A stretch of 38,965 bases of DNA. It comes from an uncultured Nitrosospira sp. (GTDB lineage Bacteria > Nitrospirota > Nitrospiria > Nitrospirales > Nitrospiraceae). The DNA lies in assembly GCA_900696515.1 (NCBI GenBank), contig CAADGK010000109.1, positions 1 through 38,965 on the forward strand, read 5' to 3'. Below the pieces are notes generated by a model. That model saw nothing but the letters and a program-made list of their open reading frames with translations. It did no database searches and was not told where the DNA came from. The stretch's first letter is position 1. Each line of letters begins with the position of its first letter. The translations under genes and the position numbers were made by a program. Below, piece after piece: positions 1-38,965 of this stretch.

Positions 1-309
1 GCGGCGAACTGTTTTTGTCAATTTAACGGGCATTCCTGGACGGTGTACGGCTTGTACCTGATTCCGAACGAGATCGGGATCGGCCGGTTCCAACCCTACG
101 CGCGCTTCACCAGCATCGATCCGTTGTACAGCGCGATGCGGCAGGAGTGGGAGTACGGGGTGAACTACATCATCTCCGGGCACAATGCGCGGATCTCGGC
201 CTATGGCCGGTACGGAGACATTGAGAGCAAGGGCCTGTTTAACTATGGGGCCGGTGCCGCCGGCAACAAGGTGGATTCGTTCCACGTCGCCTTGCAGCTG
301 CAGTACTAG
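1..309 (+). CDS. C-terminal part of an outer-membrane beta-barrel (porin-like) protein, 5' end outside window
   Basis: The frame is open from the first base of the window, so this is the last 102 codons of a longer gene rather than a small ORF starting at the GTG at 43. The residues alternate between aromatic or hydrophobic and polar positions in short stretches, for example QPYARF, WEYGVNYII and ARISAYGRYG. The protein ends in LQLQY. Amphipathic strands with a C-terminal aromatic residue are the usual signature of the last strands of an outer-membrane barrel recognised by the Bam machinery. The porin type cannot be told from this fragment. A strong terminator follows 35 bases after the stop. 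Confidence 0.6.
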   Translation, partial: AANCFCQFNGHSWTVYGLYLIPNEIGIGRFQPYARFTSIDPLYSAMRQEWEYGVNYIISGHNARISAYGRYGDIESKGLFNYGAGAAGNKVDSFHVALQLQY

Positions 310-344
310 CTTGTCGCTGTAATCGAGAGCAGTTGGTGTGAGGT

Positions 345-388
345 AAAGGCCGGAATCCATCACGTGGATTCCGGCCTTTGTTTTTTCT
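345..388 (+). terminator. Rho-independent terminator of the porin-like gene
   Basis: A perfect 15-base-pair stem (345-359 with 365-379, AAAGGCCGGAATCCA arm) closes a 5-base loop and is followed by a T-rich run at 379-387. It lies between the end of the porin-like gene and the convergent radical SAM gene. On the minus strand the stem lacks a good T tract, so it mainly serves the plus-strand gene. Confidence 0.9.
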
Positions 389-410
389 CCCTGGTGGGAT
401 CGCTACTCCG

Positions 411-2585
411 CTACACGAGGACTAATCCAGTGGCCCTGATCTGTTTCCAAGCCTGAGATGTGAGAAACCGGTTGTAGCTTGATGCTGTTCCTGGAAATCC
501 TGTCCCCGCCTCGCGCATGTGCGGATAGGTCTGAGAGGGCTGTTGTGGAGTGGCAGCCGAGAGCAATTGTGTCAGCCATTGGACTTGAGGAGTCGGGAGC
601 ATGAGGATGCGGTCATGTTGAGGTCCTCGGAGGATGAGGCGTGAGCGCGTACCGACGGATTCACTGGTCACGTTCCCACCGAGCCACACCAACCGACGTT
701 CTCTGATCGTTTCCTCATCGATTCGTCGGTGCGTGACCAGGCGTGAAAGCCATCTGGATGAAACCGCAGGGCGAGGGGTCTTTTCGTCGAACCAGAATCG
801 GACATCGAGATCGAGCCCACGCCGTTCGAGATAGTTCAGGAGTGATCGCCGGAGTCCTTCACCGAGCCAGGCGGGTGTGTCACCGCCACGGTCTTCGTGC
901 TGAAGATCATTCTCGGCGAAACCCTGGAACGTGGGTCCAAGAACCCGTAGACCATGTGCGGCAGGATTCAGACCGATCGGGCTGTGTGCAGTGACCGTGA
1001 AGCGGTGCCAAAAGGCCGACTGAATAAGATCGGCCGCGATCAGTTGGCGGATACGTTCAAGTGAGTCGATGGTTTCCTGAACGGTCTCGGATGGACAGCC
1101 GTACATCAGATAGGCATGGATCAGGATGCCGGCTTCTTTGAATCCGCCAGCAACGAGCGCTGTCTGATCGACGGTGATTCCCTTCTTCATCTCGGCCAGC
1201 AGGCGATCTGAAGCTGCCTCGAGACCAGCCGTGACCGCGATGCAACCGGATGCCGCCAGGAGTCGGCAGAGGTCAGGCGAGAAAGCCGGTTCAAATCGGA
1301 TATTGCCCCACCAGCGAATGGTGATTCGTCGTTCCAACAGCCCCAAGGCCAGTGCCTTCAGCGCGGCGGGTGGAGCCGCCTCATCCACAAAGTGAAACCC
1401 TCGGCATCCTGTTTCGGCAATGAGTTGCTCGATCTGCCGTATGAGCCGTTCAGTCGGGGTCATTTCGTAGCGACTGATGTAGTTCAGTCCCACATCGCAA
1501 AATGTGCACTGCTTCCAGTAACAGCCGTGCGCCACGGTGAGCTTGTTCCAGTGGCCTTCCGACCACAGGCGATGCATGGGATTGGTGCTGTCGAGAATGG
1601 TCAGATAGCGATCCAACGTCAATCCCTGATAGGTCGGACAGCCGATCTCATCCATCGTGAAATCAGGGAGAGACGGATCATGGGTGTATACCACGCGATT
1701 CTGCTCCCGATACATCGTGCGACACAATGTCCGGCGGGGACGCCGTCCAGCAAGATGTTCGATCAACGACAGGAGCGGCCGTTCCCCGTTGTCCAGTGTG
1801 ATGAAGTCCACATAGTCGAACACGCGCGGATCCGCCACCCGGCGGAGTTCGGTGTTCACGTACCCGCCGCCGATGACGACGGGCAGGTCTGGATGGCGCT
1901 GCTTCATCGACTGTGCGATGAGGAACGCTCCATAGAGATTACCCGGAAATGGAATCGACAGGCCGAGGAGCGTCGGTTGAGTTCGTCTGACGTGCTTCCA
2001 GAAGAGTTCCAGCAGCCATTCATCAATCAGGTTTCGCGGTTGCGCCAGTGAGGTCAGAATTTGATCAAACGACGATGCGCTGCGCCCAATTTGCTCTGCA
2101 TAGCGGCTCAATCCGAAGTGCGGAGTCATGGTGGCTTGCACGAGATCCGCAAGGTCTTCCAGGAAGAATGTGGCCCATTGCTTGGCGCGGTCCGTGGGAG
2201 AAACGGAGCGAGGGAATGTCCGCCGGCCTCGGAAGCGCGGCCCTTGCGGCAAGACGTTGGGTTCCATCAATCGGGCGGCCAAGCCTGGGTTGCGGCCTTG
2301 TAAGAAGCTGACGACCGGTTCGATCATTTCAAGGTATTGATGTTCCGCCTTCATCATGTGGAGGGCTTCTCTTGGGAGGGCGGCGGTGTTGTTGTGAAGC
2401 TGCTTGAAGACGGATCGTAGGCCGTCTTGACTGAAGAGGCGGAGCACCATTTCAATGCCGAGATCAGCCTGTTCGGTGTGAATCCTGCGTGACTGAAGAA
2501 ACCCGGTCAGATAGGTGATGGATGGGTAGGGAGTGTTCAGCTGAGTGAGTGGAGGAATGACCAGCAGCACACGTGGTGACGTCAT
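411..2585 (-). CDS. B12-binding-type radical SAM protein
   Basis: The 724-residue product has the layout of COG1032-type radical SAM enzymes. An N-terminal Rossmann-like region (about 1-310) contains LLGLSIPFPGN and VVIGGGYVNTE and resembles cobalamin-binding domains, but shows no DxHxxG motif. The radical SAM core runs from about 345 to 560. The cluster-binding cysteines appear to be C355, C360 and C363 in HGCYWKQCTFCD, which is CX4CX2C rather than the usual CX3CX2C. Later core elements include FHFVDEA and AGLEAASDRLL. The C-terminal 150 residues are not recognised. Such proteins reduce S-adenosylmethionine to start radical chemistry, often methylations or ring formations; the substrate cannot be inferred. 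The gene stands alone, so neighbours give no hint. Family call is firm, function open. Confidence 0.85.
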   Translation of the reverse strand: MTSPRVLLVIPPLTQLNTPYPSITYLTGFLQSRRIHTEQADLGIEMVLRLFSQDGLRSVFKQLHNNTAALPREALHMMKAEHQYLEMIEPVVSFLQGRNPGLAARLMEPNVLPQGPRFRGRRTFPRSVSPTDRAKQWATFFLEDLADLVQATMTPHFGLSRYAEQIGRSASSFDQILTSLAQPRNLIDEWLLELFWKHVRRTQPTLLGLSIPFPGNLYGAFLIAQSMKQRHPDLPVVIGGGYVNTELRRVADPRVFDYVDFITLDNGERPLLSLIEHLAGRRPRRTLCRTMYREQNRVVYTHDPSLPDFTMDEIGCPTYQGLTLDRYLTILDSTNPMHRLWSEGHWNKLTVAHGCYWKQCTFCDVGLNYISRYEMTPTERLIRQIEQLIAETGCRGFHFVDEAAPPAALKALALGLLERRITIRWWGNIRFEPAFSPDLCRLLAASGCIAVTAGLEAASDRLLAEMKKGITVDQTALVAGGFKEAGILIHAYLMYGCPSETVQETIDSLERIRQLIAADLIQSAFWHRFTVTAHSPIGLNPAAHGLRVLGPTFQGFAENDLQHEDRGGDTPAWLGEGLRRSLLNYLERRGLDLDVRFWFDEKTPRPAVSSRWLSRLVTHRRIDEETIRERRLVWLGGNVTSESVGTRSRLILRGPQHDRILMLPTPQVQWLTQLLSAATPQQPSQTYPHMREAGTGFPGTASSYNRFLTSQAWKQIRATGLVLV

Positions 2586-2731
2586 GGACCCGACATAGCA
2601 TACAGATCAACGGAAAAGCTATGCGGAATGCGACGCTGGGGAGCGGGGTTGAGGCGGACCGTCTCAACCGAATCTGAAGCGGTCGACGAGAAACGAGTAT
2701 TGCGATCGAACCGTGATCTCGGCCTCAGCCG

Positions 2732-3085
2732 TTATTTCTTGATGTCGAGGACGCTGCCGAGCAAGGAATTCCCGGTTTTGATGGTCTGAAGATTGGCTTC
2801 AAAGCTCCGTTGAGCCAGAATCTGTTGCACGGTCTCCTCCCCCAGGTCGACATTGGAGAGTTCAACCGGGAATTGATTGCCGCCGGTATCTCGTAGGACC
2901 GTCGGGCCCGCTGCATTGTCTTTCTCGACGACGGGCAAGACACCGCCGGTCTGGACTTCGACGAATTCCGTTCTGGATTTCTTGAAGCCGTCCGTGTTGA
3001 GGTTGGCGACATTGTGTGCCACGACTTCGATCTGCTTGCCGAAGGCTGCCAGGCCAGAGAGTGCGGTGTGTATGGCGGATATCAT
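2732..3085 (-). CDS. Short flagellar basal-body rod-family protein (FlgC/FlgG-like)
   Basis: The 117-residue product has the two conserved ends of flagellar rod and hook proteins. At the N terminus is ALSGLAAFGKQIEVVAHNVA followed by NLNTDGFKKSR, the rod-domain signature. At the C terminus is VELSNVDLGEETVQQILAQR with RSFEANLQTIKT, the coiled C-terminal domain. There is almost no central domain, so it is a minimal, FlgC-sized protein. I start it at the ATG at 3085 because GGGAGG lies five bases upstream; a GTG two codons further out overlaps that ribosome site. No other flagellar gene is in the window, so it is an orphan copy. It could be a rod subunit encoded away from the main cluster or a repurposed paralogue. 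Confidence 0.85.
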   Translation of the reverse strand: MISAIHTALSGLAAFGKQIEVVAHNVANLNTDGFKKSRTEFVEVQTGGVLPVVEKDNAAGPTVLRDTGGNQFPVELSNVDLGEETVQQILAQRSFEANLQTIKTGNSLLGSVLDIKK

Positions 3086-3192
3086 AGACACCTCCCTTGG
3101 AGATTCTAGTATGCCTTGTCGATGACTTTATCGGTGAAGCCCGGAACAACTTGAGCGTTTCGCTTCGTCCGTCACCAACCGGGAACAATCGA

Positions 3193-3393
3193 TCACATCC
3201 GACAGAACCATGCAGTTATCGCTTCCAGTGGTGCTTCAGAGAGCGTCTGTATGAACCGATAGAGGTCTGATTCACTCACCGGGCGAGACGTCACAATTAT
3301 TCCGGTGTGAAGCCTTGGCCAGGGAGTCTCCTGGGCCGGTGCGTAAGGGTGACATGCTTCAGTGAGTTCCACCGAAGCCGCAAACGGGACCAC
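3193..3393 (-). CDS. Possible small hypothetical protein
   Basis: A 66-codon minus-strand reading frame with a GTG start and no convincing ribosome-binding site. The C-terminal half could form an amphipathic helix (SESDLYRFIQTLSEAPLEAI). No family is recognised. It lies in the 348-base gap between the flagellar-like gene and the hybrid kinase, where I see nothing else. It may be a chance ORF. Confidence 0.2.
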   Translation of the reverse strand: MVPFAASVELTEACHPYAPAQETPWPRLHTGIIVTSRPVSESDLYRFIQTLSEAPLEAITAWFCRM

Positions 3394-3433
3394 GGCGGTC
3401 GAGCCGTGCGACTTCCTTAGAGGATGACAGTCT

Positions 3434-5359
3434 ATGGCTATGGCAGTCCCGGATTCTTCTCCCGAAGGGCAGATGGCGCTGTTCCTTACCAGAGAAGACA
3501 GCGCCCTTCTTCTTGAAGCTTCAAGCGAAGCCGTGGTGGTGGTTGATCAAGCCGGACGTATCCTGTCGGTTAATCCTACCGCGCAACAGCTGTTCGGTCG
3601 CGTCCGTGATCTGGTTGGCCGGACCGTGCATGATCTTCTGGGGTGTGTGGAAGAGACGGAAGAAGGATCATCGGCCTGTCCATTCACGCGGATGATGCGT
3701 ACCGGTGAGGTGGCGATGCTCTCTCGTCACTCATGGACGAGGGAGGATGAGACGCAATTTGATCTCTCCTTGTCGTTCTGGCCGAGAACCCTGCAGGGGG
3801 CGCGAGTCGGTGGGCTTGTCATGGTTCGAGACCTGACGCATGCCCTGGAAGCTCAACGGGATGTTCAGCGTGTCGCCCGTCTGGCAGAAGATGCGCCCAA
3901 TCCCATTGTGGAGTTCGACGAAAGCGGTGCGATGCTCTATGCGAATACCGGGACGTTGAATTTCATGACGGAGTGTCACGTCCTTGAAAACGGCATCGAA
4001 GCCGTCTTTCCAGACTCCCTTTCGGAGATTCTGCGGGAGTGTCTGTCGACCGGTACTCCTCGATATCGAATCGAGCATGCCGTGGCCGATCGTGTCATCG
4101 CCTGGTCGTTTTTCCCGCTGGCCGCCTCCGAACAGGTTCGAGCGTACGGCACCGATATTACCTCGGACGTGGCCCTGCGTCGCGCCAAGGAAGCGGCGGA
4201 GGAGGCGGCGCGAGCCAAGGGGATTTTTCTCGCCACGATGAGCCATGAGCTCCGAACCCCGATGAACGGGGTGTTGGGCTGTACGCAACTTCTCAAGGAC
4301 ACCTCGTTGACCGATCAGCAACGTCAACTGATCGAAACCATGCATCGATCCGCCGAGGCGCTTCTCACTCTGGTCAACGACATTCTCGACTTTTCAAAGA
4401 TCGAGGCCGGCAAGATGACCTTGGAAGTCGCCAATGTCAATTTGCGGGCCCTCATCGGCGACGTGATCACATTGGCGGAGGGATTGGCGTCTCAAAAAGG
4501 CCTGACGCTCGAGGTGAAGATTGATCCCGACGTTCCGGAGGAATTTCGAGGGGATCCGATCAGGTTGCGGCAAATTCTCTTCAATCTTGTCGGGAACGGG
4601 ATCAAGTTTACGAAGCAGGGTGGCATCACCGTGACCGTGTCGCTGAACGGTCCTCCCTCGGATCGATCCGACGGAGTCGTGCTGCAGTGGAGCATTCGGG
4701 ATACGGGGATTGGGCTCACTCCGGAGCAACAGGCGCAACTGTTCAAAGCCTATTCCCAGGCCGAGGCTTCCACCGCCAGAAAATTCGGAGGAACCGGGCT
4801 TGGGCTCATGATCTGCCGGCAACTTGTCGAATTGATGAGCGGGACGATCGTGGTCGAGAGCGTATTTGGGGAGGGGAGCACATTCCGCTACACCACCCAT
4901 CTCCTTCCTGCCATCCACCGCGACACGACGATCTCCGCGACCGGGGGGGATCGACAGGAAACGGCGGACCATGTCGGGGCGCTCCGTGTGTTGGTGGCCG
5001 ACGATAATGAGATCAATCAAGTCGTGGCCTGTAAGTTTTTGCAAAAGCTCGGGTGCCAGGTTGAAGTGGCGCGTACAGGTCTTGAGGCGGTGGAGGCCAT
5101 CAGTCGAACGGCCTATGATGTCATATTGATGGATTGTGAGATGCCGGAGATGGACGGCTATGATGCGACCAGAGAAATTCGTCGTCGCGAAGATGGGACG
5201 CTGAGCCACTTGCCGATCATGGCCCTCACGGGCCATACCTCCGATGAGGACGCCCAGAAGTGCCGTCAGGCCGGGATGGATACGGTCTTGACGAAACCCC
5301 TGACGCTGCCGTCGCTTCGCTCAAGCCTCAAAGAACTGCTCCGGCAAACCGGCTCCTGA
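3434..5359 (+). CDS. PAS-domain hybrid sensor histidine kinase with receiver domain
   Basis: The 641-residue protein has no signal peptide or membrane segment and is probably cytoplasmic. Domain order: a PAS domain (about 22-135), a second degenerate PAS (about 145-240), HisKA with FLATMSHELRTPMNG and phospho-accepting H271, an HATPase_c domain (about 380-495) with an N box (FNLVGNGIKF), DTGIGL and GGTGLGL, then a receiver domain (about 515-635) with VLVADDNEIN, phospho-acceptor D567 in MDCEMPEMDG and a conserved lysine in LTKP. All catalytic motifs look intact. Such hybrids autophosphorylate on histidine and pass phosphate to the internal aspartate, normally then to an Hpt protein. No Hpt or separate response regulator is adjacent, so the output is unknown. 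AGAGG sits about 10 bases before the chosen ATG. Confidence 0.93.
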   Translation: MAMAVPDSSPEGQMALFLTREDSALLLEASSEAVVVVDQAGRILSVNPTAQQLFGRVRDLVGRTVHDLLGCVEETEEGSSACPFTRMMRTGEVAMLSRHSWTREDETQFDLSLSFWPRTLQGARVGGLVMVRDLTHALEAQRDVQRVARLAEDAPNPIVEFDESGAMLYANTGTLNFMTECHVLENGIEAVFPDSLSEILRECLSTGTPRYRIEHAVADRVIAWSFFPLAASEQVRAYGTDITSDVALRRAKEAAEEAARAKGIFLATMSHELRTPMNGVLGCTQLLKDTSLTDQQRQLIETMHRSAEALLTLVNDILDFSKIEAGKMTLEVANVNLRALIGDVITLAEGLASQKGLTLEVKIDPDVPEEFRGDPIRLRQILFNLVGNGIKFTKQGGITVTVSLNGPPSDRSDGVVLQWSIRDTGIGLTPEQQAQLFKAYSQAEASTARKFGGTGLGLMICRQLVELMSGTIVVESVFGEGSTFRYTTHLLPAIHRDTTISATGGDRQETADHVGALRVLVADDNEINQVVACKFLQKLGCQVEVARTGLEAVEAISRTAYDVILMDCEMPEMDGYDATREIRRREDGTLSHLPIMALTGHTSDEDAQKCRQAGMDTVLTKPLTLPSLRSSLKELLRQTGS

Positions 5360-5433
5360 TCTCCGTGGCATGCCGCTCCTCTGTCCGTCCGATCACAGTG
5401 GACTGTTTGATCCAACTTGGGTACAGTGGGGGC

Positions 5434-6021
5434 ATGGATACGGGACCTGTCCTCAACCGAGTCCTTCTCTTCAGCGATTTCAATTGTCCTTTTTGTTATG
5501 CGTTGCATGAACGGCTGCATGATTTGAATCTGATCGACGGATGCGAATGGCGCGGGGTCCAGCATGCGCCCTATCTGCCTCGTCCCATGAAGCCGTGGAG
5601 CGGGTCGTTGGGAGCTGAGTTGCGGCATGAGGTGTCCATGGTGCAGCGACTGGCTCCGGGACTGCCGATTACGTTGCCCCCGGGGAAGCCGAATACGCTT
5701 CCCGCGATTCTCCAGGCAGTCGCCGTCCTGCGGCATGATCTTCGAGCCGGAATGGAATTCGTTCGACTGACCTATCGCGCGTTCTGGTGCAACGGGCAGG
5801 ATATTTCTGATCCAATGGTTTTGAAGGACATCGCAGGGGGGCAGATTGGTGCCGACGATGATGAGCCGAACCATGCCATCGCTCAGAAATGGGAAACGGC
5901 CTGGCACGCGACCGGTCAAAATGGGGTTCCGATCCTGCTCGCTCCGGATGGGGATGCGCTCGTGGGCTGTGTGCCGGTTGAACAGGTGAGACAGTTTTTT
6001 GCAAGCATGAAGCGTAGTTGA
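5434..6021 (+). CDS. DsbA/FrnE-like thioredoxin-fold oxidoreductase
   Basis: The product is 195 residues from the ATG at 5434, which is preceded by GGGGG; an upstream extension of the frame overlaps the kinase gene in another frame and is not protein-like. Near the N terminus is LLFSDFNCPFCYALHERL, a thioredoxin-fold strand with a CPFC active site. An all-alpha insertion follows, then NGVPILLAPDG, which supplies the cis-proline loop, and VGCVPVEQV near the end. This matches DSBA-family oxidoreductases, including FrnE and 2-hydroxychromene-2-carboxylate isomerases. The intact CXXC favours thiol-disulfide chemistry. There is no signal peptide, so it probably works in the cytoplasm. It is 74 bases downstream of the kinase gene and may be co-transcribed. 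Confidence 0.85.
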   Translation: MDTGPVLNRVLLFSDFNCPFCYALHERLHDLNLIDGCEWRGVQHAPYLPRPMKPWSGSLGAELRHEVSMVQRLAPGLPITLPPGKPNTLPAILQAVAVLRHDLRAGMEFVRLTYRAFWCNGQDISDPMVLKDIAGGQIGADDDEPNHAIAQKWETAWHATGQNGVPILLAPDGDALVGCVPVEQVRQFFASMKRS

Positions 6022-6138
6022 TCGCGCCCGAGTCTTTGTTCGCTCTTTCCGGTGTCTCCCTAGCCAGACAACCCTATTCCGGCTGACTCGATTGCCGCCT
6101 GATTCACCGCCTGTGAACTCGTGGAGCCGGGCAAGAGA

Positions 6139-7071
6139 TCAGGTCCGTATTGGTGAGGAGCCGTCGCGGTCACGGAATGTCAGCTCGGCAATCACGGATT
6201 TGTCGAGCTCCCCTTTTCCCAGTGCGATCACCCGTCGGTATTGAGCAAGGGTTGCCGCCGCGACAGGGAGCGAGAGTCCTGCATGCCCGGCCAAATCCAG
6301 CGCGATGGCGGAGTCTTTTGCGGCATGCGCGGCGGAAAAGTAACAGTCGTGGGCCCGTTGCTGCATGTCTTCTCCATCTGTTTCCAAAACTCGTGACGCG
6401 GCGCCGGTTTGACTGAATACTTCACGCAGGAGCGTGAGGTCGATCCCAAGCGCTGCTCCAAGCCCCAGTCCTTCCGCCAATGCCGCGGTGTTGCTGTTCA
6501 TTACCATATTCACCAGGGCCTTCACCTTCGCCGCTTCGCCGCTTGGACCGATGTATCGGACGGTCGTTCCAAGAGCGTCGAGCACGACCTTCGCACGAGT
6601 GTAGGCTTCGGGCGTGCCCCCGCACATGAGGTAGAGGGTGCCTTGCCGGGCCTGGGTGATACTGCCCGCCATACAGGCTTCAAGGCATAGGCCTCCTTCC
6701 ACCGTGACCAGTTGCTCAATGTCCCGATGGACATCGGGGGAGAGCGTCGCGCAATTGACAAACAGTCGCTCTCGAGCGTGAGAAGCGAGGCTCGTGTGAT
6801 CGTGTTTGGAGAAAATGGAGCGCATCGCCGTATCGTCGGATACCACGGTGATGATGACGGATGATCGCTCGGCAACCTCGGCCGGTGTGCGCGCCTGCTG
6901 GATAGAGAGTGCAGTGGCCAATTCGAGCGCAACGGTGGAATGAAGATCATAGACCGAAGTCAGGTGAAAGCCACGTTCGTGGAGGCGACGGGCCATGTTG
7001 GCGCCCATACGACCGACCCCGATGAATCCTATATGATCAGGTGGTTTACGCATACGACATAGGCCCGGCAT
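6139..7071 (-). CDS. 3-hydroxyisobutyrate dehydrogenase-family NAD(P)-dependent oxidoreductase
   Basis: The 310-residue protein opens with a Rossmann nucleotide-binding motif, HIGFIGVGRMGANMARRL (about 13-30), and continues as a beta-hydroxyacid dehydrogenase. The family substrate loop appears as CLEACMAGSITQARQGTLYL, and the catalytic-lysine region as GEAAKVKALVNMVMNSN. The C-terminal all-helical domain is complete. Members oxidise 3-hydroxyisobutyrate, tartronate semialdehyde, succinic semialdehyde or imines; the substrate here cannot be fixed. The start is uncertain, since an ATG at 7053 would give a more typical short leader and neither site has a clear ribosome-binding sequence. The lipoprotein gene ends 18 bases upstream, so the two are likely co-transcribed. 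Confidence 0.88.
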   Translation of the reverse strand: MPGLCRMRKPPDHIGFIGVGRMGANMARRLHERGFHLTSVYDLHSTVALELATALSIQQARTPAEVAERSSVIITVVSDDTAMRSIFSKHDHTSLASHARERLFVNCATLSPDVHRDIEQLVTVEGGLCLEACMAGSITQARQGTLYLMCGGTPEAYTRAKVVLDALGTTVRYIGPSGEAAKVKALVNMVMNSNTAALAEGLGLGAALGIDLTLLREVFSQTGAASRVLETDGEDMQQRAHDCYFSAAHAAKDSAIALDLAGHAGLSLPVAAATLAQYRRVIALGKGELDKSVIAELTFRDRDGSSPIRT

Positions 7072-7089
7072 GAAAGGTGGTCGTACGGG

Positions 7090-8370
7090 CTAGAGCTGAC
7101 GGGTTTCTGTGGATTGCGGTGGTTGCAGCTTGTTCCATTTGAGGTTGATTTTCCCATCTGTCGTGGTCAACCCATGATCGTTGACGGCAATCACGCTCAC
7201 ACGTTGTTGTTTTTTCTGTGCCGGTTGCAGCTGAGACAAGCCGTCCTTCGTTTGCACCGTTCCCTTGAGACTGTCGACAATCAACAAGTCCGTGGCAGCC
7301 GATGGTTGAATAGCCCACACGAAGGTGGCGGGGCCGCCGGCATAGGTGCCCGAGCCCTCCCATTGTCCAACCAGGTCAGGGTCGACGGTTTTCAGTTGGA
7401 AGACGGGCACGCTGGTCGCTTCGCGCCGCAGGTTCCAGAGTTCGGCCGGAATGCGTGAAGGGTTCTGATCGATCACGAGCCGTTTCCAGTTGGCCTGAAC
7501 GCTCCCGCTCGTGGCGAATGTATTCGGCGCGGTGATGCGATAGGTCCCTTTCCATCCAAGTCCTTTGAATGTATTCGCTCGTTCCAGGGACCACAAGCCC
7601 GATTCAGCATTCAAGATGCCGTCGAACTCCATCATCGAGGAGAGGGACCATTCCAAGTTCGGTTTGATGACGAGGAGGAGGTCATGCTGTGTCGTTCCTC
7701 GTGAGACCCGCGTATGCCAGGTCCCGATCAGATTGCTGGGATCAATGGAGAGAGACTTCTTGGGTCCGTCCTGACCGGGATCAGGAGTAGGACGTGTATG
7801 TGTGAGTGTTACGGGAGCGATACGAGAACCGGCATCCCGCGGTGACTCCTGTGCGGCGATAGGAGCGGATGGCGTGGAAGGGATAGTCGCGGTTACACTG
7901 GCGCCATATCGCTCGGCAACGGTCCGACTCAACTGGGTGACGGCGTCAGCGAGATATTTCTGTTTGGTTGAGGCGACGATGACGGTGACGAACTCGTCCT
8001 CGTGGAGAAAGGTCAGACGAGAAAGCGAGGCCGCATCGACTCTGACGGCTCCCTCGCCGATCCCCGGGATCAGTCGGCTGTCTCGCCGAAGGCGCTCCTT
8101 ATTGAACCAGGCCCGTCGGTCCTGACCCGAAGTATCATGAAGTTGAACGGTGACGGTATTGCCTTCACTCCGATGAGCTTTGAAGAGGCATGTTCTCGGC
8201 TCCGACGGCGTCCCTTCCGCTACCGGTTCTCCGAGCGCTTGTTGCGCCTCTGCGACGGTGACCAAGGAACAGGGGTCGGTCTTTGATCCGAACAGGCTGC
8301 TCACCTTTCCGCATGAGAGCAGCAGGAGGGGGAGGAGAAGCCATGTGCAGGATCGTATGCGGGAGAGCAT
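7090..8370 (-). CDS. Lipoprotein of unknown function
   Basis: From the ATG at 8370 the 426-residue product begins MLSRIRSCTWLLLPLLLLSC, a lipoprotein signal with a lipobox ending at a cysteine, so it is probably membrane-anchored in the periplasm. A further upstream start in frame would put about 18 extra residues before the signal and is less likely. After the anchor is DPCSLVTVAEAQQALGEPV, which resembles the start of DUF3558-type lipoproteins. A proline- and threonine-rich linker separates this (about 20-170) from a second half with two similar beta-rich segments, LIGTWHTRVSRG and LVGQWEGSGTYAGG, suggestive of a duplicated lipocalin-like or barrel fold. No enzymatic motif is visible. It heads a probable two-gene operon with the dehydrogenase. 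Confidence 0.75.
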   Translation of the reverse strand: MLSRIRSCTWLLLPLLLLSCGKVSSLFGSKTDPCSLVTVAEAQQALGEPVAEGTPSEPRTCLFKAHRSEGNTVTVQLHDTSGQDRRAWFNKERLRRDSRLIPGIGEGAVRVDAASLSRLTFLHEDEFVTVIVASTKQKYLADAVTQLSRTVAERYGASVTATIPSTPSAPIAAQESPRDAGSRIAPVTLTHTRPTPDPGQDGPKKSLSIDPSNLIGTWHTRVSRGTTQHDLLLVIKPNLEWSLSSMMEFDGILNAESGLWSLERANTFKGLGWKGTYRITAPNTFATSGSVQANWKRLVIDQNPSRIPAELWNLRREATSVPVFQLKTVDPDLVGQWEGSGTYAGGPATFVWAIQPSAATDLLIVDSLKGTVQTKDGLSQLQPAQKKQQRVSVIAVNDHGLTTTDGKINLKWNKLQPPQSTETRQL

Positions 8371-8520
8371 TACACTATGAACTCGGTCGGTGGTGTTTGG
8401 GAATTGTACCGCGAACATGCTCACAAGTACCAGGGGGCAAGCGAGGGCATCTCGGACAGGCCCTGTATGACCTACGTAGGGTCCGATCGGCCAAACGAAA
8501 TGCGCCGCAACCCGTGATTC

Positions 8521-8940
8521 TCAATCAGCCACGAACTTCAGTGCCACTCCGTTGATACAATAGCGGAGACCCGTGGGTCTGGGGCCATCCTTAAAGACAT
8601 GTCCCTGATGGCCTTCGCATCGGGCACAGTGGGCTTCCGTTCGAGGAATGAAGAGCGTGTAGTCCGTGCGAGTTTCGATCACCCGGGGGTCGATCGGCTG
8701 CCAAAAACTGGGCCAGCCGGTCCCGCTGTCGAATTTATGCACGGATGAAAACAGCGGAAGGTCGCATCCCGCGCAGTAGTAGATGCCCGCCTGGTGATTC
8801 TCGTGCAGCGGATTGACGAATGCCCGCTCCGTATCTTCATGCCGCAGGACGCGATAGGCGGACGGGGACAGTTGCCGTTTCCATTCCTCGTCGGTCTTGG
8901 TGAATTTCACGATAGGACTGATCTGTATGTTCGATGGCAT
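8521..8940 (-). CDS. msrB: Peptide-methionine (R)-S-oxide reductase
   Basis: MsrB reduces the R epimer of methionine sulfoxide in proteins and repairs oxidative damage. The 139-residue product shows the whole single-domain family: two zinc-binding CxxC pairs (C56/C59 in CAGCDLPLF and C105/C108 in HCARCEGHQGHVF), SGTGWPSFW, and the catalytic cysteine C128 in LRYCING. There is no signal peptide, so it acts in the cytoplasm. GGAG lies shortly upstream of the ATG. The gene is alone on the minus strand. A TGTAAG-N16-CGAC element (8979-9004, minus) sits 38 bases before the start, which places this repair enzyme in the proposed ECF regulon. Confidence 0.97.
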   Translation of the reverse strand: MPSNIQISPIVKFTKTDEEWKRQLSPSAYRVLRHEDTERAFVNPLHENHQAGIYYCAGCDLPLFSSVHKFDSGTGWPSFWQPIDPRVIETRTDYTLFIPRTEAHCARCEGHQGHVFKDGPRPTGLRYCINGVALKFVAD

Positions 8941-8978
8941 AGGCGGTCTCCTTTGTCGGCTGGTGGTACTGTGTCAGA

Positions 8979-9004
8979 GTCGAGCGAAGCGGTGCGGTCT
9001 TACA
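8979..9004 (-). promoter_or_regulatory. ECF-type promoter of msrB (TGTAAGAC-N14-CGAC)
   Basis: Read on the minus strand, TGTAAGAC (9004-8997) and CGACTC (from 8982) are separated by 14 bases. This is the same motif and spacing as seven other sites in the window, and it lies 38 bases before the msrB start codon. It is the only minus-strand member. Confidence 0.75.
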
Positions 9005-9133
9005 TGCTGTTCGATCGGGTCCGTGCCGCTGCTCAAAAATGGTACGGGGCACGGCCCTGGAATGCAAGGGCCCGCCATGAGTCGTATCGGAAGTGAGATC
9101 AACGATTCTGACCGGGAACGACCAACCTGTTTG

Positions 9134-9682
9134 CTATGGATACGCAGGACTCCGGCGAAGCAACTTCCACATGGTGCCGACTGATGGATGAGGCTCGGTG
9201 AACTCAGGCTCGCTGAGATTGATATGGATCGTGTAGAGGTGGCTGTTCACGTTCGAGATTTGAGACACCGGATACCAACATTCGTATCGTTGCTCCCAGC
9301 AGTCGCGATAGGCCAATCGCAAGTAACACCGGCTCAACAGCTTCGTGCGGATCGGCGCGTTCGGGCCAAGGACGATCGGGACGGAGTGTGTCTGATAGCG
9401 AGGGCCTTGGGGGTGGAAGGCTTTGACGGAAAAAGTACCATCCCATCCACTGAGCTGAAGGAGGAAGTCGTAGGCTACTCCTGGTCCCGTATTTTCTAAC
9501 TCCGGCGTGAAGGTAATCGTGTCTTCGGCTTTCAAGGTTGACAAGTTGGTGATGCGAACGGCAGGGACATGCTGGTGATACCGCTCTTTAGTTGTCCGAC
9601 TGATTTGACGGAGCCACACGACACTCATCCCGATGATGACAATGAAGACGAGGAACAGAGTGAGGAACATGAGAGAGTCCAT
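9134..9682 (-). CDS. Membrane-anchored hypothetical protein
   Basis: The 182-residue product starts with one strong hydrophobic segment (about 4-24, LMFLTLFLVFIVIIGMSVVWL) that would act as an uncleaved N-terminal anchor, leaving the rest on one side of the membrane. The soluble part reads as beta-strands, with ITFTPELENTGPGVAYDFLL resembling an Ig-like or CARDB-type fold, and contains three cysteines near RCYLRLAYRDCWEQRYECWY. I recognise no family. It lies between msrB and the lipocalin gene on the same strand, but the gaps on each side suggest separate transcription. Confidence 0.65.
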   Translation of the reverse strand: MDSLMFLTLFLVFIVIIGMSVVWLRQISRTTKERYHQHVPAVRITNLSTLKAEDTITFTPELENTGPGVAYDFLLQLSGWDGTFSVKAFHPQGPRYQTHSVPIVLGPNAPIRTKLLSRCYLRLAYRDCWEQRYECWYPVSQISNVNSHLYTIHINLSEPEFTEPHPSVGTMWKLLRRSPAYP

Positions 9683-9779
9683 GGTGCTGCGAGCCTAGGT
9701 CTCGGGGATGAGAGAGGAGAAACCCTACCCGCCGGAGCGGTGCCTGTCAACAGTGGGCAAGGAGGGGGGAGTGGGTGGC

Positions 9780-10337
9780 TTATCTTCTCCGAGGCGAGGT
9801 CGCCTTGATCAGATCGGCAACAGGGAAGCCGAGCCGTTGAGCGTTGGCTACGAGCTGTTGATAGATGGCGTCATCGAGTTGCGGTGTACGCGACAGAATC
9901 CAAAGATAGCGGCGATCTGGGGTGCCGACCATGGCGACGGTGTAGTTGGAGTCGAGTTCGAGGATCCAGTAGTTCCCTTCCCGTGATGGGCCAACGAGCC
10001 GTGCGAAGAAGTTGTCGAAGGTCACCATCAGTCTGGCATTGCTGGTGCGATCGACAACCGTTGCAATGCCGTTGGCCTGGTCTACGGTCCCACGGTCGGT
10101 GAGACATTCGTTGTGGACACCCACCGTGCCATCCTGACGGATTGTATACGCTGCTTGTGAATCAATGCAGTGTCGTTGGAACCACATCGGGAGTCGGGCG
10201 ATCTCGTGCCACGTTCCTGCGTATCGGGTCAGGTCCACTGAGGGGACGATGGGAAGCGGTTGTTTCGGCTTGATTCCGGCACAACTCACGATGTTCAACG
10301 ACCAACTGCACAGGATCAGCAGCCATACGACTTTCAC
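9780..10337 (-). CDS. Lipocalin family lipoprotein (Blc-like)
   Basis: I start at the GTG at 10337 because GGAG lies eight bases upstream; a longer frame exists but has no ribosome site. The 185-residue product begins VKVVWLLILCSWSLNIVSC, a lipoprotein signal with its cysteine, so it is probably an outer-membrane lipoprotein. Then come the lipocalin signatures: DLTRYAGTWHEIARLPMWFQ (the GxW region), FARLVGPSREGNYWILELD and YLWILSRTPQLDD, the last two very like bacterial Blc. Blc-type lipocalins bind fatty acids or lysophospholipids and are often induced by envelope stress. Length matches the family. Confidence 0.93.
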   Translation of the reverse strand: MKVVWLLILCSWSLNIVSCAGIKPKQPLPIVPSVDLTRYAGTWHEIARLPMWFQRHCIDSQAAYTIRQDGTVGVHNECLTDRGTVDQANGIATVVDRTSNARLMVTFDNFFARLVGPSREGNYWILELDSNYTVAMVGTPDRRYLWILSRTPQLDDAIYQQLVANAQRLGFPVADLIKATSPRRR

Positions 10338-10508
10338 GGTGGATTCTCCGTAATAGGACGAGCAGATGGGGAGCGCGCAGTTGCGTGTCACGATTCATAT
10401 AGCAGCCTTGCGCTTGAGTCAACCGGAGCAGTCACGCAACCTGAGTGAGGAGTACCGTGAGTGGTGGGGAACGTACTCTCTCGTGGACAGAGACAACGGT
10501 TGCCGATC

Positions 10509-11849
10509 TTACGCGGCTCGGCGGAGGGATTTCCGATCGACTCCCGTGGGCGCACTAGCATGGTTGCTCGTGGGGGGAACGGCCGGTTGTTCGCAGAGCA
10601 GTCGCGCTCCCGGTTTGAAGGTGAGGTAATACCATGTCCATTCGAACATCACACGCACCCGATTCCTCAGCCCGATGAGGAAAAAGACGTGAACGATGGA
10701 CCACAAGGCCCAGGCTACGGGGCCTGACGCGTGGAACGGCCCGATTTGGGCGATGGCTTGCGCACGACCGATTGTGGCCAACATGCCTCGGTCGCGATAG
10801 GCGAATGGAACCCGTTGCTCCGGGGCAAGTTCCTGATTGATCAGATGTGCGACATACCGACCTTCTCGCATGGCTACAGGAGCAATGCCGGGCAACGGTG
10901 TCCCGTCCTTGCCGATGCAACGAGCGGCATCTCCGATGACAAAGATCCACGGGTCTCCCGGGATCGTGAGATCGGGTTGAACTGTGACGCGGCCGCACGG
11001 ATCTTGATCTACGCCAAGGGTATTCAGGAGAGGCGACGCCTTGGTGCCTGCCGCCCAGATCACGTTGGTGGAGGCGATCCATTCATCGCCGAGCATGACG
11101 CCATCGATGCGGACGGCAGTGACGGGTTTGTTGAGTTTGACGGTGACTCCCATCCGTTCAAGTGCGGCCAGAGCCCGCGCTGAGAGCACAGGATCGAATC
11201 CGGGCAGGATGCGCGAGCCCGCCTCGACGAGAACAATGGAGAGATCGTCCAGCCGTAGGTTCGGATAATCCGGTCCCATGGCTTTTCTGCCGATTTCGAG
11301 GAGCGATCCGGCTAACTCGACCCCCGTGGGCCCTCCCCCCACGATCACAAAGGTCAGACGGTCCTGTGCCCCGGTTTCGGCTCTCTGTCGTTCAGCCACT
11401 TCGAATGCGCGCAACATTCGCTCGCGGAGGTGGATGGCATCGGCCATGGTTTTGAGGCCCGGCGCATACGCCTCCCACTCGTCATGTCCGAAATAGGCAT
11501 GGCGTGAGCCCGGCGCGGCGATGAGGGCGTCGAATCCAATAGGAGCGCTGTCGCGGAGGCGGACCACGCGGGTTGTCCGATCGATCGAAATGACGTCATC
11601 CATGACCACCCGAACGTTGGGCTGTGAGCGGAACAATGTGCGCAAGGGCCAGGCGATATCACCGGGAGACAGTGCAGCCGTGGCCACCTGATAGAGCAAC
11701 GGCTGAAAGACATGATGATTGGTGCGATCAACCAAGATGACATCGACATCGCGCAAACAACGCGCCGCTGTCATCCCTCCAAATCCCCCTCCGATAATGA
11801 CGACGCGTCTGCGGGTGACGGGGTGAGCGAGACGGGGAGATGTATCCAC
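10509..11849 (-). CDS. NDH-2-type NAD(P)/FAD-dependent dehydrogenase
   Basis: This 446-residue flavoprotein has two dinucleotide-binding folds: FAD at residues 16-25 (VVIIGGGFGG) and NAD(P)H around 170 (VIVGGGPTGVELAGSL). TNHHVFQPLLYQVATAALSP follows the first fold and is typical of type II NADH:quinone dehydrogenases. The late FAD motif is WIFVIGDAARC. The C terminus has an aromatic, hydrophobic segment (ALWSIVHVFFLIGLRN) followed by basic residues, as in the membrane-attachment helices of NDH-2. It should pass electrons from NADH to quinone without proton pumping. Translation starts at GTG with AAGGA about nine bases upstream. A second paralogue is at 27669-29060. Confidence 0.93.
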   Translation of the reverse strand: MDTSPRLAHPVTRRRVVIIGGGFGGMTAARCLRDVDVILVDRTNHHVFQPLLYQVATAALSPGDIAWPLRTLFRSQPNVRVVMDDVISIDRTTRVVRLRDSAPIGFDALIAAPGSRHAYFGHDEWEAYAPGLKTMADAIHLRERMLRAFEVAERQRAETGAQDRLTFVIVGGGPTGVELAGSLLEIGRKAMGPDYPNLRLDDLSIVLVEAGSRILPGFDPVLSARALAALERMGVTVKLNKPVTAVRIDGVMLGDEWIASTNVIWAAGTKASPLLNTLGVDQDPCGRVTVQPDLTIPGDPWIFVIGDAARCIGKDGTPLPGIAPVAMREGRYVAHLINQELAPEQRVPFAYRDRGMLATIGRAQAIAQIGPFHASGPVAWALWSIVHVFFLIGLRNRVRVMFEWTWYYLTFKPGARLLCEQPAVPPTSNHASAPTGVDRKSLRRAA

Positions 11850-12093
11850 CGGTTCGTGTCCTTACATCACTCAGGGGGCCTGCTGAGGCTGTCCGGCGAA
11901 GGAGCAAGGTGAACGATATCCACGACCTGCGTAGGCATTGTCTCGTCATTCATCGGCACCTTCGGCATTATCTTGAGCGTGATGGGGTGGGAGGGCTTCA
12001 CGCCTTGGCTTCGCGGGTGATCCTGCTACACTTACAATCGATGGATTGACGTCGCGTGCCAAATCGCTGAGAGCGAAGCAAGGAGTCCTCCTC

Positions 12094-12834
12094 ATGGTGA
12101 TCCAGACCTGCCTACGGATGATCGGTTCTGCGTGCTGTGCCGTTACCGTTCTCATGATCGGGGGATGCTCCGGTAATTACTATACGGCCAATGTGAACGG
12201 GGAGCAGAAGGTCTATCGGGTAGACGAGCAAGGCGGGAAGACGCTGGTGTATGAGACCGATCAGCAGGGCAAGGTCACCATCTATGATGCCAATGATCCG
12301 ATGGCGAAGCGGCAGGTTGCCGCACAAGAGGCAGCTGCAAACCTCAGCCGAAAAACAACGGAACGGCCTGATCAGGCGACTAATGGGGTGAAACGACAGT
12401 CCACCGAACCCATCTATGTCGATCTCGCACCGGCGGTATTGGATGAACAGATGCAGAAGGCCGAGCGAGCAAAAGGAGCCGTGGCAGACCAGATTCGAAG
12501 TGAGTTTGTCGCGGATCCCATGATTAAACTCATCGATCGCGGACAGGAACGATCGGGGTTATTGAAGCCCCATCTGTCGGCTGGTGCGGATGTCGAAGTG
12601 TTGCCGAAGGTGTCATTGAAGCAGGCCTACGGGATCGATCGAACAACCGGAAAACCGGTGAAGGTGTTGGCGGTAGTGTTTGAAGCCACGATTACGTCAC
12701 AGACCCCACCCGCGACCTATACCGTGTCGGAATCCGGGCAGGCGCAGCGGAACCTCGAAGTCTCCAGGCGCTTTGCCAATCGGGTAAAACAGGTCATTAT
12801 GGACAAAATCGGTCCGAACATACCTGCTCACTGA
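12094..12834 (+). CDS. Lipoprotein of unknown function
   Basis: The start is the ATG at 12094, eight bases after AAGGAG; an ORF extension to 12046 lacks a ribosome site. The 246-residue product has a signal ending LMIGGC, a lipobox, so it is probably an envelope lipoprotein. The next stretch (about 30-75) is rich in short strands: YYTANVNGEQKVYRVDEQ, then GKTLVYETDQQGKVTIYDAN, which looks like an internal duplication of a small hairpin unit. A charged helical linker follows, then a domain from about 150 on with VKVLAVVFEATITSQTPPAT. No family is recognised. Confidence 0.75.
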   Translation: MVIQTCLRMIGSACCAVTVLMIGGCSGNYYTANVNGEQKVYRVDEQGGKTLVYETDQQGKVTIYDANDPMAKRQVAAQEAAANLSRKTTERPDQATNGVKRQSTEPIYVDLAPAVLDEQMQKAERAKGAVADQIRSEFVADPMIKLIDRGQERSGLLKPHLSAGADVEVLPKVSLKQAYGIDRTTGKPVKVLAVVFEATITSQTPPATYTVSESGQAQRNLEVSRRFANRVKQVIMDKIGPNIPAH

Positions 12835-12861
12835 GCCGGTGCTTGCCTCGCGCCGTCAACG

Positions 12862-12895
12862 AGAGAAGGTCTTTTCTCTGTTTTCTCGTTTGTGT
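12862..12895 (+). terminator. Possible weak terminator after the lipoprotein gene
   Basis: AGAGAA at 12862-12867 pairs with TTCTCT at 12874-12879, and a T-rich stretch follows. The stem is only six pairs, so efficiency is doubtful. Confidence 0.35.
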
Positions 12896-12946
12896 TTCCC
12901 CCAAAAAGAAATGTAATAATGTCGGCCACATTGGAGTAAGCATCCG

Positions 12947-13531
12947 GTGGCCAGACGACAACCGACTGATACTCGAATCAGCATCGCGGATACTGCGGAG
13001 GGACTGCGCATTCTCATGCCTTGTCGCAAAAGCTGGTTTGTGATCTGCTTCCTGGCGTTCTGGCTTTGTGGATGGGCGGTGGCTGAAGTGATGGTCGCGA
13101 ACCAGTTTCTGAAGGGTGATAGCCCGCCTGAGGGAGAATTGTTCATGTTGGCCTGGTTCGGAGTCTGGACTGTCGGTGGAGTAGTCGCGATGTATGCGTG
13201 GCTGTGGCAGCTGATGGGCAAAGAGATGCTCACCGTGCGCGGTCAAACGTTCAAAATACGACGCGATATCGGCGGATTCGGGTTTGATAAGGAGTTTACT
13301 CTCGGCCAGATGCGGGACCTTCGCATAAGATCAGCCGGATCTAGTCCGTTGGACTTCTCATCCAGTTTTCAATTATGGGGAATCGGCGGAGGAGTGGTCA
13401 CGTTTGACTGCGGTGAGAGAACCTACCGCTTCGGGGCCGGCCTGGATGAAGCAGAAGCCACACGGATCGTGACCGCCATCAGGCAGCGGTTTCGGATTTC
13501 TGAAAGCTCACCAGGAATCCTTTCTTCATAG
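12947..13531 (+). CDS. Two-TM membrane protein with PH-like cytoplasmic region
   Basis: The 194-residue product has two hydrophobic segments (about 29-50, SWFVICFLAFWLCGWAVAEV, and about 67-90, MLAWFGVWTVGGVVAMYAWL) joined by a short loop. After these is a soluble domain of alternating strands, LTVRGQTFKIRRDIGGFGFD to VVTFDCGERTYRFGAGLDEA, ending in a helix. This layout resembles bacterial PH-like membrane proteins of unknown role. Translation starts at GTG with GGAG ten bases upstream. The gene stands alone between the lipoprotein and aquaporin genes. Confidence 0.7.
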   Translation: MARRQPTDTRISIADTAEGLRILMPCRKSWFVICFLAFWLCGWAVAEVMVANQFLKGDSPPEGELFMLAWFGVWTVGGVVAMYAWLWQLMGKEMLTVRGQTFKIRRDIGGFGFDKEFTLGQMRDLRIRSAGSSPLDFSSSFQLWGIGGGVVTFDCGERTYRFGAGLDEAEATRIVTAIRQRFRISESSPGILSS

Positions 13532-13593
13532 CGCGTTGCACTCACTGAATCAGACATTCATTCTGGTTTTTGACACAGTTTCACTCAAAACCG

Positions 13594-13619
13594 TGTAAGC
13601 CTGCCTGGCCTCGTTCGAC
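13594..13619 (+). promoter_or_regulatory. ECF-type promoter of the aquaporin gene (TGTAAGCC-N14-CGAC)
   Basis: TGTAAG at 13594-13599 and CGAC at 13616-13619 have the same 16-base spacing as the other members. The site lies in the gap after the membrane protein gene, 83 bases before the aquaporin ATG, the longest leader in the set. Confidence 0.7.
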
Positions 13620-13702
13620 CCACTGCTAGAGTCTGTCGGGCTAATGGGTACCGATGTGCCTATGCCACAGGATCAACCGATGTCAGTGCGGTATTTGGCA
13701 TA

Positions 13703-14491
13703 ATGAAGGACATCATTGATGTGCGTGGTCACTGGCTTGAATATGTGATGGAGGGGGTTGGGCTCGGCCTCTTCATGGCCTCTGCAGCTGTTGTGACGGC
13801 CGCCTTCGAATATCCGCAGTCACATCTCCACCACCTCTTCCCTGATCCCACGCTTAGACGGATTCTTATGGGGCTCGCCATGGGCCTGACGGCGATTGGT
13901 CTGATCTATTCGCCTTGGGGCAAGCGATCAGGGGCTCATCTGAATCCGGCGGTCACCGCGACTTTCTTCCGCCTGGGGAAGGTCAAAGGTAGAGATGCGG
14001 TTGGCTATGTTGCGGCGCAATTTACTGGGGGAACCATCGGCTTGTGGCTCACAGCTCAGCTATTGGGTCCGGTGATTGAGCATCCTTTCATCAACTATGT
14101 TGTGACAATACCAGGAAACGAGGGGACTGTGATCGCATTTATCGCAGAAACAGTCATCTCGTTCGGGCTCATGCTCGTGGTGCTGGTGGTCTCAAACCGT
14201 CCCTCGCTGAACCGATGGACCGGTGTCTTCGCGGGAGCGCTGGTTGCCACCTACATTGCCGTGGAAGCACCACTCTCGGGCATGAGCATGAATCCCGCGC
14301 GTACCTTTGCCTCGGCCGTTCCTGCCAGTCTTTGGACCGATTTTTGGCTCTATGTTACCGCTCCTCTCATTGGAATGCTGTTGGCGGCGGAATGTTATGT
14401 GCGAACCCACGGCATCCACCGAGTCCTCTGTGCCAAGCTGCACCATCATAACGATGCTCGATGCATCTTCCACTGCAACTATCACGTCTGA
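13703..14491 (+). CDS. Aquaporin / MIP-family channel
   Basis: The 262-residue product has six hydrophobic segments and both hallmark loops of the MIP family: GAHLNPAVTATFF (N81) and GMSMNPARTFASA (N197). These NPA boxes form the pore half-helices that pass water or small neutral solutes across the inner membrane. The spacing and the arginine after the second NPA fit a water-selective pore, but glycerol or peroxide transport is not excluded. The tail after the last helix is rich in His and Cys (CAKLHHHNDARCIFHCNYHV) and could bind metal. The start has only a weak ribosome site. A TGTAAG-N16-CGAC promoter precedes it. Confidence 0.93.
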   Translation: MKDIIDVRGHWLEYVMEGVGLGLFMASAAVVTAAFEYPQSHLHHLFPDPTLRRILMGLAMGLTAIGLIYSPWGKRSGAHLNPAVTATFFRLGKVKGRDAVGYVAAQFTGGTIGLWLTAQLLGPVIEHPFINYVVTIPGNEGTVIAFIAETVISFGLMLVVLVVSNRPSLNRWTGVFAGALVATYIAVEAPLSGMSMNPARTFASAVPASLWTDFWLYVTAPLIGMLLAAECYVRTHGIHRVLCAKLHHHNDARCIFHCNYHV

Positions 14492-14574
14492 TTCTCGTCA
14501 TTCGTCTCTCACTGGCGAGGCTCCGGACGCTTGCTCTCCGCTGACAGCTATTAGCTACACGCTTCATGAATGCA

Positions 14575-14600
14575 TGTAAGAACTCACGCGAACCTTCGAC
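14575..14600 (+). promoter_or_regulatory. ECF-type promoter of the secreted protein/GlcG array (TGTAAGAA-N14-CGAC)
   Basis: TGTAAGAA at 14575-14582 and CGACTG from 14597 are 14 bases apart. The site is 77 bases before the ATG of the first gene of the 14.7-24.4 kb array. Half of a family A repeat (CTGACAGCTATTAGCT) lies just upstream at about 14541-14556. Confidence 0.75.
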
Positions 14601-14677
14601 TGATTGGCATACAGGTGAGCCATAGAGAAAATTCATGGATCTCACGATTCAATCACACAACACATAAGGAGGGCGTG

Positions 14678-15157
14678 ATGAGTAGCAAGTGTACATTCAA
14701 GATGGGATTCTTATCACTGGTGGCGGCAATCGGGTTGGTCTTCGCATCCAATGGATTCGCGGCCGATGCACATACGACGAGCAAGTTCGAGGGGGTGAAG
14801 GCCAACAGCGGGACTGCCACACATGGACGGTCCGGCAACAACGACACGTTGACCTGGTCGGAGGAGTTCAAGATTCCCGATACGCCCGCGCCGCACTGGC
14901 AGGTGGTGGACACCAAGGGCAACGTCTATCTCTTGAATCGCCTCGTCATCAAGGGCGACAAGCAGAACCGAACCATTACCTTGCCGGTCCAGATCAACGA
15001 CGTGGCCAAGGTCCAAATCTGGTGCGCCTATGCGGAAGTGCTGCTCGGCGAAGCGTCCTTTGCCAAACCGATCGTGACGGCGTCGGGCGAAGCTCGCGGC
15101 AATGGCATGAAGGCCGACAGCGGCATGAAGTATGACGGTATGGCGATGAGCCGGTAG
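14678..15157 (+). CDS. Secreted hypothetical protein
   Basis: A strong AAGGAGGG five bases upstream fixes the ATG at 14678, giving 159 residues; a longer ORF upstream runs through the promoter. Residues 1-29 are a Sec signal peptide with an FAADA cleavage region. The mature domain has PAPHWQVVDTKGNVYLLNRL and VAKVQIWCAYAEVLLGEASF, a compact beta-rich fold with a single cysteine, likely periplasmic. The C-terminal 20 residues repeat Gly-Met-Lys units (GNGMKADSGMKYDGMAMSR). I recognise no named family. It is first in an array of secreted GlcG-like and lactonase genes and is directly downstream of an ECF-type promoter, so it is probably well expressed under the same conditions. Confidence 0.8.
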   Translation: MSSKCTFKMGFLSLVAAIGLVFASNGFAADAHTTSKFEGVKANSGTATHGRSGNNDTLTWSEEFKIPDTPAPHWQVVDTKGNVYLLNRLVIKGDKQNRTITLPVQINDVAKVQIWCAYAEVLLGEASFAKPIVTASGEARGNGMKADSGMKYDGMAMSR

Positions 15158-15162
15158 CACAT

Positions 15163-15237
15163 AGCCATCAGCAACTGGCAGTCAGCTCTCGGATTCTTCG
15201 GAGGTTCGAGGCTGACAGCTGGTGGCTGGTGACTGAA
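15163..15237. repeat. Family A inverted intergenic repeat, copy 1
   Basis: The left arm AGCCATCAGCAACTGGCAGT continues to CAGCT, and the right arm is GCTGACAGCTGGTGGCT. The arms are inverted relative to each other with about 27 bases between them. Similar paired arms recur at 15734-15801, 16747-16815 and 22249-22336. Here it separates the secreted protein gene from the first GlcG-like gene and could fold in the transcript. Confidence 0.7.
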
Positions 15238-15253
15238 GGCAGGGGAGACAGCG

Positions 15254-15733
15254 ATGATCAGCAAGATTGCGGTGGCTGCCGTAGTGACGGGGATGATGGC
15301 TGGAATTGCACAGGCGCAACTCGTCCAGAAGACCGCGTTGACACTCGATGGTGCGAAACAAGTGATGGCTGCTGCTGAGGCGAAGGCAAAGACCGAGGGA
15401 GCGCGGGTAGTTATTGCAGTCGTTGATGACGGCGGCAACCTGTTGTTATTGGAACGGCTGGACGATACTCAAGTTGCAAGTGTCAATGTTGGCATCGATA
15501 AGGCCAGAACCGCGGCGATCTATCGCCGACCCAGCAAGGTATTCGAAGACCAAGTGAAGAACGGACGCGTGTCGGCCTTGGCGCTGCATGGGGCGGTCGC
15601 GTTGCAAGGTGGTGTACCGATTATCGTGAATGGAAAGGTGATCGGGGCGATCGGTGTCAGTGGCGAGACTCCTCAACAGGACGAAGACATTGCCATCGCG
15701 GGAGCCGCGATCGCAGCGTCGTTCACAAAATAA
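15254..15733 (+). CDS. Secreted GlcG/HbpS-family protein
   Basis: The 159-residue product begins with a Sec signal peptide ending at about AQAQ (22). The remainder is a complete GlcG/HbpS domain: LTLDGAKQVMAAAEAKA, VVIAVVDDGGNLLLLERLDD, SVNVGIDKARTAAIYRRPSK, LQGGVPIIVNGKVIGAIGVS and QQDEDIAIAGAAI. Characterised relatives include the haem-binding stress sensor HbpS of Streptomyces and the GlcG protein of glycolate operons. The export signal suggests a periplasmic ligand- or haem-binding role, but the ligand is not evident from sequence. The next gene encodes a paralogue fused to a cupin. GGGGAGA lies upstream of the ATG. Confidence 0.9.
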   Translation: MISKIAVAAVVTGMMAGIAQAQLVQKTALTLDGAKQVMAAAEAKAKTEGARVVIAVVDDGGNLLLLERLDDTQVASVNVGIDKARTAAIYRRPSKVFEDQVKNGRVSALALHGAVALQGGVPIIVNGKVIGAIGVSGETPQQDEDIAIAGAAIAASFTK

Positions 15734-15801
15734 TAGCCCACAGCTGTCAGTGCTCAGCCATCAGCTTTGGACGATCCATCCTGAGCTGAAAGCTGACCGC
15801 T
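15734..15801. repeat. Family A inverted intergenic repeat, copy 2
   Basis: Left arm AGCCCACAGCTGTCAG followed by CTCAGCCATCAGCTTT; right arm AGCTGAAAGCTGACCGCT. It fills nearly all of the gap between the two GlcG-like genes. Confidence 0.7.
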
Positions 15802-15825
15802 CGATGATCGGAAAAGGAGACTGGC

Positions 15826-16740
15826 ATGAAATATTCAAAAATGCTGCTTGCTGCTGCAGTTATATTGGGACTACTGGCCTCCTCCGGCCACGCTGGTTCA
15901 GTCTCCGAGAAGCAAGGCCTCACGTTGGAAGGTGCAAAGAAGGTCGTGGCGGCTGTGGTGGCAGAAGCAAAGCTCGTCAATGCACCGGGTGGATCCATTG
16001 CGGTGGTGGATGAGGGCGGCAATTTGCTGGCGATGGAGCGATTGGACGGATCGTTCGCGGCCAGCGCGAATATTTCGATAGGCAAAGCGCGGACCGCAGC
16101 GCTCTTTAAGAAGCCCACAAAAGTATTTGAAGATGTGATCAAGAACGGGCGTACGTCGATGGTGACGCTGGGAGGTGATCTGCAGAACTTCACCCCGCTG
16201 CAGGGTGGTGTGCCGCTTGAATGGGAAGGCAAGGTGGTGGGGGCCATCGGCGTCAGCGGGGCAGCCAGTGCGCAGCAGGATGAGGAGTTGGCTTTGGCTG
16301 GAGCTAGATCACTTGAGTCGATGGAAATGACAGCGATGCCGAACGGCCATGTATTGCCAGTGACTTACATCGACAGTAAGACGGTCAAAACGTCGTTCAA
16401 CACTGGAGCGGTGTTGGTAGGTGAAGATGAAAAGATGATGCATGCGGACCGCAACTATATGGTCCATGCCAGTCATCGCGACAAACCCGGCATCGCAGAG
16501 ATTCACCAGTTGGATACCGATATTGTTTATGTGTTGGAAGGAACAGCCACACTGGTGACTGGCGGGCAATCTGTAGAGACGAAGGAGATCGCGCCGCACG
16601 AGCTGCGCGGGAAATCCATCGATGGTGGGGAGACTCGCAAGTTGGTGCCAGGTGATGTCGTCATTATCCCCAACAATGTGCCGCACTGGTTTAAAGAGGT
16701 CTCGTCTCCGTTCAATTATTACGTGGTGAAGGTTCACTAA
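15826..16740 (+). CDS. Secreted GlcG/HbpS-cupin fusion protein
   Basis: The 304-residue product has a Sec signal peptide (1-23, ending SSGHA), a GlcG/HbpS domain (about 28-165) with SIAVVDEGGNLLAMERLDG, ISIGKARTAALF and LQGGVPLEWEGKVVGAIGVS, and then a cupin domain (about 200-304). The cupin has HASHRDKPGIAEIHQLDTDI with YVLEGTATLVTGG, and a second motif PGDVVIIPNNVPHWFKEV. Histidines in both cupin motifs could hold a metal. The pairing suggests one domain binds a ligand and the other a metal or small acid, in the periplasm. The GlcG half is a tandem paralogue of the previous gene. AAAAGGAG lies upstream of the ATG. The reaction, if any, is unknown. Confidence 0.88.
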   Translation: MKYSKMLLAAAVILGLLASSGHAGSVSEKQGLTLEGAKKVVAAVVAEAKLVNAPGGSIAVVDEGGNLLAMERLDGSFAASANISIGKARTAALFKKPTKVFEDVIKNGRTSMVTLGGDLQNFTPLQGGVPLEWEGKVVGAIGVSGAASAQQDEELALAGARSLESMEMTAMPNGHVLPVTYIDSKTVKTSFNTGAVLVGEDEKMMHADRNYMVHASHRDKPGIAEIHQLDTDIVYVLEGTATLVTGGQSVETKEIAPHELRGKSIDGGETRKLVPGDVVIIPNNVPHWFKEVSSPFNYYVVKVH

Positions 16741-16746
16741 CAACGC

Positions 16747-16815
16747 AATCAGCCATCGGTCGTCAGCTTTCAGACAGCATCCAGGATGTTCTGCTGACTG
16801 CTGATAGCTAGTGGC
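16747..16815. repeat. Family A inverted intergenic repeat, copy 3
   Basis: Left arm ATCAGCCATCGGTCGTCAGC plus TTTCAG; right arm CTGCTGACTGCTGATAGCT. It separates the GlcG-cupin gene from the first lactonase gene. Confidence 0.7.
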
Positions 16816-16834
16816 TCAAGGATTTAGGAATGCC

Positions 16835-18466
16835 ATGAGAGGATGGACGTTGCACGGTGTCGTATCAACAGCCGTATTGGTTGTGACAGTCTGGAGCCAG
16901 GCAGCTTTCGCACAGAAGGATGTGTTGGCGGAAAAGCCCGATGCCATCGTGGATCTAATGACGGTGGAGGGAGTTCAGCTCGTCCAGAGCCAGTGGCGGT
17001 ATAGCGATGCGAAGGTGGTCGAGGTGGCTCATCACTGGCCAGGCGCCGATCTAGGTCCGAGTGGGCCGCCCAATCGCACGCTCGATTTGGTGCCACATGC
17101 CGGCGTGAAAGATTTCGATGATTCGCAATGGGACCCAATTGAACCGGCATCGCTGGAACAGCGGCGAGGCAATGGCCGGCTCTGTTTCAACTGGTATCGG
17201 ATCAACATCACCATCCCGGACAAGATTGGCTCGTTTGATCCAACCGGCTCGACGGTTGTCTTCGAGATTGTTGTCGACGACTATGCGGAGATTTGGGTGA
17301 ACGGGAGGCTGCCACTCGTACTGGGACAGACGGGTGGGCAGCTTATTAGAGGGTTCAACGCGCCCAATCGCGTCGTTGTTGCGCGCAATGTGAAACCGGG
17401 GCAGCGCATTCAACTGGCGGTGTTGGGATCCAACGGACCTCTGTCTAATCCACCAGGGAACTTCATCTGGGTCCGGTCAGCATCGCTCGATTTCTATAGA
17501 GCGGCGCGCTTCGAGGAGGCCCGCGAATGGGGTGGGGGCGTCGCGCGTAAGGATGCGGCGCTCGATGCGATTGTGTCGCCGTCGGCACAGTTTGAAAAAC
17601 TGGCCACGGGCTTTTCGTTCACGGAGGGGCCGGTTTGGGTTCCACGCAAGGATAACGTGGAAGGCTATCTCCTCTTCAGCGTACCCAACGACAACACGAT
17701 CTATCGAATGACAGCGGACGGTGAAGCGTCGGTCTTTCGCACCAAGAGCGGCTATAGCGGCTTCAATATCGGCGAGTATCACCAGCCTGGCTCGAACGGC
17801 CTCGCGTTGGATAAGCAGGGGCGGCTGACGATTGACCAGCATGGCAACCGGCGCATCATCCGTGTCGAACCGCGCGGCAACATCACTGTGTTGGCCGACC
17901 GCTACGAGGGCAAGCAGCTCAACAGCCCCAACGATCTCGTCTACAAATCCGATGGAGCGCTCTACTTCACCGATCCGCCGTTCGGGTTGCCGAAGGTCTT
18001 CGACGATCCACGGAAAGAACTTCCGTTTAGCGGCGTCTATCGAGTGGCGGACGGCAAGGTGCAGTTGGTGACTTCCGATCTCGATGCGCCGAACGGACTG
18101 GCCTTCTCGCCGGACGAGAAATATCTCTATGTGGACAATTGGAACGAGAAGAAGAAAATCGTGGTGCGCTACCCGGTCCTGCCAGATGGATCGATCGGAA
18201 AGGGCACCGTCTTCTTTGACATGACGTTTGTACCAGGCGAAACGGCATTGGATGGGCTCAAGGTGGATCAGCAGGGGAATGTCTACGTCTGTGGGCCGGG
18301 TGGCATCTGGGTTCTCTCGCCAGAGGGCAAACATCTCGGCATCCTCACGCCGCCGGAAGAGGCGCATAACATGGCGTGGGGCGACGATGACGGCAAGACC
18401 CTGTACGTGACCGCGTTGAGTAGCATCTATCGTATCAGAACCAATGTAGCAGGAATTAGGCCGTGA
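16835..18466 (+). CDS. Secreted SMP-30/gluconolactonase-family protein with N-terminal beta-sandwich domain
   Basis: The ATG at 16835 is chosen because AGGA lies about five bases upstream and it begins a clean signal peptide (MRGWTLHGVVSTAVLVVTVW to AAFAQ). The 543-residue product has two parts. Residues about 35-235 form a beta-sandwich with VVFEIVVDDYAEIWVNGRLP, typical of galactose-binding-like carbohydrate modules. Residues about 250-540 form the SMP-30/gluconolactonase propeller with FTEGPVWV, LNSPNDLVYKSDGALYFTDP, DAPNGLAFSPDEKYLYVDNW and the acidic and Asn residues expected to bind a divalent metal. Members hydrolyse sugar lactones to aldonic acids. The stop codon overlaps the start of the next, paralogous lactonase by four bases, so the two are translationally coupled. 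Confidence 0.9.
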   Translation: MRGWTLHGVVSTAVLVVTVWSQAAFAQKDVLAEKPDAIVDLMTVEGVQLVQSQWRYSDAKVVEVAHHWPGADLGPSGPPNRTLDLVPHAGVKDFDDSQWDPIEPASLEQRRGNGRLCFNWYRINITIPDKIGSFDPTGSTVVFEIVVDDYAEIWVNGRLPLVLGQTGGQLIRGFNAPNRVVVARNVKPGQRIQLAVLGSNGPLSNPPGNFIWVRSASLDFYRAARFEEAREWGGGVARKDAALDAIVSPSAQFEKLATGFSFTEGPVWVPRKDNVEGYLLFSVPNDNTIYRMTADGEASVFRTKSGYSGFNIGEYHQPGSNGLALDKQGRLTIDQHGNRRIIRVEPRGNITVLADRYEGKQLNSPNDLVYKSDGALYFTDPPFGLPKVFDDPRKELPFSGVYRVADGKVQLVTSDLDAPNGLAFSPDEKYLYVDNWNEKKKIVVRYPVLPDGSIGKGTVFFDMTFVPGETALDGLKVDQQGNVYVCGPGGIWVLSPEGKHLGILTPPEEAHNMAWGDDDGKTLYVTALSSIYRIRTNVAGIRP

Positions 18467-19497
18467 AGGTCATCAAAGTCTGGACGATAGCCCTCTCGAA
18501 TCTCATGTGTTTGAGTGTGCTGATGGGTCTTCCAGCATGGGCTGAGCCGCCCAAGGGTGAGCCCGCCGGTGTTGCGACGATCGTTCGGCATGATCCACGT
18601 TTCGATGCACTGGTGCCGAAGGGTGCCAAGCTGGAGAAGATCGCGGACGGGTTCATCTGGGTGGAAGGGCCGGTGTGGGACAAGAAAGAACGAGCGCTGT
18701 TGTTCTCGGATATTCCCGCCAACAAAGTTTATCAGTGGAAAGAGGGGCAAGGAGTGAAGCCGTTTCTCATGCCAAGCGGCTATTCAGGTACGGTACCGTT
18801 CATCGGAAAGGAGCCAGGCTCGAATGGATTGACCGTCGATGCCACTGGACGGCTGGTCCTCTGCAAACATGGCGATCGCCAGATTGCGAGGCTCGAAGCC
18901 GATGGGACATTGACTGTGCTGGCTGACCGCTACAACGGCCATCGGATCAACAGCCCCAACGATTTGGTGTTCAGCTCAAACGGCGATCTCTATTTCACTG
19001 ATCCGCCGTTCGGATTACCCAAGGCCTTTGACGATCCAGACAAGGCGCCCGTGCAGGGTGTGTATCGTCTTTCTCGGGATGGGACCCTGACATTGCTCAT
19101 TGCGGACATCAAGGCGCCGAACGGCATCGCGTTCTCACCTGATGAAAAGACCTTGTACGTCTCTGATGTGGACCCCAAACGGGCGGCCTGGCTCGCCTAC
19201 GATGTGAAGTCGGACGGCACGGTGACCAATGGACGCATTTTCTTTGATGCGACCCAATGGCGCAAAGATCCCTTCTTTGGTCCAGATGGATTCAAGGTTG
19301 ATCAACGGGGGAACCTCTTTGGCGCCCGCCCGGGTGGCATCAGTGTCTTTGCACCGGACGGCACACACTTGGGTGATATCGAAACCGGCCAGCCAACCTC
19401 CAATGTTGCATGGGGGGAAGATGGCCGGACCCTCTTCATTACTGGCGGCACCGCAGTCTATCGCCTTCGCTTGACGACCGGTGCGGCTCGGTTCTAG
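18463..19497 (+). CDS. Secreted SMP-30/gluconolactonase-family protein
   Basis: The 344-residue product starts at a GTG that overlaps the previous stop (GTGA), so it is translationally coupled to the larger paralogue. It has a Sec signal peptide (1-27, ending PAWA) and then only the lactonase propeller. Metal-site motifs are VEGPVWDKKERALLFSD, INSPNDLVFSSNGDLYFTDP and APNGIAFSPDEKTLYVSDVD. Sequence between the two paralogues is close in the central blades, including a shared TDPPFGLPK, which supports a tandem duplication with loss or gain of the N-terminal module. It would hydrolyse a sugar lactone such as glucono-1,5-lactone in the periplasm; the exact substrate is not shown. The next promoter begins five bases after its stop. 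Confidence 0.92.
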   Translation: MKVIKVWTIALSNLMCLSVLMGLPAWAEPPKGEPAGVATIVRHDPRFDALVPKGAKLEKIADGFIWVEGPVWDKKERALLFSDIPANKVYQWKEGQGVKPFLMPSGYSGTVPFIGKEPGSNGLTVDATGRLVLCKHGDRQIARLEADGTLTVLADRYNGHRINSPNDLVFSSNGDLYFTDPPFGLPKAFDDPDKAPVQGVYRLSRDGTLTLLIADIKAPNGIAFSPDEKTLYVSDVDPKRAAWLAYDVKSDGTVTNGRIFFDATQWRKDPFFGPDGFKVDQRGNLFGARPGGISVFAPDGTHLGDIETGQPTSNVAWGEDGRTLFITGGTAVYRLRLTTGAARF

Positions 19498-19502
19498 CCT
19501 GT

Positions 19503-19528
19503 TGTAAGGATTGTGTTGGCCGAGCGAC
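19503..19528 (+). promoter_or_regulatory. ECF-type promoter of the glucosidase gene (TGTAAGGA-N14-CGAC)
   Basis: TGTAAGGA at 19503-19510 and CGACTC from 19525 have the family spacing. It lies immediately after the second lactonase stop and 33 bases before the glucosidase ATG, so the glucan-degrading pair has its own entry point within the array. Confidence 0.75.
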
Positions 19529-19561
19529 TCTCGTTCTATACCATTTGGCTGAAGGAGTTCT

Positions 19562-22243
19562 ATGGCCTCTCATCGTCCACCCGCTTCCGCTTCTCGTCGA
19601 CCTCTCCTGGCAGAACAGCAGCGCCTTGAAGAAGACGCCCAGCGTCAGCGCCATTGGAAACGCTGGGGACCCTATCTGAGCGAACGGGCCTGGGGAACCG
19701 TTCGCGAGGACTATAGTCCTCATGGGACCGCCTGGGAATCCTTCCCACATGACCATGCGAGATCACGAGCCTATCGCTGGAACGAGGATGGGATTGCTGG
19801 CATCTGTGATCGCCATCAACTGATCTGTTTCGCCGTCGCCCTATGGAATGGACGAGATCCGATTCTCAAAGAACGGCTCTTCGGCCTGACTGGCAACGAA
19901 GGGAATCACGGCGAAGACGTGAAGGAGTACTACTACTATCTGGATTCGACGCCGACGCATTCCTACATGAAATATCTCTATAAGTACCCGCAGGCTGGGT
20001 TTCCTTATGCCCAGTTGGTCGAGGAAAACCGTCGTCGAGGCCGTCGCGACCCTGAGTTTGAATTGATCGACAGCGGGGTCTTCGACGAAAGCCGCTACTT
20101 CGACGTCTTTGTGGAATATGCAAAGGCTTCGCCGGAGGATCTCTGTATCCGTACTCAGGTGGTGAATCGTGGACCCGAGCAGGCCGAGATCACGCTGCTT
20201 CCGACGATTTGGTATCGCAACACATGGTCCTGGGGGTCGGATATCCGGCGTCCCCGTTTCAGGCAAGGAGAGTCGACCAACGGGATGAGCGTCATCGAGA
20301 CCAAGCATGATTACTACGGACTCCGTCGCCTCCTGTGCGACGGTGAGCCGACCCTGCTTTTCACGGAGAATGAAACCAACAGCCGCCGTCTGTATGGCGA
20401 TCAAGAAGGCGCGCGGTACGTGAAGGACAGCTTTCACGAGTATGTCGTGCAGGGGGAAAAGGACGCGGTCAATCCAGACCATGTGGGGACAAAGGCAGCG
20501 GCTCGGTATGTGCTGACGCTCGCATCAGGAGAGACCAAGACGATCAAGCTACGGTTTACCAACGATGTGCAGAGCTCTGGCTTCGCCAAGCAGGACTTCG
20601 ACGCAGTGTTTTCGGCACGTCTCAAGGAGGCGAACGAGTTCTATGACAGTCTTGCGCCGAGCAACCTGTCGGAAGATGCGCGCCGCGTACAGCGGCAAGC
20701 CTTTGCTGGACTGCTCTGGAGCAAACAGTTCTATCACTACGACGTGAATCGGTGGCTCAAGGGCGATCCGAGCATGCCGGAACCGCCACGAGACCGTCTT
20801 CATGGCCGCAACTCAGACTGGACACATCTCTATAATGCCGACGTGATCTCCATGCCGGACAAGTGGGAGTACCCCTGGTATGCGGGATGGGATCTGGCCT
20901 TTCACTGCATCCCACTCGCACTGGTTGATCCGGCGTTCGCTAAAGAACAACTCGTCCTGATGCTGCGTGAATGGTACATGCATCCGAACGGACAGATCCC
21001 AGCCTATGAATGGGCGTTTGGTGATGTAAATCCGCCGGTTCATGCCTGGGCGGCCTGGCGCGTGTACAAGATCGACAAGAAACGAACTGGCATCGGCGAC
21101 CGCGTGTTTCTTGAGCGGGTCTTCCACAAACTCCTGCTGAACTTCACCTGGTGGGTGAATCGCAAAGACGCTGACGGAAAGAATATTTTCCAGGGCGGAT
21201 TCCTCGGCCTCGACAACATTGGGGTCTTCGACAGGAGCGCGTCGCTGCCAACCGGGGGCCATATCGAGCAGTCGGATGCGACCAGTTGGATGGGCATGTA
21301 CTGCCTCAATATGTTGACGATCGCACTTGAACTCGCACGAGACAATCGGGCCTACGAAGATGTCGCCAGCAAATTCTTCGAACACTTCGTGTACATTTGC
21401 CGCGCCATGAATAACATGGGGGGCGAGAAGATCGAGTTGTGGGATCGGGAAGACGGCTTTTTCTATGACGTACTGCATCTGCCGAGTGGGGCAACCACTC
21501 ATATGAAGGTTCGCTCGATGGTCGGCCTGATTCCGCTGTTCGCGGTGGAGACGCTCGACTCAGAGCTTATCGACAGCCTCCCGCGTTTTAAGCACCGGAT
21601 GCAGTGGTTCATCGAAAATAGGCCGGACTTTGCGCAGCACGTGGAAACACAATCGCAGGATGGAGAGGTGCGGCGATTTCTCTCGCTCGTCAATCGCGAC
21701 AGACTCAGGTCCGTGTTGCGGTACATGTTGGATGAAGAAGAATTCCTGTCTCCCTATGGTATTCGGGCACTTTCTCGCTACCACAAAGATCATCCCTATG
21801 TGATGTCCGTCATGGGCCACGAGCATCGTGTGGACTACGAACCAGCGGAATCCGGTACAGGTTTGTTCGGCGGTAATTCGAATTGGCGGGGGCCGATCTG
21901 GTTCCCGGTCAACTATCTCCTCATCGAGTCGCTCCAAAAGTTTCACTATTTTCTCGGCGATCACTATACGGTGGAATATCCGACCGGATCCGGCCGCCAA
22001 GCCTCGCTCTGGCAGGTGGCGGCTGAACTCTCACGCCGGTTGACGCATATCTTTCTTCAGAATGCCGAGGGGCATCGTCCGGTCTTCGGTGGTGTGAAAC
22101 GATTCCAGAAAGATCCTCACTGGCAAAACAATGTCTTGTTCTATGAATACTTCCACGGGGATAACGGAGCGGGCATCGGAGCAAGCCATCAGACGGGCTG
22201 GACAGGCTTGGTGGCGAAGCTGATTCAGCAGTCTGGGGAGTGA
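19562..22243 (+). CDS. GH63-like glucosidase (MGH1-type)
   Basis: The 893-residue product has no signal peptide and is probably cytoplasmic. It matches the large bacterial glucosidases related to glycoside hydrolase family 63. Conserved elements include the N-terminal [20 protein letters not shown] and, in the (alpha/alpha)6 barrel, [56 protein letters not shown] and [18 protein letters not shown]. Acidic residues in the WDLAF and PAYEWAFGD regions are candidates for catalysis by analogy with the clan. Known relatives cleave alpha-glucosides such as oligosaccharide ends, glucosylglycerate or mannosylglycerate; which applies here is not clear. AAGGAG precedes the ATG. A debranching enzyme follows, suggesting joint use on stored or compatible-solute sugars. 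Confidence 0.9.
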
Positions 22244-22248
22244 TGAAG

Positions 22249-22336
22249 TCGTCAGCCTTCAGCTATCAGCGATCAATCAGACAGGGAAGTGGAAGTGTGC
22301 TTTCTGAAGCTGGAAGCTGACTGCTGATGGCTCATA
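22249..22336. repeat. Family A inverted intergenic repeat, copy 4
   Basis: Left arm GTCAGCCTTCAGCTATCAGC; right arm GAAGCTGGAAGCTGACTGCT followed by GATGGCT. It fills the gap between the glucosidase and the debranching enzyme genes. Confidence 0.7.
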
Positions 22337-22351
22337 GCGGGGAGCAATAAG

Positions 22352-24433
22352 ATGAAGGTTACTAAAAAAGATTGTCAGAATCTCCCCAATGCCTTGAGTC
22401 TGGAATGGCTTGAGACGAATGGGAGAGGGGGATTTGCCTCCGGCACGATCGCCGGAGCCAACACCCGCCGGTACCATGCGATTTTGCTGACGGCACGGAA
22501 ACCGCCAAGCGAACGGTTTGTCCTGGTCAACCAGCTCGAAGAATGGCTCGAGATCAACGACCATGTTATCCCGCTCTCCACGAATCTGTATCCGGGAGCA
22601 GTCCATCCGGCAGGGTATCAACACTGCACGGGGTTTTCCTCAGATCCTTGGCCGAGCTGGACCTTTGATTGTCACGGAGTGGCTCTACGACGTGAGATCG
22701 TGATGGTCCATGGCTGTGACCTGGTGATTGTGCGATGGATGGTGCTCGGGAAGAAAAAAATACGAGCGACTCTCAGAGTGAGACCGAAATTGACCGGGCG
22801 TGATTATCATGCCACGCATCATGAGAATTCTATTCTCTCCACAGAAGCCAAGGTCGAGACGGGAATAGTTTGTTGGAGTCTATACCCTGATGTGCCACAG
22901 GTGCGGGCGGTTCACTCAGGAACCTATCGCTATGCGCCAGAATGGTATCGTCGGGTCCAATTCCCCATCGAACAGCAGCGGGGACTCTATGCCGAAGAAG
23001 ACTGGTGGTCGCCTGGAGAGTTTACCTTCACCCTTGAGGCCGGATCCTCTCAGACCCTCGCCGTGACGAGTGAAGAACAGGTCGAGAGGCTTGGAGTTAC
23101 TGATCTTGTGAAACAGGAGCAAACGAGACGTAAACAGCTCAAGCAAACAGCCCCAACCGTTGACGCGTTAGCCGGCACACTCTGGTGCGCTGCGGAAGCC
23201 TATATGTCCCAGCGAGGCGACCAGCAGACCGTGATCGGCGGCTATCCCTGGTTCACTGATTGGGGACGCGACACCTTTATCTCGTTGCCTGGCCTCTGTC
23301 TGGTGACCGGTCGATTGGATCTGGCCTGGCAAGTCATCGCCGCCTTCGCCGCACATGTGTCCGAAGGGATGGTACCGAACCGCTTTCCCGACGTCGGCGA
23401 GCAGCCTGAGTACAACTCAATCGACGCCTCGCTGTGGTTTATCCATGCGATCGAGCGCTATCTCGCGGCATCAGAGGATGAGGTTAGTGTGCGCGAAACC
23501 GCATGGCGCGCGGTGAAACAGATCCTAGATGGGTACCGCCGCGGTACCAGATACGGGATTCGGATGGACGGAGACGGTTTGATTGTGGGCGGGGTGCCTG
23601 GCGTGCAATTGACCTGGATGGACGCCAAGGTCGGTGACAGGGTCGTCACACCACGCCATGGAAAGCCGGTGGAGATACAAGCGCTCTGGATTCGAGCGTT
23701 GGAAGTTGGCGAAACGCTCGCGCGACGGTTTGGTGAAACAGATTATGCCGTGCACTGCGAGACTGATCGCCGCAGCGCGATAGCATCTTTCCGCAAGCGG
23801 TTTTGGTACGAAGCAGGTGGTTACCTCTATGATGTGATTGATGGACCAGAGGGCGACGACCCGTCGTTCCGTCCCAATCAACTCTATGCTCTTTCTTTGG
23901 TGGATGAACTGGTCCCGCGCGACCGCTCGCAGCAGATTCTCCAGCTGATCGCGCAGCAACTCCTGACCCCGGTCGGGCTTCGAACCTTGTCGCCGTATGA
24001 TCCTCGTTATTGTGGCAGGTACGAAGGCGGGGTAGGAGAGCGCGATGGTGCCTATCACCAGGGAACGGTCTGGCCCTTCCTGTTGGGGGCGTTTGTGACC
24101 GCTTGGATCAAAGTCTACGGGACCAGCAAGGCTGTGCGTCGGCAGGCGCGTGGGTTCCTGGACGGGATTGAGGCGCATCTGAATGACGCCTGTCTCGGCC
24201 AGGTTTCAGAGATTTTCGATGGCGACGCTCCCCATAGTGCTCGCGGGTGTTTCGCACAAGCCTGGTCAGTCGCTGAACCACTGCGGGTCCTAATAGAAGA
24301 TCTTGGTATCCAAGTCAAATCCCAAAAGATCGTTGGAAAACAGGTGCCTGCACCACGGCATAAAAAGTCAGTTGGTCGATCTACGCGACCAACAAAGGAT
24401 AAGGATGTGGCAAAGAGAAGACGTCGTACATAA
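22352..24433 (+). CDS. Amylo-alpha-1,6-glucosidase (glycogen debranching enzyme)
   Basis: The 693-residue product has the two domains of the bacterial/archaeal GDE type. The N-terminal beta domain opens with EWLETNGRGGFASGTIAGAN and RRYHAILLTARKPP. The C-terminal catalytic (alpha/alpha)6 domain (about 270-660) has GYPWFTDWGRDTFISLPGL, FPDVGEQPEYNSIDASLWFI and DGAYHQGTVWPFLLGAF, matching GH133-type enzymes. These remove alpha-1,6 branch glucose from glycogen-like glucans in the cytoplasm. The last 35 residues are strongly basic (RHKKSVGRSTRPTKDKDVAK), an extension beyond the domain that may bind glucan or nucleic acid or be disordered. GGGGAG precedes the ATG. It is the last gene of the array. 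Confidence 0.93.
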   Translation: MKVTKKDCQNLPNALSLEWLETNGRGGFASGTIAGANTRRYHAILLTARKPPSERFVLVNQLEEWLEINDHVIPLSTNLYPGAVHPAGYQHCTGFSSDPWPSWTFDCHGVALRREIVMVHGCDLVIVRWMVLGKKKIRATLRVRPKLTGRDYHATHHENSILSTEAKVETGIVCWSLYPDVPQVRAVHSGTYRYAPEWYRRVQFPIEQQRGLYAEEDWWSPGEFTFTLEAGSSQTLAVTSEEQVERLGVTDLVKQEQTRRKQLKQTAPTVDALAGTLWCAAEAYMSQRGDQQTVIGGYPWFTDWGRDTFISLPGLCLVTGRLDLAWQVIAAFAAHVSEGMVPNRFPDVGEQPEYNSIDASLWFIHAIERYLAASEDEVSVRETAWRAVKQILDGYRRGTRYGIRMDGDGLIVGGVPGVQLTWMDAKVGDRVVTPRHGKPVEIQALWIRALEVGETLARRFGETDYAVHCETDRRSAIASFRKRFWYEAGGYLYDVIDGPEGDDPSFRPNQLYALSLVDELVPRDRSQQILQLIAQQLLTPVGLRTLSPYDPRYCGRYEGGVGERDGAYHQGTVWPFLLGAFVTAWIKVYGTSKAVRRQARGFLDGIEAHLNDACLGQVSEIFDGDAPHSARGCFAQAWSVAEPLRVLIEDLGIQVKSQKIVGKQVPAPRHKKSVGRSTRPTKDKDVAKRRRRT

Positions 24434-24522
24434 CCCTTGATGCTCCACAAGTGGGGGCTATCCTCGTTTTCCACCGTTATTCGCCATCGCACCTAATCAA
24501 GGCAGTCTATCCACGCGATGGT

Positions 24523-24569
24523 TTGACAGCAGCGCCGACCTAGCGTACGCTCTGTGTAGCCGCTACACA
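24523..24569 (+). promoter_or_regulatory. vapBC promoter with palindromic operator
   Basis: A sigma70-like promoter is visible: TTGACA at 24523-24528, 17 bases, then TACGCT at 24546-24551. Immediately downstream is a perfect palindrome, TGTGTAGC-C-GCTACACA (24553-24569), just before the vapB ribosome site. Such palindromes bind the VapB or VapBC complex for autoregulation in this family; binding here is inferred. Confidence 0.65.
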
Positions 24570-24579
24570 TGGAGGAGGG

Positions 24580-24792
24580 ATGGCCACTAATCTCGCAATA
24601 GACGATGTGTTACTGGAGCGTGCCCGTCGGGTCGGGAAGCTCCGCACCAAGAAAGAAACGGTCACACAGGCCTTGACTGAATTCATCCAGCGCCGTCAGC
24701 AACGGAAGATTCTAAAGGCGCTGGGCACAATCGAATTCCGGAAGGGCTGGGACTACAAGAAGGATCGTCGCGATCGTGAACCTGGTCGTTGA
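24580..24792 (+). CDS. vapB: VapB-type antitoxin
   Basis: The 70-residue protein begins NLAIDDVLLERARRVGKLRT and continues KKETVTQALTEFIQRRQQRK, a ribbon-helix-helix DNA-binding domain of the VapB/DUF2191 kind. The C-terminal segment GTIEFRKGWDYKKDRRDRE is the usual toxin-wrapping tail. GGAGG lies a few bases before the ATG. Its end overlaps the toxin start by 17 bases, giving coupled translation. It should neutralise the PIN toxin and, with it, repress the promoter through the palindrome at 24553-24569. Confidence 0.92.
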   Translation: MATNLAIDDVLLERARRVGKLRTKKETVTQALTEFIQRRQQRKILKALGTIEFRKGWDYKKDRRDREPGR

Positions 24793-25183
24793 CACCTCGG
24801 TGTGGTCGTTGGTTCTTCGGAGGCCGCGGGTTGATGAAGACGACCCGCATGTCCGTGCCTTTCGCCGGCACCTGGAGTCAGGTGATGGGCTCTTTCTGAT
24901 CGGCAATATCCTACAGGAACTCCTCGACGGACTCCGTTCGTCGAAACAGTTCGACCGCTTGCTGACCATTCTCGATCCATACCCACTTCTTGAGCTGGAT
25001 CGACAGACCTATGTCGCCGCTGCTCGTCTGCGATCGGTTTGCCGTGCCAAGGGAGTCAATGCCGGTCCAATTGAGTTCCTGATTGCCGCAGCCTGCTGTC
25101 AGCACGGATTTCCCCTGCTCACTGCCGATAAAGACTTCTCCCGCATTGCCGGCCATTGCGATCTCATCACGCTTCCTGCGTGA
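24776..25183 (+). CDS. vapC: VapC-type PIN-domain ribonuclease toxin
   Basis: The 135-residue product is a complete PIN domain. Acidic metal-binding positions are D6 in VVDTSVWSL, E48 in NILQELLDGL, E100 in GPIEFLIAAACCQ and D117/D120 in LLTADKDFSRIA. The third position is usually Asp in VapC; Glu is a conservative change, so activity is likely kept. VapC toxins cleave tRNA or rRNA when VapB is degraded. Translation starts at GTG within the vapB end. The pair sits between the glucan array and a gene relic, a typical accessory position. Confidence 0.93.
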   Translation: MNLVVDTSVWSLVLRRPRVDEDDPHVRAFRRHLESGDGLFLIGNILQELLDGLRSSKQFDRLLTILDPYPLLELDRQTYVAAARLRSVCRAKGVNAGPIEFLIAAACCQHGFPLLTADKDFSRIAGHCDLITLPA

Positions 25184-25420
25184 TATCGGAAAGGCCGTCG
25201 CGTGCCGAGACGCGCCCTTTACCCAGGCGAGCACCGTTTCCATAAATGCTCCTATTTGGAATGGTGCCCGTAGCGCTCTTACTGCGCCCATGGAGGGAGC
25301 ACCGCCCTTAACTTGAGAATCAAGTTGATCCCGCGTGCACACTCCGGGAGCAGAGGAGTGACAGGGGGATGTCGTTCCTCCCACGCTGTAAGCCCATGCT
25401 CATTCGTCTGACTCTCTCTC
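25184..25420. other. Gene-free stretch after vapC
   Basis: I see no convincing gene. A short perfect palindrome AACTTGA-GAA-TCAAGTT lies at 25310-25326 without a T tract. The right end carries the decayed promoter of the GMC relic. Confidence 0.4.
25387..25412 (+). promoter_or_regulatory. Decayed ECF-type promoter before the GMC relic (TGTAAGCC-N14-TGAC)
   Basis: TGTAAGCC at 25387-25394, 14 bases, then TGACTC from 25409. It differs from the family only in the first base of the -10-like element. The distance to the relic ATG (8 bases) equals that at the intact GMC gene. Confidence 0.5.
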
Positions 25421-25535
25421 ATGACGACGCATTACGGCCTCATCATAGGCACCGGTCATGGTGGCGGTACCCTGCCCATAAACTGGTACTGTCAGGGGAA
25501 AAGATCTTGTTCCTAGAACGGGGTGACTGCTGATG
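25421..25535 (+). pseudogene. Relic of a GMC oxidoreductase N-terminus
   Basis: From the ATG at 25421 the reading frame gives MTTHYGLIIGTGHGGGTLP, close to MPSHYDIIIIGTGPGGGTLA at the start of the intact GMC gene 700 bases downstream. After a frameshift near 25480 the next frame continues HKLVLSGEKILFLERGD, matching KLAPSGKKILLLERGG of the intact protein, and then stops. The remaining catalytic part is missing. The second glycine-rich residue of the FAD motif has also changed (P to H). This is the remains of a duplicated gene or of a partial duplication of the promoter and 5' end. Confidence 0.8.
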
Positions 25536-25622
25536 AATGGACGGATGCGGGCTTGGGAGCCAGGCGAACCAGGGCCTCCCTTGTGAGAGACCCTGGCGGC
25601 CTGAAACTGGCTGGTTCGAGTG

Positions 25623-25976
25623 CTATTGCACTTCGACCGTGATGGTCTGGCTGGCCGCGACGAGGGCGTGGTCCTTCGTGGCGCCCGTCACGGTGATCTG
25701 GTGCGTCCCTTTGCTCAACCCCTTGAACACTCCGCCAAATCCCTTCTGATACTCATTGTCCACGAAGACGTGGGCATGAGCCGCTTGCGACCCCTTGGTC
25801 AACTCGTACTTCAGTTCAAAGCTGTCACTGACCTTGTCCCCCGCTTTAGGAGACGTAATCACGATCTTGGACCCATCCTCTATTGGTTTCTCGGCCGCGA
25901 AGACCGGTGCTCCGCTCAAATAGCCGGTTAATGCGAGGCCTAACCCCATGAACCCAATTCGACTCATCACTTGCAT
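25623..25976 (-). CDS. Small secreted protein of unknown function
   Basis: GGAGG five bases upstream sets the ATG at 25976, giving 117 residues. A signal peptide covers about 1-28 (GLALTGYLSGAPVFA). The mature domain, KIVITSPKAGDKVSDSFELK then AHAHVFVDNEYQKGFGGVF and GTHQITVTGATKDHALVAAS, reads as a small Ig-like beta-sandwich with a cluster of histidines. It resembles DUF4399-like secreted domains but I do not assign it firmly. It runs opposite to the intact GMC gene and shares its upstream region. No TGTAAG element is seen on its strand. Confidence 0.75.
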   Translation of the reverse strand: MQVMSRIGFMGLGLALTGYLSGAPVFAAEKPIEDGSKIVITSPKAGDKVSDSFELKYELTKGSQAAHAHVFVDNEYQKGFGGVFKGLSKGTHQITVTGATKDHALVAASQTITVEVQ

Positions 25977-26093
25977 CAGAACCTCCAAGTTTGAAATTGT
26001 TTATTGACCTATTCACTCTAACACCCCCTCTGCGTTCAATGTTGGTCTGAATTGCACAGTTCACAGAAGAGATTGTCACGAACGCCCATCCGT

Positions 26094-26119
26094 TGTAAGA
26101 CTCCATCTCCACTCTCGAC
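26094..26119 (+). promoter_or_regulatory. ECF-type promoter of the GMC-NDH-2-VOC operon (TGTAAGAC-N14-CGAC)
   Basis: TGTAAGAC at 26094-26101 and CGACTC from 26116 have the family spacing. Only eight bases separate CGAC from the ATG at 26128. Transcription from this site would start at or next to the A of the start codon, and no ribosome-binding site is present, so a leaderless transcript is predicted. Confidence 0.75.
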
Positions 26120-26127
26120 TCATCACC

Positions 26128-27672
26128 ATGCCATCTCACTACGACATTATTATCATCGGCACCGGTCCAGGCGGGGGGACGTTGGCCTATAAGCTCGCGC
26201 CGTCGGGGAAGAAGATTCTTCTGCTCGAACGGGGAGGCTATCTACTGCGTGAGAAGGACAATTGGAACAGCAAGACCGTTTTCATCGAGAACCGCTATAA
26301 GGCTAAAGAAACCTGGAAGGACAAAAACGGAAATACGTTTCACCCCGGCATTCACTACAACGTGGGTGGCAATTCAAAAGTCTACGGCGCGGCGCTGCTG
26401 CGGATGAGAGCACAGGATTTCGGCGAGGTGAAGCACCACGGCGGCATCTCGCCGGAATGGCCGATCTCCTACGATGACCTCGAACCCTATTACACCCAGG
26501 CCGAACACCTGTACCACGTGCATGGCAACCGTGGCGAAGATCCGACTGAACCGAAAGCCAGCGCGCCCTACAAGTATCCGGCTCTCTCACACGAGCCCCG
26601 TATTCAAGAACTGCACGATGATTGGCTCAAGTGTGGTCACAGGCCCTTTCATCTGCCGGTCGGCGTCATGCTGAATGAGCAGCAGCCGGAAAAGGGTGCT
26701 TGTATTCGCTGCAATACCTGCGATGGTTTTCCCTGCTTGTTGAACGCGAAGGCCGACTCGCAAGTCGTCTGCGTTGATCCAGCGCTACAGTACCCCAATG
26801 TGTCATTAGTCACTGGTGCATTGGTCACTCGGCTAGAAACGAGTACATCAGGGCGGGAAGTTACGAGCGTCGTCGTGGAGCGCAACGGGCAAACAGAAAC
26901 GTATCAGGCCGATATAGTTGTGGTCTCTTGCGGCGCGATCAACTCGGCAGCATTGCTATTGAAATCGGTGAACGACACACATCCTAATGGCCTTTCGAAT
27001 TCCTCCGGCATGGTCGGCCGGCACTATATGTGTCACAATAATTCAGCCATGCTTGCGATTTCGAAGCGGCCGAATCCGACCGTCTTCCAAAAGACCATTG
27101 GCTTGAACGACTTCTATTACGCCTCCGCCAATTGGGACTACCCGATGGGCCACATCTCGATGATCGGGAAGCAGGACTTCGAAATGCTGAAGCTCGGGGC
27201 CCCGCCTTTTGCGCCGGGGCTGGCCCTCGATGTCGCTGCGAAACATTCGCTCGATTTCTGGATGACTTCGGAAGATCTGCCAGACCCAAACAACCGCGTG
27301 CTTGTTGGGAAGGATGGGAGCATCACGCTGGCCTATACGGAGAACAATCTAGAAGCCCATCAGCGACTCGCAGCCACGCTCAAGGGCATGCTCAATCACC
27401 TGGGCTGCGAAGATCATTTGCTGCCGACGCATCTCTATTTTGGGAAGAAGATCCCCATTGCCGGCACAGCGCACCAGTGTGGGACCGTGCGCTTCGGCCG
27501 TGATCCCAAGACAAGCGTGTTGGACGTGAACTGCAAGGCCCACGATCTGGACAATCTCTACGTCGTCGATGCGAGCTTCTTCGTCTCTAGTTCGGCCGTG
27601 AATCCTTCGCTGACGATCATCGCGAACGCGCTACGAGTGGGAGACCATCTCCTGGAAAGGTTGCACACATGA
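26128..27672 (+). CDS. GMC-family flavin-dependent oxidoreductase
   Basis: The 514-residue protein begins with the FAD-binding motif DIIIIGTGPGGGTLAYKLAP and LLLERGG, and has the GMC substrate domain. Family active-site residues appear as H449 in GTAHQCGTVRFG and N492 in NPSLTIIANALR. Members oxidise alcohols or sugars (glucose, choline, gluconate, cholesterol) with FAD. A cysteine cluster, C192, C195, C198 and C203 in CIRCNTCDGFPC, could hold an iron-sulfur cluster or form disulfides. There is no classical signal peptide, so the location is uncertain. The stop overlaps the NDH-2 start (ATGA), implying coupled translation and perhaps a shared path of electrons to the quinone pool. The promoter predicts a leaderless mRNA. 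Confidence 0.92.
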   Translation: MPSHYDIIIIGTGPGGGTLAYKLAPSGKKILLLERGGYLLREKDNWNSKTVFIENRYKAKETWKDKNGNTFHPGIHYNVGGNSKVYGAALLRMRAQDFGEVKHHGGISPEWPISYDDLEPYYTQAEHLYHVHGNRGEDPTEPKASAPYKYPALSHEPRIQELHDDWLKCGHRPFHLPVGVMLNEQQPEKGACIRCNTCDGFPCLLNAKADSQVVCVDPALQYPNVSLVTGALVTRLETSTSGREVTSVVVERNGQTETYQADIVVVSCGAINSAALLLKSVNDTHPNGLSNSSGMVGRHYMCHNNSAMLAISKRPNPTVFQKTIGLNDFYYASANWDYPMGHISMIGKQDFEMLKLGAPPFAPGLALDVAAKHSLDFWMTSEDLPDPNNRVLVGKDGSITLAYTENNLEAHQRLAATLKGMLNHLGCEDHLLPTHLYFGKKIPIAGTAHQCGTVRFGRDPKTSVLDVNCKAHDLDNLYVVDASFFVSSSAVNPSLTIIANALRVGDHLLERLHT

Positions 27673-29060
27673 TCCCTCGAATGAATGAAGGCGATCACGG
27701 ACGGTCTTGTCAGCTGGCCCACGGACGGAAACACGTCGTCATCCTGGGCGGAGGCTTCGGCGGAGTGTATGCGGCGATCGAGTTTGAAAAAACGCTGGCT
27801 CGGGATTCGGACGTATGTGTCACACTCGTGAACCGCGAGAATTTCTTTCTCTTCACCCCGATGCTGCACGAAGTTGCCTCCGGTGACTTGGATATGACCA
27901 ACATCGTCAGCCCGATTCGCAAGCTCTTGCGTCGAGTCGAGTTCTTTCACGGTGAAGTGGAGGCGATTGACTTGGTGCAGCAGCAGATTCATGTGATTCA
28001 TGGAGATACTCGGCACGGACATACTCTTCCGTACGATCATCTCGTGCTGGCTTTTGGTTCGACCACGAATTTCTTCGGTCTTCCCGGTCTTCGTGAACGA
28101 TCCCTCACGATGAAGACCCTCGGCGATGCGATCTTTCTTCGCAATCGCATGATCGCCCATCTGGAAGAAGCCAACTTTGAATGTGCCGCTCCGGAACGGG
28201 AGATGCTCCTGACCTTCGTCGTCGCAGGTGGCGGATTCGCCGGGGTCGAAACGATTGCCGGGATGAATGATTTTCTTCGGCAGGCGCTTCCTTTCTATCC
28301 GCATTTGCGTCCCGATATGTTGCGTCTGGTGCTCGTACACTCCGGCCCTGAAATTCTTCCCGAGCTTGGTCAACAATTGGGCCGATACGCAAACGAGAAA
28401 TTAACGGAGCGTGGAGTGGAAATCAGAACCAACGTCAAGGTCGTCGAGATGTCGGATCAATCCATCCGTTTGAGCGACGGAACCAACATCACGAGCACCA
28501 CGCTGGTGTGGACGGCGGGGACTGCGCCCAATCCATTACTCGCAACGCTGCCCTGCAAGACCAAAGGGGGACGTCTGCTTGTGAATGAGTTACTGGAGGT
28601 GCCGGATTGGCCAGGTGTGTGGGCTTTGGGCGATTGCGCACTGATTCCAGATCAACTGACGGGCGGGTACCATCCACCTACGGGACAACATGCCATGCGT
28701 CAGGCTGCGGTCGTGGCCCACAATGTCATGGGGGCCTTTCGCGGGAGGGTGCAGCAACCCTTTCGATTCAAGACCATCGGCCTGCTCGCCGCGATTGGCC
28801 GACGCACGGGGGTGGCCAGAATCATGGGCTTCAATTTCTCAGGAGTGATTGCCTGGTCTTTATGGCGGGGCGTGTATCTGAGCAAATTACCTCGTATTGA
28901 AAAGAAAATCCGCGTGGTGCTCGAATGGCTCCTCGACGTGATTTTCGAAAAAGATCTGGTTCAATTCCAGACCATCCGTGGCCATGTCCAGACCTCGAAC
29001 CCAGTCGCTCAAGTGGCTAATGGGCTGACCGTAGAGCCAGTGATCTCGAACGGAGTCTAG
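27669..29060 (+). CDS. NDH-2-type NAD(P)/FAD-dependent dehydrogenase
   Basis: The 463-residue protein starts four bases inside the GMC gene end. Its FAD motif is HVVILGGGFGGVYAA (about 22-36), followed by NRENFFLFTPMLHEVASGDL, the characteristic NDH-2 segment. The second nucleotide fold is VVAGGGFAGVETIAG and the late FAD motif is WALGDCALIPD. The C-terminal region IMGFNFSGVIAWSLWRGVYL and the basic helix after it would attach it to the inner membrane. NDH-2 enzymes pass electrons from NAD(P)H to quinone without pumping. Its coupling to a GMC oxidoreductase gene, rather than to respiratory genes, suggests work with that enzyme. It is a diverged paralogue of the protein at 10509-11849. Confidence 0.93.
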   Translation: MIPRMNEGDHGRSCQLAHGRKHVVILGGGFGGVYAAIEFEKTLARDSDVCVTLVNRENFFLFTPMLHEVASGDLDMTNIVSPIRKLLRRVEFFHGEVEAIDLVQQQIHVIHGDTRHGHTLPYDHLVLAFGSTTNFFGLPGLRERSLTMKTLGDAIFLRNRMIAHLEEANFECAAPEREMLLTFVVAGGGFAGVETIAGMNDFLRQALPFYPHLRPDMLRLVLVHSGPEILPELGQQLGRYANEKLTERGVEIRTNVKVVEMSDQSIRLSDGTNITSTTLVWTAGTAPNPLLATLPCKTKGGRLLVNELLEVPDWPGVWALGDCALIPDQLTGGYHPPTGQHAMRQAAVVAHNVMGAFRGRVQQPFRFKTIGLLAAIGRRTGVARIMGFNFSGVIAWSLWRGVYLSKLPRIEKKIRVVLEWLLDVIFEKDLVQFQTIRGHVQTSNPVAQVANGLTVEPVISNGV

Positions 29061-29063
29061 TCT

Positions 29064-30101
29064 ATGTGGTTCAGGAGCTGGCTCATTCGAACGGTTCTGA
29101 TCCTTGCCGTGTTGACGTGTTTGCCCATGATGCAGGTTCTCGCTGGCGAGAGCCATTCAACATCGGTGGCAGCTGTTGGTTCGATTGGCTTTACTGTCTC
29201 GGAGATGGATCGGTCCGTCGCGTTCTATTCCGATGTGCTGACCTTCAAGGTCATCAGCGATGTAGAAGTGGATGGGCCGGAATACGACCAGCTCTACGGC
29301 CTCTTCGGTGTCCGGGTGCGAATCGTCCGAATGCAGCTCGGCGAGCAGCAGATCGAACTGACTCAGTTCATCTCGCCTCCGGATCTGAGGCCGCTTCCTG
29401 TGCCCTCGTACAGCAACGACCTCTGGTTTCAGCACTTCGCCATTGTTGTGCGTGACATGGATGCAGCTTGGGCACAGTTGCGCAAACATCATGTCAGGCA
29501 GATTTCGCCAAGACCGCAGACAATCCCACTCTCGAACCAGGCCGCTGCTGGCATCAAGGCGATCAAGTTCCGCGATCCAGATGGGCACAATCTCGAACTG
29601 CTCTGGTTTCCGGAAGGGAAAGGCAACCCAGTCTGGAAGAAACCGACCACCGACCTCTTTCTGGGAATCGACCATACGGCTATCACGGTACGAAGTACTG
29701 AGAATAGCCTCAAGTTCTATCGCGATCTCCTCAGCCTGACGGTCGCAGGCGATACTTTGAACATAGGCACGGAACAGGAACATCTCGATAGTCTCCCCGG
29801 CGCTCGCGTGCTGGTGACCGGTTTGACCGCGACGATGGGCCCACCGGGTATAGAGTTCTTGGAGTATGAACGGCCGAATGCCGGCCGACCATTTCCAACC
29901 GATTCGCATCCGACTGACCTCTGGCACTGGCAAACGACCGTCGTGGTATCTGATGCGGATGCTGCCGCAGTAGGACTGCGCAGGGTGGGACAACTCGTCT
30001 CGTCCAATGTCGTCACAATGCCGGACGGAGCTTTAGGGTACAGGGTCGGAGTGCTCATCCGAGACCCCGATGGGCATGTGATTCGACTTGTGTCTCCATG
30101 A
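29064..30101 (+). CDS. Secreted VOC-family (glyoxalase-like) protein with two VOC modules
   Basis: The start is three bases after the NDH-2 stop, so this is the third gene of the operon. The 345-residue product has an N-terminal signal peptide (about 1-27, LAVLTCLPMMQVLAG). Two vicinal-oxygen-chelate units follow: about 38-190 (IGFTVSEMDRSVAFYSDVL, QHFAIVVRDMDAAW, KFRDPDGHNLELLWFP) and about 203-345 (LGIDHTAITVRSTENSLKFY, WHWQTTVVVSDADAAAVGL, IRDPDGHVIRLV). His and Glu residues at metal positions are present in the first unit. The fold covers glyoxalases, ring-cleaving dioxygenases and antibiotic-binding proteins; which chemistry applies is not clear. An export signal on a VOC protein is uncommon. 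Confidence 0.88.
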   Translation: MWFRSWLIRTVLILAVLTCLPMMQVLAGESHSTSVAAVGSIGFTVSEMDRSVAFYSDVLTFKVISDVEVDGPEYDQLYGLFGVRVRIVRMQLGEQQIELTQFISPPDLRPLPVPSYSNDLWFQHFAIVVRDMDAAWAQLRKHHVRQISPRPQTIPLSNQAAAGIKAIKFRDPDGHNLELLWFPEGKGNPVWKKPTTDLFLGIDHTAITVRSTENSLKFYRDLLSLTVAGDTLNIGTEQEHLDSLPGARVLVTGLTATMGPPGIEFLEYERPNAGRPFPTDSHPTDLWHWQTTVVVSDADAAAVGLRRVGQLVSSNVVTMPDGALGYRVGVLIRDPDGHVIRLVSP

Positions 30102-30288
30102 CTGCTACCTCGATCGCTGAGATAGGGCTGCCGCGAACGATGCCAATATGGGCGGGGCTTGGGTTCGGGCAATTCCTTCGTTTGGTTTTCCATTAGTTGC
30201 AGCGCTTGCCTGTCTGGTGCTACTCTCCTTCCCGCCAATTTTCTCCTCTCCCATGTCCTATCCTTGGCCTGGCTGACTGAGGGATGAC

Positions 30289-32664
30289 GTGACGGTGCCC
30301 AACGATCCACAACGGCTGGAAGCCCGCTACAAGGCAGACGAGTTTCTCCGTTCACTTCTTGAGGGTACGGTCGCCTCCACGGGGTCAGACTTTCTACGGG
30401 AATTGGTCCGGCATGTCGCAGGGGCGCTCGGAATCCGCTATGCGTTCGTGGGGTACCTGTTGCCCGAGTCCCGCATCCGCACCCTCGCCTTTTGGAAGGG
30501 CGACGGGTACATGGATCAGGTCGAATACAGTCTCGACGGTACACCCTGCACAAAAGTCATCGAGGGCGAAACGTGCCACTACGCCCAAGACGTTCAAAAG
30601 CTCTTTCCTCGCGACCAAGACCTTGTGGATTTGGGTGTCTCCAGCTATCTCGCCGTCCCGCTCAAAGATTCCAAACACAAGGTCCTGGGCCATCTGGTTG
30701 CGATGGATGTGAAGCCCATGATTCTGACGCCAGACGAGATCGAGGTATTCAAACTGTTCGGCGAACGGGCTGGGGTAGAGCTCTACCGCCAGGTCATCGA
30801 GACCTCGCTTCGAGAACGGGAAGAAATGTTGCGGGTGCTGGCCGAGGGAACGGCAGCTCAAGCAGGAGCCGACTTTTTCCCCTCACTGGTCAAAAACCTG
30901 GCGAAAGCTCTCGGTGTCGAGTATGCGTTCGTGTCGGAGTTTTGTCCAGACCGAACAAAGGTGCGTACGTTGGCGTTTTGGGCAAGCGATCAGCTGAAAG
31001 ACAATTTCGAGTATGCGATCGCGCATACTCCTTGCGAAAAGGTTCTGGCCGGAGAAATCTATCATTGTGCGGACAAGGTGGCAGAACGGTTTCCACTCCA
31101 CAAAGATGATCTTGAAGGCCTTGGCGTGCAAAGTTATTTGGCCATTCCGGTGGCGAGTGCAGGCGGAGAGGTTCTCGGGCATCTGGCCGTCATGGACCGC
31201 AGGCCGATGGAGCTTGAACAGCTTGATCTCTCTGTCTTCAAAGTATTCGGTGCGCGGGCCGGTGCTGAATTGGAACGGTTACGCATGGAGACTGTGCTGA
31301 AGGAGAATGAGGAGCGGCTGCGCGACCTTTTTGACGAAGCGCCGATTGCCTACGTGTACGAGGGGTTAGATTCTAAGCTCCTTCGTGTCAATCGAACGGC
31401 CATGAAGTCACTGGGGATCACCCCTGACCAGGTGGACGGGCTGTATGGCAGAGATTTTGTGCCGAAGACGCCAGAGGCTCAACGTCGCCTCAAGGATGCC
31501 TTCGATTCGATCGGCAAAGGCATTGATACCAGCGGTGTCGTGCTGGAACTTCGCCGGAAGGACAACGGAAAGCCCCTCTGGATGAAATGGTGGTCACGCC
31601 CCGATCCCAGCGGTACCTATACCCGCACGATGTTCCTCGATATTACAGAACAGGTGCTGGCGGAGCAGGAGAATGCCAGGCTCCAAGCCCAGAATGTGTA
31701 TTTGCAGGAAGAAATCAAACTCACGCACAATTTTGAAGAGTTGATCGGCTCGTCCTCGTCCCTCAAGAAGGTCTTGAAGAACGCCGAACGGGTCGCACCC
31801 ACTGATTCAACTGTCTTGATCACAGGCGAAACCGGTACCGGCAAGGAACTGATTGCCCGGGCCATCCATAACTTGAGTCCACGGAAAGGGAGGCCCCTGG
31901 TCAAGGTCAACTGTGCCGCGATTCCAGCTGGATTGATTGAAAGCGAGTTGTTCGGCCATGAGAAAGGTGCGTTCACTGGTGCGTTGACAAGAAAGATGGG
32001 GCGTTTTGAACTGGCTGACAAGGGGACGATCTTTTTGGACGAGATCGGCGAGCTTCCATTGGATTTGCAATCAAAACTATTGCGTGTCTTGCAGGAGGGC
32101 GAATTCGAACGGGTCGGCGGAACGCAGACCTTCAAGGTGAACGTGCGGGTCATCGCGGCCACGAATCGTAATTTGGAACAATTGTCCAAGACCGGTGGGT
32201 ACCGGCCGGATCTGTATTACCGTCTCAATGTATTCCCGATCCACTTGCCAGGGCTGCGTGACCGTGATGGGGACATTCCTCTGCTGGCTCAGTATTTTGT
32301 CCGCAAGTTCGCCACCAATCTCGGCAAGAAAATCGACCGAATTCCGGAGCGGATGATCACGGCGCTCCAACGATATTCGTGGCCTGGCAATATCCGTGAG
32401 CTGGAGCATGTGATCGAACGTGCTGTAATTCTCAGCGAAGGACCTGAGCTCGAGCCGATTGACTGGCTTTCCCCGTCCGACAACAAGACGGGTATGGCGA
32501 AGACCATGACACTCGAAGAAATGGAACGGCAGCATATCACCGACATATTGGAACAGACCAACTGGCGCGTCAGCGGAGACAAGGGCGCTGCCAAGATTCT
32601 TGGTCTCAACCCGACGACGCTTGAAGCGCGCATGAAGAAACTCGGCATCAGCCGACCGAACTGA
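30289..32664 (+). CDS. Sigma54-dependent transcription activator with two GAF domains and a PAS domain
   Basis: The 791-residue protein is an FhlA-like enhancer-binding protein. Order: GAF 1 (about 15-165), GAF 2 (about 178-335), both with the same core ([18 protein letters not shown] and [18 protein letters not shown], the SYLA(V/I)P strand), PAS (about 345-465), AAA+ domain (about 485-720), Fis-type HTH (about 745-790, [20 protein letters not shown]). The AAA+ part has Walker A GETGTGKE (513-520), the sigma54-contacting GAFTGA loop (560-565), Walker [11 protein letters not shown] and an arginine-finger region. Each GAF core contains paired cysteines (CTKV...CHYA), which could sense redox or bind a ligand. 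Translation starts at GTG after GAGGG. A sigma54 promoter and a palindrome upstream of the STAS-sigma genes are likely targets. Confidence 0.93.
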
Positions 32665-32669
32665 ACCAC

Positions 32670-34010
32670 ATGACTCCTCGACTCCTCGCCTGTATGTGGT
32701 CCTGCGTTAGTCTCCTGTTTACATTGAGTGACCTTTTACCTGCACATGCCCAAGTCCAGTGTTGGGCGCCACGCCAGTATGAAGACATCGCCACTGACAA
32801 GCGGTGGGCAAGGCACCTCAAGGTCATGGAAGCAGCCGAAGCCATCGTGCAACAGTCAACCGATTTCATGAGTCCCCCGGTTCCCGTTCGCATGCGCACC
32901 ACGATGTCTGCCGGTCCTCTTGAGCTCTGGAATTCGCGACTGTTCGTACGGGCGTACCCGAAACAGACGTCGGTCGGCATCAGACTGTGGGAAGGGGAGT
33001 GCGGAATCATCCCACAAGCGGACCGTGTGGCTGGATCAGATGGCGAAGTTGCGGTGTTCTTCAACTATGTGCACGAACAAATGTTTCTGGATACGTTTGG
33101 CAAGTTCGAACGGACCGGCACCGTGGCGGGGTATCCAGAATACGGTGGCTGGGTCCTGTTAACTAAGAATGGCCGAGTGCCTTGGATTCCGCAGACGCTT
33201 GGAGACCAGCTTGATCGGATCGGCGTCGAACGCGAGAAGGCGGTGAAGGAGTGGGAGGAGACGAAGAGGTCTCGCAGCAAGGTGCCAGATCAGGCCACCG
33301 TCGATCGTACAGCGGCGCTCTTGAGAAAGACTGATCCGGCTGGTGCGGAGAAGTATGTCCATTCCATGAAGCAGCTGGCGAAGGATGTCGAAGCCGATCA
33401 AGCAAAAGATGGAGCACGGGACACCTACTTTACCACGCGCCTGAGTGATTACCGGGCGTATCGGGAATCGTTCACTACCGAGCAACTGGCCATGCCGGCT
33501 GTCTTAGTTGATCAGGACGGCTCTGGCCGCAAGGCACTGGATGCCCAGATCAAGAAGTTACAGGAACTGGGTGCCGAGGATAAACGGCGTGTGGAGGAGA
33601 CCCTCCGCCGGTCCCGTCTATTGGAACGTGAGGCGCAGGCAGCTGCGAAGACGGGCATCAAGGCCGAGGCCGACCGGTTGCGGGCTGAGGCCATCGACCT
33701 CTCGCGTGAGGCCAAGCAGATTCGTAAGGACCACACAGAGCGCGCCGCGCTGAAGTGCGAGGCTTTGCGCGGCGACTATGAACTGAACAATCTCAAGCCG
33801 GGCTCAGCGGAACAAGCCTTCGCGTTCAAGATCGATCCGATGTTTCCCGATCATCATCAGCCTGACACAATACACGTGATCGCCGTTCTGATTGTGACGT
33901 TGACCGATAAGGATATCCGTCACCGGCCAGAACATGCCGCACGCAAGGCTTGGCTCGACCGAGTCAAAGCGTCGATGGATTACGCTGCGCTTGCCGCGCT
34001 TCTTGACTAA
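32670..34010 (+). CDS. Secreted coiled-coil protein of unknown function
   Basis: The gene starts five bases after the activator stop, so it is probably co-transcribed with it. The 446-residue product has a signal peptide (about 1-27, ending LLPAHA). The N-terminal domain (about 28-180) includes RMRTTMSAGPLELWNSRLFV, two cysteines (CWAPRQY and GECGIIP) and FNYVHEQMFLDTFGKF. From about 185 to 370 is a long, charged, helical stretch (EREKAVKEWEETKRSRSKV; RRVEETLRRSRLLEREAQAA), very likely coiled coil. The last 70 residues form a short domain with PMFPDHHQPDTIHVIAVLIV. No family is recognised. It may be a periplasmic partner of the sensor system, but nothing shows this directly. Confidence 0.75.
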   Translation: MTPRLLACMWSCVSLLFTLSDLLPAHAQVQCWAPRQYEDIATDKRWARHLKVMEAAEAIVQQSTDFMSPPVPVRMRTTMSAGPLELWNSRLFVRAYPKQTSVGIRLWEGECGIIPQADRVAGSDGEVAVFFNYVHEQMFLDTFGKFERTGTVAGYPEYGGWVLLTKNGRVPWIPQTLGDQLDRIGVEREKAVKEWEETKRSRSKVPDQATVDRTAALLRKTDPAGAEKYVHSMKQLAKDVEADQAKDGARDTYFTTRLSDYRAYRESFTTEQLAMPAVLVDQDGSGRKALDAQIKKLQELGAEDKRRVEETLRRSRLLEREAQAAAKTGIKAEADRLRAEAIDLSREAKQIRKDHTERAALKCEALRGDYELNNLKPGSAEQAFAFKIDPMFPDHHQPDTIHVIAVLIVTLTDKDIRHRPEHAARKAWLDRVKASMDYAALAALLD

Positions 34011-34088
34011 CAGCTCCCAGGTCTCGTCTTTCATCTAAGCTTCTTGTCCCACTCCACAGTCGCGATTCCCAAGAATTTTCCCCAACTA

Positions 34089-34105
34089 ATTGGGACGGTC
34101 CCAAT
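34089..34105. promoter_or_regulatory. Perfect palindrome, candidate enhancer site for the sigma54 activator
   Basis: ATTGGGAC-G-GTCCCAAT is a perfect 17-base dyad. It lies 107 bases before the -24 element of the sigma54 promoter at 34213, the usual distance for an enhancer-binding protein. The Fis-type HTH protein encoded just upstream is the best candidate to bind it. Binding is inferred. Confidence 0.6.
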
Positions 34106-34212
34106 ATTTTAGGAATCATCCCCGCTCTCCAGTCCTGACTCCTCGTGCAGGTTTGGTTAAACATCCAAAAGAGATCAATAACTTACATTGCATCCGCTTG
34201 CTCATTGCTCCC

Positions 34213-34228
34213 TGGCACTGTGGTTGCT
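34213..34228 (+). promoter_or_regulatory. Sigma54 (-24/-12) promoter of the STAS-ECF sigma operon
   Basis: TGGCAC (34213-34218), five bases, TTGCT (34224-34228). The invariant GG and GC are exactly ten bases apart, and the preceding base is C, so the match to the YTGGCAC-N5-TTGCW consensus is complete. Transcription should start near 34239, about 30 bases before the STAS ATG. It is the only such site I found in intergenic DNA here. Confidence 0.8.
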
Positions 34229-34270
34229 CAATAGGTTTGTCATCACGTTGAGATAGGAGGAGAGGCGGCG

Positions 34271-34540
34271 ATGCTGAAGATCACAAAAATACAGGAAAGC
34301 GCCCGCGACGTTTTACTCAAGTTGGAGGGCAAGGTCACGGAGCAATGGGCAGCGCTGCTCGATGGAGAGTGCCGAGCCTATCTCCGGCAGCAGAAATCGG
34401 TGTTCTTGGATTGTTCCCACGTCGACTACATCGACGGTCGCGGAGTCGAAGTCCTGAACGCATTCCCTCATACACATGTCACCCTTATGAGCGCTCCAGC
34501 CCTGATGACGGAGCTGCTCCAGATTGGAGGCCGGTCATGA
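34271..34540 (+). CDS. STAS-domain protein
   Basis: The 89-residue protein is a single STAS domain: RDVLLKLEGKVTEQWAALLD, then VFLDCSHVDYIDGRGVEVLN and a final helix. This fold is used by anti-anti-sigma factors such as SpoIIAA. In those the segment reads D-S-x-G with a phosphorylated Ser; here it reads D-G-R-G, so the regulatory Ser is absent and control by phosphorylation seems unlikely. AGGAGG lies upstream of the ATG. Its stop overlaps the ECF sigma start (ATGA), so the two proteins are made together, suggesting a joint function with the sigma factor or its anti-sigma. Confidence 0.85.
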   Translation: MLKITKIQESARDVLLKLEGKVTEQWAALLDGECRAYLRQQKSVFLDCSHVDYIDGRGVEVLNAFPHTHVTLMSAPALMTELLQIGGRS

Positions 34541-35250
34541 ACGTGCACACCAGTACAGTTACGACATCCCTGAGCTATGGCATCGTGTCGGTTCAAGAGC
34601 CGGAGTTGGAGCAACCACCGGCAGTGGTGAACAGAGAGGCTGTCCTTCTCTCACGGCTGAGACAGGGCGATGAAGGGGCGTTCAATGAGTTAGTCACACA
34701 CCACCATGGCGCATTGGTTAGAACGGCCATGGGGTATGTGGCTGATCGAGATGTAGCGGAGGAGGTCGTTCAAGATACCTGGATGGCGGTGATCGAAGGA
34801 CTGGATCGATTCGAAGGACGGTCGTCGCTGAGAACCTGGATCTTTGGGATCATGATTCACAAGGCCAAAGATCGCGGGGTTCGAGAGAAGCGTCACGTCA
34901 ATTTCTCGTCTTTTGAGTCGGTCGACGAGGAAGGCGAGGAAGCTGTCGATCCGTCGCGATTTCATCAGTCTGGTGAATGGGCCGGGCATTGGGCCTTTCC
35001 TCCACAGCGGTGGGACGATCAGACTCCGGAAAAGCTCCTGGCGTCACAGCAGGCGGTGAATGCGATGAACCATGCGATCGAGGCGCTGCCGAAGAATTTA
35101 AAAGAAGTTCTGATCCTGAGAGATGTCGAAGGAATTGAGGCCAAGGAAGTCTGCGGAATCTTAAAGATTACCGAGACCAATCTCTATGTCAGACTGCATC
35201 GGGCCAGAGAGCGGGTGCGTCAGACGGTGGAGACGTATCTGGAAGGATAG
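34537..35250 (+). CDS. ECF-type RNA polymerase sigma factor
   Basis: The ATG at 34537 overlaps the STAS stop and has GGAGG six bases upstream. The 237-residue product has sigma region 2 (about 48-110: GAFNELVTHHHGALVRTAMG, DVAEEVVQDTWMAVIEGLDR, SSLRTWIFGIMIHKAKD) and sigma region 4 (about 180-235: LPKNLKEVLILRDVEGIEAK with TETNLYVRLHRARERVRQTV), without regions 1 or 3, as in ECF factors. The linker is long and acidic and includes WAFPPQRWDDQTPEKLL. A zinc-finger anti-sigma gene follows, the usual partner arrangement. It is expressed from a sigma54 promoter, not from the TGTAAG motif. I infer that it reads the TGTAAG-N16-CGAC promoters; that pairing is not proven by sequence. Confidence 0.94.
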   Translation: MNVHTSTVTTSLSYGIVSVQEPELEQPPAVVNREAVLLSRLRQGDEGAFNELVTHHHGALVRTAMGYVADRDVAEEVVQDTWMAVIEGLDRFEGRSSLRTWIFGIMIHKAKDRGVREKRHVNFSSFESVDEEGEEAVDPSRFHQSGEWAGHWAFPPQRWDDQTPEKLLASQQAVNAMNHAIEALPKNLKEVLILRDVEGIEAKEVCGILKITETNLYVRLHRARERVRQTVETYLEG

Positions 35251-35263
35251 CGTCGTGACTCAC

Positions 35264-35354
35264 GGTTTTATGTTTCATGTTCCAAGTTTCAGGTCTGGGA
35301 TTTGGGGATTCTGTGTAACCTGAAACATGAAACTCCCCCCGTGAAACCTGAAAC
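35264..35354. repeat. Family B inverted intergenic repeat, copy 1
   Basis: Left arm ATGTTTCATGTTCCAAGTTT followed by CAGGT; right arm ACCTGAAACATGAAAC, then a further GTGAAACCTGAAAC. A second copy lies at 38871-38955. It separates the sigma factor gene from the anti-sigma promoter and could form a stem-loop limiting read-through. Confidence 0.7.
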
Positions 35355-35355
35355 C

Positions 35356-35376
35356 CCTGGTGGAGGGGCCACCAGG
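35356..35376. other. Hairpin just upstream of the anti-sigma promoter
   Basis: CCTGGTGG (35356-35363) pairs perfectly with CCACCAGG (35369-35376) around AGGGG. There is no T tract, so it is not a classic terminator. It ends six bases before the -35-like TGTAAG element at 35382. It could be a protein-binding dyad or could block read-through from the sigma gene. Confidence 0.5.
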
Positions 35377-35381
35377 CGCCC

Positions 35382-35407
35382 TGTAAGAAATCGCCGTCGG
35401 GGCCGAC
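35382..35407 (+). promoter_or_regulatory. ECF-type promoter of the anti-sigma/glucose dehydrogenase genes (TGTAAGAA-N14-CGAC)
   Basis: TGTAAGAA at 35382-35389 and CGACTC from 35404 have the family spacing, and the ATG of the zinc-finger gene is 29 bases downstream. Its position means that the sigma factor would switch on its own likely inhibitor. Confidence 0.75.
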
Positions 35408-35436
35408 TCAGTGATAAGAACTGAGGAGGGACTACG

Positions 35437-35706
35437 ATGGCACAAGAAGAGGGGCAGCGGATTGATCCAGAGATCACCTGCCACGAGGTCGTGCAGTGGG
35501 CCTCAGCATACCTGGACGATCATGTTGGTGACGAACGGAAACGACAGATCGCCCTGCATTTGGCCATCTGTGCCGGCTGCGAGACGTACATGAAGCAGAT
35601 TGCGATGGTCCGTGATCTGATGGGGATGTTACCCCGGGAACGTGATGTTTCCCCTGACTTGCAACGCTTGCAGCGGGCTTTTGGAGAACGGTCACGCCGA
35701 CCATGA
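35437..35706 (+). CDS. Zinc-finger anti-sigma factor (zf-HC2)
   Basis: The 89-residue protein contains the ZAS zinc motif H-x3-C-x2-C in LHLAICAGCETYM, preceded by TCHEVVQWASAYLDDHVGDE, the typical helix that binds the sigma factor. There is no membrane segment, so it is a soluble anti-sigma of the kind that can release its partner when the cysteines are oxidised or lose zinc. It follows the ECF sigma gene but is set apart by a repeat, a hairpin and its own TGTAAG-type promoter. That wiring gives negative feedback independent of the sigma54 promoter. GAGGAGGG precedes the ATG. Confidence 0.9.
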   Translation: MAQEEGQRIDPEITCHEVVQWASAYLDDHVGDERKRQIALHLAICAGCETYMKQIAMVRDLMGMLPRERDVSPDLQRLQRAFGERSRRP

Positions 35707-35773
35707 TCCGGTGGATGGGTTGAGTATTCTCTATCGACACCAGCCGTGATACCACGCGGAGGAGGGAGTAGCG

Positions 35774-36877
35774 ATGAAAGCGATTGCGGTCATTCCGGGG
35801 CAAGCCGATTCGATCCATCTGGTCGATCTGCCCAAGCCGTCAGTGCATGAAGTGCCACATGGGCGTGGCGTGCTCGTGCAAGTGCTGCGCGTGGGGGTAG
35901 ACGGCACTGATAAAGAGATCAATGCGGCCGAGTATGGCGAAGCGCCTCCTGGCCATGAATTTCTGGTCATCGGTCATGAATGTTTCGGACGCGTCCTAGA
36001 GGTTGGATCACATGTGACGGAATGTTCTCCTGGCGACTATGTCGTGCCGACTGTCCGTCGCCCTGGCGGAAGTTTTTATGACCAGATCGGCCAGTATGAC
36101 ATGACAGTGGAAGATATCTATTTCGAGCGAGGGATCAACCTCCGTCATGGTTTTCTCACAGAGCTGTTTGTGGAAGACCCGGAATATCTTGTGAAGGTTC
36201 CCAAAGGGCTGAGAGACGTGGCGGTGTTGCTCGAACCGATGTCGATCATTCAAAAGGGGCTGATTCAAGCCCATGAGGCGCAGCGGCGTTTCAAGATCTG
36301 GAGACCTAGAAAGGCAGCAGTGTTGGGAGCAGGGACAGTCGGATTGCTTGCGGCCCTGTCGCTGAAGATGAAGGGGTTCGAGGTCACGAGCTTTGGGAAG
36401 CAGGCGGGGCCATCGCGCAATTTGGATCTCTTGGACGAGCTTGGTGTGCGCTACATCTCAACCGACGATGTATCGATCCGTGAGGCAGCAAAACGGTTCG
36501 GTCCTTTCGATTTGATGTTTGAAGCGACGGGCTATTCGCCGGTGGCATTCGAAGCGATGGAGTCCTTGGGCAAGAACGGGGTCCTCATCCTGGCGAGCGT
36601 GACCGGTGGTGATCGTCAACATGCTATTCCAGCCGACAAGATCAATCTGGACTTTGTGCTAGGCAATAAACTTGTCGTCGGCACAGTAAACGCCAATCGT
36701 GAATACTTTGAGGCCGGCGTGTACGACTTTGCGAGGGCAGAACTGGAGTTTCCCGGATGGCTCTCAAAACTCCTGACTCATCCGGTGGCGGGACTCGAGA
36801 ATTATCAAGCCATGATGTCGATGCTCACAACGGATCGGAGCGTGATTAAGGTGTATGTCAACGTGACCCCGTTCTAA
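35774..36877 (+). CDS. Glucose 1-dehydrogenase-like zinc-type dehydrogenase
   Basis: The 367-residue product belongs to the medium-chain dehydrogenase superfamily and resembles archaeal-type glucose dehydrogenases: RVGVDGTDKEINAAEYGEAP, IGHECFGRVLEVGSHV, DYVVPTVRRPGG and the late GNKLVVGTVNANREYFE. NAD(P) binds at AAVLGAGTVGLLAALSL. The catalytic zinc site keeps H68 and E69, but the usual Cys of GVCGTD is D43, as reported for some halophilic glucose dehydrogenases. The structural-zinc cysteine cluster is absent. It would oxidise glucose or a similar sugar to its lactone in the cytoplasm, the substrate type of the SMP-30 enzymes. It lies 67 bases after the anti-sigma gene with GGAGGAGGGAG before the ATG and probably shares its promoter. 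Confidence 0.88.
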   Translation: MKAIAVIPGQADSIHLVDLPKPSVHEVPHGRGVLVQVLRVGVDGTDKEINAAEYGEAPPGHEFLVIGHECFGRVLEVGSHVTECSPGDYVVPTVRRPGGSFYDQIGQYDMTVEDIYFERGINLRHGFLTELFVEDPEYLVKVPKGLRDVAVLLEPMSIIQKGLIQAHEAQRRFKIWRPRKAAVLGAGTVGLLAALSLKMKGFEVTSFGKQAGPSRNLDLLDELGVRYISTDDVSIREAAKRFGPFDLMFEATGYSPVAFEAMESLGKNGVLILASVTGGDRQHAIPADKINLDFVLGNKLVVGTVNANREYFEAGVYDFARAELEFPGWLSKLLTHPVAGLENYQAMMSMLTTDRSVIKVYVNVTPF

Positions 36878-36898
36878 TTCCGGTACGTGCCCTGTGTT

Positions 36899-36924
36899 TG
36901 TAAGATGTTTCTCTCAGGATCGAC
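36899..36924 (+). promoter_or_regulatory. ECF-type promoter of the YHS gene (TGTAAGAT-N14-CGAC)
   Basis: TGTAAGAT at 36899-36906 and CGACTG from 36921 have the family spacing. The site begins 22 bases after the dehydrogenase stop and lies 31 bases before the YHS start codon. Confidence 0.75.
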
Positions 36925-36955
36925 TGACTGTCATGCAACAGAAAGGAACAGCATC

Positions 36956-37417
36956 ATGAAGCGATACGTTCAGGTCCTGATCGTACTCGTCTGTTCCGTC
37001 CTGCTTGCCGCGCCTCTTGCGACGGCCACCCAGCTGTTTGAACGAAACGGACTGGCTATCGACGGGTATGATCCGGTTGCCTATTTCACCGAGATGAAGG
37101 CGGTAAAGGGACTGCCGGATTTTCGTGCCGACTATCACGGGTCGACATTCCAGTTTATGTCGGCCGAGCACCGGGCTGCCTTTGCAGCCGATCCTGAAAA
37201 GTTCGCCCCGCAGTATGGTGGGTATTGCGCCTATGGGACGGCGAAAGGGTATAAGGCCAAGATCGCCCCGGAAGCTTTTACCGTGGTCCAGGGTAAGCTC
37301 TATCTCAATTATAGTGAGGCCGTGCGGACACGATGGCTATCGGATATCCCGGGTTATATCCAAAAGGCCGATGCCAACTGGCCGGAGGTTCAGAAGCAGA
37401 CGCGAGTGCGAGAATAG
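36956..37417 (+). CDS. Secreted YHS-domain protein
   Basis: AAGGA about eight bases upstream and a signal peptide (MKRYVQVLIVLVCSVLLAAP to TATA) support the ATG at 36956; an ORF extension to 36887 overlaps the promoter. The 153-residue product carries a YHS domain: AIDGYDPVAYF, HGSTFQFMSAEHRAAFAADP and KFAPQYGGYCAYG, where the cysteine follows the conserved Gly-Gly-Tyr. YHS domains are short modules linked to metal binding, including copper and iron sites in related ATPases and hydroxylases. As a free periplasmic protein it may bind a metal; the sequence does not say which. A Met/Lys-rich protein follows 59 bases downstream and may share the transcript. Confidence 0.92.
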   Translation: MKRYVQVLIVLVCSVLLAAPLATATQLFERNGLAIDGYDPVAYFTEMKAVKGLPDFRADYHGSTFQFMSAEHRAAFAADPEKFAPQYGGYCAYGTAKGYKAKIAPEAFTVVQGKLYLNYSEAVRTRWLSDIPGYIQKADANWPEVQKQTRVRE

Positions 37418-37476
37418 CAGGAGGCAGTGCTCAGAGTATGTCCATTCACCACTATCAACCAACCAGGAGGTTTTCG

Positions 37477-37761
37477 ATGAAGAAGATGATGATTGCAGCC
37501 GTCGCGGTCGTTGGCCTGATGTGTGCCGGGTCCTATTCCTTCGCCAATGAAATGGGCAAGATGGCCAATGAGATGAAGGGCGAGATGAAAGGGGAAATGA
37601 AGGCGGCCACTGATGCGATGAAAGCGAAACCGGATGCGATGAAGGGTGAGATGAAAGCGAAGACCGATTCAATGAAGGCATCGAAGGATGCCATGAAGGA
37701 TGACATGAAAGCTGAAAAGGATGCGATGAAAGGCGAGATGAAAGGAGCCATGGGCCACTAA
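37477..37761 (+). CDS. Secreted Met/Lys-rich repeat protein
   Basis: AGGAGG six bases upstream fixes the ATG at 37477; a longer ORF reads through the YHS gene end in another frame. After a signal peptide (about 1-24, ending SYSFA) the remaining 70 residues are almost wholly short Met-Lys units, such as EMKGEMKGEMKAATDAMKAK and DAMKDDMKAEKDAMKGEMKG. The units recur about every four to seven residues, so the chain is probably helical with Met on one face and charge on the other. Many Met residues could bind copper or serve as an oxidisable sink, but no family is recognised. A strong terminator follows. Confidence 0.8.
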   Translation: MKKMMIAAVAVVGLMCAGSYSFANEMGKMANEMKGEMKGEMKAATDAMKAKPDAMKGEMKAKTDSMKASKDAMKDDMKAEKDAMKGEMKGAMGH

Positions 37762-37799
37762 GCGCCGGTAGAGTTCGTGTCATAGGTTTGGTAGACGAC

Positions 37800-37841
37800 G
37801 GCCTGCGGTCGGGTGATCCGATCGCAGGCCTTGTTGTTTTT
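37800..37841 (+). terminator. Rho-independent terminator after the Met/Lys-rich gene
   Basis: A 13-base stem (37800-37812 with 37818-37830, starting GGCCTGCGGTCGG and containing one G-T pair) with a five-base loop is followed by TTGTTGTTTTT. It separates the YHS transcript from the cytochrome gene. Confidence 0.9.
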
Positions 37842-37859
37842 CCATCCGAACGGTGCCGC

Positions 37860-37885
37860 TGTAAGAAACTGTCCCTCCCTTCGAC
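37860..37885 (+). promoter_or_regulatory. ECF-type promoter of the cytochrome b gene (TGTAAGAA-N14-CGAC)
   Basis: TGTAAGAA at 37860-37867 and CGAC at 37882-37885 have the family spacing. It sits just after the terminator and 42 bases before the ATG. The base after CGAC is G here rather than T. Confidence 0.72.
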
Positions 37886-37927
37886 GAAACGCTAGATTGT
37901 GTATTGAGCGGGAGGGGAGGTGGAATC

Positions 37928-38848
37928 ATGGCGGTACTCATTCAGTCGGAAGCAGTAGTCAGTCAGGACGCCGATCAGAAGCCGATGGCAGAGCCGCCGG
38001 CATCTGAAGGTTTGTCGACAGTAAGTGCCCCCGTGGTCTCTCCTCCTCTTGTGAGTGAACGTGTGTACCGCCATCGCATGCCGGTACGAATCAGTCATTG
38101 GCTGAACGTGCCGTTTCTCATTATTTTGATCATGAGCGGACTGCAGATTTTCAATGCACATCCGGCACTCTATTGGGGCGATCGCTCCGATCGTGACTGG
38201 CCCTTGCTATCGATTCGACCTGTACAAACTGAGTCCGGAGAGATCAAGGGTATCACAACCATTCTGGGCCGTCAGTTTGATACGACAGGCGTGCTCGGCT
38301 ACTCAGATGGGATGAGGCGTGCATTTCCAGCCTGGGCGACGATTCCGAGCGCCAAGTGGCTGGCCATGGGACGACAATGGCACCTGTTCTTTGCCTGGCT
38401 CTTTGTCATCAACGGTTTTCTGTTCACATGCTATGCCTTGGCGAGTCGACATGCTACCCGCGATCTGGCTCCAACGGGCAAGGATCTGCGAAGTATTGGA
38501 AGGTCTATCAAAGAGCATCTGATCCTTCGACATCCCACGGGGGAAGCAGCCAAACGATACAACGTGCTGCAGAAACTGACCTACGCCACGGTGTTGTTCA
38601 TTCTGGGGCCATTGATTGTCTTCACAGGATTGGCGATGTCGCCGACGATCGATACGGCGTTCCCATGGCTATTGACGGTGTTGGGTGGTCGCCAAGCGGC
38701 CAGGACGATTCACTTTGTTGCCTGTTTTGCGTTCGTCGGATTTATTCTGATCCATGTGGTTCAGGTGATCGTGACCGGGTTCTTCAACAACATCCGTTCG
38801 ATGATTACGGGATGGTTCATCGTTGAACATGTGAAGCGTCATTCGTGA
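37928..38848 (+). CDS. Cytochrome b561/Ni-Fe-hydrogenase-type membrane cytochrome b
   Basis: The ATG at 37928 has GGGAGG upstream. The 306-residue product has a hydrophilic N-terminal 45 residues, then MPVRISHWLNVPFLIILIMS, a first transmembrane helix with a haem-ligand His. Further helices include RQWHLFFAWLFVINGFLFTC, ATVLFILGPLIVFTGLAM and ARTIHFVACFAFVGFILIHV, each with His in the right place for two b haems. A non-membrane loop (about 85-145) carries SIRPVQTESGEIKGITTILG. Relatives pass electrons between quinones and a partner oxidoreductase, often a periplasmic molybdopterin enzyme encoded next door. That partner, if present, lies beyond the window end. Confidence 0.9.
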   Translation: MAVLIQSEAVVSQDADQKPMAEPPASEGLSTVSAPVVSPPLVSERVYRHRMPVRISHWLNVPFLIILIMSGLQIFNAHPALYWGDRSDRDWPLLSIRPVQTESGEIKGITTILGRQFDTTGVLGYSDGMRRAFPAWATIPSAKWLAMGRQWHLFFAWLFVINGFLFTCYALASRHATRDLAPTGKDLRSIGRSIKEHLILRHPTGEAAKRYNVLQKLTYATVLFILGPLIVFTGLAMSPTIDTAFPWLLTVLGGRQAARTIHFVACFAFVGFILIHVVQVIVTGFFNNIRSMITGWFIVEHVKRHS

Positions 38849-38870
38849 AGCGTGAAGCGGCACGGTCAAT

Positions 38871-38955
38871 AGTTTCAGGTTTCATCTTTCAGGCTTCAGG
38901 TCTGAGAAGTGTAACTCCTGCATAACTTGAAACGTTAAACATGAAACATGAAACT
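38871..38955. repeat. Family B inverted intergenic repeat, copy 2
   Basis: Left arm AGTTTCAGGTTTCATCTTTC followed by AGGCTTCAGGTCT; right arm TAACTTGAAACGTTAAACAT followed by GAAACATGAAACT. It follows the cytochrome gene and resembles the copy between the sigma and anti-sigma genes. Confidence 0.65.
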
Positions 38956-38965
38956 CGATCCATGA

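Follow-up and report, generated by a model that had tools for sequence, protein, structure and literature searches.

A decayed gene start in front of an intact GMC gene

The window, by which we mean the whole stretch of 38,965 nucleotides that was analysed, belongs to the draft genome G000 and carries an intact gene that is a member of the GMC oxidoreductase family, followed by an NDH2-like gene, a VOC gene and a sigma-54 activator. Upstream of this gene lie a VapB-VapC pair, a dispersed hairpin element, a relic of the beginning of a GMC gene behind its own promoter motif, a short hairpin and a small gene to which we give the working name DUFm (Table 1).

Table 1. Features upstream of and including the intact GMC gene of the window
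Feature	Position	Strand	Remarks
VapB-VapC pair	24580-25183	+	Upstream of relic; VapB by Pfam, VapC by Pfam and NCBIfam
Dispersed structured element, imperfect hairpin of ~128 nt	25255-25384	+	Directly before relic promoter
Relic promoter motif TGTAAG-N17-GACT	25387-25413	+	ECF-type by resemblance; TGTAAG 25387-25392, GACT 25410-25413
Relic of the first ~36 codons of the GMC gene	25421-25533	+	ATG 25421; 3-nt deletion, frameshift, stops
CCAGGG...CCCTGG hairpin	25568-25599	.	3' side of DUFm gene, insert edge
Insert gene DUFm, 121-aa ORF	25623-25988	-	No Pfam/NCBIfam match
Intact GMC promoter motif	26094-26120	+	TGTAAG 26094-26099, GACT 26117-26120, ATG 26128
Intact GMC oxidoreductase gene, 514 aa	26128-27672	+	PF05199, PF00732

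The stretch 25387-25533 is a genuine decayed GMC gene start, which aligns as a homologue with the promoter and the first ~36 codons of the intact gene. When 25380-25540 was aligned with 26085-26300 the score was 55, against a maximum of 27 in 1000 dinucleotide shuffles, and homology in the segment that encodes the N-terminal FAD-binding part is above chance. The frame that begins at 25421 reads MTTHYGLIIGTGHGGGTLPINWYCQGKRSCS and meets a stop at 25514-25516, i.e. after 31 codons, while a second frame reads KILFLERGDC up to a stop at 25531-25533; with that early stop and the frameshift, the relic has no open reading frame able to make the enzyme. The relic differs from other members of the GMC family in retaining the N-terminal FAD-binding start only. 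The first-pass annotation had described the decayed beginning of a GMC gene whose promoter can still be recognised, and alignment and motif support this description; the motif, both peptide pieces and the start codon were found where it had placed them, and the geometry that it had called identical in relic and intact gene is indeed so, with 34 positions from TGTAAG to ATG and a gap of 7 bases between GACT and ATG in both.

Promoters of ECF sigma factors consist of two short boxes at fixed spacing, and a conserved two-box motif at fixed spacing precedes genes of the present cluster. The exact pattern TGTAAG-N17-GACT occurs seven times in the 39-kb window (at 8978 on the minus strand and at 14575, 19503, 25387, 26094, 35382 and 36899) against 0.07 expected, and seven was reached in 0 of 100 shuffles. 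Across the whole genome there are 12 exact sites, equal to the 12 of a reversed-pattern control, and 7 of the 12 are on the window's contig, so that the sites form a local cluster. The same motif stands in front of orthologous GMC genes, and through this presence and the counts the promoter motif named by the earlier annotation proved real. The promoter part alone shows weak similarity between relic and gene, its alignment score being matched by 321 of 2000 shuffles, so that the likeness was dropped as an argument from alignment and retained through the motif counts only. The site at 19503 precedes a GH63 gene and that at 35382 a zf-HC2 ORF (35437-35706), and the same cluster holds an ECF-type sigma gene (34345-35250), whose product would read the motif. 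The likeness to ECF sigma promoters lies in the two-box form and in the presence, within the cluster, of genes for an ECF-type sigma factor and a zf-HC2 protein, the consensus itself not being matched here to a named ECF group; in the portion of the Nitrospira literature on ECF sigma factor promoters that was consulted, nothing was evidently about this motif. The seven motifs, the sigma gene and the zf-HC2 ORF probably make up a local sigma regulon that includes GH63 and GMC.

The hairpin element that abuts the relic folds with a z of -4.16, and the consensus of ten copies has 43 pairs, nine of them with compensatory change; its model (R2) scores 25255-25384 at 121.5 bits by construction, as this sequence was fed to the model. 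At E<=0.001 it has matches in 73 of 79 genomes, with at least 25 in a single genome, these counts being lower bounds with rough E-values (up to 43 candidates scored per genome), and the window's own genome has six at E<=0.01. Rfam gave no match at gathering level in the window and none at E<=5 for 25180-25620. The element is a genus-wide, unnamed structured element that may represent either an RNA or a repeat of the REP/MITE type; in the consulted part of the repetitive extragenic palindromic literature, one paper names N. moscoviensis in a table. At the GMC locus it was seen only before the relic of the window, the first relic of contig L035 and, in part, the relic of G009, and in the same place before the intact GMC gene of G008. 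An integron-like role as the boundary of every insert was considered and, in view of this distribution, dropped.

GMC genes and relics in Nitrospira

The window's genome has one GMC gene of this kind, its two other matches being weak (E 7e-4 and 9e-4). Matches at E<=1e-60 were present in 9 of 79 Nitrospira genomes, and some of the nine are partial (G010 is split, G026 lies at a contig end and G067 is internally deleted). Two GMC genes occur only in G008 (UBA2082) and G069, the second being 68-70% identical and at a different, GH63-linked locus. This GH63-linked group (the second genes of G008 and G069 and the split gene of G010, 68-76%) was tried as the source of the relic and rejected as a separate group; its member in G008 has an in-frame TAG (L024/L045) and that in G010 lies in two frames (L020). 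The G067 gene (L021, 11260-11720) has lost codons ~11-352, and the promoter, the start and the C-terminal part are left.

A profile of the GMC start gave 18 matches of at least 44 bits in 13 of the 79 genomes, the next one, at 28.3 bits, resembling other flavoproteins in our judgement; 57 genomes have some match at E<=0.05, and the stricter filters that were applied may lose weak matches. Ten of the 18 are gene starts and eight are detached, in seven genomes (G000, G009, G025, G060, G067, G024 and, with two, G078); most of the detached fragments had been fed to the profile and match by construction, those of G060 and G024 had not. The G024 match is a GMC gene cut after ~20 codons, on the other side of DUFm. 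Named contigs add one relic in L031 (labelled Nitrospiraceae) and two in L035, giving a total of ten upstream relics in eight Nitrospira-type genomes, beside different small inserts, the weakest being that of G067 (E 0.01).

Together with the truncated G024 gene start these make 11 detached fragments (E<=0.01), and all of them map to positions 2-112 of the 1536 of a full-length GMC profile, which was made from 16 genes from about codon 3 and run over 552,176 bases of loci chosen for holding GMC or DUFm. Besides whole genes, the other matches at E<=0.01 were in L021 (the 3' part of the deleted G067 gene) and L022 (cut by a contig end). What was duplicated is therefore the 5' end. Under permissive pairwise alignment the relic of G009 (UBA2083) runs to about nt 178, so that the relic ends are approximate. 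A search beyond Nitrospira covered 79 of 80 named loci, L045 being left out for its in-frame stop; extra N-terminal fragments upstream of GMC were found there only in L026, L031 and L035 (the second L035 relic being missed), fragments downstream of GMC in L056 and L061, and other matches in L041 and L079. Several intact GMC loci, e.g. L027, L029, L033 and L037, show no relic.

Order of relics and inserts and signs of exchange at the gene start

The sequence directly upstream of GMC differs among most genomes compared, and the order GMC-VOC-activator is kept in G008, G006 (Ga0074138), G069, G003 (N. moscoviensis) and others. The simplest arrangements are those of G008 (hairpin element, promoter, intact GMC) and G003 (VapBC, GMC). 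A single relic precedes an insert and the gene in L031 (relic, DUFm, GMC), G009 (hairpin end, relic, DUF2442/DUF4160 pair, GMC) and the window (VapBC, hairpin, relic, DUFm, GMC); relic, DUFm and activator follow a DUF2442/DUF4160 pair in G060 and a DUF2442-type gene only in G025. Two relics in series are found in L035 (relic, VapBC, relic, DUFm, GMC), where the gene is kept, and in G078 (relic, DUF2442/DUF4160 pair, relic, DUFm, activator), where it is lost. The inserts measure ~0.55-0.8 kb and hold DUFm, VapBC or the DUF4160/DUF2442 pair, and there is no recombinase among the genes of the inserts examined.

Window positions 25257-25506 match G008 upstream of and into its intact GMC gene at 74% over 255 bp, a part of this match being the dispersed element, which occurs elsewhere too. 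The same 3 nt (one I codon) are missing from the relics of G000 and G009 and from the first relic of L035, and none of 16 intact genes has a gap at this site, which points to a probable single origin of the first relic; in G078 the first relic is likewise shorter by 3 nt, but the gap can be placed in more than one way. The DUFm side of the window's relic is common to G067, G060, G078 and G025, while in G001, G018, G063 and G024 the match extends 8-17 nt into the relic end (31 bp at 97% for G001) and in G006 it ends short of the relic. The window's relic therefore combines the upstream side of a first relic with the insert side of a second, as if two relics had merged by recombination.

As for the VapBC adjacency pointed out by the first-pass annotation, the module is present, but it is one of several inserts near the spot and not a fixed partner. 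A homologous unit lies between the two relics of L035 and directly before GMC in G003. The L035 copy spans a TTGACA box to the stop codon and adjoins a relic on both sides, and its VapB shows by eye an altered start and an in-frame stop. The part in common, from TTGACA box to stop codon, corresponds to 24580-25183 of the window, 4674-5286 of L035 and 5300-5903 of L038, and the unit is joined to different neighbours in L035 and G003. DUFm has matches, mostly distant, in 74 of the 79 genomes. It is found on the same stretch as a homologue of window gene 9134-9682 in G068, G023, G051, G002 and G014, which are without a GMC match at E<=1e-60, and also in G069, in a copy away from the GMC genes, so that its place before GMC may be derived. 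On the other hand, L030 has DUFm (67%) directly before GMC and no relic was detected there, so this neighbourhood may be old. Inspection by eye showed that DUFm homologues have hairpins in the corresponding position, similar to that at the insert edge of the window.

Exchange at the 5' end of the gene is most evident in L031, whose GMC gene is 97-99% identical to those of L035 and L036 over the first 150 nt and ~81% after that. It differs from L036 at 2 of the first 150 positions and at 260 of the following 1383 (p 1.5e-10), and from L035 at 4 of 150 and 257 of 1383 (p 1.6e-8). The block of high identity starts at the coding start and the leader is unlike those of L035 and L036, thus promoter and 5' end did not travel together in L031. 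L035 and L036 are 97% identical over 2.3 kb from one base before TGTAAG and unrelated just upstream, where their inserts differ. For the window gene itself the mosaic signal is weak (against G009, p 0.23 for the first 150 nt and 0.008 for the first 300 nt; at 300 nt, p 0.22 against G006 and 0.39 against G008). When intact loci were compared, 115 of 120 pairs became homologous no earlier than 60 bases from the promoter; this is only supportive and in part ordinary divergence, because intergenic DNA diverges fast.

Origin of the relics

Homology, common junctions, relics from the 5' end only, intermediate arrangements and one 5' mosaic gene (L031) are all observed at these loci, and we consider it probable that the relic is a displaced GMC 5' end, a remnant of serial insertion or recombination in which a new promoter and 5' end were supplied. 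Incoming DNA, probably from another Nitrospira, would bring in a small gene, in this case DUFm, together with a promoter and the beginning of a GMC gene, and would recombine into the resident GMC gene, so that the new promoter and start take over the reading frame while the old promoter and ~36 codons stay upstream of the insert and decay. Repeats at the same spot with other inserts would yield up to two relics in series. The agent would putatively be homologous recombination of the RecA type, perhaps combined with an illegitimate joint at one of the two sides. The comparison of sequences suggests that small gene cassettes entered in front of GMC, apparently more than once, perhaps in 2-4 independent events by our estimate, as common ancestry explains several relics; no empty and filled pair of close strains was found. 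An ordinary-looking pseudogene would thereby turn into a record from which successive insertions at a single promoter can be read.

The boldest part of this proposal is that a relic may act as the left homology arm of a later exchange. It is conceivable, though we hold it with some doubt, that Nitrospira genomes have, at the GMC start, a hotspot of insertion without an integrase, where relics of promoter and ~36 codons serve as ready-made homology arms for cassette exchange between species ahead of a gene under sigma-factor control, with promoter and start regenerated each time. If relics are homology arms, they would offer toxin-antitoxin pairs and other small genes a simple route between nitrifiers without a recombinase of their own.

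C-terminal displacement in Rhs genes was reportedly described by Jackson in 2009. For Vibrio T6SS effector-immunity modules, the consulted part of one report (PMC5361080) discusses sequential displacement through homologous and homology-facilitated illegitimate recombination. Judging from that part, the likeness to the T6SS and Rhs cases is that successive incoming modules push older gene pieces outward into an array; in those cases polymorphic toxin genes have their 3' ends displaced while the immunity genes are retained, whereas at GMC a flavoenzyme gene has its promoter and 5' end displaced, and these decay, an orientation that mirrors the known C-terminal arrays. Several displaced ends in series beside an intact gene exist in L035, the window having one relic; the cargo at these loci is DUFm, VapBC or DUF4160/DUF2442, not polymorphic toxin and immunity genes, and the displaced end is the 5' end.

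The earlier annotation had read the relic as a second gene, duplicated and then lost in one copy, and had proposed a past change of gene dosage or a replacement. A past duplication or replacement event stands, but not a full second gene that was lost, and a dosage change is not indicated. Tandem duplication of the whole GMC gene, followed by deletion of most of the first copy, would leave a promoter-bearing 5' fragment beside an intact gene, just as is seen, and truncated GMC genes do exist, as G067 (without codons ~11-352) and G024 (with ~20 codons retained) attest. However, all 11 detached fragments fall within the first 112 profile positions, the inserts differ between relics, and no tandem intact pair, for which the annotation had advised looking in relatives, was found in the 79 genomes or in the 17 named loci L025-L040 and L058 with flanks of up to 6 kb; lacking both fragments from elsewhere in the gene and tandem copies, this explanation was rejected as the main one and we regard it as unlikely. 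An integrase or transposase that targets the GMC 5' end and restores it is more improbable still. The model would be the dusA islands, in which, according to the portion of the source consulted (PMC4482086), the incoming element provides the gene with a substitute 5' end and the former one stays behind; the same outcome is proposed here at GMC. But the dusA islands are there described as prophages or genomic islands with an integrase, while the GMC inserts are sub-kilobase in size and filled by genes among which there is no recombinase, and relic ends differ between inserts.

That the relic is kept as a promoter or a small RNA under the same sigma factor seems very improbable to us. The exact motif does survive in three of the ten relics (G000, the first of L035 and G025), yet in the other seven it is not exact, the coding part decays with stops and indels, and the window was itself selected for the motif. 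Chance resemblance or an assembly artefact, for which the draft state of the genome (144 contigs) might speak, has a negligible probability in view of an alignment score that 1000 shuffles did not approach and of like relics in seven other assemblies.

The displacement of gene starts that we favour for GMC has a counterpart in Nitrospira sp. RSF48 (L032, 1557-5430), where GH63 is accompanied by two 5' fragments, each behind the promoter motif and one of them ~0.5 kb before the GMC promoter. A further gene of the cluster has displaced starts of this type, which means that general recombination within the cluster may be at work.
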